This document shows positions 1 to 64,000 of a stretch of DNA of 64,000 bases, in pieces (position 1 is the first letter of the stretch; each line of letters begins with the position of its first letter). Position numbers and translations under genes: made by a program. The notes beneath the pieces are model-generated. The model was not told the origin of the DNA. It ran no database searches and was given only the letters and a program-made list of their open reading frames with translations. This stretch comes from Alphaproteobacteria bacterium (GTDB lineage Bacteria > Pseudomonadota > Alphaproteobacteria > Rhizobiales > Rhizobiaceae): NCBI GenBank assembly GCA_018823835.1, contig JAHJHT010000002.1, positions 62,001 through 126,000 on the forward strand, read 5' to 3'.

Positions 1-1
1 C

Positions 2-1348
2 CAGCTTCGCAGCCAAGGTGTTCTGACGGAGTTCGATCAGACGCAGCGCGGCGCAATAGGCCAGTCGATCGGAAGTGTTCAGTCGCAGCTTGCAGGACAG
101 GCGCCGGTCATCGCGGGCCAGGCGTCCGCCTACGACAACATCCCGGCCGCCTTGCGGGGCAAACGAGATGCCCTCAAGGCTGCGAGCCAGGATGCCTACG
201 AAGGCAGCGTCAACAATCCCGACGTGCTTGTTTCAGGGAGGGCGGTGCAAGCCATTCCCGGCTTCATTCGCGGCAGGCTCAATGCCGATCAGATCCTTAT
301 CGATCCGATGTATCATCAAGGCGCAGCGCGGGCGATGTCGTTCGTCGACAACTATATCGCTCGCATGCCAAAGCCGGGCGGGGACGTGAGCAGCGTCCAG
401 GCTCAGCTTCGCTGGGTCGAGAACCTTCGGGCCGGACTGCGCAAAAACTTCCCGCCGATCGGACAGGACGCTCCCGCTTTGAAGGCGATAAGCGCGGCGA
501 TAGATGACTGGACTGACGAGGTATTCGATCGCGGTCTGGTCAACGCCAGCGACGACGTTCTCACGGAACTGAAAACGGCCCGAGCGAAATGGTCGGAGTA
601 CAAGGGGATGGCTGAACCTCGCTCCAAGCACGGCAGGAAACTCAATCCCCAATATGAGGCTCAGGCCCGCATCCGAAACATAATGGACAAGGATTTCAGT
701 CCAGAGGAGATCGGGCAGTATCTATGGGGCACTTCGGTCGCGTCGCCAAAGAACGCGGCCTTCATGACCGCTCAAGAGCTTCGCCGCCACCTGGGGCCCG
801 ATAGCACTGAATGGGGAGGCATTCGCCAGTCCTTCTGGCTGCGTGCAACGCGGGCCGGAGACGAGGTGCTTAGCCCCGTCCAGATCGCGAAGAACCTTGA
901 GGGTCTTTTGAACGGCAACGGCAAGGGCGTGGCCCAGACCCTCTACAGCGGCACCGAGCTAGAGTTGATGCGCAAGTATGCGTCTGTCATGCGCAACCTG
1001 TCGCCTGCACGGGAAGGTTTCAACAACAGCAATACGGCAAACCGGCTGATGCCCGCGCTCCAGCGTTACGGAATGGCTATAGTTAGCGCCTTGGCGGGCG
1101 GCGGGAGCCTCTACAGCGGCTTGGAGCCTCTGTCGGCTCTCGGTGTCACTGCGGCGACTGGAGGGCTTCTTAAGGGCGCTGGCTCGCTCGCCACTTCGAG
1201 CAGGGCGGCAGCCGCTACCCGCATGCCCGTGCCGATCAATCCAACAGGATCAGGCGGAGCGACCCTCAGGGGTGGCAGCATTCCGCTTGTAATAGGTCAG
1301 GAGAAGAGGCGCCCGTTAGAAATTACTGTTGGGCGTCCAGGTGGCTAG
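2..1348 (+). CDS. Phage-type structural or DNA-ejection-like protein, 5' end outside window
   Basis: The frame is open from the window's first bases to the stop at 1346-1348, so at least 448 residues belong to a longer protein that starts upstream. The TTG at 152 is only an internal codon. The visible part is Gln/Ala-rich and helical at first. A middle block then has conserved-looking segments (WSEYKGM, FSPEEIGQYLWG, TAQELRRHLGP, IRQSFWLR). It ends in a Gly/Ala-rich hydrophobic stretch at about residues 355-400 of the visible part. This pattern resembles large internal-virion or ejection proteins encoded late in podovirus-like prophages, but I recognise no named family. Its stop overlaps the convergent gene by 4 bp. 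The phage assignment is inference from style and context. Confidence 0.7.
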   Translation, partial: QLRSQGVLTEFDQTQRGAIGQSIGSVQSQLAGQAPVIAGQASAYDNIPAALRGKRDALKAASQDAYEGSVNNPDVLVSGRAVQAIPGFIRGRLNADQILIDPMYHQGAARAMSFVDNYIARMPKPGGDVSSVQAQLRWVENLRAGLRKNFPPIGQDAPALKAISAAIDDWTDEVFDRGLVNASDDVLTELKTARAKWSEYKGMAEPRSKHGRKLNPQYEAQARIRNIMDKDFSPEEIGQYLWGTSVASPKNAAFMTAQELRRHLGPDSTEWGGIRQSFWLRATRAGDEVLSPVQIAKNLEGLLNGNGKGVAQTLYSGTELELMRKYASVMRNLSPAREGFNNSNTANRLMPALQRYGMAIVSALAGGGSLYSGLEPLSALGVTAATGGLLKGAGSLATSSRAAAATRMPVPINPTGSGGATLRGGSIPLVIGQEKRRPLEITVGRPGG

Positions 1349-1584
1349 CGTGGCTTGTAGGGCTCGCCTGTCCAGGACCGGACAACCTCATAACCCCAAT
1401 CGCCGAGCGGCAGCGACACGTAGCGGTAGACGAGCGGCAAGACGAAATAGCTGAACAGGGCCATGGCCACGATAAATGTCACCCAGCATAGCGCCTGAAA
1501 AGCCATCCTGCCCAATGGGGAGAAATGCGCCGGCGGGCGGAAATGGTCGTAGCTCATTGCGGGAACATAGCCGCTTTCCCCCAC
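1345..1584 (-). CDS. Small two-helix membrane protein
   Basis: This 79-residue protein has one strong hydrophobic segment at about residues 28-52 (FQALCWVTFIVAMALFSYFV) and a shorter amphipathic stretch after it. The C-terminus is charged. The listed start is GTG at 1584; an ATG at 1557 would give a 70-residue product and neither has a clear Shine-Dalgarno. It is convergent with the phage-like gene (4-bp overlap) and divergent from the gene at 1606. Small membrane proteins at the end of phage late regions are often holin-like or host-modifying, but nothing in the sequence decides this. Function unknown. Confidence 0.5.
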   Translation of the reverse strand: MGESGYVPAMSYDHFRPPAHFSPLGRMAFQALCWVTFIVAMALFSYFVLPLVYRYVSLPLGDWGYEVVRSWTGEPYKPR

Positions 1585-1605
1585 GAAATGAAGCGAGGCA
1601 GACGA

Positions 1606-1986
1606 ATGGACATCAAGGCGAATTTCGCGACCAATACGCGCGCGCGCGAAGCCAGCATACCATCCCTCCAGGATCTAGCCGCTGACATTGCCGCCAGCAT
1701 CCTTCGAGACACAACGAATCCAGACCAAGGCGACGCGTCCTTCGAGAAGATGAGCCATATGATGGTCAACGCCGGCATGGCGCATCCAGCCTCATTGCCA
1801 GTCTTGTTCGAATATGTCGCCACGGCTCACGGGCTACATCAAGCGGCCGATGCAATGCAGGGGGCTGGCCAAGCCGATCAGGCGCGTTCGCTGCACGATC
1901 TGGGCCAACTGTTTGTCCAGTACGCCATCACCGATATCGGGCTCCTTATGTCCGACGCGGCCTGGCGAGACGGAGCCGTCAATTGA
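1606..1986 (+). CDS. Hypothetical alpha-helical protein
   Basis: The product has 126 residues from the ATG at 1606, which I prefer over the in-frame upstream codon at 1525. A GCGAGG sequence lies about 7 bases before it and the upstream codons read as leader. The sequence is Ala-rich and probably all helical, with no signal peptide, membrane segment or recognisable motif. It is rich in Met, His and Gln (MSHMMVNAGMAHPASLP). It precedes the DUF5681 gene by about 30 bp on the same strand and could be cotranscribed with it. No function can be assigned. Confidence 0.55.
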   Translation: MDIKANFATNTRAREASIPSLQDLAADIAASILRDTTNPDQGDASFEKMSHMMVNAGMAHPASLPVLFEYVATAHGLHQAADAMQGAGQADQARSLHDLGQLFVQYAITDIGLLMSDAAWRDGAVN

Positions 1987-2017
1987 CGCCTGACAAAGCA
2001 CGGAAACTTACAGACTT

Positions 2018-2458
2018 ATGACCGCAAAGAACGAACCACCCAAGGACACCCGGTTCAAGCCTGGCCAATCAGGCAATCCGAACGGTCGGCCAGCCGGTTC
2101 ACGCTCCAAGGTCTGCGTCGCTCTCGATGCGCTCGGTGAGGGCGAGGCGGAAGCTATCGTCAAGGCCATGATCGAGAGCGCCAAGGCCGGCGACGGCCAG
2201 GCGGGTCGTACAATTCTTGACCGTGTGTGGCCGCCTAGAAAAGGCGCACGGCTCCAATTCGACCTCCCGGAGGTAACACGGGCTGATGACCTTCCTGGCG
2301 CCATTGCCTCGGTGAACAGGCAGGTCGCTGATGGCGAAATCTCGCCCGATGAGGCATCGCTGATCGTTGGGCTGCTGGACGCGCATCGCCGATCCATCGA
2401 AACAAGCGAACTTGCCGGTCGCCTCGACGCGCTAGAAGCGAGGTTGGCAAAGCGATGA
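2018..2458 (+). CDS. DUF5681 domain-containing protein
   Basis: This 146-residue protein opens with the hallmark of DUF5681 at residues 12-30: FKPGQSGNPNGRPAGSRSK, a basic Gly/Asn/Pro motif probably used for nucleic-acid contact. A helical segment follows (ALDALGEGEAEAIVKAMIESAKAGD) and then an acidic C-terminal part with a predicted coiled coil (ETSELAGRLDALEARLAKR). The family is widespread in alphaproteobacterial mobile and prophage-like regions; its biochemical role is not established. Its stop overlaps the start of the next gene in an ATGA (2455-2458), so the two are probably translationally coupled. Confidence 0.75.
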   Translation: MTAKNEPPKDTRFKPGQSGNPNGRPAGSRSKVCVALDALGEGEAEAIVKAMIESAKAGDGQAGRTILDRVWPPRKGARLQFDLPEVTRADDLPGAIASVNRQVADGEISPDEASLIVGLLDAHRRSIETSELAGRLDALEARLAKR

Positions 2459-2703
2459 CAATCCGAACACGACTTAACCGACTGGAAAGTCAAGCCACTG
2501 GCAGCCCACTCAAAGCGCTAACCGACGAACAGTTACGACTTGCCATCTCCGAACTCACCACCTCGCTAGAACGCGACACGGGACTTAGCAGCGTCGAATT
2601 GGCAGAGAAAATGGCCAAGGGTGAGACGACGTTTGATCTGGATCTAGCCGAGGTCGCTCAACTGGTTGCCGTTCTCATTAATCCTACAACCCGCCCCGTC
2701 TGA
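2455..2703 (+). CDS. Short RLxRLE-type hypothetical protein
   Basis: An 82-residue protein coupled by an ATGA overlap to the DUF5681 gene. It begins MTIRTRLNRLESQ, closely matching the beginning of the next small protein (MANTIANRLDRIESS). This short amphipathic helix may be a docking or multimerisation element. The rest is acidic and helical with no motif I recognise. It lies in a run of three same-strand genes with minimal spacing (2018-2947) that looks like one transcription unit. Confidence 0.6.
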   Translation: MTIRTRLNRLESQATGSPLKALTDEQLRLAISELTTSLERDTGLSSVELAEKMAKGETTFDLDLAEVAQLVAVLINPTTRPV

Positions 2704-2716
2704 AAGGCTTGAAGCC

Positions 2717-2947
2717 ATGGCAAATACAATTGCAAACCGTCTGGATAGGATCGAGAGCAGCTTTCCGGGTCAGCTCGACCAACCGCGTCGCTTCATAAGC
2801 CTGGTCACCAATGCCGATGAATATGCCAAAGCTCTCGAACAGGCCAGGTCCGAAGGCTACGACCCGTATACGGAGGAGGAGGAGGTCCTAATCATTCGGC
2901 TGGTGCCAGGGCGCCCCTGCGTAGAAGCGCAAGCACGAGAAACCTAG
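2717..2947 (+). CDS. Short RLxRIE-type hypothetical protein
   Basis: A 76-residue protein from the ATG at 2717. An earlier in-frame start at 2666 would sit inside the preceding gene, and the residues from MANTIANRLDRIESS onward match the start of the neighbour's product. A tyrosine-rich acidic middle (DEYAKALEQARSEGYDPY, then five Glu) ends with IIRLVPGRP. It follows the previous stop by 13 bp. The shared N-terminal motif suggests duplication or a common partner. Function unknown. Confidence 0.6.
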   Translation: MANTIANRLDRIESSFPGQLDQPRRFISLVTNADEYAKALEQARSEGYDPYTEEEEVLIIRLVPGRPCVEAQARET

Positions 2948-3078
2948 GGTCAATCACAGGTGTCACGCGCCACTTGCTAATTGGGCGCTCGAGTTGATGT
3001 TTATCCCCACGGAACCGTCCAGGAAGCCAGTCGTTACGTCAGACCAATCGCCGTCTCCGAATCCGATGGGCGGAACCC

Positions 3079-3627
3079 ATGATCACTTTAAGCGGCCTTT
3101 TCGACAGTTACGGCGAAGCGAAACTCGCCGTCCATGACCTCGAAGACGCAGGCATCTCGTCCGACGAGATTACACTCCTGTCCAAAAAGGCGGATTCTTC
3201 CGACGAGGGTGACCTGAAAACCGCCGGGGCGGGCGTAGGTGTTGCCATCGGCGGGGTCGGGGGACTTCTGGCGGGCATGGCCGGATTGTCCATTCCAGGG
3301 GTAGGAACTCTGTTTGGGACTGGATGGCTAATTTCGGCTTTCATCGGTGCTGCTGCCGGCGGCGTGGCGGGTGGAATAGTCGCAGCAATGATTGAGTGCG
3401 GAATTAATGAGAATGACGCGCACGTTTTTGCTGAAGGGGTCAATCGAGGCGGCGCGCTAGTTACAATCAAGGTACACGAACACGAGATGGATATCGTCAA
3501 GAGGATCTTGAAACGTCACCATTCCGTCGACCTGGCAAAGCGCAGACGTGAATATGAAGAGGATGGATGGTCTGGCTTCACGTCTAGCGATCCGTGGGAT
3601 GATCGGATTGGGCGTGAGGATGACTAA
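3079..3627 (+). CDS. YflT/general-stress-17M-like protein with glycine-zipper membrane segment
   Basis: This 182-residue protein starts with a YflT-like alpha/beta module, residues 1-35 (ITLSGLFDSYGEAKLAVHDLEDAGISSDEITLL). In the middle (about 50-108) is a long Gly/Ala-rich hydrophobic block with repeated GxxxG spacing, typical of glycine-zipper hairpins that insert into membranes. The segment GGALVTIKVHEHEMDIVKRILKRHHSVDL then completes the fold, as in stress-induced 17M proteins. The C-terminal tail is charged (YEEDGWSGFTSSDPWDD). Relatives are stress- or envelope-associated. Here it is a single gene with about 130 bp upstream and about 90 bp downstream free of genes, inside the accessory region, so it is probably cargo. 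Confidence 0.75.
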   Translation: MITLSGLFDSYGEAKLAVHDLEDAGISSDEITLLSKKADSSDEGDLKTAGAGVGVAIGGVGGLLAGMAGLSIPGVGTLFGTGWLISAFIGAAAGGVAGGIVAAMIECGINENDAHVFAEGVNRGGALVTIKVHEHEMDIVKRILKRHHSVDLAKRRREYEEDGWSGFTSSDPWDDRIGREDD

Positions 3628-3719
3628 GGCGCATCCACAAGCAGATCGGTCTGGATTGTCAGCGGCAACTCGATCCGATTTACTGGGTGTGGTCAGTCTA
3701 ATCATCGAGCAGGTCGAAA

Positions 3720-4613
3720 GTGTCTATTCGCCACTACCTCTTCCCCGACGACGAAGAGCCGCTGCGGCTATCTCGACGATTGGTTGACGGTCTGGTCCAC
3801 GGAAATGATGCGCTCCCACGATACGCTGGAACCCGTCAGAAGGTCGCCTCGGTGTTGCTGGAGAACGATGGTCTGAAGCCACTTCGAATAGTGACCACGC
3901 AAGGGGCATACTTCGACTTTGACGAGACTGGCGATATCCAAGACGGACTGAACCGCGCAACAGCTGAGATCATGGATATCTCGTTCAGTCATCCCCTGCG
4001 TAGGAATGAGACGGTTGTCGAACTCCGCCCCAGGCTTGCAAAGAAGAGAGTTGACGAGGAGCACCGGTGGACGCTGGGCAAAGCCGAGATTGACCGAATT
4101 GTCCGAGATGTTTGGCCAAAGACCAAGTCAGACACCATCAAGTTCGTAACCAGCGCGTCACGAAAACGCCCGCCACTCACGTACGAGGCACGGAGCGCCC
4201 TTGAGGATGCCTCGCAAGATTTCTGGAAGATCGCGCACGCCATTCAAAGGCTCAAAGAGCCCAGCCAGAAGGCTTTTGGCTTCGAGGCGCGAGAACGTTC
4301 GATTTCCGATCCAGACTTTCCTCACCTGTATCGAGCCCTCGCAGATATGTCCGACTGGCAGCTTGAAGTGCAACGGCGCCATCGAACTGGGAAAGGAACC
4401 TGGTACGCGATCGTGGAGGTGACGGTCTGGCAGGATGGCATTGGAGAGTCGGTGGAGCGACACTGCGAACGCTGCCAAGGGCGCAATAAAGCAGTCCTAG
4501 CCGTCAGGAAACTCCTCGCCGAACACGCGTCAAAATTCAGCGAACATGCGACAGTCGAGGGTGAGATCGTGACCGATCTTGAGTGGCAGCAGCGTGCCTA
4601 CACCAAACTCTGA
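3720..4613 (+). CDS. Hypothetical 297-residue protein
   Basis: The gene starts with GTG at 3720 and encodes a soluble, charged protein without signal peptide or membrane segment. The N-terminal half is alpha/beta-like (LPRYAGTRQKVASVLLENDGL). The C-terminal half carries an HCERCQGRNKAVLAVRKLL segment: a CxxC pair with flanking His and basic residues that could bind metal. A preceding beta stretch reads WYAIVEVTVWQDG. I do not recognise the family. It stands alone on its strand; the next gene downstream is convergent. The 92-bp gap before it contains no evident promoter. Confidence 0.6.
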   Translation: MSIRHYLFPDDEEPLRLSRRLVDGLVHGNDALPRYAGTRQKVASVLLENDGLKPLRIVTTQGAYFDFDETGDIQDGLNRATAEIMDISFSHPLRRNETVVELRPRLAKKRVDEEHRWTLGKAEIDRIVRDVWPKTKSDTIKFVTSASRKRPPLTYEARSALEDASQDFWKIAHAIQRLKEPSQKAFGFEARERSISDPDFPHLYRALADMSDWQLEVQRRHRTGKGTWYAIVEVTVWQDGIGESVERHCERCQGRNKAVLAVRKLLAEHASKFSEHATVEGEIVTDLEWQQRAYTKL

Positions 4614-4667
4614 GGTGACATCCTTGGGGCTGGGACCCGTCTGCCGTGCGGTGAACCCTTCACTGCA

Positions 4668-5231
4668 TTAGACCTTGCCTACCACTTGCCACGAGACTTC
4701 GACCTGTGCGCCGGGGACTTCGTGAATAAGCCCCGAGCCCGATTTGCCCGAGCCCCAGTCAATCAAGATTGCGACCCCTACGCGGTAACTGTCCATAAGC
4801 CGCAAGCCCTGTAGAGGTATCTCTCGTGTAGTTCCCCGCCGGGTGGTCAGCAGATTCCCGGTCGCGGTCCATTCGCTCCTCTCTAAATCCACGTCGAGCG
4901 TAAGACGACGTGGGCCGTTTTTCTCTCGGAAATCAACTTTCAAGCGCGGCCCCAGCTTGGCGGGCTCTTTGGAGACGGACATTACTTCGCGACCTATCTT
5001 GAGAATCGTCAATGATTCCTCCAGATAGCATCTGCGAACGCAGTGGCAACCACCCGGGTCGTTTTCTTCTGTCATGAGGAAGATTGCGGAGACGACAGTT
5101 CCGATATCACCAGCAGCGATACCTGACCTAGCGTAATTCTGACGGTTCTTGAACAGTAGATCGCCTTCGCCGTCCACCAAGCACCACTGCAAAACTTTCC
5201 GCAATCTGTAGGCGTCGCAAACCATCACCAC
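4668..5231 (-). CDS. Hypothetical protein, PilZ-sized beta-rich C-terminal half
   Basis: A 187-residue soluble protein. The N-terminal third has a cluster of Cys/His (GGCHCVRRCYLEES, about residues 60-73) that could be a small metal site or disulfides. The C-terminal two thirds alternate short beta strands with charged turns (LTLDVDLERSEWTATGNLL, RVGVAILIDWGSGKSG), suggesting a beta barrel. I considered PilZ, but no RxxxR plus DxSxxG pair is present. It faces the gene at 3720 convergently and ends 60 bp upstream of the HTH gene at 5292, on the same strand. Function unknown. Confidence 0.5.
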   Translation of the reverse strand: MVMVCDAYRLRKVLQWCLVDGEGDLLFKNRQNYARSGIAAGDIGTVVSAIFLMTEENDPGGCHCVRRCYLEESLTILKIGREVMSVSKEPAKLGPRLKVDFREKNGPRRLTLDVDLERSEWTATGNLLTTRRGTTREIPLQGLRLMDSYRVGVAILIDWGSGKSGSGLIHEVPGAQVEVSWQVVGKV

Positions 5232-5291
5232 CCCCTATGGGTCGCCCTGGATGAGCGATACTTGGATTTCAGCCAGGCCGCTAGGCGGACA

Positions 5292-5591
5292 CTACATATC
5301 GTTGTTCTCGATTATGCCGGCCTCGCCGCTGAGCACTTTCGACTGATCCGCTGGCGTTGCCCTTTTCAGTCGAACTCCCGCGCCTCCACCGTTCTCAGGA
5401 ATAAACTCGACACCGGACGATTCATAAGCACGCTTGATTGCCTCAATCGTCACGGGTTGGGGCCCACGCGGTCCGAGTGTCTCCTGCTCTACCCTGCTTA
5501 CTGTGTTTGGTGTGACCTTGGCCATCGCTGCGACCTCTCGAACACCGAGTTTGAGTAGAGCTCTAGCAGCTCGCGCCTGACCTGGGGTCAT
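5292..5591 (-). CDS. Helix-turn-helix transcriptional regulator, XRE/Cro-CI like
   Basis: This 99-residue protein carries a lambda-repressor-like HTH at about residues 3-33 (PGQARAARALLKLGVREVAAMAKVTPNTVSRVEQ spans it). The segment VREVAAMAKVTPNTVSRVE supplies the turn and recognition helix. The tail (IKRAYESSGVEFIPENGGGAGVRL) is the usual rhizobial extension of such short regulators. The ATG at 5591 is preceded by GGAG 7 bp upstream. A 14-bp sequence covering this SD is repeated at 5646-5659 next to the divergent gene's promoter, which fits autoregulation plus control of the gene at 5679. It is probably the accessory element's repressor or local switch. Confidence 0.8.
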   Translation of the reverse strand: MTPGQARAARALLKLGVREVAAMAKVTPNTVSRVEQETLGPRGPQPVTIEAIKRAYESSGVEFIPENGGGAGVRLKRATPADQSKVLSGEAGIIENNDM

Positions 5592-5659
5592 AGATACTCC
5601 GTATATTTTTCAATACATGGTATTGACGATTGCATGTTATCCATATAGATACACCGTAT
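5591..5659. promoter_or_regulatory. Divergent control region with 14-bp direct-repeat operators
   Basis: Two near-identical 14-mers, TAGATACTCCGTAT (5591-5604) and TAGATACACCGTAT (5646-5659), differ at one base and are 55 bp apart, about five helical turns. The first overlaps the SD and start of the HTH gene; the second sits at the expected -10 region of the plus-strand gene at 5679. A TTGACG hexamer at 5623-5628 is a plausible -35. This is the layout of a repressor that acts on both divergent promoters. The operator role is inferred; the repeat itself is seen. Confidence 0.55.
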
Positions 5660-5678
5660 CGATATTTGGAGCAAGCCA

Positions 5679-5966
5679 ATGTTCAATCGCTCGGAAATCA
5701 TGAAAGTCGCCTGGGCGGTATGCCGTACCCACTACACCTTCAATGGCCGGTTCATCTTCCGCCGCGAGCACTTCGCCAAGGCCCTAAAGCAGGCATGGGC
5801 TTCTGCCAAGTTGGCATCTGGCGCCCTCCCCGCCGCCGAGGTCGCCAAGATTGAGCGCGCTTCGGTCATCCGCGACCAGATCGACGCCCTAAAATACAAG
5901 TCATCACGGATGAACGTCGAGCCGACACGCCAGCGCCTCGAAAGAGAATTGATGTTCTTAGCGTGA
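5679..5966 (+). CDS. Hypothetical small basic protein
   Basis: A 95-residue basic protein with GGAG 8 bp before the ATG. It begins MFNRSEIMKVAWAVCRTHYTF and continues with the pattern REHFAKALKQAWASAK, seen in short rhizobial plasmid and phage proteins of unknown role. A helical C-terminal part contains VIRDQIDALKYKSSR. It is divergent from the HTH regulator, whose direct repeat overlaps its presumed promoter, so it is likely the main regulated target. It could be a nucleic-acid-binding early protein, but there is no decisive motif. Confidence 0.6.
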   Translation: MFNRSEIMKVAWAVCRTHYTFNGRFIFRREHFAKALKQAWASAKLASGALPAAEVAKIERASVIRDQIDALKYKSSRMNVEPTRQRLERELMFLA

Positions 5967-6020
5967 GTGCAAAGCTAGCAACCTAGCAAACTACCAACGA
6001 ACCAACGAAGCGAGGATGAT

Positions 6021-6563
6021 ATGATGAATGCCCCCGTTCGGGCCGCCGCCGAAGGCATGCCCACAAAGTCGCCGGAAAGAGATCCGGTTTTTGACATAGC
6101 CGTCCAACTTGGACGAGCCGAACGCAGTCGCGAGGAACTTGATCTGCGCGCGGTTCGTGACAGGCCAAACCGCTACGTTTTCGCGGGACAAGCACAGAAC
6201 GAGCAAGACCGCGTCGACACGCTCCGAGCGGCAATCTCGCAACACAAGGCGACCTCGCTTGAGGGTGCAGCGGTCCAGATTGCCGAGGCTTTGGTCGTTG
6301 CTGATTTCCTCAATGAATGGGTTCGCGAGGATGCGCTAGACGGGAGCGAGGTTTCCCACGCGCAGCGCGACTATCGCGCATTGCAGCGCCTGCTTTTTTC
6401 GGCGCTCGATGTCGTCGAAGCGGCAACGGGACGGAAAATGGCAGACCTCGGCCTGCAGGCATTCCGCAATCCATCGCTGTCCCCCTGGGTTCAGGCTGAC
6501 GACAAGCTCAAGGCAATGAATACAGTCGGCCTCTCTAACGCCCGCTATGAGGAAAGAATATGA
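6021..6563 (+). CDS. Hypothetical protein, first gene of exported-paralog operon
   Basis: A 180-residue soluble, helical protein rich in Arg, Asp and Glu with no signal peptide. GAGGATG lies just before the ATG at 6021, and a second ATG follows immediately at 6024. The N-terminal part (DIAVQLGRAERSREELDLRAVRD) and the C-terminal part (HAQRDYRALQRLLFSALDVVEAATGRKMADLG) look like helical bundles. Its stop overlaps the start of the next gene by ATGA (6560-6563), and that gene overlaps a third in the same way. The three are therefore almost certainly one translationally coupled operon (6021-7596). Confidence 0.6.
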   Translation: MMNAPVRAAAEGMPTKSPERDPVFDIAVQLGRAERSREELDLRAVRDRPNRYVFAGQAQNEQDRVDTLRAAISQHKATSLEGAAVQIAEALVVADFLNEWVREDALDGSEVSHAQRDYRALQRLLFSALDVVEAATGRKMADLGLQAFRNPSLSPWVQADDKLKAMNTVGLSNARYEERI

Positions 6564-7213
6564 ACCGGCGCGCAATGATAGCGGCAACTGCCGCAACAGC
6601 CATCACCGGGCCAGCGCTCGCCGCGAAGCCTTCAACCCAACTCGCAAACCTGATTGCAGTGCACAAGGAGGCCATGCAGAGGTCGGCAGTGGCCGTCGAC
6701 AACTTCGAGAAAGTCGAGACGGCATATTTCGAGGCCAACACCCCCGAGCTAATCGTCGATCTGTCGATTGGCGGAGCCCAGTCGCTGCATGTGATGTACG
6801 ATATGGAGCGAGGCGAAGACGAATGCCGGCAAGCCATCACGCGCCGGTATGACGAAGTAATTGCGCGCTGCGGCCCCCTTTCGAATGTGGCTCCTGCCCT
6901 AGCGCAGGGCGCTCGTGCACAATTCGTCAAGGGCAGGGCCCGCGACATGGCTCGTCTTCGGGCTGCCATCAAAAAAGAAAACGCCAAGCGTGAGCAGTTC
7001 GGCTTTGCTCAGGCCGACCGCGAGAGGGACGCAGCATGGGAATCTGAGACTGCCGCGATGGACGCGCTGCTAGCGTTCAAGCCGTCAACCTTGGCGGAAA
7101 GCGACGCCAAGGGCCGGTATCTCCTCGGATGCGTCGGCGGTCGCTATATGCAACTCTATGACGACCAGGTCGCAATCCTGCTCCGCTCGCTGACATCTGA
7201 GGGGTTATCATGA
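6560..7213 (+). CDS. Exported helical protein, paralog of the next gene
   Basis: The 217-residue product starts MNRRAMIAATAATAITGPALAA: a twin-arginine, short hydrophobic core and an ALAA cleavage site after about residue 22, so it is probably exported through Tat or Sec. The mature part is helical. It shares the N-terminal block LIAVHKEAMQRSAVAVDNFEKVE with the next gene's product (LIETHKEAAARVDALVAFLNDLE), and both start MNRR. Its start overlaps the previous stop and its stop overlaps the next start (ATGA at both ends). A substrate or partner cannot be deduced. Confidence 0.65.
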   Translation: MNRRAMIAATAATAITGPALAAKPSTQLANLIAVHKEAMQRSAVAVDNFEKVETAYFEANTPELIVDLSIGGAQSLHVMYDMERGEDECRQAITRRYDEVIARCGPLSNVAPALAQGARAQFVKGRARDMARLRAAIKKENAKREQFGFAQADRERDAAWESETAAMDALLAFKPSTLAESDAKGRYLLGCVGGRYMQLYDDQVAILLRSLTSEGLS

Positions 7214-7596
7214 ACCGTCGGAGCATTCTGACTGGATCTGCCGCAGCCCTGCTGGCCGCTCCAGCAACCGTCGGGGCCGACGCGGCCGGCATTTCTTCCC
7301 TGATCGAAACACATAAGGAGGCGGCTGCGCGCGTCGATGCGCTGGTCGCCTTCCTGAACGACCTAGAGGAAGTCGACATTACGCCGGCAGGTTTGCAGGA
7401 GGCCGAACTCAGTGCCGCGCACGATGCGGCTTCTGCGGCAATCCTCGCTATCGTCTGCGCCGTCCCTTCATCTGAGGCAGGGGCCAGGGCGAAAGCGGAC
7501 TATCTCATTGGCCTGCTGACAGGCGAGCGACCACACGACGTCTTGGATGACGGACAACTGATTGCATTACTCAACAGCATAGTTGAACAGCACTAA
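7210..7596 (+). CDS. Exported helical protein, shorter paralog
   Basis: A 128-residue product starting MNRRSILTGSAAALLAAPATVGADA, a Tat-like RR motif plus hydrophobic core with likely cleavage near residue 23-25. The mature part has the HKEA signature shared with the preceding protein but is about 90 residues shorter, lacking that protein's middle. It is the last gene of the 6021-7596 operon and is followed by a rho-independent terminator at 7631. Tandem duplication followed by divergence is the simplest reading. Confidence 0.65.
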   Translation: MNRRSILTGSAAALLAAPATVGADAAGISSLIETHKEAAARVDALVAFLNDLEEVDITPAGLQEAELSAAHDAASAAILAIVCAVPSSEAGARAKADYLIGLLTGERPHDVLDDGQLIALLNSIVEQH

Positions 7597-7630
7597 GGAC
7601 AGTGATATCGCTTCGCCTGTTCTCGAAGTT

Positions 7631-7662
7631 GCCCGCCACGGTTCGCCCTGGCGGGCCTTTTT
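7631..7662 (+). terminator. Rho-independent terminator of the exported-paralog operon
   Basis: GCCCGCCA (7631-7638) pairs perfectly with TGGCGGGC (7649-7656) across a 10-base loop, and a CTTTTT tract follows at 7657-7662. It lies 34 bp after the stop of the last gene of the operon, in the right orientation. Confidence 0.85.
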
Positions 7663-7729
7663 CATGCATGGCTTACTATGGAACCATTGTTACCGGAGAC
7701 AGTTTCCCCGCGACGGCTCGGCCCGTAGA

Positions 7730-7777
7730 CAGAAACTGACGAGGGGTACTTGTCCCTTGACCCCTCGTCAGTTTCTG
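7730..7777. repeat. Perfect 18-bp inverted repeat with 12-base loop
   Basis: CAGAAACTGACGAGGGGT (7730-7747) is exactly complementary to 7760-7777, separated by ACTTGTCCCTTG. There is no T tract on either side, so it is not a canonical terminator. It could be a structured RNA, a single-stranded-DNA hairpin site for a recombinase or transposase, or a protein-binding palindrome. It lies between two accessory transcription units. Confidence 0.8.
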
Positions 7778-8045
7778 CACCGAACCGATGATGCCCCAAA
7801 GTCTCTGACTCGCTCAATTGCAATCATGCGGCGATAGAGTCATAGTATTTGCCCGTAAAACGTCGGGCCACTTGCCGAATCGTCAAGTTCAAGTCGCATG
7901 CGCCATTTTGATCTTGGTATGACCACCCTTATTCCCAGTAACTTTCTCACGCCGATGGATATCGGGTAAGGCAGCGAATTCTCACAAACCTCACCCAAGA
8001 ATGCTGCTTCTCTGACCTATCGATGAACGTCATAGGAGAAGCTGC

Positions 8046-8591
8046 ATGCATGGGTCATTTCGAGGTTACCGAGTTCGAGCAATCAGCCCCCGCGATGCCT
8101 GGTCTCAGGCGGAACTAGAACTGCTCAAAACGCACTGGCCAAATGTCAAGATGCTTTGCAGGCTCCTTCCCAGGCGGACAGTGCGTGCCATGCAAGCCAA
8201 GGCAAACCGCTGTGGCCTCACGCCAGAATGGACCAGGCACATGTGGACCGCGCGCGAACACTCGGATCTGAGGCGGATGGTCGCCATGGGGTGCACACGC
8301 CGGCAGATAGCCATGCACTTGGGACTCTCCGTTCAACAAGTCGCCGCAAGGATGCAATACACAGGGATCAAGATGCCGAAGCGGAGACCCGTGCCGTGCG
8401 GTGACGAACGTATCGATTCCATCCGGCAGCGGGCATTCGATCTCAATATGAGTATGACTGAGTTTGACCGTTCACTTGGATACACCAGACGGTTCTCCAA
8501 CTGCTTCAAAGGCAAGCAGATGTCTCTCTCTTCGATTGGACGTGCCGTAGTGGCTCTGGGCGGCAAGTTGCAAATCGAATGGGAAGACTGA
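8046..8591 (+). CDS. DNA-binding protein with two Myb/SANT-like repeats and a C-terminal HTH-like region
   Basis: A 181-residue basic protein with GGAG about 8 bp before its ATG. Residues 19-58 (WSQAELELLKTHWPNV...) and 67-108 (WTAREHSDLRRMVAMG...) are two tandem three-helix modules, each opening with a Trp and ending in a recognition-like helix (RAMQAKANRCGL; QQVAARMQYTGI). This is the Myb/SANT pattern seen in phage and GcrA-like DNA-binding proteins. Residues 123-181 resemble a short Cro/XRE unit (FSNCFKGKQMSLSSIGRAVVALGGKLQIEW). It is monocistronic, flanked on both sides by perfect hairpins. Probably a regulator of the accessory element; the target is unknown. Confidence 0.7.
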   Translation: MHGSFRGYRVRAISPRDAWSQAELELLKTHWPNVKMLCRLLPRRTVRAMQAKANRCGLTPEWTRHMWTAREHSDLRRMVAMGCTRRQIAMHLGLSVQQVAARMQYTGIKMPKRRPVPCGDERIDSIRQRAFDLNMSMTEFDRSLGYTRRFSNCFKGKQMSLSSIGRAVVALGGKLQIEWED

Positions 8592-8662
8592 GAGATTTAC
8601 CGATGATTTACCGGCCGAGTGCACTCTGCCTGAGCGGACCCGTCAACAGTACCGCAGCAGGC

Positions 8663-8715
8663 AACAGGCCCGTCGCTCTACTTCTGACTTCAACTGTAGA
8701 GCGACGGGCACTGTT
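8663..8715. repeat. Long imperfect hairpin with 13-bp perfect core
   Basis: GCCCGTCGCTCTA (8668-8680) pairs with TAGAGCGACGGGC (8697-8709) around a 16-base loop. Beyond one bulged A (8710), AACAG (8663-8667) pairs with CTGTT (8711-8715), giving an 18-bp stem. It has no T tract. It lies about 75 bp after the Myb-like gene and could end that transcript, protect its 3' end, or be an independent structured RNA. Confidence 0.7.
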
Positions 8716-8796
8716 CTGCGAAATCTACGGAACCAACCCCAAGCCTACGAATTGGTGAACCAGCGCCGCTGGGAGGCACGCCCATGGGTGCTGGTA

Positions 8797-8833
8797 GAGA
8801 GCCGAGTGCGTCCAGGAGGAGTGCTCGGCTCTC
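8797..8833 (-). terminator. Hairpin downstream of the minus-strand gene, possible terminator
   Basis: GAGAGCCGAG (8797-8806) pairs perfectly with CTCGGCTCTC (8824-8833), loop 17 bases. It starts 5 bp after the stop of the minus-strand gene at 8839-9033, where a terminator is expected, but no U tract follows on that strand. It may equally end transcripts entering from the left. Confidence 0.45.
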
Positions 8834-8838
8834 CCAAT

Positions 8839-9033
8839 TCACGCTAGGAAGCGCCTCAGTCTCTCCCTCAATGTTTCCTCGTCGGTGACACCGCGCCTAA
8901 ACAGGTTCATTACACTCAAAGCTACATTGTCACGCTCGTTAGCCGTGACGCCGTGGTCTATGCAGTAGTCGTCGAGAACCCTCTGCAGCATTGCCAACTC
9001 TTCGGGGTTGACCTCGTTCCTGAACCGCTCCAT
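8839..9033 (-). CDS. Small conserved-looking hypothetical protein
   Basis: A 64-residue helical protein (MERFRNEVNPEELAMLQRVLDDYC...) with GGAG about 9 bp before the ATG. The pattern NPEELAxLQRVLDDYC-DHG followed by Ser/Arg-rich helices and a basic end (LRERLRRFLA) recurs in short rhizobial proteins of unknown role, often near mobile regions. It is the only minus-strand gene between 5.6 and 10.1 kb of the window. No motif gives a function. Confidence 0.65.
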   Translation of the reverse strand: MERFRNEVNPEELAMLQRVLDDYCIDHGVTANERDNVALSVMNLFRRGVTDEETLRERLRRFLA

Positions 9034-9127
9034 GGCCCAATCTCCATCTGAAGCAGCTAATTTGCTCGCATTGACGCCGCCGTGCGAGTCATAGATTCAT
9101 GCCCTTTGGAGAAGGGTTACACGCAGA

Positions 9128-9373
9128 ATGACCGGACTAGCTTGGACCATTGCGGAACTGATAGCCGAGAAAATAACCGTCACCGTTTATTGCCAGGCGG
9201 ACGGCTGCGGCTACAACCAGGAGCTTGACCTCAACCAACTGGCCGCAGAGTTCGGCCCGGATGCACGGGCCATGGCAGCGGACTTGGCGCCCAAACTGAC
9301 GTGCTGGATGTGCGGCTCGAAGGATATCAGCCTAATCTACTCGCCGAAAACACGGACGCCATCGAGGGAATAA
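9128..9373 (+). CDS. Small zinc-ribbon-like protein
   Basis: An 81-residue protein with two cysteine pairs: CQADGC (residues 22-27) and CWMC (about 59-62), set 30 residues apart, the arrangement of a four-Cys zinc ribbon. Between them lies a helical linker (LNQLAAEFGPDARAMAADLAPKL). Proteins of this design occur in Rhizobiales accessory regions and are assumed to bind nucleic acid or protein. It is a separate unit; the next gene begins 66 bp later with its own strong SD. Confidence 0.65.
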   Translation: MTGLAWTIAELIAEKITVTVYCQADGCGYNQELDLNQLAAEFGPDARAMAADLAPKLTCWMCGSKDISLIYSPKTRTPSRE

Positions 9374-9439
9374 CCTTCCTTCGTCTCGACTACGGACGAT
9401 ATCCAGCATAAAATCGATCTTGTTGCAAAGGAGGTTTGG

Positions 9440-9985
9440 ATGCGACTAGCTACTCTCGCTTTGTTTCCGACGATTCTATTTGCCCTTAACGCTTCAGCTC
9501 AGGCCACTGACTATCCCAGCTTCACAATAATTGGGCTGGTCGGCGGTACGGAATACCTTTTCCAGTCCGACGCCACGGGGGTCGCAAAAGCAAAACCGCC
9601 TGGAAACGACTTCGCATCGTTTCACGCACTATCAGTAGACTCAAACTGGAGTCAGCTTCATTTCAAATACTCCTGCGTCTACAGCAAAGCTCCCTCAACC
9701 AACGTAACTTTGATTGAAACGCCCACGTACGAAGAAGGTACTTCGTGCCCTAAGGACGGGGACTCTGGAAACAGCCATTTTGTCAGAGCAATCAAAATTA
9801 CCCTAGAGGGGGTCGAAGCCCCCAATTACATCATGAGCGCCCAATGCTGGCTGGGTTTTTTTCAGCAGCCTGGCGTGCATGAAACGCTTACGGCGGTGGG
9901 GTCTGGCGAGTGGTGTGGTCGTCAATTGGGTGGGGCCGACAAGGAGTGGATCAGCTGGATAGAGGTGCGGCTACGGAAGAGGTAA
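9440..9985 (+). CDS. Secreted or periplasmic cysteine-containing protein
   Basis: The gene has a near-perfect SD (AAAGGAGG) before the ATG. The 181-residue product starts with a classical signal peptide (LATLALFPTILFALNASA, cleavage after about residue 21). The mature part is beta-rich and aromatic, with four cysteines (YSCVYS, GTSCPKDG, SAQCWLG, EWCGRQ) that could form two disulfides in the periplasm. No known family is recognised. As the last island gene before the junction, followed by a stem plus T tract, it looks like exported cargo. Confidence 0.65.
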   Translation: MRLATLALFPTILFALNASAQATDYPSFTIIGLVGGTEYLFQSDATGVAKAKPPGNDFASFHALSVDSNWSQLHFKYSCVYSKAPSTNVTLIETPTYEEGTSCPKDGDSGNSHFVRAIKITLEGVEAPNYIMSAQCWLGFFQQPGVHETLTAVGSGEWCGRQLGGADKEWISWIEVRLRKR

Positions 9986-10046
9986 TCGCCCAATGCTAGC
10001 TCGGCCACACGGCGCGCTACGTGAGATCATGTCAGAAAAATCCCGC

Positions 10047-10157
10047 CAGTCTCTACTGAAATGTTGCTATCGCGTTGCTACGCTGGGACTTTTCGAGAAG
10101 AGACTGTAGTTTTTTTATAATATTATCAGCGGTTTATAAGACGCAGCAAAAAGGCGC
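10047..10157. other. Right end of the accessory region, candidate attachment/junction zone
   Basis: CAGTCTCT (10047-10054) is inverted at 10099-10106, followed by seven T (10110-10116), which could terminate the gene at 9440. Between them GTTGCTA occurs twice, 11 bp apart (10063-10069, 10074-10080), resembling helically phased recombinase arm sites. From 10110 to about 10135 the DNA is very AT-rich. The glycosyltransferase homology starts between here and 10157. The exact crossover point cannot be fixed from one side. Confidence 0.5.
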
Positions 10158-11707
10158 ATCCATCCCTTGAACCAGCGGGTCCGCTGCGGCAGCCAGGTGT
10201 CGAAGTTGTCAGGTGCCGGCTCGACGGTCGGACAGGCGATGGTCTGCGTGCGGTAGCTGAAGCGGGCGAGGCGGACGCCGAGATCGGCATCCTCGGTGAC
10301 GTTGAACGGGTCCCAGCCGCCGATACGGTCGAGAACCGAGCGGCGGAAATGGTTCGAGGTGCCGCCGAGCGGCAGCAGAAGCCGGCGGACCGACAGCCAC
10401 GGCAGCAGGGCGCGAAACAGCGAGGCATACTCGAACCCGAACATGCGGGCGACGGGGCCCGCCCCCCAATTGGCGATCTCGAGCGGTGCCTGGACGCATC
10501 CGACATCCGGCCCCGCCGCCTCGAAGGCCTGAAACGCGGCGATGAGTTGCGAGGGGTCGGGACAGTCCTCGGCGTCGTAGAGGGCGACGTAGTTGCCGCT
10601 TGCCAGCGGCAGCGCATAGCAAAGTGCCTTCGGCTTGGTGCGCGGTCCGCCGACCGGGACGCGGACGATCTCGAAATGGCGCGGAAGATCCAGCGACCCT
10701 AACGCGGCAAGCGTGGCCGCGTCATCGGCCTCGCAGACAAGCTTGATGTCGAGGCGGTCCCGCGGCCAGTCGAGCGCCTTGAGCGCGACAACGAGCCCCG
10801 GCACGCTCTCGGCCTCGTCGTATAGCGCGACGAGCACGGAATAGGTCGGCAGGCGCGCCCGTGAAACGGCGGAGATCGGAGCGGTAGCATGCGTCTGCGG
10901 CGAGCAGAGTGCGGCAAACCGCAGCCCGACGCAGGCAAAGAAGAAGAACGACAGGAAAATATGCAGCGCCGTCCAGGCTTCGAAAGGCGCCAGCAGGGTG
11001 GCCGCCGGCACCGCAACGAGGACTGCGCCGACGACGAAGCCCTGCCAGGCATTGGCGACGATGCGCGCAGAGAACTGCGGAAACCTGTCGAAGAGGTCTC
11101 CGGTCGCATGCTGCGCCAGCAGCGGCCGCATGCGCACGGAAAGCGCGCGCCTGAGTTCCTTTGGCAAGACAATCCTGAGACGACCCCTGATCCTCGGATA
11201 GCGCTCGACGAGACGGCGCAGGTGGCCAAGATCGAGTCGGTCCGGCGCAACGAGGTAGGTCGTCGAACCATCGGGCTCTTCCTGCTTGACGGGAAAATGC
11301 CAGGAGGCGCGGCTCAGCAGCGACAGGGCTGCCGCTTCGTTGACGATCAGCCTGTCGGGGTCGATGCGCTCCGTGAAGCCAAGCCCCAGCTCAGCCGCCA
11401 GCGCACGGTAGAAGGCGCCCTCCCCGACAAGCCCGGAGTCGATCAGTTCGAACTGGAAGCTGTGGCCGTTGCGGCGAGCGAGCGCGGCGATCCAGGAGGC
11501 CTGATCGATGGACAGCGGCAGACGCTGCAGCAAGGGGAGCCAGTCCAGCAGCTCGGGGAACAACTGGCAGGCGAGGCGCTGACGCCCGTCGATGCGCCGT
11601 CTGTCGCTGGAGGGGCCAGTAGCGGGCGGGTGCGCCTGCAACCGGTCGCTGTGATGAGCCAAACGTGCAAATGACGGCGGCTCAGACAGCCCCACGGCCG
11701 ACCCCAC
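10115..11707 (-). CDS. Membrane GT2 glycosyltransferase, C-terminally truncated at island junction
   Basis: The gene starts GTG at 11707 and encodes 530 residues. The N-terminal cytosolic region (about 40-200) has a MshEN-like look (LGLGFTERIDPDRL). Two membrane helices follow (about 222-242 and 247-268), then a GT-A domain from about 288. The nucleotide/metal and catalytic motifs are present: DAED 378-381, TEDAD 471-475, QRTRW 508-512. Family members (BcsA-like rhizobial GT2 proteins) continue past QRTRWFKGWM with about 100-150 residues carrying more membrane helices. Here the frame ends 18 residues later in unrelated AASYKPLIIL inside AT-rich DNA. This indicates disruption by the adjacent accessory element. 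It is probably non-functional or altered in polysaccharide synthesis. Confidence 0.85.
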   Translation of the reverse strand: MGSAVGLSEPPSFARLAHHSDRLQAHPPATGPSSDRRRIDGRQRLACQLFPELLDWLPLLQRLPLSIDQASWIAALARRNGHSFQFELIDSGLVGEGAFYRALAAELGLGFTERIDPDRLIVNEAAALSLLSRASWHFPVKQEEPDGSTTYLVAPDRLDLGHLRRLVERYPRIRGRLRIVLPKELRRALSVRMRPLLAQHATGDLFDRFPQFSARIVANAWQGFVVGAVLVAVPAATLLAPFEAWTALHIFLSFFFFACVGLRFAALCSPQTHATAPISAVSRARLPTYSVLVALYDEAESVPGLVVALKALDWPRDRLDIKLVCEADDAATLAALGSLDLPRHFEIVRVPVGGPRTKPKALCYALPLASGNYVALYDAEDCPDPSQLIAAFQAFEAAGPDVGCVQAPLEIANWGAGPVARMFGFEYASLFRALLPWLSVRRLLLPLGGTSNHFRRSVLDRIGGWDPFNVTEDADLGVRLARFSYRTQTIACPTVEPAPDNFDTWLPQRTRWFKGWMRLFAASYKPLIIL

Positions 11708-11986
11708 CTTGAAAGCCTACGCGATACATTGCGGCTCCCCGCCACTCTGCTTTCGTACACTTAACAACTACTTAATCATACTTTAACTTGCGTATTCCCC
11801 GCAATAGACGATTTGTTGTCCTTCCCGATCAGCTTTCTCGACTTGCCTCTCGTTGCCGTCCGGGCGCATTTCCCGGGCAGAGGAGCCATGGAACTTCGGG
11901 CAGTTTTCGGTTGCGGTGCATGGCGTTTCGCCCGAAAAGCCCTATAGGGTGAGCCTTCCTTCCGGACGACACGACAAGGTCGCTGC
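11708..11986. promoter_or_regulatory. Intergenic region with a CtrA-type TTAA-N7-TTAA box
   Basis: This 279-bp divergent region separates the glycosyltransferase and the solute-binding protein gene. TTAA at 11761-11764 and 11772-11775 are exactly 7 bp apart, the spacing of the CtrA cell-cycle regulator's box. It lies 54-68 bp upstream of the glycosyltransferase start. A third TTAA follows nearby (ACTTTAAC). The rest shows no clear promoter or hairpin. Confidence 0.4.
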
Positions 11987-12826
11987 ATGAGATTTCGATC
12001 GATCGTTCTGCTAATGACGGCGCTGGCGTTTGGCACAACCGCCGCGCAAGCGGCCGAGCCACTGGCGCCCATGTTCTGGGACAGCAAGGAGCGGCTTCCA
12101 CGCCCCGATCTCAGCGGACTGAAGCGCCTGCGCTTTCTGACGACGACCGATTTTCCGCCCTTCAACTTTCTCGACGGTGCCGGACGGCTTTCCGGCTTCC
12201 ACATCGACCTGGCGCGCGAGATCTGCACCGAACTCGACATCTCGGAAAAATGCGAAGTCCAGGTTATGCCATGGGCGGGGCTGGAGCAGGCGCTGATCAG
12301 CGGCCGCGGCGAGGCGATCATCGCCGGCATCGCGGTGACCGAGGAATCGCGCTCGAAATACGCCTTCTCGCGGCCCTACCTGCAGTTTCCGGCGCGCTTC
12401 GCCATGCTGAAGACCAAGGCGCTTTCGGAGCCGATCTACGACAAGGTTCAGGGCGAGCGCATCGGCGTGCTAGCCGGCTCGGGCCATGAGCAGATGCTGC
12501 GCGACTATTTTCCCGGCGTGCAGGTGGTGACCTATACCAGGCAGGACTGGCTGCAGGCCGACCTGAAGGCCGGCAAGATCGCCGGCACGTTCGGCGACGG
12601 CATGCGGCTCGCCTTCTGGCTGGCCGGGTCTGACGCCGGCGGCTGCTGTCGCTTTGTTGGCGGGCCCTACCTGGCGCCCGAGTATCTCGGCACCGGACTG
12701 GCGATCGCCACGGAAATCGACGATCCGCTGCTCACCGCCGCCTTCGACTATGCGCTGCAGCAGATTGCCGTAAAGGGCCGGTTCGCCGAGCTGTACCTGC
12801 GCTATTTCCCGGTCAGCTTCTACTGA
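11987..12826 (+). CDS. Family 3 extracellular solute-binding protein
   Basis: A 279-residue periplasmic protein with a signal peptide (VLLMTALAFGTTAAQA, cleavage after about residue 22). The SBP_bac_3 fold is clear: a first strand RFLTTTDFPPFNFLDGAGRLSGFHIDLAREICTELD (split here only for reading), the central ISGRGEAIIAGIAVTEESRSKYAFSRPY block, and the hinge segment ERIGVLAGSGHEQML. The family binds polar amino acids or related small molecules for ABC importers or sensor domains. No permease or ATPase gene is adjacent, so it is an orphan. It is convergent with the hydroxylase gene and overlaps it by 14 bp. Confidence 0.85.
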   Translation: MRFRSIVLLMTALAFGTTAAQAAEPLAPMFWDSKERLPRPDLSGLKRLRFLTTTDFPPFNFLDGAGRLSGFHIDLAREICTELDISEKCEVQVMPWAGLEQALISGRGEAIIAGIAVTEESRSKYAFSRPYLQFPARFAMLKTKALSEPIYDKVQGERIGVLAGSGHEQMLRDYFPGVQVVTYTRQDWLQADLKAGKIAGTFGDGMRLAFWLAGSDAGGCCRFVGGPYLAPEYLGTGLAIATEIDDPLLTAAFDYALQQIAVKGRFAELYLRYFPVSFY

Positions 12827-13649
12827 GCCGGCGGCCGACCCGCCTGAACGGCAGGACAAGTGACCACCAGAGGCCGGCAGGCCTGTCGTCGCGATACTCG
12901 TTGAGGCCAATGTTGATGCCCTCCTGGCCGAGCGCAGGAGCATGCACATAGGTGGACAGAAGACGGTCCCAGAAGGCGAAGTTGAAGCCGTAGTTGGAAT
13001 CGGTCTCGGCCGGATTGGTCGAATGATGAACGCGGTGCATGTCGGGCGTCACGATGACCCGCCGCAGGATGGCGTCGACGCGGTCGGGCAGCCTGACGTT
13101 GGAATGGTTGAACATCGAAGTGCCGTTGAGCACGATCTCGAAGATCAGCACCGAGACGACCGGCGCACCGAGGGCGATCACGATGGCCGCCTTCCACAGC
13201 ATGGAGAGCAGGATTTCCAGCGGATGGAAGCGCAGCGCGGTGGTCACGTCGAAACCGGTGTCGGCGTGGTGCATGCGGTGGATGCGCCAGAGCAGCGGGA
13301 TCTTGTGGCTGACGAGATGCTCGAACCAGACGGCAAAATCGAGCACCACGAAGGCGATGATGCCCGCAATGACGCCGTTCAGCCCGGCGAGGCGCATCAG
13401 GCCGTAGCCGTTGGCCTCGGCCCACAGCGCGGCACCAACGGCGGCGGCGGGAAACACGATCCGCAGAAGCGCCGACGACAGGATGACGATCGACAGGTTG
13501 GTGAGCCAGCGGCGCGACTTCAGAGCGCCGCGCATCTCCGGCCTTTCGAGGCGCGGCGACCAGAGCTCAAAAGCGGCCATCGAGCCGAAGATCGCCAGGA
13601 AGGCGACGAGGCGGATCGTCGCCTCGGATTCCAGCATGCCGCCCGTCAT
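12813..13649 (-). CDS. Sterol desaturase / fatty acid hydroxylase superfamily membrane protein
   Basis: A 278-residue integral membrane protein with hydrophobic helices at about 12-28, 50-75, 90-108 and 150-172. The di-iron histidine clusters of the superfamily are present: H111xxxH115, H124xxH127H128, H181 and H205xxH208H209. Such enzymes introduce hydroxyl groups or double bonds into lipids at the membrane, using O2 and a di-iron centre; the substrate cannot be told. The ATG at 13649 is followed by another at 13637. It lies 19 bp downstream of the TerB-like gene on the same strand and could be cotranscribed. Confidence 0.85.
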   Translation of the reverse strand: MTGGMLESEATIRLVAFLAIFGSMAAFELWSPRLERPEMRGALKSRRWLTNLSIVILSSALLRIVFPAAAVGAALWAEANGYGLMRLAGLNGVIAGIIAFVVLDFAVWFEHLVSHKIPLLWRIHRMHHADTGFDVTTALRFHPLEILLSMLWKAAIVIALGAPVVSVLIFEIVLNGTSMFNHSNVRLPDRVDAILRRVIVTPDMHRVHHSTNPAETDSNYGFNFAFWDRLLSTYVHAPALGQEGINIGLNEYRDDRPAGLWWSLVLPFRRVGRRLSRS

Positions 13650-13668
13650 CAGCCGGTCCTGCCGGCGA

Positions 13669-14082
13669 TCATGTCAGGCTCCGCGTGCGGGCCTTGTTGC
13701 CGCGCTCGATGGCGGCAACCGTCAGCTGGTCGATCTTCAGATGCTGGCGCAGCATTTGCAGCACGCGCAGTTCCTCCATGCGCATCTCATGGTCGACCGC
13801 GGCGACCTCGAATGCGGCAGCATAGGCGGTGTCATGCAGCCTTTCGGGGATGGCCTGGCGTGCGAGCTTGAGCACTCCGTCGAGCCCGCCATCCTCGTGC
13901 AGAAGCTGCTGGCAGTCCTGCGCCACACGGACCAGGTCGTTCTGCCTGAAATCCTCGAAGACCGGCCAGGTGCGCACCACCTCGCCGATGCGTGCGAGTT
14001 CGGCGTCGGTCATGTCGCGGTCGGACGCCGACGTTACAACCATCAGATAGATCAACGCCTCGTGAGCGCCCGGTCTGGCCAT
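13669..14082 (-). CDS. TerB-like tellurite-resistance family protein
   Basis: From the ATG at 14082, preceded by GGGAG 7 bp upstream, the product has 137 residues. An upstream frame extension to 14214 has no support. The protein is all-helical with the TerB/DjlA-N pattern: EALIYLMVVTSASDRDMTDAEL then acidic helices, and AFEVAAVDHEMRMEELRVLQMLRQHL, where the conserved Asp/Glu residues of metal-binding TerB proteins sit. The family is linked to tellurite resistance and envelope stress but rarely has proven function. It leads a possible two-gene unit with the hydroxylase. Confidence 0.8.
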   Translation of the reverse strand: MARPGAHEALIYLMVVTSASDRDMTDAELARIGEVVRTWPVFEDFRQNDLVRVAQDCQQLLHEDGGLDGVLKLARQAIPERLHDTAYAAAFEVAAVDHEMRMEELRVLQMLRQHLKIDQLTVAAIERGNKARTRSLT

Positions 14083-14229
14083 ATCTTTCTCCCTCAATCC
14101 TGGAATAGGTAAGAGCCGCGCTGCGGCACCGCAATGAAAAACCGGGTGCATCGTTGACGCACCGGGTCTGGTTTCATAGAGAACGGCGCTACCGACCGGC
14201 CCAGCCGGCCACAATCAGGAATTTCCCAT

Positions 14230-15882
14230 ATGGCGGGATCAACCGACATCGATCTCACTCCCGACGTGCTCGCCGCGGCGGCCGAAAGCAAGGCCTGGCC
14301 GTTCGAGGAGGCGCGCAAGATCATCGCGCGCTACAAGGGCAAGGACTGGCCCGACACCATCCTGTTCGAGACCGGCTACGGGCCGTCCGGCCTGCCGCAT
14401 ATCGGCACCTTTGGCGAGGTTGCGCGCACCACCATGGTTCGGCACGCCTTCCGCGTGCTGACCGGGGACAAGGTGCCGACCAGGCTGCTCTGCTTCTCCG
14501 ACGACATGGACGGCATGCGCAAGATTCCGGACAATGTGCCGGACCGCGCCTTCCTGGAGCCGCACCTGCACAAGCCGCTGACCGCGGTGCCGAACCCGTT
14601 CGGCGGCGACTACAAGAGCTTTGGCGACCACAACAACGCGATGCTTTGCCGCTTCCTCGACACGTTCGGCTTCGACTACGAGTTCGCCAGCGCGACGGAG
14701 TACTACAAGTCGGGCCGTTTCGACGACGTGCTGGTGCGCGCGGTGGCGCACTACGACGACATCATGAAGGTGATGCTGCCGACGCTCGGGCCCGAACGCC
14801 AGGCGACCTACAGCCCCTTCCTGCCGCTGTCGCCGAAGACCGGCCGCGTGCTCTACGTGCCGATGAAGTCGGTGGACGCCAAGGCGGGCACCATCACCTT
14901 CCTCGACGAGGACGGCGAGGAAACCACGCTACCGGTGACCGGCGGCGCGGTGAAGCTGCAATGGAAGCCGGACTTCGGCATGCGCTGGGCGGCCCTCAAC
15001 GTCGACTTCGAGATGTTCGGCAAGGACCACCAGACCAACGCCGTCATCTACGATCGGATTTGCAACATTCTCGGCGGACGGGCGCCGGAGCATTTCGTCT
15101 ACGAACTGTTCCTCGACGACATCGGCCAGAAGATCTCGAAGTCCAAGGGCAACGGCATCACCATCGACGAGTGGCTGGCCTACGCGCCGACCGAAAGCCT
15201 CGGCCTCTACATGTACCAGAAGCCGAAGACGGCGAAGCGGCTCTATTTCGACGTCATCCCGAAGGCCGTCGACGAGTACTACACCTACCTGTCGGCCTAT
15301 TTCCGGCAGGACTGGAAGGACAGGCTGAACAACCCGGTCTGGCACATGCATGATGGAAATCCGCCGAAGGTGGACATGCCGGTGCCCTTCTCGCTGCTGC
15401 TCAACCTCGTCAGCGCCTCGAACGCCCAGAACAAGGACGTTCTGTGGGGCTTCATCTCGCGCTATTCCAAGGGCGCATCGCCCGAGACACACCCCGAACT
15501 CGACCGGCTGGTCGGCTACGCGATCCGCTACTTCGACGATTTCGTGCGGCCGGCGAAGGTGTTCAGGGCGGCCGACGACGTCGAGCGCCATGCGCTGACG
15601 GTGCTGCTCGAGAAACTGGAGACGCTGCCCGACGATGCCGACGGCGAGGCGATCCAGAACGCCAGCCTGAACGCCGCGCGCACCATCGAGCGCTACCAGG
15701 ATCATTCCAAGAAGAGCCCGGAGGGTGGGCCCGGCGTTTCGGGCGCCTTCTTCCAGATGATCTATCAGGTGCTGATCGGCCAGGAGCGCGGTCCGCGCTT
15801 CGGCTCCTTCGCAGCACTCTACGGCATCGGCGAGACCCGGGCGCTGATCGAGAAGGCGCTCGCCGGCAAGCTCGCCGCCTGA
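14230..15882 (+). CDS. lysK: Lysyl-tRNA synthetase, class I
   Basis: A 550-residue class I LysRS, the archaeal-type enzyme that many alphaproteobacteria use in place of class II LysS. It activates lysine with ATP and charges tRNA-Lys in the cytoplasm. The HIGH motif is PHIGT at residues 56-60 and the KMSKS loop is KISKSKG at 301-307. The class I LysRS features [18 protein letters not shown] and [12 protein letters not shown] are intact, and the length is normal. The ATG at 14230 begins a monocistronic gene. It is convergent with the SNase-like gene, with a 2-bp gap and no room for a terminator. Confidence 0.97.
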
Positions 15883-15884
15883 TC

Positions 15885-16688
15885 TTACTCGGCGAGGATC
15901 GTCTGGTCCTCGAAGACCGGCGCTGCGGGGGCAGGAACCGCGCCCAGTCCCGACGTGTCGGGCGGGGCGCCGAAGATGCCCATGCCGGCGAGCCTCGCCT
16001 TTTCCTCGGCCTCGACATAGGGACCGCCGGGCGCGGCGCGGGCCCAGCCGTTCGAGACCAGCCATGCGCCCGCGTCCTGCTTGCCGAGGCGGCAGGGCGC
16101 GATGATGTGAACGGCATCGACGCCTTCAGGCACCTTGCAGACCAAGGCGCGGCCGCGCAGCCAGAGCCGGAAGGCTGCGCGGGCACGGGCGCCGCACGGC
16201 CATGCCACGCCATCGGTGAGGCAGGTCTCGTCGGCCGCCAGCCCCTCCGTGCCGGCGATCGAGATGGTGTGGTCCATGGACTGGAAGACCGCCGACTCCG
16301 TGGCAACGGGCCGGAAGAAGGGCGTCCCGCTCCACTTGTTCGATGACTTCGGCTTGGGCGGCGGCGGCAGGGCGAGGCTGAGCTGGGAGAGCGGGTCGCG
16401 CGGCGCCTCGCGCTGCAACTCCCGCAGGTCGACCTGCGGCGGCGCGACGATTTTCGGCGCGACAAGCCGCGACTGCGCCGGCGCGGCCGGGACGGCGGCG
16501 GTAGGCGCGCTGTCGGGTGCTCCCGGTGCGATCGGAACGTCTGGCTGATCCGTGCTTACGGCGAGTTCCGCTTGGTCCGGCGGATCGAATGATAGTGCTT
16601 CCTGCGACGCGATCATGCCGCCGCCAAGCGAAATGACGGCACCACCGATGAGGAGAGACAGGGCGGCGAGGATCGGCGCGCTTCGCAT
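15885..16688 (-). CDS. Degenerate SNase-like (thermonuclease-family) membrane-anchored or exported protein
   Basis: From the ATG at 16688 the product has 267 residues; a longer frame to 16736 would overlap the S24 regulator gene. It begins with a hydrophobic anchor or signal (ILAALSLLIGGAVISLGGG). A Pro/Ala-rich linker and an SNase-like fold follow (about residues 130-250), including WPCGARARAAFRLWLRGRALVC. In active nucleases the region before this carries the RLxGIDAPE motif; here the matching stretch reads ISIAGTEGLAADETC, so the key Arg and metal-binding Asp appear lost. Probably a non-catalytic relative. It follows the S24 regulator gene by 14 bp in the same operon. Confidence 0.7.
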   Translation of the reverse strand: MRSAPILAALSLLIGGAVISLGGGMIASQEALSFDPPDQAELAVSTDQPDVPIAPGAPDSAPTAAVPAAPAQSRLVAPKIVAPPQVDLRELQREAPRDPLSQLSLALPPPPKPKSSNKWSGTPFFRPVATESAVFQSMDHTISIAGTEGLAADETCLTDGVAWPCGARARAAFRLWLRGRALVCKVPEGVDAVHIIAPCRLGKQDAGAWLVSNGWARAAPGGPYVEAEEKARLAGMGIFGAPPDTSGLGAVPAPAAPVFEDQTILAE

Positions 16689-16702
16689 CGCGACCGGGGG
16701 AC

Positions 16703-17350
16703 CTACTGGCTCGCCCAGACGATGCGCGCCAGCCATTCGACCTCGGCGGCGTCGAGCCGGCGGTCCGGATGTTCCGGATTGAGCGAGACGAGATCGATGA
16801 TGCTGGCGGTGCGGCGCTGCAGCACCTTGGCCATGACCTCCCCGGAACTCGTCTTGACCACGACGCGGTCGCCCTTGCGGACCGCCGCATGCGGCTGCAC
16901 GACAAGCACGTCGCCATGGCGGTAGAGCGGCAGCATGGAATCGCCCTGCACCTGCAGCGCATAGGAGCCCTCGCCCGACTGCGCAGGCAGTTCGATCAGG
17001 TCCCAGCCCTGCCCGGCCGGAAAGCCGGCATCGTCGAAGAAGCCGCCCGCACCCGCCTGTGCGAAGCCGAGCAGCGGGACGGTTGAGGGCTGGACCGGCA
17101 GCGGGCGATCGCCAGACGGCTTGCCTTCGACCAGCGACAGGAACTCGTCGAGCGAGGAATTGGTCGCCTCGATGATCTTGGCGACCGATTCCGTCGACGG
17201 CCAGCGCGGCCGGCCGTCGGAGGACTGGCGCTTCGACTTGTTGAAGGCGGTCGAGTCGAGGCCGGCCCGCTTGGCAAGGCCGGACGCCGACAGCGAATAA
17301 CGTTCGGCCAGCGCGTCGATCGCGGCCCAGACACGGTCATGCGAGAGCAT
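16703..17350 (-). CDS. HTH plus S24 peptidase-domain transcriptional regulator (LexA/CI-like)
   Basis: A 215-residue regulator. Residues 1-65 form a helix-turn-helix (LSASGLAKRAGLDSTAFNKSKR). A linker leads to an S24/LexA-type domain from about 90, with the catalytic pair Ser138 (GDSMLP) and Lys175 (EVMAK). Such proteins repress stress or SOS-type genes and can cleave themselves, or only use the domain to dimerise. An Ala-Gly cleavage pair may be at FAQAGAG (about 96-102). It is followed by the SNase-like gene and preceded by 90 bp separating it from the DsbA-family gene, so it could have its own promoter. Distinct from LexA in lacking its winged-helix N-terminus. Confidence 0.85.
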   Translation of the reverse strand: MLSHDRVWAAIDALAERYSLSASGLAKRAGLDSTAFNKSKRQSSDGRPRWPSTESVAKIIEATNSSLDEFLSLVEGKPSGDRPLPVQPSTVPLLGFAQAGAGGFFDDAGFPAGQGWDLIELPAQSGEGSYALQVQGDSMLPLYRHGDVLVVQPHAAVRKGDRVVVKTSSGEVMAKVLQRRTASIIDLVSLNPEHPDRRLDAAEVEWLARIVWASQ

Positions 17351-17440
17351 GGACGCTCCCCGGCAACAGGAAAAAATACCTTTCCTTCCTAGACCAGAGG
17401 AATGCGCTTGTCCAGCCGCCGAGGAAGCCCTGCGCGGGCG

Positions 17441-18061
17441 TCAGGATGCCCGGAACGAAGCACGACCGGTGACCAGCGCGTGCTCCAGCATGTCGAGCCT
17501 GTCCTGGCCCCAGAACGGCTCGCCGTTGAGCACGAAGCAAGGCACGCCGGTGGCGTCGGCGAGGATCGCCTCGCCTGTATTCTGGGTCCGGATGGCCGCG
17601 ACCTCCGGCGTCTTGGCACGCGCCAGCACGGCAGCGGCATCGAAGCCGGCGGCCGACAGGAGGGCGGACAGCGTCGCCTCGTCGGCAATGTCACGCTCGT
17701 CGGCCCAGATAGCGGCAAAGACGCTCGCCATGTAGTCGAGCGGATCGCCGCCATCGGCAATGATGGCGCAGATCGTGTGGTCGGCCAGCGCCGGATTGGT
17801 GGGAAAGAATTTCGGCCTCAGCGTCAGCTTCATGCCGCGCCAGTCGGCGTAGCGCTGCAGCTCGATCAGGCGATAGCGCTGCCGCACCTGGGGGCGATCG
17901 GCAAGGCCGACCTGCCCGGACACCTTGAACATCTCGCCGAGATTGACCGGCTTGACGACAAGATTTGCGCCGTGCCGTGCGGCCAGATCGCAGATGGCGC
18001 CGTGGCCGAGATAGGTCCAGGGTGACACCGAGCTCAGATAGTAGTCGATGGTTGCGGGCAT
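17441..18061 (-). CDS. DsbA-family 2-hydroxychromene-2-carboxylate isomerase-like protein
   Basis: From the ATG at 18061, with GGAG 8 bp upstream, the product has 206 residues. The start DYYLSSVSPWTYLG is the kappa-class GST/HCCA isomerase signature, with Ser rather than the CxxC of true oxidoreductases. Later motifs agree: FPTNPALADHTICAI, EAILADATGVPCFVLNGEPFWGQDRLDMLE. HCCA isomerases act in naphthalene-type degradation with glutathione; genomic relatives often have other, unknown substrates. It lies 61 bp after the thioesterase gene on the same strand. Its role next to fatty-acid genes is not determined. Confidence 0.85.
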   Translation of the reverse strand: MPATIDYYLSSVSPWTYLGHGAICDLAARHGANLVVKPVNLGEMFKVSGQVGLADRPQVRQRYRLIELQRYADWRGMKLTLRPKFFPTNPALADHTICAIIADGGDPLDYMASVFAAIWADERDIADEATLSALLSAAGFDAAAVLARAKTPEVAAIRTQNTGEAILADATGVPCFVLNGEPFWGQDRLDMLEHALVTGRASFRAS

Positions 18062-18122
18062 GGGGCTTCTCCGTTCAGGCGGACCATAGCCACCGGGTCG
18101 TCCGGCGCAAAGCCCCGGCGGC

Positions 18123-18668
18123 CTAGCTGCCGCCCTTGGCGAGTTGTCGCAGACCGGCGTGCGACCGCATGAAAATGCTTTCGGCCTCGGTCGGCGGGCG
18201 CGGCGAGACCTCGACGCCGAGGGCTGCGTTGAGTTCCTCGACGGCAAGAAAACGCCGGCCGGTGCGGTCGTATATGCCGGCGGTCGTCATCACCAGCGCC
18301 GCCGTCTCGCCATTCTCCAGCACGAAGCGGTGACGGCCGATGACCTGCGTGTCCTCCCAGGTCTCGATGGTGGAGACGACCTCGAACTTTCGCCAGAGCC
18401 GGATCTCGCGCACGAAGACGGCCTGCAGCCCGCCCATCATCGGCGCCCAGCCGTTCTTGCGGGCGAGTCCGAGCAGGCCGGCACGCAGCAGGATGTCGAT
18501 GCGGCCGAGGTCGGCCAGCATCATGTAGCGGGCATTATTGAGATGCATGTTGAGGTCGATGTCGGTCGGCAGGCAGCGGAAGGCCAGCCGGCTTTCGTCG
18601 CCCATGCGGTATTCTCCGCGCGACCGTGCCGACAGCACGGTGCGCGCGAGACGGGCCCAGACATACAT
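18123..18668 (-). CDS. Hotdog-fold acyl-CoA thioesterase
   Basis: From the ATG at 18668, the product has 181 residues. It is a hotdog thioesterase of the 4-hydroxybenzoyl-CoA/FcbC-like or fatty-acyl group: FRCLPTDIDLNMHLNNARYM carries the Asp-His-Asn catalytic region, followed by a long helix (LADLGRIDILLRAGLLG) and strands (VFVREIRLWRKFEVVSTIETWED). It probably hydrolyses acyl-CoA thioesters in the cytoplasm, adjusting CoA supply during beta-oxidation. It starts 43 bp after the FadB-type gene in the same transcription direction, as the likely last beta-oxidation member of the operon. Confidence 0.85.
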   Translation of the reverse strand: MYVWARLARTVLSARSRGEYRMGDESRLAFRCLPTDIDLNMHLNNARYMMLADLGRIDILLRAGLLGLARKNGWAPMMGGLQAVFVREIRLWRKFEVVSTIETWEDTQVIGRHRFVLENGETAALVMTTAGIYDRTGRRFLAVEELNAALGVEVSPRPPTEAESIFMRSHAGLRQLAKGGS

Positions 18669-18711
18669 GGCTAGCTCCAGTGTCCTCGATGGCGGGGCAG
18701 AGGACGGCCGG

Positions 18712-20928
18712 TCAGGCCGCCTTCTTCGACTGTCCCGCGTAGGGGTCGAAGCGCTGGTAGAAGGTCTCGCCCTTCGCCGCCATGTCGACGAGAAGCTTCG
18801 GCGCCTTGAACTCGGCTCCGTATTTCTTCTGCAGACGCTTGGCGATGGCAACGAACTCCGCCGCACCGATGCTGTCGATGTAGGACAGCGCGCCGCCAGT
18901 GAAGGGAGCGAAGCCGAAGGCGAGGATGGACCCGACATCGGCCTCGCGCGGATCGGTGACGATGCCTTCCTCCATGACGCGGACGGCCTCCAGCGCGATG
19001 ACGACCAGCAGGCGCTGCTTCAGTTCCTCATAATCGATGTCGTCGGCTGCCTTCTGCGGATAGAGGTCCCTGAGGCCCGGCCAGAGCGACTTCTTGGCGG
19101 GCTTTGCCGGATAATCGTAAAAGCCCTTGCCGTTCTTGCGGCCGAAGCGGCCATGGGTGTCGACCATGGTGTCGATGAGCTGCATCTGGGCCGGATCGAC
19201 GGCCTTCTCGCCGAGATCGCGGATGGTCTGCTTCATGATCTTCTGGGCGAGGTCGACGGCGGTCTCGTCGGTCAGCGCCAGCGGGCCGACCGGCATGCCG
19301 GCGGCGCGCGCGGCATTCTCGATCATCGGCGCCGGCACGCCCTCGATCAGCATCTTGTAGGCTTCCGACATGTAGCGCAGCACGCAGCGGTTGACGTAGA
19401 AGCCGCGCGTGTCGTTGACGACGATCGGCGTCTTTTTGATGGCGCGGACATAGTCGATGGCGGTGGCGAGCGCCTTGTCTCCGGTCTTTTTGCCCAGAAT
19501 GATCTCGACCAGCATCATACGGTCGACCGGCGAGAAGAAGTGGATACCGATGAAATTCTTAGGCCGCGCCGAGTTCTTCGCCAGCGCGGTGATCGGGATG
19601 GTCGAGGTGTTGGAGGCGAAGACCGCCGAGGATTTCAGCACCGCCTCTGCATTTTCGGTGGCAAGCTTCTTGACGCCGGAATCCTCGAAAACCGCCTCAA
19701 TGACGAGGTCGGCGCCGTCGAGATCGGCATAGTCGGCCGACGGCGTGATCAGTGACAGGAGCCGCTCGCCAGCTTCAGCCGTGGAACGGCCCTTCTTGAC
19801 GGCGGCGGCAACCAGGCCTTGCGAATGCGCCTTGCCCTTTTCGGCCGCTTCCATGTCGCGGTCGATGAGCACGACCGGAATGCCGGCCTTGGCGGTGACA
19901 TAGGCGATGCCGGCGCCCATGAAGCCGGCGCCGATGACGCCGATCTTCTTGAACTTCGTCTCGGGCTCGCCGACCGGGCGGCGGGCACCCTTGTTGAGCT
20001 CCTGCAGCGAGACGAAGAGCGAACGGATCATGGCCGCGGCTTCCTTCGTCTGCATGATCTCGGTGAAGTAGCGCTGTTCGATCCTCAGACCGGTGTCGAA
20101 GGGCACGAGCAGGCCTTCGTAGACGCATTTCAGGATGGCGGCGGCGGCCGGATAGTTGCCGTAGGTCTCGCGGCGCAGGATGGCGATGGCCGCCGGCCAG
20201 AGATTGGCGCCGGCCGCCGAGTAGATCTGGCCGCCGGGCAGCCGGAAACCCTTCTCGTCCCAAGGAGCGACCGGCTTGAGGCCGCCCTTGATCATCGCCT
20301 TGGCGGCCTCGACGAGGCTTGCGGGCGCGGCGATCTCGTGGATCAGGCCCATGGCCTTGGCTTTCTTCGGCGTCAGCGACTGGCCTGACGTCAGCATCTG
20401 CAGCGCCTGCTGCTGGTCGGTCAGGCGGGGAACGCGCTGGGTGCCGCCGGCGCCGGGGAAGATGCCGATCTTGACCTCGGGCAACGCCATCTTGACCCTG
20501 TCGCTATCGGCGGCGACGCGGCCGTGGCAGGCAAGCGACAGCTCGAAGGCGCCGCCCATGCAGGTGCCGTTGATGGCCGAGACCCATGGCTTGCCGCAGG
20601 TCTCGATCTTGCGGAAGAGACCGCTCATGTAACCGGCATTGTCGAACAGCGCCTTCGTCGCCTTCTCGGGATCCTTGGCCTTGTCGCGGGCGAAGGCCTT
20701 CAGCATCTTCTGCAGCATGGTGATGTCGGCGCCACCGGAGAAACTGTCCTTGCCGGAGGTGAAGACCACGCCCTTGACCTTCTCGTCGGCGACGGTCGCG
20801 TCGACGATGGCGTCGAGCTCCCGCATCACCTCCTCGGTGAAGACGTTCATCGACTTCTCGGGCATGTCCCAGGTGACGAGCGCGATGCCGTCGGCGTCCG
20901 TGTCGACCGTGAAGTTGGTGTAGGTCAT
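18712..20928 (-). CDS. Bifunctional enoyl-CoA hydratase / 3-hydroxyacyl-CoA dehydrogenase (FadB/FadJ type)
   Basis: The 738-residue protein performs two consecutive beta-oxidation steps: hydration of enoyl-CoA and NAD-dependent oxidation of 3-hydroxyacyl-CoA. Residues 1-200 are the crotonase domain, with catalytic Glu129 (GGAFEL) and Glu151 (LPEVKIGIFPGAGGTQR). The dehydrogenase has the dinucleotide motif GAGFMG at 333-338, IHFFSPVDRMMLVEI, and two C-terminal dehydrogenase domains with NRCVLRYMSEA. It pairs with the thiolase gene 21604-22812, from which it is separated by the PaiB-like gene. It is part of the operon starting at 25824. Confidence 0.95.
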   Translation of the reverse strand: MTYTNFTVDTDADGIALVTWDMPEKSMNVFTEEVMRELDAIVDATVADEKVKGVVFTSGKDSFSGGADITMLQKMLKAFARDKAKDPEKATKALFDNAGYMSGLFRKIETCGKPWVSAINGTCMGGAFELSLACHGRVAADSDRVKMALPEVKIGIFPGAGGTQRVPRLTDQQQALQMLTSGQSLTPKKAKAMGLIHEIAAPASLVEAAKAMIKGGLKPVAPWDEKGFRLPGGQIYSAAGANLWPAAIAILRRETYGNYPAAAAILKCVYEGLLVPFDTGLRIEQRYFTEIMQTKEAAAMIRSLFVSLQELNKGARRPVGEPETKFKKIGVIGAGFMGAGIAYVTAKAGIPVVLIDRDMEAAEKGKAHSQGLVAAAVKKGRSTAEAGERLLSLITPSADYADLDGADLVIEAVFEDSGVKKLATENAEAVLKSSAVFASNTSTIPITALAKNSARPKNFIGIHFFSPVDRMMLVEIILGKKTGDKALATAIDYVRAIKKTPIVVNDTRGFYVNRCVLRYMSEAYKMLIEGVPAPMIENAARAAGMPVGPLALTDETAVDLAQKIMKQTIRDLGEKAVDPAQMQLIDTMVDTHGRFGRKNGKGFYDYPAKPAKKSLWPGLRDLYPQKAADDIDYEELKQRLLVVIALEAVRVMEEGIVTDPREADVGSILAFGFAPFTGGALSYIDSIGAAEFVAIAKRLQKKYGAEFKAPKLLVDMAAKGETFYQRFDPYAGQSKKAA

Positions 20929-20945
20929 GTCTGGTCTACCTTTGC

Positions 20946-21596
20946 TTATGGTTTCGCGGCGGGCACGCGCCCGCTCTCAAGCCCGCGCATCAGCGCGGAG
21001 ATGGCTTGCGCGTCAGTATCCGTTTCGGCGGCAAGGCCGGCCTGAACGCCCGTCCTGTCACCGTCCGATTTGTGCTGGTTGAGCTTCCAGCTGCCTTCGA
21101 GGCGCTCGACCTTCATGCGCAGGCCGACAATGGCGCGCGTCATGCCCTGGATGTATTTTTCCGGCGCGTCCGACACGGCCCAGGGCTCTTCGCGCCCGGC
21201 CTCGTTGCGGCTGGTGAGCTGGTTGAGATGGGCGAGCAGTTCGGCCTCGCTTTCCATCGCGGCCAGAGTACCGTGGGCGTGCACCATGACATAGGTCCAG
21301 GTCGGCACCACCCGTCCGTGCTCGGCCTTGCTCAGGTACCAGCCCGGATGGATGTAGGCCTGCGGTCCCTGGAACATCGCCAGGGATTTTTGCCCGGCCA
21401 GCTGCCAGTGCGGGTTCTGCCGCGCGACGTGGAATTCGAGCAGCAGTTCGTCCCCCTCCTCGCGCACCACGACCGGCGCATGCGTCGCGCAGGGGCCGTC
21501 GGCATCCTGCGTGACGATGGCCGCCAGCTGGATGTCGCGCATCGCCGCGACCAGCACGTCGCGGCGCTCCTCGCGGAATTGCTGGGGGACGTACAT
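20946..21596 (-). CDS. PaiB-family FMN-binding protein
   Basis: A 216-residue protein that starts [10 protein letters not shown], the conserved opening of PaiB/FMN-binding negative regulators, and has a split-barrel FMN-binding fold ([67 protein letters not shown]). Bacillus PaiB was described as a repressor of sporulation genes, but most relatives look like flavin-binding enzymes. It sits between thiolase and the FadB-type gene with gaps of 7 and 17 bp, so it is embedded in the beta-oxidation operon. A link to acyl-CoA metabolism is context inference only. Confidence 0.88.
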
Positions 21597-21603
21597 CGCC
21601 GGA

Positions 21604-22812
21604 TCAGACCCGTTCGATGATCGTCGCCGTGCCCATGCCGGCGCCGATGCAGAGCGTGACCAGCGCGGTGTTGAGATCGCGGCGCTCCAGCTCGTCGAGA
21701 ACCGTGCCGAAGATCATCGCGCCGGTGGCGCCGAGCGGGTGGCCCATGGCAATCGCACCGCCATTGACGTTGATTCTGTCGTGGGGAATGTCGAAGGCCT
21801 GCATGTAGCGCAGCACGACCGAGGCGAAGGCCTCGTTGAGCTCGAACAGGTCGATGTCGGAAATCTTCATCTTGGCGCGCTTCAAGAGCTTTTCGGTGAC
21901 GTCGACCGGGCCGGTCAGCATCAGCACCGGCTCCGAGCCGATATTGGCGAAGGCGCGGATGCGGGCGCGCGGCTTCAGGCCGAGCGTCTTGCCTGCCTTC
22001 TTGGAGCCGAGCAGCACGGCGGCAGCGCCGTCGACGATGCCGGACGAATTGCCGGCATGGTGGACGTGATTGACCGATTCGACTTCCGGATGCTTCTGGA
22101 CGGCGACGGCGTCGAAGCCGCCCATTTCGCCCGGCATGACGAAGGAGGGGTTGAGCGAGGCCAGCGACTGCATGTCGGTGGTCGGGCGCATATGCTCGTC
22201 GCGGTCGAGAATGGTCAGGCCGTTCTGGTCCTTGACCGGAATGACGGAGTTGTTGAAGCGGCCATCGTCCCAGGCCTTGGCGGCGCGCTTCTGGCTCTCG
22301 ACGGCATAGGCGTCGACGTCGTCTCTGCTGAAGCCATACTTGGTGGCGATGAGATCGGCCGAGATGCCCTGCGGCACGAACCAGCCAGGCAGCCCGACGG
22401 ACGGGTCCATGTACCAGGCGCCGCCCGAGGCGCCCATGCCGACACGCGACATGCTCTCGACGCCGCCGGCAATGACGATGTCGTCGGCGCCCTGCGCGAT
22501 CTTGGCGGCGCCGAAATTGATGGCGTCGAGACCCGAGGCGCAGAAGCGCGAGATCTGCATGCCGGGTGCGGCCATGTCGTAGCCGGCCTCGAAGGCGGCC
22601 GAGCGCGGGATGACGGCGCCGGCCTCGCCGACCGGGTCGACGCAACCGAAGATGATGTCGTCGACCTTGGATGTGTCGATCCCGTTGCGGTCGCGCAGCG
22701 ATTCCAGGACCTTCGCGCCGAGGCGCACGGCCGGCACCTCGTGCAGGGAACCATCCTTCTTGCCGCGACCGCGCGGGGTGCGCACGGCGTCATAGACATA
22801 GGCTTCGGCCAT
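21604..22812 (-). CDS. Acetyl-CoA C-acyltransferase (beta-ketothiolase, FadA type)
   Basis: A 402-residue thiolase that cleaves 3-ketoacyl-CoA with CoA to give acetyl-CoA and a shortened acyl-CoA. The nucleophilic Cys91 lies in [13 protein letters not shown]. The second site includes [18 protein letters not shown] and Cys388 in LCIGAGMG near the C-terminus. Length and motifs are normal. The ATG has CAGGAGAAC upstream. It lies 32 bp after the second acyl-CoA dehydrogenase gene and 7 bp before the PaiB-like gene in the beta-oxidation operon. Confidence 0.95.
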
Positions 22813-22844
22813 TTTCGTTCTCCTGATTTCCTGACCGCTCGCGC

Positions 22845-24017
22845 TCAGAGGCTGCGGGCGATCAGCAGTTTCATGATCTCGTTCGTGCCGCCGTAGATGC
22901 GCTGCACGCGCGCGTCGCGGAACATGCGGGCGATCGGGTATTCATTCATGTAGCCATAGCCGCCATGCAATTGAAGGCACTCGTCGACCACTTTTCCTTG
23001 AAGGTCGCTGAGCCAGTACTTCGCCATCGAGGCGGTGACCGGATCGAGCCCGCCGGCGATGTGGCGGGCGACGCAATCATTGTAGAAGACACGCCCGACG
23101 GTGGCCTCGGTCTTCAGTTCGGCGAGCTTGAACTGGGTGTTCTGGAAGTCGATAACCGCCTTGCCGAAGGCCTTGCGCTCCTTGACGTAGTCGATGGTGA
23201 GCGACAGCGCGCGCTCGATCATGCCGATGGCGCCGGTGCCGATCTGCAGGCGCTCCTGCGGCAGCTGCTGCATCAACTGGACAAACCCCTGGCCCTCCGC
23301 GGCGCCGAGCAGGCAGGAGGTCGGGACGCGCATGTCGTTGAAGAACAGCTCGGAGGTGTCGTTCGTCTTCAGGCCGATCTTGTCGAGGTTGCGGCCGCGC
23401 TCGAAACCCTCGAGCCCGTCAGTCTCGACAACGATCAGCGACGTGCCCTTTGCGCCAGCCGCCGGATCGGTCTTGGCGACGACAATGATCAGGTTGGCGT
23501 GCTGGCCGTTGGTGATGAAGGTCTTCGAGCCGTTGATCTTGTAGTGGTTGCCATCCTTATCGGCACGCGTCTTGACGCCCTGCAGGTCGGAGCCGGCACC
23601 GGGTTCGGTCATGGCGATGGCGCCGATGAGTTCGCCGGTCGCCATCTTCGGCAGCCACTTCTTTTTCTGCTCCTCCGAGCCGTAGTGAAGGATGTAGGGC
23701 GCGACGATGGCGTTGTGCAGCCCGATGCCGAAACCGTCGACCCCGACATGGGCCATGGCCTCGATGATGGCGCTCTCATGCGCGAAGGTGCCGCCCGAAC
23801 CGCCATATTCCTCAGGCATCGAGGCGCAGAGCAGCCCGGCCGCACCCGCCTTTTCCCAACTCGCGCGGTCGACCATCTCGTTCTTCTCGAACTCGTCGTA
23901 GCGCGGCGCGATTTCTTCCAACATGAAGCGCGTCGCCATGTCGTAGAGCATGGCGACGTCGTCGGCGGCCCAGGCTGGCTTCGGCAGACCAAGAATGTCG
24001 GCTGGCGCGGTCGTCAC
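22845..24017 (-). CDS. Acyl-CoA dehydrogenase, long-chain/isovaleryl-type active site
   Basis: A 390-residue FAD flavoprotein that makes the 2,3-enoyl-CoA. The GTG start at 24017 follows GGAGGAG. N-, middle and C-terminal dehydrogenase domains are complete: AIAMTEPGAGSDLQG, HYKINGSKTFITNGQHANL, YVKERKAFGKAV. Near the C-terminus it reads IYGGTNEIMK, without the Glu found in the YEGT loop of short/medium-chain enzymes. A Glu in LPQERLQ on the earlier helix probably is the base, as in long-chain and isovaleryl-CoA dehydrogenases. It is 10 bp from the upstream dehydrogenase gene. Electrons would go to ETF. Confidence 0.93.
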   Translation of the reverse strand: MTTAPADILGLPKPAWAADDVAMLYDMATRFMLEEIAPRYDEFEKNEMVDRASWEKAGAAGLLCASMPEEYGGSGGTFAHESAIIEAMAHVGVDGFGIGLHNAIVAPYILHYGSEEQKKKWLPKMATGELIGAIAMTEPGAGSDLQGVKTRADKDGNHYKINGSKTFITNGQHANLIIVVAKTDPAAGAKGTSLIVVETDGLEGFERGRNLDKIGLKTNDTSELFFNDMRVPTSCLLGAAEGQGFVQLMQQLPQERLQIGTGAIGMIERALSLTIDYVKERKAFGKAVIDFQNTQFKLAELKTEATVGRVFYNDCVARHIAGGLDPVTASMAKYWLSDLQGKVVDECLQLHGGYGYMNEYPIARMFRDARVQRIYGGTNEIMKLLIARSL

Positions 24018-24027
24018 GGGCTCCTCC

Positions 24028-25824
24028 TCAGAACGCCTCGGCCGGCAGCGCCATCATGGTGTCCGCGCCGCTGGAGATGCGGGCGAGATGCGCCGCCGTC
24101 TCGGGCATCACACGCTCCATGAAATAGCGGCCGGTGACAAGCTTGTTCTCGTAGAAGGCGGCATCACCGGAAGCGCCGTCGGCAAGGTTCGCATTGGCGA
24201 CCTTGACCATCTGCGCCCACATGTAGCCGAGCGCGACGAGGCCGAAGAGATGCATGTAGTCGGTCGAGGCGGCGCCGGCATTGTCGGGCTTGGCCATGGC
24301 GTTCTGCATCAGCCACATGGTGGCGGCCTGCAGGTCGTTCAGGCCCTTCTTCAGGCCCTTGGTGTAGGGCGCCATCTTCTCGTCGGAACGGTTCTCCTCG
24401 CAGAAGTCGCCGACCTCCTTGAAGAAGGCCTGCACGGCGCGACCGCCGTTCAGCGCCAGCTTGCGGCCGACGAGGTCGAGCGCCTGGATGCCGTTGGCGC
24501 CCTCGTAGATCATGGCAATGCGGGCATCGCGCACGAACTGGCTCATGCCCCATTCCTCGATATAGCCGTGGCCGCCGAAGACCTGCTGGGCCATCACGGC
24601 ATGCTCGAAACCCTTGTCGGTCAGCACGCCCTTGACGATCGGGGTCATCAGGCCGGTGTAGTCGCTGGCAATCTCGCGGTCGCCCGCGTCGGCCGAACGG
24701 TGGGCGATGTCGGACTTGATGGCGGTCCACAGCACCAGCGCGCGGCCGGCCTCGTTGAAGGCCTTCATGGTCATCAGCGAACGGCGGATGTCGGGATGGA
24801 CGATAATCGGATCGGCCGGCTTGTCTGGAGCCTTCGGCCCCGACAGCGAGCGGCCCTGCAGGCGGTCGCGGGCATAGGCGACGGCGTTCTGATAGGCGAC
24901 CTCGGAAATCGACAGGCCCTGCAGGCCGACGCCGAGACGCGCCTCGTTCATCATCGTGAACATGGCTTTCAGGCCGCCATGCTCCTCGCCGAGCAGGTAG
25001 CCGGTCGCCTCGTCGTAGTTCATGACGCAGGTGGCGTTGCCGTGGATGCCCATCTTCTCTTCCAGCGAGCCGCAGGACACGCCGTTACCCTCGCCCGGAT
25101 TACCCTCAGCATCGAGTTTCAACTTCGGCACGATGAACAGCGAGATGCCCTTGACGCCCTTCGGCGCACCCTCGATGCGGGCGAGAACCAGGTGGACGAT
25201 GTTCTCGGCCATGTCATGGTCGCCGGCCGAGATGAAGATCTTCTGGCCGGAAATCCTGTAGCTGCCGTCGTCGGCAGGCACGGCCTTGGTGCGCAGCAGG
25301 CCAAGATCGGTGCCGCAATGCGGTTCAGTCAGGTTCATGGTGCCCGTCCACAGGCCGTCCACCATCTTGGGCAGCCACTTCGCCTTCTGCTCGTCGGTGC
25401 CGTGGGTGACGATGGCCGCGATGGCGCCCTGGGTGAGCCCCGGATACATCATCAGCGACATGTTGGCCGAAACCATGAATTCAGAAACGGCCGTGTGAAC
25501 GGTGTAGGGAAGCCCCTGCCCGCCAAACTCGGCAGGTGCAGCAAGTCCCATCCAGCCGCCTTCGCGGTACTGCTGATAGGCCTGGCCGAAGCCTTCTGGC
25601 GTCGTGACAGAGCCGTCGTCGGCGCGTACGCAGCCCTCGAGGTCCCCGACCCGGTTGATCGGCTGCATGACGTTTTCGGCGATCTTCGCGCCCTCGGCCA
25701 GGATGGCTTCCAGCACATCGGGCGGCGTGTCGGCAAAACCGGGAAGGTTGTTGTAGCGCTCGTAGCCGAAGACTTCATTCAGCACGAATAGCGAATCGCG
25801 GACGGGAGCCGTGTAGGTCGGCAT
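24028..25824 (-). CDS. Acyl-CoA dehydrogenase with extended C-terminal domain (DmdC-like family)
   Basis: From the ATG at 25824, with GGAGGA upstream, the product has 598 residues; the extra frame up to 25878 is not needed. It starts PTYTAPVRDSLFVLNEVFGYERYN, typical of the large acyl-CoA dehydrogenases annotated as having the acyl-CoA dehydrogenase C-terminal domain, a family that includes 3-methylmercaptopropionyl-CoA dehydrogenase DmdC. FAD and substrate motifs are present (NLTEPHCGTDLGLL, RISGQKIFISAGDHDM, MIYEGANGIQALDLVGRKL with the catalytic Glu in YEG). Function is probably fatty acyl-CoA oxidation given the operon. It is the first gene of the operon behind a LiuR-type palindrome at 25911. 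Confidence 0.93.
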   Translation of the reverse strand: MPTYTAPVRDSLFVLNEVFGYERYNNLPGFADTPPDVLEAILAEGAKIAENVMQPINRVGDLEGCVRADDGSVTTPEGFGQAYQQYREGGWMGLAAPAEFGGQGLPYTVHTAVSEFMVSANMSLMMYPGLTQGAIAAIVTHGTDEQKAKWLPKMVDGLWTGTMNLTEPHCGTDLGLLRTKAVPADDGSYRISGQKIFISAGDHDMAENIVHLVLARIEGAPKGVKGISLFIVPKLKLDAEGNPGEGNGVSCGSLEEKMGIHGNATCVMNYDEATGYLLGEEHGGLKAMFTMMNEARLGVGLQGLSISEVAYQNAVAYARDRLQGRSLSGPKAPDKPADPIIVHPDIRRSLMTMKAFNEAGRALVLWTAIKSDIAHRSADAGDREIASDYTGLMTPIVKGVLTDKGFEHAVMAQQVFGGHGYIEEWGMSQFVRDARIAMIYEGANGIQALDLVGRKLALNGGRAVQAFFKEVGDFCEENRSDEKMAPYTKGLKKGLNDLQAATMWLMQNAMAKPDNAGAASTDYMHLFGLVALGYMWAQMVKVANANLADGASGDAAFYENKLVTGRYFMERVMPETAAHLARISSGADTMMALPAEAF

Positions 25825-25910
25825 GAAATCTCCTCCAAGACGCGGTGTGCACGCCTTGTGGAACACTCCTAGGCGCACTGCAAGACCGCCACGGCGGCCG
25901 CGCTCAAAAT

Positions 25911-25934
25911 ATTGACGTTTGCGTAAACGTCAAT
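25911..25934. promoter_or_regulatory. MerR (LiuR-like) operator upstream of the beta-oxidation operon
   Basis: ATTGACGTTT-GCGT-AAACGTCAAT is an inverted repeat with perfect 10-bp arms, centred about 99 bp upstream of the first acyl-CoA dehydrogenase gene. It shares the core ACGTTTRCGTAA with the palindrome in front of the MerR gene (26623-26638). This resembles motifs reported for LiuR, the MerR-family regulator of branched-chain amino acid and fatty acid degradation in proteobacteria. Confidence 0.75.
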
Positions 25935-26033
25935 GGGATTCTTGAAGCAGTTGCGCCGCGGGACCAGAGGCTCCGCGGCGCAATTGGGGCAGCGCTGCCA
26001 GGCAGCTGCCGCCGGTCAGATTGTCGGTCGGTT

Positions 26034-26510
26034 CTAGCGCGCGGCCACGGCCGAAGCCGGAGTGCGATCGGCCAGCTTGGCGCGCACGTCAGCCATCAGA
26101 TTGGACAGTTCGCCGACGGCGTCGTCAATGACGGCCCGCTGCTTCTGCAGGCGCGCCATCTGCTTCTCGGACTTGTCCAGCGCAAGGCGCAGCTGCTTGA
26201 TGTTGGCGCCCGACGGATCGTAGAGATCCATGATCTGCTTCACATCGCGCAGCGAAAAGCCGATCTTGCGGCCAAGGAGAATAAGCTTCAGCCGCGCATT
26301 GTCGCGACGCGAATAAAGACGGGTCGACCCTTCACGCTTGGGAGCGATCAGCCCCTTGTCTTCGTAGAAGCGCAGGGCGCGCAACGTGACGCCGTACTTT
26401 CTCGCCATTTCGCCGATTCGAACGAATTCTTCTTCAGCGCTCATGGTTGCATCGTTGTTGTTATTGTTGTTGGCCACGGCTTCGCCAGCCCTCTTAAGCA
26501 TGGTTGTCAT
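26034..26510 (-). CDS. MerR-family transcriptional regulator, LiuR-like
   Basis: A 158-residue MerR protein. The winged HTH covers about residues 29-95 (VRIGEMARKYGVTLRALRFYEDKGLIAPKR...TRLYSRRD...), then IGFSLRDVKQIMDLYD and a coiled-coil dimer helix (LDKSEKQMARLQKQRAVIDDAVGELSNLM). It lacks a metal-binding Cys loop, as expected for LiuR-type regulators that sense acyl-CoA or related metabolites. An unusual N-terminal extension has six Asn in a row (15-20) from an AAC/AAT repeat. The alternative ATG at 26444 would remove it but has no SD. It lies upstream of the beta-oxidation operon on the same strand. Confidence 0.85.
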   Translation of the reverse strand: MTTMLKRAGEAVANNNNNNDATMSAEEEFVRIGEMARKYGVTLRALRFYEDKGLIAPKREGSTRLYSRRDNARLKLILLGRKIGFSLRDVKQIMDLYDPSGANIKQLRLALDKSEKQMARLQKQRAVIDDAVGELSNLMADVRAKLADRTPASAVAAR

Positions 26511-26967
26511 TTTGGCTTTCCCCGTTTGTGGCGTTCAAGAACGCCTGACCGGATCCGGCGGGGGCGGTGTCCGATCGTGGTTTCGTTGAGAAAAATCGCA
26601 AGACGCGTCTCGCAAGACGCTGCTTACGTTTACGTAAGGGATATATTGATTGCCGCCCGGTCATGCAAGCGCGCTATGGTTGAAACTGATGCGGCAGTTT
26701 GAAACACCCCCTCAGGTGCAGAAATCGTCACATCCGCCGATAGTTCCCAATTCTTAAGTTTGGTTAACGCCTTGTTTACCACGTTGGGGGAAATGTGCGC
26801 ATGTCGGTCCCCCGTGTTTATCCTGTATCGAATTGTTCACGGTTTCCCGGAGTTCGCAGGCGAAAGCCCGGAAGTCCTCTTCCGCCTCAAGTGCGGCCGC
26901 TCCGGTCCCGGCAGGGAACTATACGGAAACTGGTCGAAAACCAGCAAACTGGCAAACGGGCGTTTCG
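26511..26967. other. 457-bp divergent regulatory region between merR and podJ-like genes
   Basis: No gene is supported here. The region holds the palindrome at 26623-26638 in front of the MerR gene and, toward the envelope gene, two TTAA motifs 6 bp apart (26754-26757, 26764-26767) in a TTAAG...GTTAAC context. An in-frame start at 26833 for the envelope gene is not favoured, so its 5' leader probably spans this stretch. Confidence 0.5.
26623..26638. promoter_or_regulatory. Palindrome in front of the MerR gene, likely autoregulatory site
   Basis: CTTACGT-TT-ACGTAAG is a perfect 7-bp inverted repeat 113 bp upstream of the MerR start. Its ACGTTTACGTAA core matches the site at 25911, which suggests that the MerR protein binds both its own promoter and the operon promoter. 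Confidence 0.65.
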
Positions 26968-29900
26968 ATGAACAGCAAGCGGTCTTACATAGACGCAATC
27001 AACGCGGGCAGACAGCGCCGTTCCTATGCGTCGCTGGAGCAACTCAACCGGTCGCTCGAAACGCTGGAGCAGCGAATCGACCGCAACCGGGAAGAGGTGG
27101 CAGGCTATTCGCGTGCCCCGGCGCGGCAGGATTCGCCGCCGGCCTACGAGGCCCCCCGCCGGCCAGAAATGCCACGCTCCAGTGAGAATCGCAGCGCTTT
27201 CGAGCAGCCCTACCGTTCCATTGCGCGCGACATCGAACGCGTACGCAGCCAGGAGGACGGTGTCGCCGCCTTCGGCAAGATTTCCGAAGAGATAAAGGGA
27301 TTGCGGGAAGAACTGCGCAACCAGGTCACCTCGGGCGTCAGGCGTGAATTCGAAACGCTGCGCCAGGAGATCGAGCGCGCCGCGGCCGCTGGCTCCGGCA
27401 GGGCGCTTGCCCAGCTCGGCCAGGATGTCGAAAGGCTTTCGGGAACCGTGCAGTCGCTTGCCGAACGCAGCGATGACAAGAACGTCAACATGCTGCGCCT
27501 CGAGATCGAACAGATGCGGGACGCGCTGGATATGGTGGCGCGGGAGGAGACCGTGCGTTCGGTCGACCGGCGCTGGGACGACTTCGACCGCCGCTTCAGC
27601 GATTTCCAGGACCACGTCTCGTCGGTCGCCGCCCAGCGGCCGGGCGAGATCGACCTGTCCGGCCTGACCAGCCGAATCGAACAGATCAACGATGCCGTCG
27701 GCAGGCTGCCCGAATCGCAGTCGATCCGGTCGCTCGAGGACAAGGTGCGCACGCTTGCCGGCGCACTCGATCACTTCATTGAGCAGCAGGGTGGCAAAAC
27801 GACAGAGACTTTCGGCCAGATCGAGGAGCGGCTCGACGAGATTTCGCGCGCCATCGTCAGCGCGACGGTGGCGGCACAGACGCCGCAGTTCGACCCCGAA
27901 CCCTTCGAGCGCATAGAGGCGCGCATGTCGGCGCTGGCGCGGCAGATCGAGGAAGTTGTCGAGGACCGCCCGACCGGAGAGATCATCAGCCGCCTCAACA
28001 TGCTGTCGGAGCGGGTCGACGAAATGGCCGCGCACAACGCGCTGCCCGACGAGACCCTCGAACGTCTGGCACACCAGATCGCGTCGATCGCCGACAAGAT
28101 CGACCGGGCGCCACCTATGCCCGACGCCAACGAGATCTTTTCGGGCATAGAGCAGCGGTTCGAAGTTCTGTCGGGCTTGATGGAACGCCGCCAGGGCGAC
28201 GCGCTGGAACAAGGCAACATGCTGTTTCGTGAACTCGAGCGGCGTCTGGACGAGGTTGCAGAGCGGATCGAGCGCCGGCAGGGCGAAGCGACGCTCGACA
28301 ATTCCGGCATCATGAGCGTGATCGACGAACGCTTCTCGGCAATGGCCAAGCAGCTTGAGGGAAACAAGCCGGACAAGGCCGCCGAGGCGGCGATCCGCGG
28401 TCTTGAGGCTCGTCTCGAAAGCATCGCCAGGCAGATCGACCAGTCGGCCAGCCAGTACACCGGCATCGACCCCGACCTGGTGCGCAACCTGGAGTCCCAG
28501 GTCGCCGGGCTTTCGGCGCACCTGTCGCAGCCGAATGCGCCACTGCCGGCCTACGAGGACATCTCGCCCCGGCTGGAAGAAATCGAGAAGTCGATCGCGG
28601 GCAGCCGCGAGACCGTTCTGGAGGCGGCGCGTGACGCTGCCGAGAATGCCGCCAAGTCACTGGCCGGCAGCCAGGCCGAGTCGGCCGCGGTGGCCGGCCT
28701 GGCGCAGGACCTGAAATCCCTGGAGGCGCTGACGCGTCGCTCGGACGAACGCAACAGCAAGACCTTCGAGGCGATCCACGACACGCTGCTGAAGATCGTC
28801 GACCGGCTGGGTTCGCTGGAAGGTGACGGCGACGTGGACGGCGAGGACGACGAGCCGGCGCCGCTGCCGCGCAAGAAGACGATCGAGGACGCTCCGTCCA
28901 TCGATGCCGAGGGCACGCTGGCGCTGGACGAGCCGCTGCAGCGCGACGATTCGACCGTGGCACCGCCACCCGCGTGGGCCAGGACAGAACGCACGCCGGC
29001 GGAAGCCGCTGCCGCTGCCGCCATCGCCGCACTGGGCGACGAGCCCCCAGCCGATGCGGCAGAAAGCGGACGCGGTCGCTCGATGCTCGGCGCTCTTACC
29101 CGCGCGCTCGGCAAGAAGAAGCAGGCGCCCGCGACCGTACTGGCCGGACCGGACCTGCCCGACGACGATAACGACGTTGCACCGAGCGTCGACCTCGATG
29201 CACCGCTTGATCCAAAGATTGCCAACCGTCCCCTCGAGCCGGGCTCAGGCACGCCGGACCTCAACGCCATCATGAAGCGGGTGCGCGACGAACGCGGCCA
29301 GACGGCCCGCGTTAACGACTCCGACGCCGCCAAGTCCGACTTCATCGCCGCAGCGCGGCGGGCTGCCCAGGCGGCGGCTGCCGAGTCGCAGATCAACCGG
29401 CGCAAGACCGACATCGGCAGCCCGGTCAAGGCGCTGCGCATCGGCGACCTGCTCAAATCGCGGCGCAAGCCGATCCTGATGGGCACCGCCGTTGTCATGT
29501 TGGCGCTGGCCGGCCTGCAACTCGGCAAGGCTTTCATGCAGGACGAGCCCAACGGCTCTTCCGATCTTTCTGCCAAGGCGCAGCTCGGCGCCACGGCGGA
29601 GCCGGAAATGGCAGCGCTCGACGACGCTACGATACAGGACATGGACTCCGAGCCGGAAATGGCGGCCGGCGACCAGGCGTTGGAGGATGCCTCGGACGAC
29701 CTCGAGGGCTCCGACATGGACATGATGGCCGGTGCCACCGAAGAGCAGCCCATGGACGACGTCGCGGCCGCAATGGACGAGATGGAGCCGGCGATGCCGG
29801 AACAGTCCGCCGCCGAGACCGAGGAACCGGAAGCCATGGAACAGGTCAAGGTCGCCGCGGTATCGCCGCCGGAGACGGTGACCGCGTCGCTCGGCGACAC

Positions 29901-30774
29901 CGGTGAAACCGCCGAGATCGTCATCGACGTGCCGGCGGAAGCCGGTCCGGTCCTGCTGCGCGAAGCCGCCGAATCCGGTGACCCCAAGGCACTTTTCGAG
30001 ATCGCCACGCGCTATGCGGACGGACGCGGTGTGAAGTCCGACATGACGCGGGCCGCGTCGTGGTACGAAAAGTCGGCCGAATTCGGCTTCGCGCCCGCGC
30101 AGTACCGCATCGGCAATCTTTACGAGAAGGGCCTCGGCGTACAGCGCGACCTGAAAAAGTCGCGCCAGTGGTACCTGCAGGCCGCCGAGCAGGGCAATGC
30201 CAGCGCCATGCACAATCTCGCCGTGCTCGACGCCATGGGCGCCGAAGGCGTTTCCGACAACGACTCGGCCGCCAAGTGGTTTACCCGCGCCGCTGAACTC
30301 GGCGTCAAGGACAGCCAGTTCAATCTCGGGATCCTGACCGCCAAGGGCGTCGGCATGCCGCAGAGTCTGGAAGAGTCCTACAAGTGGTTCGCGCTGGTGG
30401 CCAAGACCGGCGACAAGGACGCTGCCGACAAGCGCGACGAGATCGCCAACGCGCTGCGCCCGGAACAGCTGGAGCGCGCCCGCGCCGCCACGGAACTGTG
30501 GAAGGCCAAGGAACTGAACGCCGAAGCGAACTCGGTCGATATCCCGGACTCCTGGCGCGAGGCGCAGGACCAGACCGCCAGCGTCGACATGACCAAGGCG
30601 ATCAAGAACATCCAGGTCATCCTGAACAAGAACGGCTACCAGGCAGGCAATCCCGACGGCGTTCTGGGTGGCAAGACGAAGTCCGCGATCGCCGCCTTCC
30701 AGAAGGATAACGGGATGAAGCCGACGGGCGAGATCGACCAGCAGGTTGCTCGCGCGCTTCTGGATCGCAAATAA
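26968..30774 (+). CDS. PodJ-like protein: coiled coils, one membrane helix, Sel1 repeats, peptidoglycan-binding domain
   Basis: From the ATG at 26968 the protein has 1268 residues; a start at 26833 would add a Ser/Ala-rich leader without support. The first 600 residues are long coiled coils with an R/E/Q-rich cytoplasmic character (MNSKRSYIDAINAGRQRR, then repeated LExRIDxI patterns). A Pro/acidic linker leads to one membrane helix at about 833-853 (ILMGTAVVMLALAGLQLGKAF). Beyond it is an acidic periplasmic stretch, about four Sel1 repeats (SWYEKSAEFGFAPAQYRIG; QWYLQAAEQGNASAMHNLA; KWFTRAAELGVKDSQFNLG) and a PG_binding_1 domain at the C-terminus. This architecture is that of polar organisers related to Caulobacter PodJ. 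Polar localisation is inference. Confidence 0.85.
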   Translation: MNSKRSYIDAINAGRQRRSYASLEQLNRSLETLEQRIDRNREEVAGYSRAPARQDSPPAYEAPRRPEMPRSSENRSAFEQPYRSIARDIERVRSQEDGVAAFGKISEEIKGLREELRNQVTSGVRREFETLRQEIERAAAAGSGRALAQLGQDVERLSGTVQSLAERSDDKNVNMLRLEIEQMRDALDMVAREETVRSVDRRWDDFDRRFSDFQDHVSSVAAQRPGEIDLSGLTSRIEQINDAVGRLPESQSIRSLEDKVRTLAGALDHFIEQQGGKTTETFGQIEERLDEISRAIVSATVAAQTPQFDPEPFERIEARMSALARQIEEVVEDRPTGEIISRLNMLSERVDEMAAHNALPDETLERLAHQIASIADKIDRAPPMPDANEIFSGIEQRFEVLSGLMERRQGDALEQGNMLFRELERRLDEVAERIERRQGEATLDNSGIMSVIDERFSAMAKQLEGNKPDKAAEAAIRGLEARLESIARQIDQSASQYTGIDPDLVRNLESQVAGLSAHLSQPNAPLPAYEDISPRLEEIEKSIAGSRETVLEAARDAAENAAKSLAGSQAESAAVAGLAQDLKSLEALTRRSDERNSKTFEAIHDTLLKIVDRLGSLEGDGDVDGEDDEPAPLPRKKTIEDAPSIDAEGTLALDEPLQRDDSTVAPPPAWARTERTPAEAAAAAAIAALGDEPPADAAESGRGRSMLGALTRALGKKKQAPATVLAGPDLPDDDNDVAPSVDLDAPLDPKIANRPLEPGSGTPDLNAIMKRVRDERGQTARVNDSDAAKSDFIAAARRAAQAAAAESQINRRKTDIGSPVKALRIGDLLKSRRKPILMGTAVVMLALAGLQLGKAFMQDEPNGSSDLSAKAQLGATAEPEMAALDDATIQDMDSEPEMAAGDQALEDASDDLEGSDMDMMAGATEEQPMDDVAAAMDEMEPAMPEQSAAETEEPEAMEQVKVAAVSPPETVTASLGDTGETAEIVIDVPAEAGPVLLREAAESGDPKALFEIATRYADGRGVKSDMTRAASWYEKSAEFGFAPAQYRIGNLYEKGLGVQRDLKKSRQWYLQAAEQGNASAMHNLAVLDAMGAEGVSDNDSAAKWFTRAAELGVKDSQFNLGILTAKGVGMPQSLEESYKWFALVAKTGDKDAADKRDEIANALRPEQLERARAATELWKAKELNAEANSVDIPDSWREAQDQTASVDMTKAIKNIQVILNKNGYQAGNPDGVLGGKTKSAIAAFQKDNGMKPTGEIDQQVARALLDRK

Positions 30775-30849
30775 GGCCGCGATCCGTCGCGACTGGACCA
30801 TCATGCAATAGCGAAACCAGCGTTAACTGGTTGAAGATGTTTTTTGTTT

Positions 30850-30886
30850 CGACAATGCGGCGAAGTTTGACTTCGCCGCATTGTCG
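30850..30886. repeat. Perfect 17-bp hairpin with 3-base loop
   Basis: The arm 30850-30866 (CGACAATGCGGCGAAGT) is exactly complementary to 30870-30886 around TTG. It is preceded by a T-rich run (ATGTTTTTTGTTT), not followed by one on the plus strand. On the minus strand the tract would read as A. It lies 75 bp after the PodJ-like gene; a 3'-end stabiliser or a weak terminator are both possible. Confidence 0.7.
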
Positions 30887-30970
30887 GCGCAAGAACGGCT
30901 TAAATCCTCGAAGCATTCTACTCGTACGGGACGGGTCGACGCCGACAGGCAGCAACAATCGAGTCAGCGG

Positions 30971-31894
30971 GTGGGCATCTATCTCCCGATCGCGGAGTTA
31001 TCCGTCAACGTTTTCGTACTGCTTGCCATGGGCGCGGCGGTCGGGTTCCTCTCGGGCATGTTCGGGGTCGGCGGCGGCTTCCTGATCACCCCGCTGCTGA
31101 TCTTCTACAACATTCCCCCGGCCATCGCGGTGGCCACCGGCGCCAACCAGGTCATCGCCTCGTCCTTCTCGGGCGCGCTCGCGCATTTCAAGCGGGGGAC
31201 GCTCGACTTCAAGCTCGGGACGGTATTGCTCGGTGGCGGCATAGTGGGCTCGACAGTCGGCATCTACGTATTCTCGCTGCTGCGCGACCTCGGTCAGCTC
31301 GACCTCTTCATCTCGCTGCTTTACGTGGCGCTGCTCGGTTCGGTCGGCGGCCTGATGCTGGTCGAGAGCGTCAACGCGATCCGCCTGTCGCGCGGCGCGG
31401 CGACGCCGGCCACGCTGAAGAAGCCCGGCCAGCACAACTGGATCCACCGGCTGCCCCTCAAGATGCGGTTTCGCGCCTCGAAGCTTTTCGTCAGCGTGAT
31501 CCCGGTAATCGCGCTCGGCGCCGGCATCGGCTTCCTGTCGTCTATCATGGGCGTCGGCGGCGGCTTCATCATGGTGCCGGCGCTGATCTACCTGCTCAAG
31601 GTTCCGACCAACGTGGTCGTGGGGACATCGCTGTTCCAGATCATCTTCGTCGCCGCCTATACGACCGTCGTACATGCCTCGACCAACCAGACCGTCGACA
31701 TCGTGCTGGCCTTCGTGCTGATGGTCGGCGGTGTCGCCGGTGCGCAATACGGTGCCAAGGCGGGGCAGAAGCTGCGCGGCGAGCAGTTGCGCGCGCTGCT
31801 CGCGATACTGGTGTTGGCGGTGGCGCTGAGGCTCGGCTTCGACCTCTTCGTGCGCCCCAGCTCGCTCTTCTCTCTGGCCGGGGCGGACAGCTAG
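30971..31894 (+). CDS. TauE/SafE-family anion permease
   Basis: From GTG at 30971 the protein has 307 residues; the longer frame to 30881 would run from inside the hairpin. Two inverted-repeat-like halves each start with the family motif: MGAAVGFLSGMFGVGGGFL and GAGIGFLSSIMGVGGGFIM, each followed by about four membrane helices. The family exports sulfite or other sulfonate-type anions; a substrate is not decided here. The stop codon abuts the start of the TIGR02186 gene with no gap. This pair is conserved in alphaproteobacteria in my knowledge and suggests joint action at the inner membrane. Confidence 0.88.
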   Translation: MGIYLPIAELSVNVFVLLAMGAAVGFLSGMFGVGGGFLITPLLIFYNIPPAIAVATGANQVIASSFSGALAHFKRGTLDFKLGTVLLGGGIVGSTVGIYVFSLLRDLGQLDLFISLLYVALLGSVGGLMLVESVNAIRLSRGAATPATLKKPGQHNWIHRLPLKMRFRASKLFVSVIPVIALGAGIGFLSSIMGVGGGFIMVPALIYLLKVPTNVVVGTSLFQIIFVAAYTTVVHASTNQTVDIVLAFVLMVGGVAGAQYGAKAGQKLRGEQLRALLAILVLAVALRLGFDLFVRPSSLFSLAGADS

Positions 31895-32704
31895 ATGAGG
31901 CGCCACCTCCCATTCCTTGCACTTGCTGCCGCGCTGGCACTCGCGATGCCGGCCGCAGCGCAGGACGCGGTGCAGAACCCGTTGCAAGTGCAGAACCCCG
32001 AATCGATCCAGATCGGCCTGTCGACGGACCGGATCGCCATTACCGCCGATTTCACCGGCGCCGACCTGACCATCTTCGGATCGCTGGAAAACGCCGATCC
32101 GCTGATCAACCGGCAGGGCCGCTACGACGTGATCGTCGTGCTTGAGGGTCCGTCGCGCCCCGTCGTGGTGCGCAAGAAGGATCGCTTCCTCGGCATGTGG
32201 ATCAACATGGAATCGGAGACCTTCGTCAACGTGCCCGTGTCTTACTCGGTGGCGACCACGCGGGTGATGCAGGACATCACCGATCCCAACAACTACAAGC
32301 AACTGGCACTCGGCGCCGACAATCTGCACATCGAGCCGCTCGACAAGGAAGGCAACCCGGCGACGATCGATGCCTTCGAGGCGGCGCTGCGCGAACGCAA
32401 GACGGCGCTCGGCCTGTTCAGCGTGCGCGTCGGCGGTGTCGAGTTCCTGTCGCAGAGCCTGTTCCGCGCCTCGCTTCCCCTGTCGCCCAACGTGCCGGTC
32501 GGCACGCACAAGGCACGCGCCTTCCTGTTCCGCAACGGCGTCTTCATCAAGGAAAACTCCGCCCAGCTCGCCATAGTCAAGTCCGGCTTCGAGCAGTCGC
32601 TCGCGCGCTACGCGGGCGAACACAGCTTCTTCTATGGTGCATTTGCGGTAGCGCTGGCGATGCTGACCGGCTGGCTCGGCCGCGTCATTTTCCGCCGGGA
32701 CTGA
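31895..32704 (+). CDS. TIGR02186-family conserved membrane-anchored protein
   Basis: A 269-residue protein with an N-terminal signal (PFLALAAALALAMPAAAQ, cleavage after about residue 22), a beta-rich periplasmic domain (ESIQIGLSTDRIAITADFTGADLTIFGSLENADP split across 35-70) and one C-terminal membrane helix (FYGAFAVALAMLTGWLGRVIF) ending in FRRD. This matches TIGR02186, which occurs beside TauE/SafE permeases in rhizobia. It could be an accessory periplasmic subunit of that transporter. The ATG directly follows the permease stop, implying translational coupling. Confidence 0.85.
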   Translation: MRRHLPFLALAAALALAMPAAAQDAVQNPLQVQNPESIQIGLSTDRIAITADFTGADLTIFGSLENADPLINRQGRYDVIVVLEGPSRPVVVRKKDRFLGMWINMESETFVNVPVSYSVATTRVMQDITDPNNYKQLALGADNLHIEPLDKEGNPATIDAFEAALRERKTALGLFSVRVGGVEFLSQSLFRASLPLSPNVPVGTHKARAFLFRNGVFIKENSAQLAIVKSGFEQSLARYAGEHSFFYGAFAVALAMLTGWLGRVIFRRD

Positions 32705-32710
32705 GATCCG

Positions 32711-33427
32711 TCAGCCCGGCTGCAGCAGGCCGCCGGCAATGGCGAAAACGCGACGCGCACCGATCATGTAGGCCATCAGCCCGTCACGCCGGAACAGCCC
32801 GGCATAGGCGCGGTCAAGCACGTTGAGCGATCCCGTATAGGCCCCGAAGGCCGGCATGATGGCCCGCGCTCCGTCGGTGGCGAAGCAACGCCGGCGCACT
32901 GAACGGCCGCGCTGCACGATGCGGGCACAAGGATGCAGGTGGCCGGCGATCTCGCCCGCAGGCGCAGCCGCCGTGGGCTCATGCCGGAAGGTCAACGCGC
33001 CGACGGCAAGCGCATCGACGGTGTCGCCCGGCAGGCCGGCCGGTGGGCGCGGGTCGTGATTGCCGGCAACCCAGAACCAATCGCGGCCCACGGTGAGAGC
33101 CGCGAGATCGGCGCGCAAGGCAGCCGGCAGGCGGGCCGAGGCATCGGCGTCGTGAAAACTGTCGCCAAGGCTGACCACCGTCTTAGGGCGGTAGTGGTCG
33201 ATGACCGCCTGCAGCCTGAGCAGCGTCGCGGCGGTGTCATAGGGGGGCACCAGCATGCCGCGCCGGGCAAGCGAGGAACCCTTCTCCAGATGCAGGTCCG
33301 AAACGCAAAGCAGGCCAATCGCAGGAAAATAAAGCGCGCCGCGCGGATCGCACCACGCGCGCTCGCCGGCAATGGCGATCTCCGTGCCGTCGCCACGCTC
33401 GCCTGCCAAAGCACCTGCCGCCATCAA
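32711..33427 (-). CDS. pdeM: Ligase-associated DNA damage response endonuclease PdeM
   Basis: A 238-residue calcineurin-like metallophosphoesterase with all the metal motifs: SDLHLEKG, LGDSFHD, AGNHDP and AGHLHP. It acts on phosphodiester bonds and belongs to a cluster with a helicase, an exonuclease and an ATP-dependent ligase. Its ATG overlaps the helicase stop by 4 bp (33424-33427), so the two are translationally coupled. The cluster members are divergent from the exonuclease-ligase pair. Confidence 0.9.
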   Translation of the reverse strand: MMAAGALAGERGDGTEIAIAGERAWCDPRGALYFPAIGLLCVSDLHLEKGSSLARRGMLVPPYDTAATLLRLQAVIDHYRPKTVVSLGDSFHDADASARLPAALRADLAALTVGRDWFWVAGNHDPRPPAGLPGDTVDALAVGALTFRHEPTAAAPAGEIAGHLHPCARIVQRGRSVRRRCFATDGARAIMPAFGAYTGSLNVLDRAYAGLFRRDGLMAYMIGARRVFAIAGGLLQPG

Positions 33428-35940
33428 CGTCCCATCGCCTCTTCGATCAATCCTTCCGCCTCCGACAGCAGAGACTCGCTCGCCTCGCCATCGACCCGCT
33501 CCCTGCCGACCTCCAGCATGATCGGCACCGCGAGCGGCGAAATGCGTTCGAGGTCCTTATGCATGATTCGACCGCGAATGCGCGAGAGCATGTCGGCGAG
33601 CCTCCTGACATCGAGAAGCCCGGCCGCGGCATCGGCGCGCGTCGCCTTCAGCAAGATGTGGTCCGGCTCGTGGGTGCGCAGCACGTCGTAGATCAGGTCG
33701 GCCGAGACGGTCACCTGGCGGCCGCTCTTCTCCTGGCCGGGATAGCGCTTCTCGATGAGGCCAGAGATCATGGCGCAGGCACGGAAGGTGCGCTTCAGCA
33801 TCCAGCTGTCGGCAAGCCATGCATCGAGATCGTCGCCGAGCATGTCCTCGTCGAACAGTTCGCCGAGCGGGATCTTTCCCGACTTGAACATCTGCCCCAT
33901 GTCGCCAAGCGCCCAGACGCCGAGCACATAGTCGGTGGCGACAAAGCCGAGCGGGCGAGCACCCATGCGCTCGAGGCGCCGGGTCAGGAGCATGCCAAGC
34001 GTCTGGTGCGCGAGGCGCCCCTCGAAAGGGTAGGCGACCATGTAGAAGCGCTCGGCGCGCGGAAAGGTCTCGACCAGGAGGTCACCGCGTTTGGGCAGCA
34101 CCGAGACCTTCGCCTGCAGGCGCAGCCAGTCGGCGACCTGGCCCGGCAGCGCCTTCCAGCGCTTCGGATCTGCCAGCATGCCGCGCACCTGGTCGGCCAG
34201 ATAGGTCGAGAGCGGGAACTTGCCGCCACCGTAATACGGCACCTTGGCGTCCTTGCCGGGCGCGTTGGAGACATAGCACTCGTTCTCGCGGATACCCTCG
34301 AAGCGCAGGACCTTGCCGGCGAAGAGAAAGGTGTCGCCGTAGACCAGCGTCTCCAGAAACGCCTCCTCGATCTTGCCGAGCGTCGGGCCGCCGCGCGATG
34401 CCGCCCCCCTGCCGGCGCGGACATAGCGCACGTTGAGCGCCGGCACCTCGATGATGGTGCCGACATTGAGGCGGTATTGCTGGGCAACACGCGGGTGGCT
34501 GACCCGCCACAGCCCGTCCTTGGTCTTGCGGATACGGGCATAGCGCTCATAGGCCTTCAGCGCATAACCGCCGGTGGCGACGAAATCGACGACGCGGTCG
34601 AAGGTCTCGCGGTCGAGGTCGGCATAGGGCTCGGCGGTGACGACCTCGCGGTAGAGCTCGGTGGCGTCGAAGGGTGCGGCGCAGGCGGTGCCGAGGACAT
34701 GCTGCGCCAGCACGTCGAGCGCGCCGTCGACGAGCGGCGGCGTGTCCTGCGCGCCGACGGTCGAGGCCTCCAGCGCGGCGCGGCACTCCAGCACCTCGAA
34801 GCGGTTCGAGGGAACGAGGATTGCCTTGGACGGTTCGTCCATGCGGTGGTTGGCGCGGCCGATGCGCTGGGCCAGACGGCTGGCGCCCTTGGGTGCGCCG
34901 ACATGAATGACGAGGTCAACGTCGCCCCAGTCGATGCCGAGATCGAGCGTCGACGTGGCGACGACGGCACGCAGGCTGTTGGTCTCCATCGCCTTCTCGA
35001 CGCGGCGGCGCTGGCTGACGTCGAGCGAGCCGTGATGCAGCGCAATCGGCAGCGAATCCTCGTTGATCCGCCACAGTTCCTGGAACAGCAGTTCCGCCTG
35101 GCTGCGGGTGTTGACGAAGAGCAGCGAGGTGCGATGCGCCTTGACCAGTTCGTAGATCTCCGGGATCGCGTAGCGCGAGGAATGCCCTTGCCACGGCACG
35201 CGCTCGCGCGAATCGAGTACTGAGACATCGGGGCTGGCGCCGCCGGTGACGGTGATCAGCCCGGCCATGCCGCCGCGAGGCGCCTGGCCGATGAGCCAGC
35301 GGCGAAGCTGGTCGGGCTCGGCCACCGTCGCCGACAGGCCGATGGCCTGAAGGCCGGGCACCAGGGCTCGCAAGCGGGCGAGGCCGAGCGCGAGCAGGTG
35401 GCCGCGCTTGGAGGTGACCAGCGAATGCAACTCGTCGAAGACGACGTAGCGCAGGTCGGCGAAGAAGCGGGCAGCGTCCGGCCCGGCGAGCAGCAGGGCG
35501 AGTTGCTCGGGCGTGGTCAGCAATATGTCGGGCGGTGCGAGCTTCTGGCGCTGGCGCTTGTGGGCGGGGGTGTCGCCGGTGCGCGTCTCGATCACGACAG
35601 GCAGGTTCATTTCGCTCACCGGGCGGGCGAGGTTGCGCTCGATATCGACGGCGAGTGCCTTCAGCGGCGAGATGTAGAGCGTGTGGATGCCGCGCCGGGC
35701 CTCGCCTGGACGGCGTTTCGGCCTGCCGGCGAGATCGGTCAGGCTGGGCAGGAAGCCCGCCAGCGTCTTGCCGGCGCCGGTAGGAGCGATCAGGAGCAGC
35801 GAACTGCCGCGCTGCGCCTCGGCAAGAAGCTCGAGCTGGTGGGCGCGCGGCGCCCAGCCGCGTTCGGCGAACCACCTGGTAAATGGCGCGGGCAGGATGG
35901 CGGTGCTGACCGCTTGCTCGATGGGTTTCTGGCTCGTCAC
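33424..35940 (-). CDS. Ligase-associated DEXH-box DNA helicase (Lhr-like)
   Basis: An 838-residue superfamily 2 helicase. Walker A is APTGAGKT at about 52-59, the DEAH-type box is DELH with SLVTSKRGHL, and later motifs include IGLSATV, LHHGSLDVSQRRRVE and HVGAPKGASRLAQRIGRANHR. A winged-helix and beta region follows, as in Lhr core proteins. The family works with PdeM, an SNM1-like exonuclease and ATP-dependent ligase in an inferred DNA-damage pathway; it uses ATP to translocate on or unwind DNA. Its start is 139 bp from the divergent exonuclease gene. Confidence 0.93.
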   Translation of the reverse strand: MTSQKPIEQAVSTAILPAPFTRWFAERGWAPRAHQLELLAEAQRGSSLLLIAPTGAGKTLAGFLPSLTDLAGRPKRRPGEARRGIHTLYISPLKALAVDIERNLARPVSEMNLPVVIETRTGDTPAHKRQRQKLAPPDILLTTPEQLALLLAGPDAARFFADLRYVVFDELHSLVTSKRGHLLALGLARLRALVPGLQAIGLSATVAEPDQLRRWLIGQAPRGGMAGLITVTGGASPDVSVLDSRERVPWQGHSSRYAIPEIYELVKAHRTSLLFVNTRSQAELLFQELWRINEDSLPIALHHGSLDVSQRRRVEKAMETNSLRAVVATSTLDLGIDWGDVDLVIHVGAPKGASRLAQRIGRANHRMDEPSKAILVPSNRFEVLECRAALEASTVGAQDTPPLVDGALDVLAQHVLGTACAAPFDATELYREVVTAEPYADLDRETFDRVVDFVATGGYALKAYERYARIRKTKDGLWRVSHPRVAQQYRLNVGTIIEVPALNVRYVRAGRGAASRGGPTLGKIEEAFLETLVYGDTFLFAGKVLRFEGIRENECYVSNAPGKDAKVPYYGGGKFPLSTYLADQVRGMLADPKRWKALPGQVADWLRLQAKVSVLPKRGDLLVETFPRAERFYMVAYPFEGRLAHQTLGMLLTRRLERMGARPLGFVATDYVLGVWALGDMGQMFKSGKIPLGELFDEDMLGDDLDAWLADSWMLKRTFRACAMISGLIEKRYPGQEKSGRQVTVSADLIYDVLRTHEPDHILLKATRADAAAGLLDVRRLADMLSRIRGRIMHKDLERISPLAVPIMLEVGRERVDGEASESLLSEAEGLIEEAMGR

Positions 35941-36078
35941 GATGGAGACCTAGCGCGGGGCACACGTCCGGCCAAGCAGATTCTGGAACAAAAGGGGATC
36001 AGTGGTTGCACAAGCTGCGATGGCAGCATGATTCCCGGGAGCCCTTCCCTGTCGCCGGGAAGCACCTATCTTCTGGCA

Positions 36079-37089
36079 ATGCGCCCTCGCGACCTGCTTC
36101 ACCCCCGACCCGAAGGGCTCTACTGCCCGCCCGGCGATTTCTATATCGACCCGGTACGACCGGTCGAACGCGCGCTCATCACGCACGGCCATTCCGATCA
36201 CGCGCGCTCGGGCCACCGCTCGGTTCTGGCGACGCAGCAGACGCTCGACATCATGGCGCTGCGCTACGGCGCGGACTTCGCCGGCACGACACAGGCGGCA
36301 GCGCTTGGCACTCCGCTCGACGTCAACGGCGTCTCGATCACCTTTCACCCCGCCGGGCACGTGCTCGGATCGGCGCAGATCGCCGTCGAGCACGGCGGCA
36401 TCCGAATCGTCGCATCCGGCGACTACAAGCGGCAGGCGGACGCGACCTGCGCGCCTTTCGAGCCGGTGGCCTGCGACGTCTTCATCACCGAGGCGACCTT
36501 CGGGCTGCCGGTGTTTCGCCATCCGCCCGACACGCACGAGATCGACCAGCTGCTGAAGTCCACTCAGCAGTTCCCCGAGCGGGCGCACCTCGTCGGCGCC
36601 TATGCGCTCGGCAAGGCACAGCGCGTTATCAGGCTGATCCGTGACGCCGGCTACGACAGGCCGATCTTCATCCACGGCGCGCTGGCAAAGCTCTGCGATT
36701 ACTACGAGGGCGAGGGAATCGCGCTTGGCGAGTTGCGGCCGGCAACCGTCGAGGGCGGCTCAAAGGGAGATTTTGCCGGCGCCATCGTCGTCGGGCCGCC
36801 GTCAGCCTTCGCCGACCGCTGGGCGCGGCGGCTTCCCGACCCGATGTCGTGTTTCGCGTCCGGCTGGATGCGCATTCGCCAGCGCGCCAAGCAGGGCGGC
36901 GTCGAACTGCCGCTGATCATCTCCGACCACGGCGACTGGGACGAGTTGACGCGCACCATCGAGGAGACCGGGGCCAGGGAGGTGTGGGCGACGCATGGCC
37001 GCGAGGAAGCGCTGGTGCGCTGGTGCGAGTTGCAGGGCATCGCAGCGCAGCCGCTGCATCTCGTCGGCTACGAGGACGAGGGCGACTGA
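36079..37089 (+). CDS. Ligase-associated DNA exonuclease (metallo-beta-lactamase/SNM1-like)
   Basis: A product of 336 residues from the ATG at 36079 matches the family length; an ATG at 36028 is the alternative. The MBL fold shows THGHSDHARSG (HxHxDH) near residue 36-45, HPAGHVLGSAQI, and SGDYKRQADATCAPFEP with the metal Asp. The C-terminal beta-CASP-like part follows (HLVGAYALGKAQRVIRLI; ISDHGDWDELTRTIEETGAREVWATHGREE). It should digest DNA 5'-3' in the repair pathway with the ligase. Its stop overlaps the ligase start by one base (TGATG). Confidence 0.9.
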   Translation: MRPRDLLHPRPEGLYCPPGDFYIDPVRPVERALITHGHSDHARSGHRSVLATQQTLDIMALRYGADFAGTTQAAALGTPLDVNGVSITFHPAGHVLGSAQIAVEHGGIRIVASGDYKRQADATCAPFEPVACDVFITEATFGLPVFRHPPDTHEIDQLLKSTQQFPERAHLVGAYALGKAQRVIRLIRDAGYDRPIFIHGALAKLCDYYEGEGIALGELRPATVEGGSKGDFAGAIVVGPPSAFADRWARRLPDPMSCFASGWMRIRQRAKQGGVELPLIISDHGDWDELTRTIEETGAREVWATHGREEALVRWCELQGIAAQPLHLVGYEDEGD

Positions 37090-38693
37090 TGCAGCGCTTC
37101 GCCGAACTGCTCGACCGTCTCGTGCTGACGCCCGCCCGCAACGGCAAGCTTCGGCTGCTGACCGATTATTTCCGGACGGTCGAGGACCCCGACCGCGGCC
37201 TCGCGCTCGCCGCCATAACCGGCGACCTGTCGATCGCGTCGATCAAGCCGGCAATGCTGCGCGCGCTGGTCGCCGAACGCATGGATCCGGTGCTGTTCGG
37301 CTATTCCTACGACTATGTCGGCGACCTTGCCGAAACCGTCTCGCTGGTCTGGCCGGAACCCGGGCCTGAACGGCGCGCCAACCGCACCCCCACACTCGAC
37401 GAGGTGGTGACGAAACTGCAGACGGCCAGCCGCTCGGACGGGCCGACCGTTCTGTCTGCCCTGCTCGACAGCGCAAACATCGAGGCGCGCTACGCGATCA
37501 TCAAGCTGGTGACGGGCGGCCTACGGGTCGGCATGTCGGCAAGGCTCGCCAAGCAGGCTCTGGCCGAATTCGGCGCGGTCGACGTCGGCGAGATCGAGGA
37601 GCTCTGGCACGGGCTGACACCGCCCTACATAGAGCTCTTCGCATGGCTGGAGGGCCGCACCGGCAAGCCGGAGCGCACGGCCAAGGCGATGTTCAGCCCG
37701 GTTATGCTGTCGACGCCGGTCGGCGACAACGACCTCGAGAAGCTCGACCCGGCGGACTACGCGGCCGAGTGGAAGTGGGACGGCATCCGCGTGCAGGCCG
37801 TGTCGGAGGGCGGCGTCCGGCGTCTCTATTCGCGCACCGGCGACGACGTGTCGGGCGCCTTTCCCGACCTTGTCGACGCGATGGATTTCGAAGGGGCGCT
37901 CGACGGCGAGTTGCTGGTCGGCAATCCGGCGGAGGCCACGGGCACCTTTTCCGACCTGCAGCAGCGGCTTAACCGCAAGACGGTTTCGCCGAAGATCCGC
38001 GACCGGTTTCCCGCCTTCATGCGCTGCTACGACGTGCTGATGATCGGCGGGCAGGACATGCGTGCCCTGCCCTTCGTCGAGCGACGGCCGAGACTGGAGG
38101 CCTTTGTGGCCGAGCTCGACCCGACGCGCTTCGACCTGTCGCCGCTGGCGCCGTTCACCGGCTGGGAGGCACTCGACGGGATGCGCAAGAACCCGCCGCA
38201 CCCGGTGATCGAGGGGGTGATGCTGAAGCGCCTCGACTCGGCCTATGTCGCCGGGCGGCCGAAAGGGCCATGGTTCAAGTGGAAGCGCGACCCGCACACG
38301 GTGGACGCGGTGCTGATGTACGCGCAGCGCGGCCACGGCAAGCGCTCGAGTTTTTACTCCGACTACACGTTCGGGGTGTGGACCGGCCCGGAAGGGGCAG
38401 AGGAACTGGTACCCGTCGGCAAGGCCTATTTCGGCTTCACCGACGAGGAGCTGAAGCAGATCGACAAATATGTGCGCGACAACACGATCGAGCGCTTCGG
38501 GCCGGTGCGCTCCGTGCGCGCCGACCGCAAGCAGGGGCTGGTGCTCGAGGTTGCCTTCGAGGGCCTGAACCGCTCGACGCGCCACAAGTCCGGCGTCGCC
38601 ATGCGGTTCCCGCGCATTTCGCGGCTGCGCTGGGACAAGCCGCCGAACGAGGCGGACCGGATCGAGGTGCTGAAGGCGCTGCTCGATGCCTGA
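37089..38693 (+). CDS. ATP-dependent DNA ligase, cisplatin/PdeM-associated type
   Basis: A 534-residue ligase. The nucleotidyl-transfer lysine is Lys229 in EWKWDGIRVQ (KxDG), followed by motif III YSRTGDDVSGAFPDL, ALDGELLVG and a C-terminal OB-fold region (WFKWKRDPHTVDAVLMYAQRGHGKRSSFYSDYTFGVW). An N-terminal DNA-binding domain (MLRALVAERMDPVLFGYSYDYVGDLAE) is included. It seals nicks with ATP in the cytoplasm. It ends the divergent half of the four-gene ligase-associated repair cluster. This is distinct from the NAD-dependent LigA expected elsewhere. Confidence 0.94.
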   Translation: MQRFAELLDRLVLTPARNGKLRLLTDYFRTVEDPDRGLALAAITGDLSIASIKPAMLRALVAERMDPVLFGYSYDYVGDLAETVSLVWPEPGPERRANRTPTLDEVVTKLQTASRSDGPTVLSALLDSANIEARYAIIKLVTGGLRVGMSARLAKQALAEFGAVDVGEIEELWHGLTPPYIELFAWLEGRTGKPERTAKAMFSPVMLSTPVGDNDLEKLDPADYAAEWKWDGIRVQAVSEGGVRRLYSRTGDDVSGAFPDLVDAMDFEGALDGELLVGNPAEATGTFSDLQQRLNRKTVSPKIRDRFPAFMRCYDVLMIGGQDMRALPFVERRPRLEAFVAELDPTRFDLSPLAPFTGWEALDGMRKNPPHPVIEGVMLKRLDSAYVAGRPKGPWFKWKRDPHTVDAVLMYAQRGHGKRSSFYSDYTFGVWTGPEGAEELVPVGKAYFGFTDEELKQIDKYVRDNTIERFGPVRSVRADRKQGLVLEVAFEGLNRSTRHKSGVAMRFPRISRLRWDKPPNEADRIEVLKALLDA

Positions 38694-38699
38694 GGTGGG

Positions 38700-39851
38700 C
38701 TATTCTACGACCGAGACGCGGATCTGGTAGATGTCGACCGCATTGCCCTCATTGGCAAAGTCGGAATTGATCGCCAACGAACCGCCCGACCCCGGACGGC
38801 CCTCAGGCAGTTCGACATCGAAAAGGTACTCGGCGCGCTCATAGCCGACGACGTAGCGACGTCGCCCGCAGTCTCCGAGCTCGCCGAAATCGCAGCTGAT
38901 CGAGATCTCCGTCTCCTTGCCTTCTTCCGCCCGCGCGACGATGTCGAAGACGACCTTGCGACCGGCGATCTGCTCCAGAATGCCCTGCCCGACGTCGAAG
39001 ATGACGGACGCGCCGCCGCCCGACCTGATGCTCAGGTAAGGGCCCGATTCATCCTCGCTCACTTCTGCGGTGGCACCGGAGGGCGCATTGACAGCCGAGG
39101 AATCGGCGGGCGCGAAAACGGTGATCCAGTTGCGGCGATCCTGCGCGGCTCCCGGCTCCGAAAGGCCGGGGGGCGTGGCGTCGGGATCGAAGTCCTCGCC
39201 CTCCATGACCATGGGCGGGTTATGCACCGAAGTGTCGATTTCGGACGGCAGCTTGAACAAGTCGACCTCGAAAGCCCACCAGCCGGCGATGGCAGCCGCG
39301 GCGAAGAGCGTGACGGCGACGAACATCGCAGCCAGCGGCCGACGCCTCGGGCGGGCACGCCGCTCGTCACGATCGGGCGCTACCTCGGCGCCAGGCAGCG
39401 CAGACTTCGCGGCTCCCGGACGGCGGGCCGGCGCAACGCCGATATCGACGCGGGGCTCGGGTCCGGCAGCAGGATTGACGGCACCGCCGTTTGACGGCCG
39501 CTCGAGATGCACGGGCGGTGCAGCCGCCTCGGCGCGAGCGGGCGCCTGGCGGTCCGGCGAGACCTCCGGCACGGCGGCCCCGGGCTGCGGGCCTGCCTGG
39601 GTTGCCGCGGGTTCCGGCGAATCAACCGGCTCTGGCGGCAGGGCCGGCATGAATTCCGATTCGATGCTGGTGATGCGTGCCTGCAGGTTCTTGCGACGCT
39701 TGATTGCGACCTCGACCGTCAGGTTCGGCTGGGACTGCGTGGCGCGCTCCAGCGCGGCGAAGGCCGAACGGTACACCTTCTCGCGGAAGGCGCGGTCTTC
39801 GGCATTCCCCTTCTCAAGCGCGTTGCGGATCGCCTTCTCGATCGGATCCAA
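38700..39851 (-). CDS. Membrane-anchored hypothetical protein with periplasmic beta domain
   Basis: From TTG at 39851, which follows GGGGA at 9 bp, the product has 383 residues; a longer frame to 39980 would overlap the oxidoreductase gene and adds a low-complexity leader. The N-terminal part is a charged helix (LDPIEKAIRNALEKGNAEDRAFREKVYRSAFAALERA), then a Pro/Ala-rich linker with RRARPRRRPLAAMFVAVTLFAAAAIAGWW, one membrane helix. The C-terminal, probably periplasmic, domain is beta-rich (SVIFDVGQGILEQIAGRKVVFDIV..., ISCDFGELGDCGRRRYVVGYERAEYLFDVELP). Function unknown; a link with envelope stress is only a guess. It is convergent with the ligase gene, 6 bp apart. Confidence 0.65.
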   Translation of the reverse strand: MDPIEKAIRNALEKGNAEDRAFREKVYRSAFAALERATQSQPNLTVEVAIKRRKNLQARITSIESEFMPALPPEPVDSPEPAATQAGPQPGAAVPEVSPDRQAPARAEAAAPPVHLERPSNGGAVNPAAGPEPRVDIGVAPARRPGAAKSALPGAEVAPDRDERRARPRRRPLAAMFVAVTLFAAAAIAGWWAFEVDLFKLPSEIDTSVHNPPMVMEGEDFDPDATPPGLSEPGAAQDRRNWITVFAPADSSAVNAPSGATAEVSEDESGPYLSIRSGGGASVIFDVGQGILEQIAGRKVVFDIVARAEEGKETEISISCDFGELGDCGRRRYVVGYERAEYLFDVELPEGRPGSGGSLAINSDFANEGNAVDIYQIRVSVVE

Positions 39852-39945
39852 ACAATTTTCCCCATTGCGGCAGTTCGCCTCGGTGATCGTTAGCCGCCGC
39901 GGCGCAATGAGGCAACGCCTTGCCGGTCGAACAGGCGATTTTCCG

Positions 39946-40995
39946 CTAGTCGATCGCGATGCGGCAGCCTGAGGCGGCACTTTCGAAGGCGGCGTCGATC
40001 AGCCGCTGCATGTCGGCGGCGCGCCGGAAGGTGGGGTCACCATTGACGCCCGAGGTCAGCGCATCAGCGAATCGGCGCGCGTTGCGGGGCACAGGAGGCG
40101 GCGCCAGCTCGCGCCAGCGGGCAGGCTCGACATCCGCGCCGAGGCTGGCGGTGAGGCGCGACGCCTGGCCGTCGGTCTCGACCCTGAGGGCGCCAAGCGT
40201 GCCGTGCAGCGTCAGCGAGAGATCGTTGGTGTGGCCGGTGGCGTAACGGGTCGCCACGATGGTCGCCAGCGCGCCCTTGCGAAAGCGCGCCGTCATGGCC
40301 ACGCTGTCATTGGCGTCGAGCACGTAGTCGCCGATGCGCTCGCCATCGGCCTTGGGGAAGGTGACCAGCTCGGCCTGCAGGCTGGCGAAATCATCGGCCG
40401 CGCCGAAGCTCGCAAGATCGAGGATGTGAATGCCGACGTCGCCCAGGACGCCGGTCGAGCCGTGACCCGTAGAGAGGCGCCACAGCCACTGGTCCATTGT
40501 GCGCCAGTCACCCCAGGCCTTGCTGACCAGCCAGCTCTGGCGGTAGGCGGCCTCGACATGGCGCAGTTCGCCGATCTCGCCGGCCTGGACCATGGCCCGC
40601 GCCTGCTGCAGCGCCGGCGAATTTCGGTAGGTGAGGTTCACCATGTTGACGACGCCTGCTGCTTCCGCAGCCTCCGTCATGGCAAGCGCGTCTGCATGGT
40701 TCGGCGCCAGCGGCTTTTCGCAAAAGACGTGCTTGCCGGCGGCGAGGATCGCCAGCGTCGTCGCCTTGTGGGCACCGTCGGGCGTCGCGTTGATGGCGGC
40801 ATCGAAACCGTCCCAGGCAATTGCCGCCTCGAGGCTTTCGAAATGCTGCGCAATCTTGTGCCTGGCGGCGAAGGCCTCGGCCTTGCCGGGGAGGAGATCG
40901 ACGCAGGCGACGATCTCGCATTCGGGAATCTTTGCGAAATCCTCGACATGGGTGCCGGCGATACCGCCGGTGCCGAGCAGCAGCAGACGATTCAT
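39946..40995 (-). CDS. Gfo/Idh/MocA-family oxidoreductase
   Basis: A 349-residue NAD(P)-dependent sugar-type oxidoreductase. The Rossmann motif is LLGTGGIAGTH at residues 6-16, and the conserved EKPLAPN (about 94-100), with the catalytic Lys, follows TPDGAHKATTLAIL. The C-terminal domain has the dimer sheet with GDVGIHILDLASFG. It oxidises or epimerises a hydroxyl of a sugar or inositol, substrate unknown. It follows the ThuA gene by 10 bp in the same direction, so the two form an operon behind the LacI-type palindrome at 41798. Confidence 0.9.
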   Translation of the reverse strand: MNRLLLLGTGGIAGTHVEDFAKIPECEIVACVDLLPGKAEAFAARHKIAQHFESLEAAIAWDGFDAAINATPDGAHKATTLAILAAGKHVFCEKPLAPNHADALAMTEAAEAAGVVNMVNLTYRNSPALQQARAMVQAGEIGELRHVEAAYRQSWLVSKAWGDWRTMDQWLWRLSTGHGSTGVLGDVGIHILDLASFGAADDFASLQAELVTFPKADGERIGDYVLDANDSVAMTARFRKGALATIVATRYATGHTNDLSLTLHGTLGALRVETDGQASRLTASLGADVEPARWRELAPPPVPRNARRFADALTSGVNGDPTFRRAADMQRLIDAAFESAASGCRIAID

Positions 40996-41005
40996 GAAAT
41001 GGTCC

Positions 41006-41791
41006 TCAGCTCAGACCCCTGTCGCCATCGGCATGGAGACGGGCACCCTTCTGCACGATCTTCTCCTTGGCCGAAGCGACCGGCACATTGGGCGCCTCGG
41101 TGATCGCGGACCAGGCCGGTGCCGGGTTGTGCGCCCAGCGAACGGCGTTGCGCAGCACCTGCTGGACGCCTCGATTGTGATAGATGGGATAGGTCTCGTG
41201 CCCTGGCGAGAAGTAGAAGATGCGCCCGGCGCCGCGCTGCCAGGTCATGCCGGAGCGGAACACCTCGCCGCCTTCGTACCAGGATACGAATACCGTCTCC
41301 ATCGGCTCAGGCACGGCGAAGGGCTCGCCGTACATCTCGGTCTCGGCGATCTCGAGGCATTCGCCGATGCCCTGCGCGATCGGGTGGCCGCGGTTGATCG
41401 CCCAGACGCGCTCGCGCTCGCCGGCCTCGCGCCACTTCAGAGAGCATGGGGTGCCCATCAGGCGCTTGAAAATCTTGGAGTAATGGCCCGAATGCAGGAC
41501 GATCAGGCCCATGCCTTCCCAGACGCGCTTCTGCACGCGCTCGACGATTTCGTCGGCGACGTCGCCATGCGCCGCATGGCCCCACCAGAGCAGCACGTCG
41601 GTTGTGGCGAGACGCTCCGTGGTCAGGCCGTGCTCGGGCTGCTGAAGAGTTGCCGTGGATGCCTCGATGGCCCCGTCGCCGGCAAGGGCGGCGGCTATCG
41701 TCGCATGCATGCCATCGGGATAGAGGGCGCGCACTTCCTTGCTGGTCTGCTCGTGGACATTTTCGCCCCAGACCACCGCTCGAATCGTCAT
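41006..41791 (-). CDS. thuA: ThuA-domain (trehalose utilization) protein
   Basis: A 261-residue ThuA-like class I glutamine-amidotransferase-fold protein: [55 protein letters not shown], and [31 protein letters not shown]. Sinorhizobium ThuA acts in trehalose/disaccharide catabolism with ThuB, a Gfo/Idh/MocA oxidoreductase. Here too the next gene is of that family. Substrate proteins for uptake are not adjacent. Translation starts at the ATG at 41791, with a GGGAG SD inside the palindrome at 41798-41817. Confidence 0.88.
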
Positions 41792-41797
41792 GTTTCA

Positions 41798-41817
41798 CTC
41801 CCAAAGCGCTTTGGGAG
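41798..41817. promoter_or_regulatory. LacI-family-type operator overlapping the thuA Shine-Dalgarno
   Basis: CTCCCAAAGCGCTTTGGGAG is a perfect 20-bp palindrome with the central CG typical of LacI-family operators. It is 7 bp from the thuA start, so its right-hand GGGAG (minus strand) doubles as the SD. Binding would block both transcription start and translation entry. No LacI-family gene is in the window. Confidence 0.75.
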
Positions 41818-41962
41818 GCATAGTAGTGGGTGCAGGTGACGATGAGAAGGCGCCGCCGCGGCGTTCAGGTGAATTTTCAAATGGGCCACGCGCCCGCTTG
41901 AATTCGGCACGCAATGAAGCTATCACCCGCGCAATCCGTCGTAACGACCATGGCGGACGGCG

Positions 41963-42038
41963 GCCGCTTTAGCTCAGTTGGTAGAGCACATCATTCGTAA
42001 TGATGGGGTCAGGTGTTCGAGTCACCTAAGCGGCACCA
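41963..42038 (+). tRNA. tRNA-Thr (anticodon CGT)
   Basis: Acceptor stem GCCGCTT (41963-41969) pairs with AAGCGGC (42028-42034). The D stem, the anticodon stem CATCA/TGATG with loop TTCGTAA (anticodon CGT), and the T arm GGTGTTCGAGTCACC are all in place. A CCA end is encoded (42036-42038). It reads ACG threonine codons. No attachment site or integrase is seen beside it, so it has not been used here by an element. Confidence 0.97.
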
Positions 42039-42185
42039 ACAATCTCGCCAGATCTTCCATATCGCCCTCCACCGGATCGGGCTCTGTCGGCCCGCGGCTA
42101 TCGCCCGGCCGAAATGAGCGTAGTATCCCGGGCACGGGGCGTCGCCCTCAATTGGCATCGTGCAGTCATACGGGGCAATGGGATC

Positions 42186-42410
42186 ATGAGCGCTGCGGGC
42201 AGGATGGCGCTGGCATTTCTCGGCCTGGTGCTGGGTGGCGGTCTGGGCGGCGGCATCGGCCTCCTTGCCGGTCTTCTTTACACCGAACTTGCAGGCACCT
42301 CGGGCTTCGAGGGCTATTCCGGCTATGTCGTGGTCGTCTGGATGCTCGGCGGGATCCTCGTCGGGCTGATCGCGGGGCCCGTGGTCGCGCTAAAATGGTC
42401 ACGGCGCTAG
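42186..42410 (+). CDS. Small glycine-zipper two-helix membrane protein
   Basis: From ATG at 42186, the product has 74 residues; an upstream in-frame ATG at 42114 is less likely. Two hydrophobic helices are obvious: MALAFLGLVLGGGLGGGIGLLAGLL, with GxxxG repeats, and YVVVVWMLGGILVGLIAGPVVAL, then a basic end (KWSRR). Glycine zippers allow tight helix packing. It lies 148 bp after the tRNA and 178 bp before PPK2 and is probably a separate unit. Function unknown. Confidence 0.6.
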   Translation: MSAAGRMALAFLGLVLGGGLGGGIGLLAGLLYTELAGTSGFEGYSGYVVVVWMLGGILVGLIAGPVVALKWSRR

Positions 42411-42588
42411 CAACACACAGCTTGGCCGTTCCGCCAGCCCGCCGGTCATTCGCCGAGACAGCTTTGCGCTTCACTCCCCCTCCGGCAGTTCGAACCGACG
42501 GGCAGTTCCCCGCGCCGATCTCTGCCGGCTTGTCACATCTCTGTTGCAAATGCCGGCTCCTTGTAGGGCCACAACGGGGACATGCGCC

Positions 42589-43503
42589 ATGAACGACAGC
42601 CAGACCTACGACCTCAACCGCATCAAGGACGAGATCGCCGACAGTTTCGACGAGGAACTGGAGATGCAGATGGAGGAGGACCGGCTCGACGAGCTGGTCG
42701 CCGATGGCATGTCCGGCCCGGCCGATCAGACGCTCGACCGCAAGATCTACTTCCGCGAGCTGTTCCGGCTGCAGCACGAACTGGTGCGCCTGCAGGACTG
42801 GGTGCAGCACAAGCAGCTGAAGGTGCTGGTGATCTTCGAGGGCCGCGACTCGGCCGGCAAGGGCGGCGCCATCAAGCGCGTGACGCAGCGGCTCAACCCG
42901 CGCATCTGCCGCGTCGTCGCCCTGCCCGCGCCGACCAACCGGGAGAAGAACCAGTGGTACTTCCAGCGCTACGTGCCGCATTTGCCGTCGGCCGGCGAGA
43001 TGGTGCTGTTCGACCGCTCCTGGTACAACCGGGCGGGCGTCGAGCGCGTGATGGGCTTCTGCACCAGGGAGGAGCTCGAAGAGTTCTTCCGTTCGGTGCC
43101 CGAGTTCGAGCGCATGCTCGTGCGCTCCGGCATCGTGCTCGTCAAATACTGGTTCTCGATCACCGACGAAGAGCAGCAGTTCCGCTTCACGATGCGCATC
43201 CACGACCCGCTGAAGCAGTGGAAGCTCTCCCCGATGGACATGGAGAGCCGGGTGCATTGGGAAGACTACACCAGGGCCAAGGAAGAGATGCTGGCGCGCA
43301 CCCATACGGAAGATGCGCCCTGGTGGGTGGTGCAGGCCGTCGACAAGAAGAAGGCGCGGCTCAACTGCATCGCGCACCTGCTCGAGCAAATCCCCTATGG
43401 CGACGTGCCCAAGCCCGAGATAGAGCTGCCGCGGCGGGTGCACCACGACGACTATGTGCGCCACCCGGTGCCCGGCGAAATGTACGTGCCGCAGCGCTAC
43501 TGA
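42589..43503 (+). CDS. ppk2: Polyphosphate kinase 2 (class I PPK2)
   Basis: A 304-residue PPK2. It transfers phosphate between inorganic polyphosphate and nucleotides, mostly making GTP/ATP from GDP/ADP. Walker A is GRDSAGKGG at residues 85-93, followed by the Walker B and lid residues FDRSWYNRAGVERVMGFC (about 141-158). The length fits single-domain PPK2. The ATG at 42589 has GGGGA upstream. It faces the ABC operon convergently, with 21 bp between stops. Confidence 0.93.
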   Translation: MNDSQTYDLNRIKDEIADSFDEELEMQMEEDRLDELVADGMSGPADQTLDRKIYFRELFRLQHELVRLQDWVQHKQLKVLVIFEGRDSAGKGGAIKRVTQRLNPRICRVVALPAPTNREKNQWYFQRYVPHLPSAGEMVLFDRSWYNRAGVERVMGFCTREELEEFFRSVPEFERMLVRSGIVLVKYWFSITDEEQQFRFTMRIHDPLKQWKLSPMDMESRVHWEDYTRAKEEMLARTHTEDAPWWVVQAVDKKKARLNCIAHLLEQIPYGDVPKPEIELPRRVHHDDYVRHPVPGEMYVPQRY

Positions 43504-43516
43504 GCGTTCAGGGCCG

Positions 43517-43537
43517 GGCCGCGGTCAGGCCGCGGCC
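43517..43537 (+). terminator. GC-rich hairpin between ppk2 and the ABC operon
   Basis: GGCCGCGG (43517-43524) pairs with CCGCGGCC (43530-43537) around TCAGG. It lies 14 bp after the ppk2 stop, overlaps the stop of the convergent ABC gene, and is followed only by TTCCTT. It may stop transcription from both sides but lacks a full U tract. Confidence 0.35.
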
Positions 43538-44352
43538 TTCCTTGCCAGGCGCGCCTTGATCGAAGCGACGTCGGCGCGCGGCGTCGCGGCGAAAAGCGTC
43601 TTCGTGTAGTCGTGCTTCGGGTTGGCGAAGACCTCGTCGCGCGGGCCGTATTCGACGGCCTCGCCGAAATACATGACCATCACCTCGTCGGCGATGTAGC
43701 GCACCACCGAGAGGTCGTGGCTGATGAAGACGTAGGTGAGCTGGAACTCGTCCTGAAGGTCGGCAAGCAGGTTCAGCACTTGCGCCTGCACCGACAGGTC
43801 GAGCGCCGAGACCGGCTCGTCGAGCACCAGCAGGCTGGGGTTCAGCATCAGCGCTCGGGCAATCGCGATACGCTGGCGCTGGCCGCCCGAGAACATGTGC
43901 GGATAGCGGGCGAAATGTTCCTCAGCCAGGCCGACTTTCTTCAGCATGGCCATGGCGCGGTCGCGTCGCTCCGAGGCCGGCATATCGGTGTTGATGAGCA
44001 GCGGTTCGCCGAGCACGTCACCGATCTTCTGGCGCGGGTTGAGCGAGCCGTAGGGGTTCTGGAAGATGATCTGCACCTTCTGGCGCATCTCAGGCGTCAG
44101 CTTGTCCTTGGCGATGTCGACCTTCTGGCCCTCGATGAACAGCTCGCCGGCGGTCGCCGGATCGATCAGCGTGACGATGCGGGCGAGTGTCGACTTGCCG
44201 CAACCACTCTCGCCGACGATGGCGAGCGTCCTGCCCTTCTCGACCGAGAAGCTGACGCCCTTCACGGCATGGACGGTGCGCGGCTTGGCGAACAGGCCGC
44301 CGCCGACATGGTAGTCGCGCACCAGGTTGCGGGCTTCGAGGACTGCTGTCAT
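43525..44352 (-). CDS. Dipeptide/oligopeptide ABC transporter ATPase, DppF type
   Basis: A 275-residue ATPase. Walker A GESGCGKST, signature FSGGQRQR and Walker B LLVLDEPVSALD are present, and the Opp/Dpp C-terminal extension ends in TRKAAA-like sequence. It energises peptide uptake with its partner at 44349. Its ATG overlaps the partner stop (ATGA at 44349-44352), and this is the distal gene of the operon beginning at 48824. Confidence 0.93.
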   Translation of the reverse strand: MTAVLEARNLVRDYHVGGGLFAKPRTVHAVKGVSFSVEKGRTLAIVGESGCGKSTLARIVTLIDPATAGELFIEGQKVDIAKDKLTPEMRQKVQIIFQNPYGSLNPRQKIGDVLGEPLLINTDMPASERRDRAMAMLKKVGLAEEHFARYPHMFSGGQRQRIAIARALMLNPSLLVLDEPVSALDLSVQAQVLNLLADLQDEFQLTYVFISHDLSVVRYIADEVMVMYFGEAVEYGPRDEVFANPKHDYTKTLFAATPRADVASIKARLARKAAA

Positions 44353-45203
44353 GACGCGGCTCCGGCGGCAGGCTGTTCGTCGACGAGATAGTCGGAGATG
44401 GTGGGCAGGCGGTCGCCCGTCGCATTGTCGGGCAATGCCGACAGAAGCGCACGCGTGTAGTTGCTCTTCGGGTTCTCGAACAGCGACAGCACGTCGGCCT
44501 CTTCCATCTTGCGCCCCTTGTACTGGACGATGACGCGGTCGGCGGTCTCGGCCACCACGCCCATGTTGTGGGTGATCATGATCAGGCCCATGCCGTACTT
44601 TTCCTGCAGGCTGACAAGCAGGTCGAGGATCTGCTTCTGGATTGTGACGTCGAGCGCGGTGGTCGGCTCGTCGGCGATCAGGAGCTTGGGATTGCAGGCG
44701 ATCGCGATGGCGATCATGACGCGCTGGCACTGGCCGCCCGACATCTGGTGCGGGAAGGAACTGAGACGATCGGCCGGGTCGGGAATGCCGACGAGGTCGA
44801 GCAGTTCTATGGCGCGCGCGCGGCGCTCTGCGCGGCTCATGCCCATGTGCACGGCCAGCACTTCCTCGATCTGGAAGCCGACGGTGAAGCAGGGATTGAG
44901 GCTTGCCATCGGCTCCTGGAAGATCATCGCCATGTCCTTGCCGACCATCTTGCGGCGCTCGGCCGGCGTCAGCGTCATGAGGTCGACGCCGTCGAACTCC
45001 ATGCGGTCGGCGGTGACCTTGGCGCTCCAGGGCAGAAGGCCCATGACAGCCAGCATCGAGACCGACTTGCCGGAACCGGATTCGCCGACGATGGCCAGAA
45101 CCTCGCGCGGCTCGACCGACAGCGAGACGCCGTCGACGGCGCGGAACTGTCCAGCCGCGGTGGCGAATTCGACGACGAGGTTTTCGATTTCAAGCAGGGG
45201 CAT
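44349..45203 (-). CDS. Dipeptide/oligopeptide ABC transporter ATPase, DppD type
   Basis: The 284-residue ATPase has Walker A GESGSGKS, signature MSGGQCQR, and the Walker B region LIADEPTTALDVTIQ, plus the switch His in MITHNMGVVAE. It forms a heterodimer with the DppF-like ATPase for import of peptides. A Cys replaces the usual Gln/Arg in the signature (GGQCQRV), a mild variation. It begins 4 bp after the DppC-like gene stop. Confidence 0.93.
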   Translation of the reverse strand: MPLLEIENLVVEFATAAGQFRAVDGVSLSVEPREVLAIVGESGSGKSVSMLAVMGLLPWSAKVTADRMEFDGVDLMTLTPAERRKMVGKDMAMIFQEPMASLNPCFTVGFQIEEVLAVHMGMSRAERRARAIELLDLVGIPDPADRLSSFPHQMSGGQCQRVMIAIAIACNPKLLIADEPTTALDVTIQKQILDLLVSLQEKYGMGLIMITHNMGVVAETADRVIVQYKGRKMEEADVLSLFENPKSNYTRALLSALPDNATGDRLPTISDYLVDEQPAAGAAS

Positions 45204-45207
45204 GGGC

Positions 45208-46116
45208 TCAGGACCTCTTCAGCTTGGGATCGAGCGCATCGCGCAGGCCGTCGCCGACCAGATTGATCGCCAGGACGGTGATCAGGATCGCGATGCCGGG
45301 GAAGGTGACGACCCACCAGGCGCGCAGGATGAACTCGCGCGCCTCGGCCAGCATGGTGCCCCATTCTGGCGTTGGCGGCTGCGCGCCCATGCCCAGGAAG
45401 CCCAGTGCGGCGGCGTCGAGGATGGCGCTCGAGAAGGAGAGCGTCGCCTGCACGATAAGCGGCGCCATGGTGTTGGGCAGGATGGTGCGGAACATCAGGC
45501 GCATCGGCCCGGCGCCGGCGACCCGCGCCGCGGTGACGTATTCGCGGCCCTTCTCGGTCATCACGGCAGCGCGCGTCAGGCGTACGAAATGCGGCTGCAG
45601 CACCAGCGCGATGGCGATCATCGCATTGGTCAGGCCAGGCCCGAGAACCGCCACCAGAACAAGCGCCAGGAGCAGCGACGGGAAGGCCAGGATGACGTCC
45701 ATGATGCGCATGATGACGGTGTCGATCCAGCCGCCGAAATAGCCTGCGATGACGCCGATGAAGATGCCGCCCAACAGCGCTATCGTGGTGACGACGACGC
45801 CGATGAAGAGCGAATATTGTGCGCCGTAGAGCAGGCGCGATAGCATGTCGCGGCCGACCGGATCGGTGCCGAGCGGGAAGACGGCGCTGCCGCCCTCCTC
45901 CCAGAACGGCGGCACGAGCACGGCGTCGCGGTACTGCGCGTTGGGCAGGTGCGGCGCGATGACCGGTGCCAGCAGCGCCACGATGACGAGCAGCACGAAG
46001 AGCCAGAAGCCGAGAACCGCGCCGCGGTTTTCGGAGAAATAGAACCAGAACTCGGCCAGCCGGCGGCGGCGGGACGGGTCGAGCGAGACGGGCTGGACAG
46101 CGTTGGTTTCGGCCAT
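45208..46116 (-). CDS. Dipeptide/oligopeptide ABC transporter permease, DppC type
   Basis: From the ATG at 46116, the protein has 302 residues; the long frame further upstream continues through the DppB gene region and is an artefact. Membrane helices lie at about 32-55, 105-130, 150-170, 200-215 and 265-288. The permease EAA motif GAGPMRLMFRTILPNTMAPLIVQ and the ALGFLGMGAQPP signature of DppC are visible. It forms the transmembrane channel with the DppB type subunit, coupled by an 11-bp gap. Confidence 0.92.
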   Translation of the reverse strand: MAETNAVQPVSLDPSRRRRLAEFWFYFSENRGAVLGFWLFVLLVIVALLAPVIAPHLPNAQYRDAVLVPPFWEEGGSAVFPLGTDPVGRDMLSRLLYGAQYSLFIGVVVTTIALLGGIFIGVIAGYFGGWIDTVIMRIMDVILAFPSLLLALVLVAVLGPGLTNAMIAIALVLQPHFVRLTRAAVMTEKGREYVTAARVAGAGPMRLMFRTILPNTMAPLIVQATLSFSSAILDAAALGFLGMGAQPPTPEWGTMLAEAREFILRAWWVVTFPGIAILITVLAINLVGDGLRDALDPKLKRS

Positions 46117-46127
46117 GCGCGTTGCTC

Positions 46128-47132
46128 CTAGTGCCGGATTCGCGGGTTGATCAGCCCGTAGAGCAGATCGACGATGAGGTTGACGATCATGATGATGCCG
46201 GCGATCAGCAGCAGCCCGCCCTGGATGACCGGGTAGTCGCGCCGGAACACCGAATCCACCATCCACTTGCCGATGCCCGGCCAGGAAAAGATGGTCTCGG
46301 TCAGGATGGCGCCGGCCAGCAAAACGCCGACCTGCAGACCGATGGTGGTGATGACCGGGATCATGGCATTGCGCAGCGCGTGGATGCCGACGACGCGAAA
46401 CGGCGCCAGTCCCTTTGCGCGCGCGGTGCGGACATAGTCCTCTCCAAGCACCTCCAGCATGGCCGAGCGGGTCTGTCGGGCAATCACCGCGAGCGGAATG
46501 GTGCCGAGAACGATGGTCGGCAGGACGAGGTGGCTGACCGCCGACTTGAAGGCGCCGGCCTGGCCCGACAGCAGCGAATCGATCAGCATGAAGCCGGTAA
46601 CCGGCGGAAAGAAGTAGAGCAGCGAGATGCGGCCCGAGACCGGCGTCCACTGCAGGATGCCGGAAAAGAAGATGATGAGCAGCAGGCCCCACCAGAAGAT
46701 CGGCATGGAATAGCCGACGAGGGCGGTGCCCATGATGGTCTGGTCCCAGAAACTGCCGCGCTTGATGGCCGCGAAGATGCCGGCCGGGATGCCGAGGAAG
46801 ACCGCGAAGATGATGGCGCAGACCGACAGTTCGAGCGTCGCGGGGAAGAGCGTCAGGAACTGGTCGAGAATCGGCTGCTTGGTGACGATGGAGTTGCCGA
46901 AATCGCCGGTCAGCACGCCGCCGAGATAATCGAAATACTGCACCACGATCGGCCGGTCGTAGCCGAGCTCGTGCGAGATCTGCGCGTGCCGCTCGGGCGA
47001 CATGACCCGTTCGCCAGACAGCAGCGCGACCGGATCGCCCGGCAGCAGGCGGATGAACGAAAAGGCGATGATGGAAACGCCGATGAAGGTCGGCACGAGA
47101 ACGGCCAGACGTTTCACGAGATAGCGAAGCAT
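46128..47132 (-). CDS. Dipeptide/oligopeptide ABC transporter permease, DppB type
   Basis: From the ATG at 47132, the protein has 334 residues, opening MLRYLVKRLAVLVPTFIGVS, the classic DppB start. The middle helices and the EAA loop (YVRTARAKGLAPFRVVGIHALRNAMIPVI) are typical. It forms half of the transport channel. It is separated from the binding-protein gene by 96 bp that contain an attenuator-like hairpin (47182-47209), and precedes DppC. Confidence 0.93.
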   Translation of the reverse strand: MLRYLVKRLAVLVPTFIGVSIIAFSFIRLLPGDPVALLSGERVMSPERHAQISHELGYDRPIVVQYFDYLGGVLTGDFGNSIVTKQPILDQFLTLFPATLELSVCAIIFAVFLGIPAGIFAAIKRGSFWDQTIMGTALVGYSMPIFWWGLLLIIFFSGILQWTPVSGRISLLYFFPPVTGFMLIDSLLSGQAGAFKSAVSHLVLPTIVLGTIPLAVIARQTRSAMLEVLGEDYVRTARAKGLAPFRVVGIHALRNAMIPVITTIGLQVGVLLAGAILTETIFSWPGIGKWMVDSVFRRDYPVIQGGLLLIAGIIMIVNLIVDLLYGLINPRIRH

Positions 47133-47181
47133 TGAACAACCCCTGCCGCTAGCCCCTTCGGGCAGTCCGAAAATATGCAAA

Positions 47182-47209
47182 AGGGGGCGTTCGTGTTGGA
47201 ACGCCCCCT
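47182..47209 (-). terminator. Intra-operon attenuator between binding-protein and permease genes
   Basis: AGGGGGCGTTC (47182-47192) pairs perfectly with GAACGCCCCCT (47199-47209) around a 6-base loop, an 11-bp GC-rich stem. On the minus strand it is followed by TTTT. It lies 20 bp after the binding-protein stop. Partial termination here would yield more binding protein than permease, a common arrangement in ABC importers. Confidence 0.75.
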
Positions 47210-47228
47210 CCTGAATTGCGGCCGCTAG

Positions 47229-48824
47229 TTACTCGGTGATGTCGACGCCGTCAAAGGCAAAATCACCAAGCGGGCTCTGGACGAAGCCTTCGACTTCCTT
47301 GCGCATCGGAACAACCGAGAGCGAGTGGTCGATCGTTGCCCAAGGTGCCTCGCGCTTGAAGACGACCTGCGCCTCTTCATAGAGCTTGGTGCGCTCGGCC
47401 TTGTCCGAGGACGTCTTGGCCTTGGAGACGAGATCGTCGAACTCCTGGTTGCACCACTGCGCGCGGTTGTTGCCGCCGACGGCATCGCAGCCGAGCAGCG
47501 TGTCGAGGAAGTTGTCCGGGTCGCCGTTGTCGCCGGTCCAGCCGAGCATGACGGCGCCGTCACGATCCTTCGCCTTGGAGCGGTCGAGGTACTCGGCCCA
47601 CTCGTAGGAGACGATCTCGACCTTGACGCCGATCTTGTCGAAGTCGGACTGGATCAGCTCGGCGGCGCGACGCGCGTTGAGCATGTAGGGACGCGCAACC
47701 GGCATCGCCCAGACCTTCATCGAGAGGTCCTTGACGCCAGCGTCCTCGAGCATCTTCTTGGCTGCTTCCGGATCGTAGGTGTCGTCCTCGATGGCCTTGT
47801 TATACGACCACATGGTCGGCGGGATCGGGTTCTTGGCGGGCGTTGCAGCGCCCTGGAACACGGCGTCGACGATGGCCTGCTTGTTGATCGCCTTGTTCAG
47901 CGCCTTGCGCACTTCGACCTTGTCGAAAGGCGCCTGGGTGGTGTTGTAGGCGAGGTAGGCAACGTTCAGGCCTTCCTGCTCCAGAACCTTGAGCGCCGGG
48001 TCGGCCTTCATGGCCTCGACGTCGGCCGAGTTCGGATAAGGCATCAGGTGGCATTCGCCGGCCTTCAGCTTCTGATAGCGCACGGCAGCGTCCGTCGTGA
48101 TCGCGAAGACGAGATCGTCGATCTTCTGCTTGCCGCCCCAGTAGTCCGGGTTGGCCTTGTAGCGGATCACGGCGTCCTGCTGATAGGCAACGAAGGCGAA
48201 GGGGCCGGTGCCGAGCGGCATCTGGTTCAGCTGTTCCTTCTTGCCGTCGGCATCGAGCTTGTCGGCGTATTCCTTCGACATGATCGAGGCGAAGGGCATC
48301 GCCACGTTGGCCAGGAACGGCGCTTCCCTCTGCTTGAGCACGAACTTCACGGTCATGTCGTCGACCTTCTCGATCGACGAGATCAGGTCGGGCATGCCCA
48401 TGCCGGAGAAATATTCCCAGGACGTGCCGGGGACGTACTGGTTCCAGGCGTTGTCGGCGCTGAACTGGCGCTCGAACGAGAAGATCACGTCGTCGGCGTT
48501 GAGGTCACGCGTCGGGGTGAAGAACTCGGTAGTCTGGAACTTGACGCCCGGGCGCAGCTTGAAGGTGTACTCCAGGCCGTCGTCTGAAATCTCCCAGCTC
48601 TCGGCAAGGCCCGGCTCGGTCTCGGTCGTGCCCTTCTTGAACTCGAGAAGGCGATTGTAGACCGTGTGAGCCGCCGCATCGAAAGTGGTGCCGGCAGTGT
48701 AAAGGCCGGGGTCAAAACCCTCCGGCGAACCTTCCGAGCAATAAACGAAGGTCTTCGCACTTGCTACGCCACTCAGGACGGTCGCGGCTGCCAGCGCAGC
48801 AGCGAAGGTCAATTTTCTTATCAT
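47229..48824 (-). CDS. Peptide-type ABC transporter substrate-binding protein (family 5)
   Basis: A 531-residue periplasmic protein with signal peptide (LTFAAALAAATVLSGVASA, cleavage after about residue 23). The SBP_bac_5 hallmarks are present: VYCSEGSPEGFDPGLYTAGTTFDAAAHTVYNRL near the start and ETEPGLAESWEISDDGLEYTFKLRPGVKF next (each split in reality over about 35 residues). It has two Cys in mature GECHLMP and LLGCDAVG. It binds peptides or small cations for the downstream permeases. GGGAG lies before the ATG. First gene of the operon. Confidence 0.94.
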   Translation of the reverse strand: MIRKLTFAAALAAATVLSGVASAKTFVYCSEGSPEGFDPGLYTAGTTFDAAAHTVYNRLLEFKKGTTETEPGLAESWEISDDGLEYTFKLRPGVKFQTTEFFTPTRDLNADDVIFSFERQFSADNAWNQYVPGTSWEYFSGMGMPDLISSIEKVDDMTVKFVLKQREAPFLANVAMPFASIMSKEYADKLDADGKKEQLNQMPLGTGPFAFVAYQQDAVIRYKANPDYWGGKQKIDDLVFAITTDAAVRYQKLKAGECHLMPYPNSADVEAMKADPALKVLEQEGLNVAYLAYNTTQAPFDKVEVRKALNKAINKQAIVDAVFQGAATPAKNPIPPTMWSYNKAIEDDTYDPEAAKKMLEDAGVKDLSMKVWAMPVARPYMLNARRAAELIQSDFDKIGVKVEIVSYEWAEYLDRSKAKDRDGAVMLGWTGDNGDPDNFLDTLLGCDAVGGNNRAQWCNQEFDDLVSKAKTSSDKAERTKLYEEAQVVFKREAPWATIDHSLSVVPMRKEVEGFVQSPLGDFAFDGVDITE

Positions 48825-49131
48825 TGGTTACTCCCTGATATTTTTCCAAGCCCCTCAATCAGGCCGGAGAAGCCGGCATATAATCATCCTTTCTCACGGT
48901 TTGGAACTCCCCCCTCTCTGCCGTACGGGAAGCCAGTATTTTGGCGTCGATAACCGCATTTGCGGGCTACAGGAGACTTGCGCATGGCTTGCTTGTGGCG
49001 GGCGCCTCGCAATAGATTGCGCAGGCCTGTCGCAGGTCCGGGGGGAGTGGATCCGCAGCCCCTGGCTGTCGATGCCCGGAGCGGACAGGGTCAAAACAAG
49101 GCGGCAACCGCAGCCGCCATGGGAGGAAGAA
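48825..49131. other. 307-bp divergent region between ABC operon and acyl-CoA synthetase gene
   Basis: A plus-strand frame is open from 48901 but has no SD until 49121, so I read this as leader. Inverted CTTGGAAA-like and GCCGGAGAAGCCGGC (48862-48876; GCCGG arms with a short loop) motifs are visible. No strong promoter or riboswitch-like fold is recognisable. Confidence 0.4.
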
Positions 49132-51129
49132 TTGGCAAAAGCGACCAGCAAGACACCCGCCCGGGCTGCCGGCAAGTCTAGCACCAAGGGCAGGAAGCCG
49201 GCCGCGGCGATAAAGGCCGAGGCGGCGAAGCCCGCCGCAACGGGCGCGGGCGCGGCCAAGGCGAGAAAGCCGGCAGCGGCAAAACCGGCCGCGCAGAACG
49301 CAGGCCCAGCCAAGACCAGGAAGCCGGTCGGGGCCAAGCCAGTGACGGCGCCAAAGGCACCCGCCAAGGCAGCCAAGACCACCAAGACAACCGCAGCAAG
49401 GAAGCCTGCCGCAACGAAAGCGGCAACCGCGGCACGCGGCCGTGCTGCCAGCAAGACGACTTCGCGAGACAAGCCCTGGCTGAAGAGCTACCCCGAGAGG
49501 GTGGCTGCCGAGATGCCGCCTCTTGCCGCCGCCTCGATCGGCGACCTGCTGGTCGGCGCGTGCAAGCAGTTTGCCGGGCGCCCGGCCTTCACCTGCATGG
49601 GCAAGTCGATCAGTTTCGGCGAGCTGGAACGGCAATCCTCGGCGATCGGAAGCTGGCTGCAGGGACGCGGCCTCGCCAAGGGGGCGCGCGTGGCGATCAT
49701 GATGCCGAACGTGCTGCAGTATCCGGTGGCAATGATGGGCGTGCTGCGGGCCGGCTACACGGTGGTCAACGTCAATCCGCTCTACACGCCGCGCGAACTC
49801 GAGCACCAGCTCAAGGATTCGGGCGCCGAAGCGATCATCGTGCTCGAGAATTTCGCCAAGACCCTGCAGACGGTCGTCTCTCGGACCCAGGTGAAGCATG
49901 TCGTAGTTGCCACCATGGGCGACATGCTGGGCATTAAGGGGCTCCTGGTGAACTTCGTGGTGCGGCGGGTGAAGAAGCTGGTTCCCGCCTGGGCCCTGCC
50001 TGGCCACGTCAGTTTCAATTCAGCGCTGAGCGAGGGGGCAGAGCGCCCGTTCAAGCCCGCCAAGGTCGGGCCCGACGACGTCGCCTTCCTGCAGTATACG
50101 GGCGGGACGACCGGTGTGGCCAAGGGCGCCACGCTGTCGCACCGCAACGTGCTGGCTAATGTCAGCCAGCTCGCCATGTGGGTGGAGGAGGCCTACCGGG
50201 TAAAACCAAAGCCCGCCGATCTCGTCTACATCTGCGCGCTGCCACTCTACCACATCTTCGCGCTGACGGTGAACGCGATGATGGGGATGCAGCAGGGCGC
50301 GCAGAACGTGCTGATCCCCAATCCGCGCGACATTCCGGGCTTCGTCAAGGAGCTGCAGAAGTACAAGTTCCACATCTTTCCGGGCCTCAACACGCTGTTC
50401 AACGCACTTTTGAACAACGAGCAGTTCCGGGCACTGGACTTCAAGCCGTTGATCCTGACGCTGGGCGGCGGCATGGCGGTGCAGAAGGCCGTGGCGGAGC
50501 GCTGGAAGGCGCTGACCGGCAACATCATCACGGAAGGCTACGGCCTGTCGGAGACGTCGCCCGTTGCGACGGCGAACTACGTGACGGGCGCCGACTTCAG
50601 CGGCACGATCGGCCTGCCGCTGCCGTCGACGGAACTGTCGATCCGCGACGACGACGGCAAGGAAATGCCGCTCGGCGAGGTCGGCGAGATCTGCATCAAG
50701 GGTCCGCAGGTGATGGTGGGCTACTGGAACCGGCCGGACGAGACGGCAAAGGTCATGACGCCGGACGGCTTCTTCAAATCGGGCGACATGGGCATCATGG
50801 ACGAACGCGGCTTCACCAAGATCGTCGACCGCAAGAAGGACATGATCCTCGTCTCCGGCTTCAACGTCTACCCGAACGAACTGGAAGACGTGGTGGCGAT
50901 GCACCCCGGCGTGCTGGAGGTGGCAGCGATCGGCGTGCCTGACGAGCATTCGGGCGAAGCGCCGAAACTCTTCATCGTCAAGAAGGACCCGGACCTGACC
51001 GTCGAGGCGCTGAACGCCTTCTGCAAGGAAAACCTGACCGGCTACAAGCGGCCGAAATACATCGAGTTCAGGACCGAGCTGCCGAAGACCAATGTCGGCA
51101 AGATACTGCGGCGGGAACTGCGGGGATAA
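49132..51129 (+). CDS. Long-chain acyl-CoA synthetase (AMP-binding) with histone H1-like N-terminal tail
   Basis: A TTG start at 49132 follows a near-perfect SD (GGGAGGAAG, 49121-49129), giving 665 residues. Residues 1 to about 108 are a low-complexity Lys/Ala/Pro/Thr tail with AAKPAA, KARKPAA and TRKPVGAKP repeats, as in histone H1-like or AlgP-type proteins. The enzyme proper begins near DKPWLKSYPERVAAEMPPL. It carries YTGGTTGVAKGATLSHRN (P-loop), GYGLSETSPVA, TGDMG-type SGDMG with DRKKDMI and the final Lys in KTNVGKILRREL. It activates fatty acids with ATP and CoA. The tail may bind nucleic acid, membrane or polyphosphate; unresolved. It is convergent with the SDR gene. Confidence 0.93.
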   Translation: MAKATSKTPARAAGKSSTKGRKPAAAIKAEAAKPAATGAGAAKARKPAAAKPAAQNAGPAKTRKPVGAKPVTAPKAPAKAAKTTKTTAARKPAATKAATAARGRAASKTTSRDKPWLKSYPERVAAEMPPLAAASIGDLLVGACKQFAGRPAFTCMGKSISFGELERQSSAIGSWLQGRGLAKGARVAIMMPNVLQYPVAMMGVLRAGYTVVNVNPLYTPRELEHQLKDSGAEAIIVLENFAKTLQTVVSRTQVKHVVVATMGDMLGIKGLLVNFVVRRVKKLVPAWALPGHVSFNSALSEGAERPFKPAKVGPDDVAFLQYTGGTTGVAKGATLSHRNVLANVSQLAMWVEEAYRVKPKPADLVYICALPLYHIFALTVNAMMGMQQGAQNVLIPNPRDIPGFVKELQKYKFHIFPGLNTLFNALLNNEQFRALDFKPLILTLGGGMAVQKAVAERWKALTGNIITEGYGLSETSPVATANYVTGADFSGTIGLPLPSTELSIRDDDGKEMPLGEVGEICIKGPQVMVGYWNRPDETAKVMTPDGFFKSGDMGIMDERGFTKIVDRKKDMILVSGFNVYPNELEDVVAMHPGVLEVAAIGVPDEHSGEAPKLFIVKKDPDLTVEALNAFCKENLTGYKRPKYIEFRTELPKTNVGKILRRELRG

Positions 51130-51137
51130 GCCAAGCG

Positions 51138-51902
51138 TCAGCCTGCGGTGTAGCCGCCGTCGACCGGGAATATGCCGCCGCTCGTCCAGGCAGCCTCGTC
51201 GCTCGCCAGATAGACGGCGATGCCCGCCAGGTCGTCAGGCCGGCCGATGCGGCCGAGCGGGTAGCTGCGCTCGACATAGGCCTGCAGTTCGGCCTTGGCC
51301 GATTCCGGAAGGTTGTCGACGGACTTGCGGCGCATCGGCGTATCGACGGTTCCGGGCGCGATGGCGTTGACGCGGATGCCGCGCGGTCCGAGTTCGAAGG
51401 CCAGCGACTTGGTCAGCGAGTTCACGGCCCCCTTGGACAGCGAATAGAGACTCGACGGCCGCTTCGGGATCATCTTGCCCGCGAAGTAGGATGACAGGTT
51501 GATCACGGAAGCGCCTGCGGGAGCGAAAGCGGGAAGCAGCCGCTGGGTCAGGAAGAACATCGCCGTGACGTTGAGGGAAAGGGACTGGTGGAACTGTTCC
51601 TGCGTGACCGCGTCGAACGGCACCAAGAAGGCGACGCCGGCATTGTTGACCAGAATGTCGACAGGCCGGCCAGAACCGGCAATGCCCGCGCTTGCCTTGT
51701 CGATGCCCGCCTGCGTCGCGAGATCTGCAGATATCGTCTCGACCGATCCGGCACCAAGCTGCTGGCGCGCCGTCTCCAGCTTCCCGGCATCGCGACCAAT
51801 CAGGCAGACATCGGCCCCCTCGCGAACGTATGCCTCCGCAATCGACAGGCCAATGCCCTGCGAGCCGCCTGTCACGATCGCACGCTTCCCTTGCAGTCTC
51901 AT
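51138..51902 (-). CDS. SDR-family NAD(P)-dependent oxidoreductase
   Basis: A 254-residue short-chain dehydrogenase. Cofactor motif TGGSQGIG (about 12-19), NNAGVA at about 88, catalytic Ser in VINLSSYF, Tyr-Lys in YSLSKGAVNSL, and the C-terminal DGGYTAG are all present. It is like 3-oxoacyl-ACP or glucose dehydrogenase-type SDRs, but the substrate is unknown. It starts 24 bp after the HAD gene and is last in the pgi operon, convergent with the acyl-CoA synthetase gene. Confidence 0.92.
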   Translation of the reverse strand: MRLQGKRAIVTGGSQGIGLSIAEAYVREGADVCLIGRDAGKLETARQQLGAGSVETISADLATQAGIDKASAGIAGSGRPVDILVNNAGVAFLVPFDAVTQEQFHQSLSLNVTAMFFLTQRLLPAFAPAGASVINLSSYFAGKMIPKRPSSLYSLSKGAVNSLTKSLAFELGPRGIRVNAIAPGTVDTPMRRKSVDNLPESAKAELQAYVERSYPLGRIGRPDDLAGIAVYLASDEAAWTSGGIFPVDGGYTAG

Positions 51903-51926
51903 GCCCCCCCCTTGTCGCCGCCTTCG

Positions 51927-52634
51927 TCAGCCCGTGCCGAGATAGTCCGGAAGTTCAGCGATCGATCCCAGGATGACGTCGGCCAGGGGCTGCAGCGTCT
52001 CGCGCGTGCCCGTCCCCGACAGGACACCGATGGCAAGCCCGGTGCCGCCGGCGCGCGCCATTTCGAGGTCGTGGCGGTTGTCGCCGACCATGGCGATCTC
52101 CGACGGTTTCAGGCCGGTCAGGTCGCAGAAGGCGTGGATGGCATCGGGCGCCGGCTTCGGATTGGCCACGGCGTCATAGCCATAGGCGGCATCGAACATC
52201 TGCGCGATGCCGAGTGCCAGCAGCGTCTTTTCGGCGCCGGCGGTGGAATCGTTGGTGGCGACGCCGAGCCGGAAGCCGGAACGGTGAAGCCTGGCGATGG
52301 TCTCGTGAGTACCCGGCAGGGCGACCGACTGGGCAGCACCTTCCTCCGCGGTGACCGCGTCGAAGATGCCGGTCATGCCGTGACGGGCGACCGAGTCGGC
52401 ATCAGGATACCAGAGCGCGACGATGTCCGCATTGGTGCCGGCCGCAAACACCGAATCGGCGCGAAAACAGTGGCGCTCGAAATCATAGCCGGCGGCGGTC
52501 ATAAGGTCGTCGGCGCGCGCACGGTCGCCGTCGGCCGCGCGCAACGCCATCAGGTCGCCAATGGCGAACCAGGTCTTCTGGAAGTCGACCAGCGTCCCGT
52601 CCTTGTCGAACAGGATTCCCTTGATGTCAGGCAA
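51927..52634 (-). CDS. HAD-family phosphatase (phosphoglycolate phosphatase-like)
   Basis: A 235-residue HAD hydrolase. The TTG start at 52634 is preceded by GGGGAG at 8 bp. Motif I is FDKDGTLVDF at residues 7-16 with nucleophile Asp and acid/base Asp. Motif II is GVATNDSTA, and motif III/IV is MVGDNRHDLEMARAGG. The cap is the small helical type of phosphoglycolate phosphatase-like proteins. It removes phosphate from a small metabolite. It sits 5 bp after pgi, so it is cotranscribed with it. Confidence 0.9.
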   Translation of the reverse strand: MPDIKGILFDKDGTLVDFQKTWFAIGDLMALRAADGDRARADDLMTAAGYDFERHCFRADSVFAAGTNADIVALWYPDADSVARHGMTGIFDAVTAEEGAAQSVALPGTHETIARLHRSGFRLGVATNDSTAGAEKTLLALGIAQMFDAAYGYDAVANPKPAPDAIHAFCDLTGLKPSEIAMVGDNRHDLEMARAGGTGLAIGVLSGTGTRETLQPLADVILGSIAELPDYLGTG

Positions 52635-52639
52635 ATCGG

Positions 52640-54280
52640 CTACTCCCCGCGCAGCCCATGGATATGGCGCACGAGGCCGGCTGTCGAGGCGTCACTCGCG
52701 GCTGCATCCTCCTTGCCCTCGACGACGGGCAACAGGCCGGTCGCAAGCTCCTTGCCGAGCTCCACGCCCCACTGGTCGAAGGAGTTGATGCCGAACAGCA
52801 CGCCCTCGACGAAGACGCGATGCTCGTAGAGCGCGATCAGCCTGCCGAACGTATAGGGATCGAGCGTCCTGTAGATGAGGGTGACGGACGGGCGGTTGCC
52901 GGTGAAGACGCGGTGCGGCGCGATCTTCTCGACCTCGGTTGCGGCGATGCCCTTTGCGAGCATCTGGGCGCGCGCCTCCTCGAGCGTGCGGCCCTTCATC
53001 AGCGCGGCGGACTGGGCAAGCACGTTGGCAAGCAGCAGGTCGTGATGATGGCGCAGCTCCGGCTCGTGGCCGACGGCGGCGGCGAGAAACTCGACCGGGA
53101 TGATGTCGGTTCCCTGGTGGAGGAGCTGGAAAAAGGCGTGCTGGCCATTGGTGCCGGGCTCGCCCCAGACAAGCGGGCCGGTCGGGGTAGCCGCGGCAGC
53201 ACCGTCGAGCGTGACGCGCTTGCCGTTCGATTCCATGTCGAGTTGCTGGAGATAGGCGGGGAAACGCGAAAGGCGCTGATCGTAAGGGATGACCGCGCGC
53301 GCCGGATAGCCGCAGACGACCCGGTGCCAGTAGCCGACCAGACCGAGCAACACGGGGATGTTGCCGTCCAGCGGCGCGCTGCGGAAATGCTCGTCCATGG
53401 CATGCGCGCCGGTGAGGAAGGCACGGAAGTTCTCCGCGCCGACAGCGATCATGATCGGCAGGCCGATGGCGCCCCACAGCGAATAGCGGCCGCCGACCCA
53501 GTCCCAGAAACCGAAGACGCGGTCCGGCGCGATGCCGAATTTCGAGACCTTGTCGAGCGCGGTGGAGACTGCGGCGAAGTGCTTTGCCGTGGCGGCCTTG
53601 CCGAGCGCGGCCTCGATCCATTTCTGCGCCGTTTCAGCGTTGGTCATGGTCTCGACGGTGGTGAAGGTCTTGGAGGCAATGATGAAGAGCGTAGTCTCCG
53701 GGTCGAGCCCCTTCAGCGTGTCGTGGATATGCGCGCCGTCAACATTGGAGACGTAGTGGGCGCGCGGGCCGTCGTGCCAGGGGGCCAGCGCCAGCGTCGC
53801 CATGGCCGGGCCGAGATCGGAGCCGCCAATGCCGATGTTGACGATGTCGGTGATCTTCCTGCCGGTCGCGCCGGCCGCCTTGCCGGACCGCACGGCGTCG
53901 GAAAAGACGGCCATGGCGTCGAGCACGGCATGGACATCGGCGATGACGTCCTCACCGTCGAGCAGCAGCTCTGCGCCGCGCGGTGCGCGAAGCGCTGTAT
54001 GGAGAACCGCCCTGCCCTCGGTAATGTTGATCTTTTCACCAGAGAACATGGCGTCGCGGCGCTGCGGCACGCCGGCGGCGAGCGCCAGGTCGGACAGCAG
54101 GCGCATCGTTTCCCCGTCGACGGCGCATTTCGACCAGTCGAACAGCAGGCCGTCATCCTCGGCCGAGAACCGCTCGAACCTCTTTGGATCGGCTGCGAAG
54201 GCTGCGCGCATGTCCTTTGGCGCACGCGCATGGTGATCGCGCAGCGCCGCAAGCTGCGCCGAGGTCGTAGAAACTGTCAC
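52640..54280 (-). CDS. pgi: Glucose-6-phosphate isomerase
   Basis: A 546-residue Pgi; it interconverts glucose 6-phosphate and fructose 6-phosphate in the cytoplasm. The start is GTG at 54280 with GGAG upstream. Both signatures are present: [16 protein letters not shown] and [14 protein letters not shown]. The catalytic region [20 protein letters not shown]-type [14 protein letters not shown] and the [18 protein letters not shown] segment are intact. It leads an operon with a HAD phosphatase and an SDR. Length matches the family. Confidence 0.97.
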
Positions 54281-54397
54281 TGACGGACTCCATGATCGAC
54301 GGATTCCGGCGCACCTTAATGGAGATTGACGCCAACGCGAAGATTACATGTCCGGGCCTTGGCGCGAAATTCTGCAGCGCAGTAGGTCACGACCAGC

Positions 54398-54494
54398 TTG
54401 GACCAGATGCCAAGCATCATTGGTATAGATCATAACAATAAGAAAAATTCATTGGCTTAACGATTTGGACCAGCGCTACAAATCGATGGTCCAG
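54398..54494. promoter_or_regulatory. TGGACCA boxes upstream of the MocR-type gene
   Basis: TTGGACCAG occurs at 54398-54406 and again at 54465-54473, and the second copy pairs as an inverted repeat with TGGTCCA (54487-54493) across 14 bp. A related palindrome is found upstream of the methyltransferase gene (56119-56133). MocR/GabR-type regulators bind such TGGwCC or CTGGAC boxes (TauR is one example known to me), so these are likely operators of the gene at 54527. Confidence 0.65.
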
Positions 54495-54526
54495 AAATCC
54501 ACACCGGACGACGGGAGGAGCGCATC

Positions 54527-56017
54527 ATGCCACAGCGAAACGACGCCGCCATCTGGTCAGGCCTTTTCCACATCTCTGCGGAATCGGGCCAGACCCTGCA
54601 GGCGCAGATCCGGCAGGCGATCGTCGCCGCGATTCTCGACCGGCAGATAGCCGCCTCGATGCCGCTGCCCTCCTGCCGCATCCTGGCGGAAAAACTCGGC
54701 GTTGCGCGCGGCACGGTGGTGCTGGCGTTCCAGCAATTGGTGGACCAGGGCTTCCTGGTAGCACGCGAACGGCGCGGCCACTTCGTCAATCCGGAAGTGC
54801 TGGCAACGCCGGCCAAGCCGCATCAGAAGGCCGACAACGTCAACGAGATCGACTGGAAGGCGCGCCGCCAGATCGCGGCGAGCGACATGCCGGGACCGTC
54901 CAATCACCAGAACTGGATCAAGTCTTCCTATCCCTTCGTCTACGGCCAGTTCGATCCGGCGCTGTTCCCGACCGCCGAGTGGCGCGAGTGCAACCGCATG
55001 GCGCTGGCGGTGCTGGAAATCCGTAACTGGGCGGCCGACATGGTGGACCGCGACGATCCGCTGCTGATCGAGCAGATCCAGGCGCGCCTGCTGCCGCGGC
55101 GCGGCATCTTCGCCAATCCGGACGAGATCATCGTCACGCTCGGCGCGCAGAACGCGCTCTACATGCTGGCCCACCTGCTGATGACCAAGGGCTCCAAGGT
55201 CGCCATGGAGGACCCCGGCTATCCGGATGCGCGGTCGATCTTCCGGCTTGCTGGCGCCGACATCCACGCCACGCCGGTCGACAGCCAAGGCATTGTTACC
55301 AATGAGATTCCCAACGATGCCGGCTTCGTGTTCGTGACGCCCAGTCACCATTGCCCGACGATGGTGCCGCTGAGCACGGAGCGGCGCGCCGACCTTCTGG
55401 CGCGCGCCAGCCGCAACAACCAGATCATCATCGAGGACGGCTATGACAGCCAGCTGATCGACGAGGCGCCGCAGCAGGCGCTGAAGAGCCTCGATCGCTC
55501 GGGCCGGGTCATCTATGTCGGCTCGATGTCGAAGACGCTGGCACCGGGACTGCGGCTTGGCTACATCGTCGCCGACGCCGGACTGATCGCGGAACTGAGG
55601 GCGCTGCGCCGTTTCATGCTGCGCCATCCGCCGGCAAACAACCAGCGCGCGGTGGCGCTGTTCCTGTCGCTCGGCCACCACGAAGCGCTGGTCAGGCGGC
55701 TTTCCTCGGCCTTCGACGAACGCCGCAAGCGGCTGGTGCAGGCAATCACTGCCTTCCTGCCCGAATGGCGCTCGACGGATTCGGCAGGCGGCGCATCGCT
55801 GTGGCTCGAGGGTCCGCGCGGCATCAACGCCCGCGGTCTGGCCGAGGCGGCGGCGGCGCGCAGCGTCATCATCGAACCGGGCGACCGTTTCTTCGACAGC
55901 GCCAGCCAACCCTCGCGCTTCATGCGGCTCGGCATCTCCTCGATCGCGCTCCAGCACATCGAACCGGGGATTCGCGAACTCGCCACCGCGGCGGGGCGCC
56001 GGCCGGCGGCGGCATAG
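54527..56017 (+). CDS. MocR-type transcriptional regulator (GntR HTH plus class I aminotransferase)
   Basis: A 496-residue fusion. The N-terminal winged helix (about 15-90) is of the GntR type: LQAQIRQAIVAAILDRQIAASMPLPSCRILAEKLGVARGTVVLAFQQL, broken here for length. The C-terminal aminotransferase-fold domain has the PLP lysine Lys336 in YVGSMSKTLAPGLRLGY and the Asp and Arg of EDPGYPD/FMRLGI. Such proteins use PLP or its adduct as a sensor and commonly control aminoacid, taurine or GABA genes. The ATG has GGGAGG upstream. The adjacent MttB-family gene shares its DNA box, so it is the likely target. Divergent from pgi. Confidence 0.93.
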   Translation: MPQRNDAAIWSGLFHISAESGQTLQAQIRQAIVAAILDRQIAASMPLPSCRILAEKLGVARGTVVLAFQQLVDQGFLVARERRGHFVNPEVLATPAKPHQKADNVNEIDWKARRQIAASDMPGPSNHQNWIKSSYPFVYGQFDPALFPTAEWRECNRMALAVLEIRNWAADMVDRDDPLLIEQIQARLLPRRGIFANPDEIIVTLGAQNALYMLAHLLMTKGSKVAMEDPGYPDARSIFRLAGADIHATPVDSQGIVTNEIPNDAGFVFVTPSHHCPTMVPLSTERRADLLARASRNNQIIIEDGYDSQLIDEAPQQALKSLDRSGRVIYVGSMSKTLAPGLRLGYIVADAGLIAELRALRRFMLRHPPANNQRAVALFLSLGHHEALVRRLSSAFDERRKRLVQAITAFLPEWRSTDSAGGASLWLEGPRGINARGLAEAAAARSVIIEPGDRFFDSASQPSRFMRLGISSIALQHIEPGIRELATAAGRRPAAA

Positions 56018-56118
56018 CCGCCGGCACCACCCGGATTTCTGGCCCACCCCGCGGCAGACCGTGGCCCTATTTGCGGCCAATGGCTCGCGCATAGTCGGCG
56101 CAAGAGCGGGTCGATGCC

Positions 56119-56133
56119 GGTCCAGCCTGGACC
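56119..56133. promoter_or_regulatory. Palindromic GGTCCAG/CTGGACC box upstream of the mttB-like gene
   Basis: GGTCCAG-C-CTGGACC (arms of 7 bp, one-base centre) lies 37-51 bp before the ATG at 56170. It shares its TGGACC core with the boxes in front of the MocR-type gene, suggesting regulation by that protein. The gap of 152 bp between the two genes has room for its promoter. Confidence 0.6.
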
Positions 56134-56169
56134 AATCGGAACCAGCCTTCGCCACGGCAGGAGGGTCGC

Positions 56170-57759
56170 ATGACGGTTGTGTTGGAGCAGCAGGACGGCG
56201 CACCCGAAAAGACGACGCGCCGGTCCGGCGGTCGAGAGGCACGGCGCGCGATGCGCGCGGCACCGCTGGCCGACGACATCCGCCCGATCCGCGCCGGTCT
56301 CGAAGGCGGAACCTACAAGGCACTTGCCGATAACGATCTCGAGCGCGTGCACGAAGCGGTGCTGACGCTGCTTGAGACTGTCGGCTTCGCCAATGCCATT
56401 CCAAGCTGCATCGAGGCGCTCACGCGGTCTGGCGCCAGCCATGACGCGGACGGCCGCATCCGGTTTCCGCGTGCCCTCGTGCTTGAAACGATCAAGAACG
56501 CGGCCCGCAATTTCACGCTGCACGGGCAGGACCCGAAGCACGACATGCTGATCCAGGGCAAGCGCGTGCATTACGGCACGGCGGGCGCCGCCGTGCACCT
56601 GGTCGATGTCGAGAACCGCGAATACCGGGAATCGACGCTGCAGGACATCTACGACGCGGCGCGCATCGTCGACGGGCTCGACAACATCCACTTCTTCCAG
56701 CGGCCGATGGTGCCGCGCGATATCCCCGATCCCGCCGAGATGGACTTCAACACGCTCTATGCCTGCGTCATGGGCACGTCGAAGCATGTCGGCACCAGCT
56801 TCACCGTGCGCGAGAACGTCGCCCCGGCGCTGGAACTGCTCTATGCGATTGCCGGCGGCGAAGAGAATTTCCGCGCCCGGCCCTTCGTGTCGAATTCGAA
56901 CTGCTTCGTCGTGCCGCCGATGAAGTTCGCCGAGGACGCCTGCGGCGTGCTCGAGGCCTGCGTCGAGGGCGGCATTCCAATCCTGCTCCTGTCGGCCGGC
57001 CAGGCCGGCGCCACGGCGCCGGCGGCGATTGCGGGCGCGGTGGTGCAGGCGGTGGCCGAAGTGCTCGCCGGCCTTGTCTACGTCAATGCCATCGCGCCGG
57101 GGCACCCCTGCATCTTCGGCACCTGGCCCTTCGTTTCTGACCTGCGCACCGGCGCGATGTCGGGCGGTTCGGCCGAGCAGGCGCTGCTGACCGCGGCATG
57201 TGCCCAAATGGCGCAGTTCTACGACCTGCCGGGCGGCTCCGCCGCCGGCATGGCCGATTCCAAGCTGCCCGACATCCAGTCCGGCTACGAAAAGGGCATC
57301 ACCAATGTGATGGCCGGACTTTCGGGGCTCAACCTCGTCTATGAATCGGCTGGCATGCACGCCTCGCTGCTCGGCTTTTGCCTGGAAAGCCTCATCATCG
57401 ACAATGACATGCTTGGCCATTGCCAGCGTTGCGTGCGCGGCATTGAGGTGACGGACGCGGCGCTGTCGATCGACACGATCGCCGAAGTCTGCATGCAAGG
57501 GCCCGGCCACTATCTCGGCAACGAGCAGACGCTGAGGCTGATGCAGACCGAGTATTTCTACCCGGCGATCGGCGACCGCTTCTCGCCCAAGGAATGGAAC
57601 GAGAAGGGCAAGCCCGACATATTGAGCCGCGCCATCGCCGAGAAGAAGCGCATTCTCGCCGAACGGTTTCCCAGCCATGTGCCGAAGGCGATGGACGACA
57701 GGCTGCGGCTGCGCTTCGGCGACCTGATCAAGCTGCCGCGCGGCGGCATGGGCCACTGA
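56170..57759 (+). CDS. Trimethylamine methyltransferase (MttB)-family protein, non-pyrrolysine
   Basis: The 529-residue protein belongs to the MttB superfamily. The visible features are KHVGTSFTVRENVAPALELLY, RARPFVSNSNCFVVPPMKFAEDAC, GSAEQALLTAACAQMAQFYDLPGG and the C-terminal LRFGDLIKLPRGG. It has no in-frame amber codon, so it is a non-pyrrolysine type; such enzymes demethylate glycine betaine, proline betaine or carnitine-like amines with a corrinoid protein. No corrinoid protein or folate methyltransferase gene is nearby. Substrate unknown. It follows the MocR gene and shares its boxes. Confidence 0.88.
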   Translation: MTVVLEQQDGAPEKTTRRSGGREARRAMRAAPLADDIRPIRAGLEGGTYKALADNDLERVHEAVLTLLETVGFANAIPSCIEALTRSGASHDADGRIRFPRALVLETIKNAARNFTLHGQDPKHDMLIQGKRVHYGTAGAAVHLVDVENREYRESTLQDIYDAARIVDGLDNIHFFQRPMVPRDIPDPAEMDFNTLYACVMGTSKHVGTSFTVRENVAPALELLYAIAGGEENFRARPFVSNSNCFVVPPMKFAEDACGVLEACVEGGIPILLLSAGQAGATAPAAIAGAVVQAVAEVLAGLVYVNAIAPGHPCIFGTWPFVSDLRTGAMSGGSAEQALLTAACAQMAQFYDLPGGSAAGMADSKLPDIQSGYEKGITNVMAGLSGLNLVYESAGMHASLLGFCLESLIIDNDMLGHCQRCVRGIEVTDAALSIDTIAEVCMQGPGHYLGNEQTLRLMQTEYFYPAIGDRFSPKEWNEKGKPDILSRAIAEKKRILAERFPSHVPKAMDDRLRLRFGDLIKLPRGGMGH

Positions 57760-57777
57760 CCCGCGACTTGCATCAAA

Positions 57778-58695
57778 CTACATGCCTGCCCGGGCGAGGT
57801 CTGCCCGCAGACGGGGTGCGGCGAAATCGAGAAAGGCCCTGAGCTTGATCGGCAAGGGCCCCTGCCCTGCATGGACAAGGCTGACCTGCCAGGGCTCGGG
57901 CTCGAAGTCCGCCAGCACGATCTCCAACTGTCCGGCCCGCGTGGCTGCCGCCACCTGGTAGGAAAGCACGCGCGTCACGCCGAGGCCGGCAGCAGCCGCA
58001 TCAATCGCCGCTTCCGCCGTGTTGACCACGAGCCGGGAGTGAACCGCCACCGTCTCTTGCGCCCTGCCCGAGCCGAACGTCCAGTTCGCCGGCGAGGACA
58101 GTCCGTCGAAGGTGACGCAGGCGTGGGATGACAAGGCTTGAGGCGTCCCGGGAACGCCGTGTTCCTCGAAATAGGCGGGACTGCCGCAGACGACGCGGCG
58201 GATATCGCCAAGCCTTATCGCCACAAAGCTGCTGTCCAGCAGGGCACCGATCCGCAAGGCGACATCGACATGGTCGTCAACGAGGTGCACCACCCGATCC
58301 GCCAGCACCAGCCTGATGTCGATCTCGGGATAGGTCGACAGGAATTCGTTCACCAGCGGCAGGACGTGAAGGCGGCCGAAGACGACGGGCGCGGTAACGA
58401 CAAGGTCTCCCCGGGGCGCGCTGTATTCGCCTGACGCGGCGCGCTCGGCCTCCTCGACATCGGCCAGTATTCTCTTGCAGGCGGCAACGTAGGACTGTCC
58501 CGCCTCGGTCAGCAGGATCTTGCGGCTCGAGCGGATGAACAGGCGTGTCCCTAGCAGCGCCTCCAGGTCGGAGATCTTTCGGCTCACCGTCGACAGCGGC
58601 GCGCCGACCTGTCGTGAGGCAGCGGACAGGCTGCCGGCATCGGCGACGGCCAGCAGCACCGACATTGCATCCAGGCGATCCATATAAACTCCCAT
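57778..58695 (-). CDS. LysR-family transcriptional regulator
   Basis: A 305-residue LysR protein. The HTH (about 6-64) has RLDAMSVLLAVADAGSLSAASRQVGAPLSTVSRKI, split over both helices, followed by the linker helix LGTRLFIRSSRKILLTEAG. The periplasmic-binding-like effector domain follows (GDLVVTAPVVFGRLHVLPLVNEFLSTYPEIDIRLVLADR). It is divergent from the AhpD-like gene and separated by 103 bp, so it very likely controls that three-gene set. It is convergent with the methyltransferase gene (18 bp). Confidence 0.9.
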   Translation of the reverse strand: MGVYMDRLDAMSVLLAVADAGSLSAASRQVGAPLSTVSRKISDLEALLGTRLFIRSSRKILLTEAGQSYVAACKRILADVEEAERAASGEYSAPRGDLVVTAPVVFGRLHVLPLVNEFLSTYPEIDIRLVLADRVVHLVDDHVDVALRIGALLDSSFVAIRLGDIRRVVCGSPAYFEEHGVPGTPQALSSHACVTFDGLSSPANWTFGSGRAQETVAVHSRLVVNTAEAAIDAAAAGLGVTRVLSYQVAAATRAGQLEIVLADFEPEPWQVSLVHAGQGPLPIKLRAFLDFAAPRLRADLARAGM

Positions 58696-58798
58696 TTTTC
58701 GGAAGAGAACTTGCCAATATTGAGGGATGGTTGATGATTTTGGAAGGGATTAGTTGATGCGGGTGGCCCCGAGGCCGATGACAACCAAGGAGAACAGC

Positions 58799-59350
58799 AT
58801 GTCCCGTCTTCCAATCCCCGCGACGATCGCCGACGCACCGGAGCCCTCACGTCCGCTGCTCGAGTCGGTGAAAAAGCAGTTCGGCACCGTGCCCAACCTG
58901 TTCCGGCTTGCTTCGACAAGCCCAGCGGCACTCGAGGGATATCTGGGCGTTGCAGGCGCGCTGTCGAAGGGAAGCCTGCCTGCCGCGACCCGGGAGCGGA
59001 TTGCCCTTGCCGTGGCCGAGATCAACGGCTGCGACTACTGCCTGTCGGCGCACAGCTATATCGGCAAGAATCTCGCTAAGCTTGACGACGCCGAGATAGC
59101 CGCCAATCGGTCCGGCCGCTCGAACGATCCGAAGGCGGATGCGGCGGTCCGCTTTGCAGCGAAGGTTACGTCGCAGCGCGGGCGCGTCAGCGAGGACGAT
59201 CTGCGCGCTGTGCGGCTTGCCGGTTATGACGATGCCCAGATCGTCGAGATCGTTCAGCATGTCGCCCTCAACGTGTGGACGAACTACCTCAACATCGTCG
59301 CCGAAACCGACATCGATTTTCCTGTCGTCAACGCCCGAGCTGCTGCTTGA
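58799..59350 (+). CDS. Carboxymuconolactone decarboxylase / AhpD-like peroxidase-type protein
   Basis: From the ATG at 58799, with AAGGAGAAC upstream, the product has 183 residues; a frame starting at 58754 adds a leader without support. The AhpD core has the redox pair CDYC in INGCDYCLSAHSYIGKN, preceded by REERIALAVAE-type RERIALAV. Members act as alkylhydroperoxidase or related thiol redox proteins. It is the first gene of a probable operon with the NTF2- and PNPOx-like genes and is divergent from the LysR gene. Confidence 0.88.
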   Translation: MSRLPIPATIADAPEPSRPLLESVKKQFGTVPNLFRLASTSPAALEGYLGVAGALSKGSLPAATRERIALAVAEINGCDYCLSAHSYIGKNLAKLDDAEIAANRSGRSNDPKADAAVRFAAKVTSQRGRVSEDDLRAVRLAGYDDAQIVEIVQHVALNVWTNYLNIVAETDIDFPVVNARAAA

Positions 59351-59431
59351 GGCCGGGGCGCTGAACCAATCTCGTCGGCGGCGGTGCCGTTCACGCGGTG
59401 ACGCCGCCCGAGCAACCTGTCGGAGCAACCC

Positions 59432-59896
59432 ATGGACCGCCCTCCCTTGCCACCGTTCACCGCCGAGACCGCGGCCCGAAAGGCGCGCAGAGCAGAAGAC
59501 GCCTGGAATTCGCGCGATCCCGCGAAAGTCGCGCTCGCCTATACCGAGGACAGCGTCTGGCGCAACCGCTCGGAGTTTCTCACCGGCCGCAAGGCAATCG
59601 AAGAGTTCCTGACGCGCAAATGGGCGAACGAGCTCGACTATCGCCTGGTCAAGGAAGTCTGGGCCTTCCACGAGAATCGGATTGCCGTGCGCTTCGCCTA
59701 TGAATGGCACGACGCCAGCTGTCAGTGGTACCGCGCCTATGGCAACGAGAACTGGGAGTTCGACGCGCACGGCCTGATGCGCCGGCGGATCGCAAGCATC
59801 AACGACCTGCCGATCACGGAAAGCGACCGCAAATTCCACTGGCCGCTCGGCCGCCGGCCCGACGATCATCCGGGCCTGAGCGCGCTCGGCCTCTAG
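59432..59896 (+). CDS. NTF2-like (DUF1348) protein
   Basis: A 154-residue NTF2-fold protein. It begins [45 protein letters not shown] and continues through a cone-like barrel ([28 protein letters not shown]), both halves standard in DUF1348. Such proteins are assumed to bind or act on small hydrophobic ligands; no catalytic residue can be named. GGAG lies 9 bp before the ATG. Located 81 bp after the AhpD-like gene and 16 bp before the PNPOx-like gene, so likely one unit. Confidence 0.85.
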
Positions 59897-59912
59897 CAAG
59901 CAGGAGGGAGCA

Positions 59913-60524
59913 ATGACTTCCGTCTATTCGAGCGACGTGGCGTTCACGCCATCCGTGAAGGCAATCCAGGCGCGCAAGGGTTCGCGCCAGGGCTATGCGC
60001 ATATGGAGGAGAAAGGCGGCTGGGCTACGCATATCCCCGACGATCTCAAGGCATTCGTCGAAGCACAGACCAGCGTGTTTCTGGCAACGGTGAACGCGGA
60101 AGGACAGCCCTACATCCAGCATCGCGGCGGACCGGCTGGCTTTCTGCGGGTGATCGACGAACAGACCATCGGCTTCGTCGATTACGCGGGAAACCGGCAG
60201 TACATCACCGCCGGAAACCTTGCTGAAAACGCCAAGGCGCATCTGTTTCTCATCGACTACGCCCACAGGCGGCGGGTGAAGATCTGGGGCACGGCCAGGG
60301 TAGTAGAGGGCGATGAGGAATTGATCGACAGGCTGATGCCCGAGCACTACCGGGCCCGCCCCGAACAGGTGGTGCTGTTCACCGTGACGGCCTGGGACGC
60401 CAATTGCCCGCAACATATCCCGCAGCGCTTCGAGGCGGCCGACGTCGCGGCGGCCCTGGCAGAACGCGACAAGCGTATCGCAGCGCTGGAGGCCGAGGTG
60501 GCGAGATTGAGCGCGCCCGCGTGA
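59913..60524 (+). CDS. Pyridoxamine 5'-phosphate oxidase-family (split-barrel flavin) protein
   Basis: A 203-residue split-barrel protein with GGAGGGAG before the ATG. Core features are AFVEAQTSVFLATVNAEGQPYIQHRGGPAGFLRV, TIGFVDYAGNRQYITAGNL and KAHLFLIDYAHRRRVKIWGTARVV. They fit FMN- or F420-binding PNPOx relatives that reduce small molecules or bind haem. The C-terminal tail is a short coiled coil (ALAERDKRIAALEAEVARLSA). It ends the three-gene set controlled by LysR and may work with the AhpD-like protein in redox or quinone detoxification. Confidence 0.85.
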   Translation: MTSVYSSDVAFTPSVKAIQARKGSRQGYAHMEEKGGWATHIPDDLKAFVEAQTSVFLATVNAEGQPYIQHRGGPAGFLRVIDEQTIGFVDYAGNRQYITAGNLAENAKAHLFLIDYAHRRRVKIWGTARVVEGDEELIDRLMPEHYRARPEQVVLFTVTAWDANCPQHIPQRFEAADVAAALAERDKRIAALEAEVARLSAPA

Positions 60525-60562
60525 CGGGCGACCGGCATCACGCCGGTGGCGAGTCGTCGCCT

Positions 60563-61768
60563 CTATTCGACAGAAGTGCCGAAGACCGCGATCAGGACTC
60601 CGAGCAGCGACAGTGCCAGATAGGCGGGCGCCCGGCGTCGATGGCCGGCGCTGCGCCAGGCGGCCGCGGCGGCGATCAACGCCTGCAGCGCGTAATACAG
60701 CGCAAAGGCGCGCGATGCGAAGCTGATGATCTGAAAGACATCGAGCGACCAGGTCAGCAGCAACCCGACACCGACGAGCAGTGCATAGGCCATCCTGGCA
60801 GGCACGGTTCCCCGGGTAAGCTCGCTGATCAGCCCGCCCGACCCGCTGGTGTCGGCAACCGCAGCGCTGAACTGGGCGCTTAGGGCTGCCGCGACCAGCA
60901 GGACAGGAAGAATTGGCGCCACGATTTCCATCATCGTGATGATCGCCGTTTCATCCAGAGCGAGCGCCTTTGGTGGCAGGGCGAAGGACAGAAAGCCGAT
61001 ATAGATCATGTATATGAGCGTCGAAATGCCCTGAGCCCAAAGCATCGACCTTATGCGCATCCCGGTTGAATAGCTGGCGCCGAGATAGCGCGAGGTCTCG
61101 AAACCCTGCACGGTGACGATCAACCCGAAGGCCAGGGTAATGCCTGCCCACCCCGTCAGAGCCGGTGGATCGAGTACCAGTTCGCCCGCTCCGGCCTGTC
61201 GGAAGAAGAAGCAGCCAAGCCCGACCAGCAAGCCCCCGATAATGGCAAGCTTGATGCCGACGGACACTTGCTCCATTCGCTCGAGCGCCTTGAAGCCGCG
61301 CGTCCAGCCGACCGCCAGGATCAGCAGCAGCACCCCGCTGGTGAGCATCTTGGCATGCAGATCGTCATTGACCGGCGTCAGGCTGACGCCGAACGCACCG
61401 AACAGGTTGAGGTAGTAGGCAACCGAAATGAAGTAGGCGAAGGCGAGAGCCCAGGAGGCAAGCGTTTCGACCCGGACCTCCAGTTCAGGCCGCTTGTCTA
61501 CCTCGCGGTCGATGACTTCGATGTTGAAGCGAATGGCGCTGCCGAATGCCCATGCGACGGCGCATAGCGCCGCCATGACCAGCGGCGCATACATGCCGTA
61601 GGAAGCATCGAGGATAGGCCCCAGAACCAGGAAACCGCTGCCGATGATCGAGGCAAGCGGCGTGATGGTCGCCCGCCAGGTCGGCGCCCGGGCCAGTCGT
61701 GGATAGACGAGAAGTGCCGCCACCGCGAGGGTGGCGAGCAGAACCAGAGCGTTTTGCATGCCCGGCAT
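60563..61768 (-). CDS. APC-superfamily-like transporter, 10-12 helices
   Basis: A 401-residue integral membrane protein with about eleven hydrophobic helices (ATLAVAALLVYPRLA start, IGSGFLVLGPILDASYG, YFISVAYYLNLFGAFG, IGGLLVGLGCFFF). The GSGFLVLGPIL and GYFETS-type GFETSRYLGA segments resemble APC amino acid-type transporters, and no soluble domain is visible. The substrate cannot be assigned; the similarity to amino acid permeases is modest. It is convergent with the PNPOx-like gene (38 bp, with a short ACCGGC/GCCGGT hairpin at 60531-60547). Confidence 0.6.
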   Translation of the reverse strand: MPGMQNALVLLATLAVAALLVYPRLARAPTWRATITPLASIIGSGFLVLGPILDASYGMYAPLVMAALCAVAWAFGSAIRFNIEVIDREVDKRPELEVRVETLASWALAFAYFISVAYYLNLFGAFGVSLTPVNDDLHAKMLTSGVLLLILAVGWTRGFKALERMEQVSVGIKLAIIGGLLVGLGCFFFRQAGAGELVLDPPALTGWAGITLAFGLIVTVQGFETSRYLGASYSTGMRIRSMLWAQGISTLIYMIYIGFLSFALPPKALALDETAIITMMEIVAPILPVLLVAAALSAQFSAAVADTSGSGGLISELTRGTVPARMAYALLVGVGLLLTWSLDVFQIISFASRAFALYYALQALIAAAAAWRSAGHRRRAPAYLALSLLGVLIAVFGTSVE

Positions 61769-61820
61769 GGCTACGTGCGGACGGGCTTGCCGATTGAGCT
61801 AAGCCCGACCGCCTCGTGCG

Positions 61821-63623
61821 TCAGTGGTTGTCCCTCGGCACGCCCCTGGTGTGGGCGACGTCCTGGTACTTGATTGCCGGCTTCAGCACCATGCCATCCG
61901 AAAACTGGTCGACGATGCCGCGCTGGATCTCCTGCCAGGGGGTCTGGTGTTCCGGGTACTTGTAGCCGCCATTGTTCTGCAGTTCGGCGCGGCGACGCGT
62001 GATCTCGTCATCGGTGACCAGGATGTCGGCCGTGCCCTTGCGCAGATCGATCCGGACGCGGTCGCCGGTCCTGACCAGCGCCAGCCCGCCGCCGATGGCG
62101 GCTTCAGGGGAGGCATTGAGGATCGACGGCGACCCCGAAGTGCCCGACTGGCGGCCGTCGCCGACGCAGGCGAGAGCGTGAATGCCCTTCTTGATGAGGT
62201 AGGCCGGCGGCTGCATGTTGACGACTTCCGCACCGCCAGGATAGCCGACCGGACCGGCGCCGCGCATGAACAGGATGCTGTGCTCGTCGATTTTCTCTGC
62301 GGGATCGTCGATGCGGGCGTGGTAGTCCTCCGGACCGTCGAAGACCACGGCGTTGCCCTCGAAGGCCTCCGGATCCTTGGGGTTGGAGAGGTAGCGCTGG
62401 CGGAATTCCGGCGACACGCCACTGATCTTCATTATGGCGCTGTCGAAGAGATTGCCCTTCAGGTTGATGAAGCCGGCGTCCGCCATCAGCGGCTTGCCGG
62501 CGGAATAGATCACGTCGGGATTCTCGTTGGTGACGTTCTGGCAGTTCTCGCCCATCGACTTGCCATTGACGGTAAGGGCACCGGGATGCGGCAGCAGGCC
62601 GCCCTTCATCAGTTCCATGACGACGGCCGGAACGCCGCCCGCATGGTGGTAATCCTCACCGAGGTATTCGCCGGAAGGCTGCAGATTGACGAGCAGCGGG
62701 ATCTTGTGGCCGACCTTCTGCCAGTCGTCATTGTCGAGCTTGACGCCGAGGTGACGGGCGATGGCGTTGAGGTGGATCGGCGCGTTGGTGGAACCGCCGA
62801 TCGCCGAGTTGACGACGATGGCGTTCTCGAAGGCTTCGCGTGTCATGATCTGCGAAGGCTTCAGGTCCTCGTGGACCATGTCGACGATGCGCTTTCCGGT
62901 CTCGTAAGCGACCTGGCCGCGCTCGCGGTAGGGAGCCGGAATTGCCGCCGATCCCGGAAGCTGCATGCCGAGCGCCTCGGCAAGCGAGTTCATGGTGGTC
63001 GCCGTGCCCATGGTGTTGCAGTAGCCGACGGACGGCGCCGAGGAAGCAACGATGTCCATGAATTCATCATAGCCGATCTCGCCGGCCGACAGGCGCTGGC
63101 GCGATTCCCAGACGATGGTGCCCGAACCGGTGCGCTTGCCCTTGTGCCAGCCGTTCAGCATAGGGCCGACCGACAGCGCGATCGCCGGAATGTTGACGGT
63201 CGCAGCGGCCATGAGCAGCGCCGGGGTGGTCTTGTCGCAGCCGATTGTCAGGACGACGCCGTCGAGCGGATAGCCGTAGAGCACCTCCACGAGCGACAGG
63301 TAGGCGAGGTTGCGGTCGAGCGCTGCGGTGGGGCGCTTGCCGGTTTCTTGGATCGGGTGGCAGGGAAACTCGAAGGGCACGCCGCCAGCCGCCTCGATGC
63401 CGGCGCGCACGCGCTTGGCAAGCTCAAGATGGTGGCGGTTGCAGGGCGACAGGTCGGAGCCGGTCTGGGCGATGCCGATGAGCGGCTTGCCGGACTGCAG
63501 TTCCTCGCGCGTCAGCCCAAAATTGAGATAGCGCTCCAGATAGAGCGCCGTCATGCCCGGATTGTCGGGATTGTTGAACCATTCCTGCGAACGGAATTTC
63601 TTCGTGGTGGTCGGGCCTGTCAT
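61821..63623 (-). CDS. IlvD/Edd-family sugar-acid dehydratase
   Basis: From the ATG at 63623, with GGAG upstream, the protein has 600 residues. The three conserved Fe-S cysteines of the family are Cys61 (SPCNRHH), Cys129 ([10 protein letters not shown]) and Cys202 ([10 protein letters not shown]), and the Mg-Lys region [16 protein letters not shown] is intact. This subgroup acts on aldonic acids such as L-arabonate or D-xylonate, forming 2-keto-3-deoxy sugar acids, rather than on dihydroxy-isovalerate. The flanking GntR-type box supports sugar-acid control. Exact substrate unknown. Divergent from the CoxG-like gene. Confidence 0.9.
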
Positions 63624-63714
63624 GATGGTCTCCGGAATGCTGCCCCGCATCGATATGACAAGGACACTGCCGCAGCAAGGGGGCGCGGACGGCGGGCGTC
63701 CGCGAATCGTCTCT

Positions 63715-63727
63715 TTTGTCGGACAAA
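63715..63727. promoter_or_regulatory. GntR (FCD-type) palindrome between dehydratase and CoxG-like genes
   Basis: TTTGTC-G-GACAAA is a perfect 6-bp inverted repeat with a one-base centre and fits the TnGTnnnACnA form bound by FadR-type GntR regulators. It lies 92-104 bp before the dehydratase start and about 107 bp before the CoxG-like start, so it could control either. No GntR gene is in the window. Confidence 0.55.
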
Positions 63728-63833
63728 TAGCATCTTTTTGGAGTTTTCACGCGAACATTGCTGCACTTTGGTGCGATAGACAGGGACAGAGCGCTGCGCT
63801 ACGGGTTCGGCCAAACGGATGCTGGAGAGACAG

Positions 63834-64000
63834 ATGGCGTTGGTGATCGAAGGTGAAGAGCGCGTCGACGCGCCTGTGGAAAAAGTCTGGGCGGCCCTCA
63901 ACGATCCCGACACGCTGCAGACGTGCATTCCGGGGTGCCAGAGCCTCGAAAAGAAGTCCGACACCGAGCTGGCGGCCAAGGTCGTGCTGAAGGTCGGGCC
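63834..64000 (+). CDS. CoxG-like SRPBCC-family protein, 3' end outside window
   Basis: The ATG at 63834 is preceded by GGAGAGAC, and 55 residues are visible. The sequence EGEERVDAPVEKVWAALNDPDTLQTCIPGCQSLEKKSDTELAAKVVLKVG is the start of a CoxG (carbon monoxide dehydrogenase subunit G) START-like domain. CoxG helps membrane anchoring of CO-dehydrogenase-type molybdenum hydroxylases, so related genes may follow to the right. Truncated at the window edge. Confidence 0.85.
   Translation, partial: MALVIEGEERVDAPVEKVWAALNDPDTLQTCIPGCQSLEKKSDTELAAKVVLKVG

Follow-up and report, generated by a model that had tools for sequence, protein, structure and literature searches.

The locus examined here raises the question of why a chromosomal glycosyltransferase gene stops short at the edge of a region with phage-like genes, and where its missing 3′ end has gone. 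The window, i.e. the whole 64,000-nucleotide stretch of DNA analyzed, corresponds to C3:62001-126000, C3 being a 1.96-Mb contig of the 15-contig, 4.65-Mb draft genome G000; positions given alone are window positions. A sequence-only reading had proposed that a prophage-like element inserted into this gene. The features around the junction, compared with a same-genus genome (G001), are the following:

11987-12826, plus strand: gene for a substrate-binding-like protein, right-hand neighbor of the GT2 gene and in the same place in G001
11707-10115, minus strand: 5′ part of a GT2 membrane glycosyltransferase gene, GTG start, 530 codons, the last 13 foreign
10156-10174 (C3:72156-72174): attR core, a 19-bp exact direct repeat, GCATCCATCCCTTGAACCA
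10107-10155: AT-rich stretch from arm site to core, source of the foreign 13-residue tail
10059-10082, plus strand: putative arm-type site AAATGTTGCTATCGCGTTGCTACG with a doubled GTTGCTA, inside the interval 10047-10165 marked earlier

The product of the 11707-10115 frame has matches to the Pfam GT2 families. Its alignment with proteins of the same family ends at about residue 520-526, and the open frames of most of these proteins have 587-832 codons, with 697 for the intact homologue of G001, in agreement with the proposed truncation. Past ...QRTRWFKGWM the frame reads RLFAASYKPLIIL and then a stop, giving 13 foreign residues and not the 17 first counted. The switch itself had been placed after QRTRW at about 10157, which is right to within a base and corresponds to the edge of the repeat. 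As had been remarked, the DNA becomes AT-rich at this point: GC content is about 0.67 inside the GT2 gene and falls to about 0.53-0.55 immediately left of the junction. The foreign tail is AT-rich because the DNA between the arm motif and the core is AT-rich, as it also is in most other elements located at this GT2 site; this stretch could possibly be a DNA-bending site. To the right of the junction, the neighbor at 11987-12826 is conserved in G001 and ordinary chromosome therefore resumes there, as originally described.

The missing 3′ part had been predicted at the far end of the element, outside the window. It was indeed found at C3:52700-53224, 19 kb from the 5′ part and beyond the window edge, using the C-terminal part of the G001 protein as query (match at C3:52727-53221, 70% identical). 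The ppk2 gene lies directly beyond this severed piece at attL. In G001, which provides the empty-site comparison that had been suggested, the GT2 gene is uninterrupted and the order is substrate-binding-like gene, GT2, ppk2, with the same neighbors as in G000. Both halves keep the G001 gene order and therefore represent a single gene interrupted by an insert. Joining of the flanks in silico at one repeat copy produces a single 689-codon open frame, the product of which shares 64% identity with that of the intact G001 gene along 677 residues. Apart from the severed piece, the only other GT2 C-terminus found in the G000 genome was that of a distant paralogue on C9, 30% identical. Rescue of the gene by the element is ruled out, as the break comes with no replacement: no GT2-like C-terminus lies inside the element.

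It might be argued that the 530-residue protein is simply a natural short GT2 form, since its frame is open and QRTRW is kept. However, the severed C-terminal piece exists and is in frame once the flanks are joined, the tails following WFKGW are unrelated between genera, and no element-free relative with the same 530-residue protein and tail was seen. The sequence-only reading had itself named an absent second GT2 fragment, or such a relative, as evidence against an insertion, and neither was encountered. The short form, whose probability we judge to be close to nil, was rejected given that the joined flanks restore the 689-codon frame.

The arrangement is almost certainly that of a 19.0-kb tyrosine-integrase element inserted at the WFKGWM codons and splitting the GT2 gene. 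Its components are:

C3:53170-72174: integrated element, 19,005 bp including both repeat copies
1-10174: right 10.2 kb of the element, the left 8.8 kb with the integrase lying outside the window
C3:53170-53188: attL core, the same GCATCCATCCCTTGAACCA, 8.8 kb left of the window start
C3:53209-54618, plus strand: tyrosine integrase gene, 469 codons, start 40 bp into the left end

On the GT2 gene strand the repeat reads TGGTTCAAGGGATGGATGC and encodes W F K G W M, the first W being the last residue of the catalytic QRTRW motif. This site is uninterrupted in G001 and in 22 other genes. The arm motif at 10059-10082 has a twin 124 bp inside attL, and in the six elements with both ends resolved the doubled motif AAATGTTGCTATnnnGTTGCTACG occupies matching positions, beginning 124-128 bp inside the left end and finishing 90-95 bp short of the right end; the term arm-type refers to sequence position, not to binding. 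The integrase matches PHROG 1 (5.8e-48) and Pfam PF00589 (1.2e-14). Its real start probably lies further inside the frame, because relatives align only from about codon 41-48. The element thus has the hallmarks of an integrative element, with a recombinase at one end, a repeat matching the uninterrupted site and putative arm sites on both sides. Both an integrase upstream of position 1 and a direct repeat within 10047-10165 had been anticipated; the exact 19-bp repeat overlaps that interval and flanks the element. Among phage records, relatives of the integrase were found in two only, at 25-27% identity, and none were found in plasmids or viral contigs. A tRNA attachment site was discarded: neither the surroundings of the edge nor the first 78 kb of C3 contain a tRNA.

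In the scenario that we propose, the attP of the element would have recombined, via the tyrosine integrase, with an attB inside the GT2 membrane glycosyltransferase gene, the crossover occurring within the WFKGWM codons, which complete and follow QRTRW. As the element brings no replacement 3′ end, the gene was left split. The attR side retains 530 codons, which comprise the catalytic domain, QRTRW included, and the 13 foreign residues; the attL side, adjoining ppk2, retains about 160 codons, among them those for the hydrophobic segments of the C-terminus. The integrase belongs to a clade whose members mostly use the GT2 site, in many Hyphomicrobiales genera. In a draft genome of 15 contigs, a misjoin placing unrelated DNA in the gene has to be considered. 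But both junctions lie inside one 1.96-Mb contig and show the exact repeats as well as the arm motifs. Independent assemblies have this arrangement too, large contigs of G116 and G045 among them, and an assembly artefact is extremely improbable.

The recurrence of the split was addressed through two surveys. Ten of 398 genomes of the family (one genome per species, several of them drafts), G000 included, carry the integrase at E <= 1e-40. In G079, G045, G116, G158, G098, G238 and G278 the integrases are 57-73% identical to that of G000, their 5′ end faces the GT2 C-terminal piece, and the GT2 gene is cut at the same codons. The second survey, of 398 genomes drawn from the order, added G731 and G494 from another family, whose integrases (45-47% identical) adjoin a GT2 C-terminal piece reading LKGWMQT or LKCWMQT. 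Among the matches listed, the split site occurs in at least eight genera besides the source genus (G079; G045; G116/G187; G158; G098/G238; G278; G230; G731/G494), with only one end resolved on the integrase's contig in G098, G238, G278, G731 and G494. Where the halves lie on the same contig they are separated by 38.8 kb (G079), 25.6 kb (G045), 20.4 kb (G116), 22.1 kb (G158) and 62.0 kb (G230), with exact junction repeats of 18-26 bp in each case. Since the tails differ from one genus to another, no element rebuilds the GT2 protein. These comparisons support the view that GT2 insertion is a repeated, site-specific event and not a single accident and, judged from the genomes surveyed, mobile DNA has landed in the GT2 gene repeatedly.

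Two decayed-looking members, G230 with a partial integrase and G187 with none, count against this interpretation. In the wider clade, the integrases of G335 (52%) and G629 (50%) do not adjoin this GT2 gene and the site is therefore not universal. The G187 locus (L077) is a 3.6-kb remnant located in the GT2 gene and flanked by 28-bp repeats; it has the right arm motif only, and its right end is nearly the same as that of G116, from the same genus. In G230 (L091-L094), several proteins of the 62-kb insert are 65-92% identical to those of another element of the same genome near 3.99 Mb, suggesting that the insert is a composite or two elements.

What kind of element this is can be approached through its gene content, which in the window includes:

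2-1348, plus strand: 3′ part of a 708-codon gene (whole gene C3:61222-63348), PHROG 5880, phage injection-protein-like
2018-2458, plus strand: gene for a DUF5681 protein
3079-3627, plus strand: gene with a YflT-type domain (PF11181)
5292-5591, minus strand: gene for a small helix-turn-helix protein, Pfam match under the curated cut-off
8046-8591, plus strand: D5-like transcriptional-regulator-type gene, PHROG 323
9440-9985, plus strand: last sizeable open reading frame before attR, no family match

Further matches in the element are to a DnaD-like replication protein, a tail-collar protein and DUF3800. The 708-codon gene is conserved in other elements of about 20 kb and its product occurs in 8 of the 398 genomes. 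The structural model of this protein has a mean pLDDT of 52, and its fold matches, which are suggestive of an injection protein, are proteins of uncultured phages, one of them so named. The search for a virus encoding it returned no match in phage records for a 448-residue part and none in viral contigs for the whole protein. PADLOC gave no defense-gene match for any of the six G000 element proteins tested. Between 6560 and 7596 the element also encodes small proteins in tandem whose starts resemble twin-arginine signals (MNRRAMIAATAATAITGPALA, MNRRSILTGSAAALLAAPA). Such proteins are an unusual cargo for phage-type DNA, and other elements of about 20 kb carry them as well.

Terminase, portal and capsid, the trio that would mark a complete temperate prophage, had no PHROG or Pfam match among the scanned G000 element proteins nor among those scanned from G116, although such searches may miss divergent head genes. 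The insertion claimed by the sequence-only reading stands, but the term prophage-like needs refinement, and the element is better described as satellite-like or as a remnant. For comparison, satellites are about 7-20 kb in size, with genes for integration, regulation and replication but none for virion structure; the 19.0-kb element has integrase, regulator and replication-type genes, and tail-collar and injection-like genes are also present, head genes not having been found.

Comparison with other elements bears on these two descriptions. G116 and G045 share with the G000 element the replication, 469-codon and 708-codon genes (31-69% identical), and G158 shares its early part. Four GT2-site elements (19.0-25.6 kb) carry parts of one ordered gene set, and the same block is found elsewhere in five elements (G176, G076, G225, G199 and G230), close to an integrase whose identity with that of G000 is only about 25%. 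That this head-less block recurs with exchanged integrases suggests a satellite-like family, alternatively a shared remnant of a phage lineage. The element might then belong to a family of phage satellites of about 20 kb which need a helper phage and in which gene integrity is reversible and regulated, the synthase being off until excision turns it on. In keeping with this, the GT2 halves are still open frames in G000 and in most other split cases, SPbeta in spsM is a studied reversible case in a polysaccharide gene (PMC4191935), and loss of integrity without replacement by attP has been discussed as regulated gene integrity (PMC10111431). However, the missing head genes may have diverged beyond recognition by PHROG and Pfam, the intact halves may only reflect recent insertion, and G079 has at the same site a 38.8-kb island of other content, showing that the same integrase type can carry unrelated islands. 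We therefore put this forward as a tentative reading with a rather low probability. The broader proposition, that a Hyphomicrobiales integrase clade is specialized on the QxxRW codons of one membrane polysaccharide synthase, is carried in part by a new family of head-less phage satellites of about 20 kb and turns a surface polysaccharide off in a reversible manner, is likewise one which we would consider doubtful.

Alternatively, the element may be a decayed prophage that has lost its head and packaging genes, leaving the split gene as a permanent pseudogene. The tail-collar, injection-like and DnaD-like replication genes are all phage-type, the element is small for a tailed temperate phage, and the 708-codon protein is absent from the phage records and viral contigs searched. 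Independent decay, however, is not expected to yield the same head-less set at a similar size in different genera and with different integrases. We give this explanation a real, if somewhat less than even, chance.

Whichever its nature, the choice of site can be considered from the conservation of the target. In keeping with the general idea that integrases settle on conserved DNA, the 19-bp core is the 28th most conserved of 2073 windows along 23 intact GT2 genes, with a mean majority-base frequency of 0.865 against 0.555 for all windows. Tryptophan and methionine have one codon each, and WFKGWM includes two of the former and one of the latter. A plausible explanation is that the peptide encoded at the target hardly varies and includes one-codon tryptophans, so that the DNA, its codons being little degenerate, would be constant across hosts.

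The retained 5′ part includes the catalytic motif and lacks about 160 residues with several hydrophobic segments. By sequence, the best solved relatives are cellulose synthase catalytic subunits, in which helices past the QRTRW-type motif contribute to the membrane channel. Loss of the C-terminal part therefore probably leaves the synthase inactive as long as the element is present; precise excision would restore it.

The nearest precedents are SPbeta in spsM (PMC4191935) and helper-embedded satellites (PMC10111431). In Bacillus subtilis, SPbeta is likewise a phage-type element which splits a polysaccharide-synthesis gene, rebuilt on excision, but gene, site and host are different, and it is an active prophage for which developmental excision has been shown, whereas excision is here predicted from sequence (PMC4191935). 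The helper-embedded PICIs are inserted in late genes of prophages and form the PICI family, in contrast to an element in a chromosomal GT2 gene of Hyphomicrobiales that is not assigned to that family (PMC10111431). The same work states that attP usually supplies a replacement sequence and that most exceptions are explicable as regulated gene integrity (PMC10111431). Sa3int phages of Staphylococcus aureus also inactivate a host gene, hlb, by mid-gene integration that is reversible at excision, but they are complete phages with another target gene and host (PMC6597384). Integrative elements of Mesorhizobium and Sinorhizobium, from the same bacterial order, have tyrosine integrases and att repeats as well, but, apart from guaA, radC and dusA, the sites reported for these rhizobial elements are mostly tRNA genes, with no mention of a glycosyltransferase (PMC8627217, PMC11476347). 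No earlier report of a GT2 attachment site was found in the literature searched, which was mostly non-subscription. The GT2 site adds a clean and recurrent case to the few protein-coding attachment sites which integration breaks and does not rebuild, and the codons concerned, those of a catalytic motif, are little degenerate. Should excision be regulated, the element would serve as a genetic switch for a polymer of the bacterial surface, with possible effects on phage entry and on contact with surfaces or hosts, and surface sugars would then change on mobilization of the element.

The same GT2 gene is also interrupted in other ways. Inserts of 4.1-4.6 kb with 8-10-bp duplications occur in four genera at a second hot spot, the NHFR codons of GGTSNHFR, a region which is the most DNA-conserved stretch of the gene. 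These loci (L069, L070, L071, L074 and L075, in G074, G233, G171, G117 and G163, respectively) carry IS1595-family transposases, tested with Pfam in three of them, and cargo which includes a DNA methyltransferase in two. In G044 (L072) a GT2 C-terminal piece starts at the residue of the IS1595 insertions, near a contig edge. In G013 (L079, L080) the two parts of the GT2 gene lie at the ends of two contigs, the break coming just after TEDADLGIRL and ahead of QRTRW. The adjoining sequence is foreign on either side and the two ends have no repeat in common, so that this is either a third type of interruption or a break in the assembly. Finally, the GT2 gene of G303 (L076) appears to be frameshifted at about residue 548, just past the WFKGW site, with no insert.
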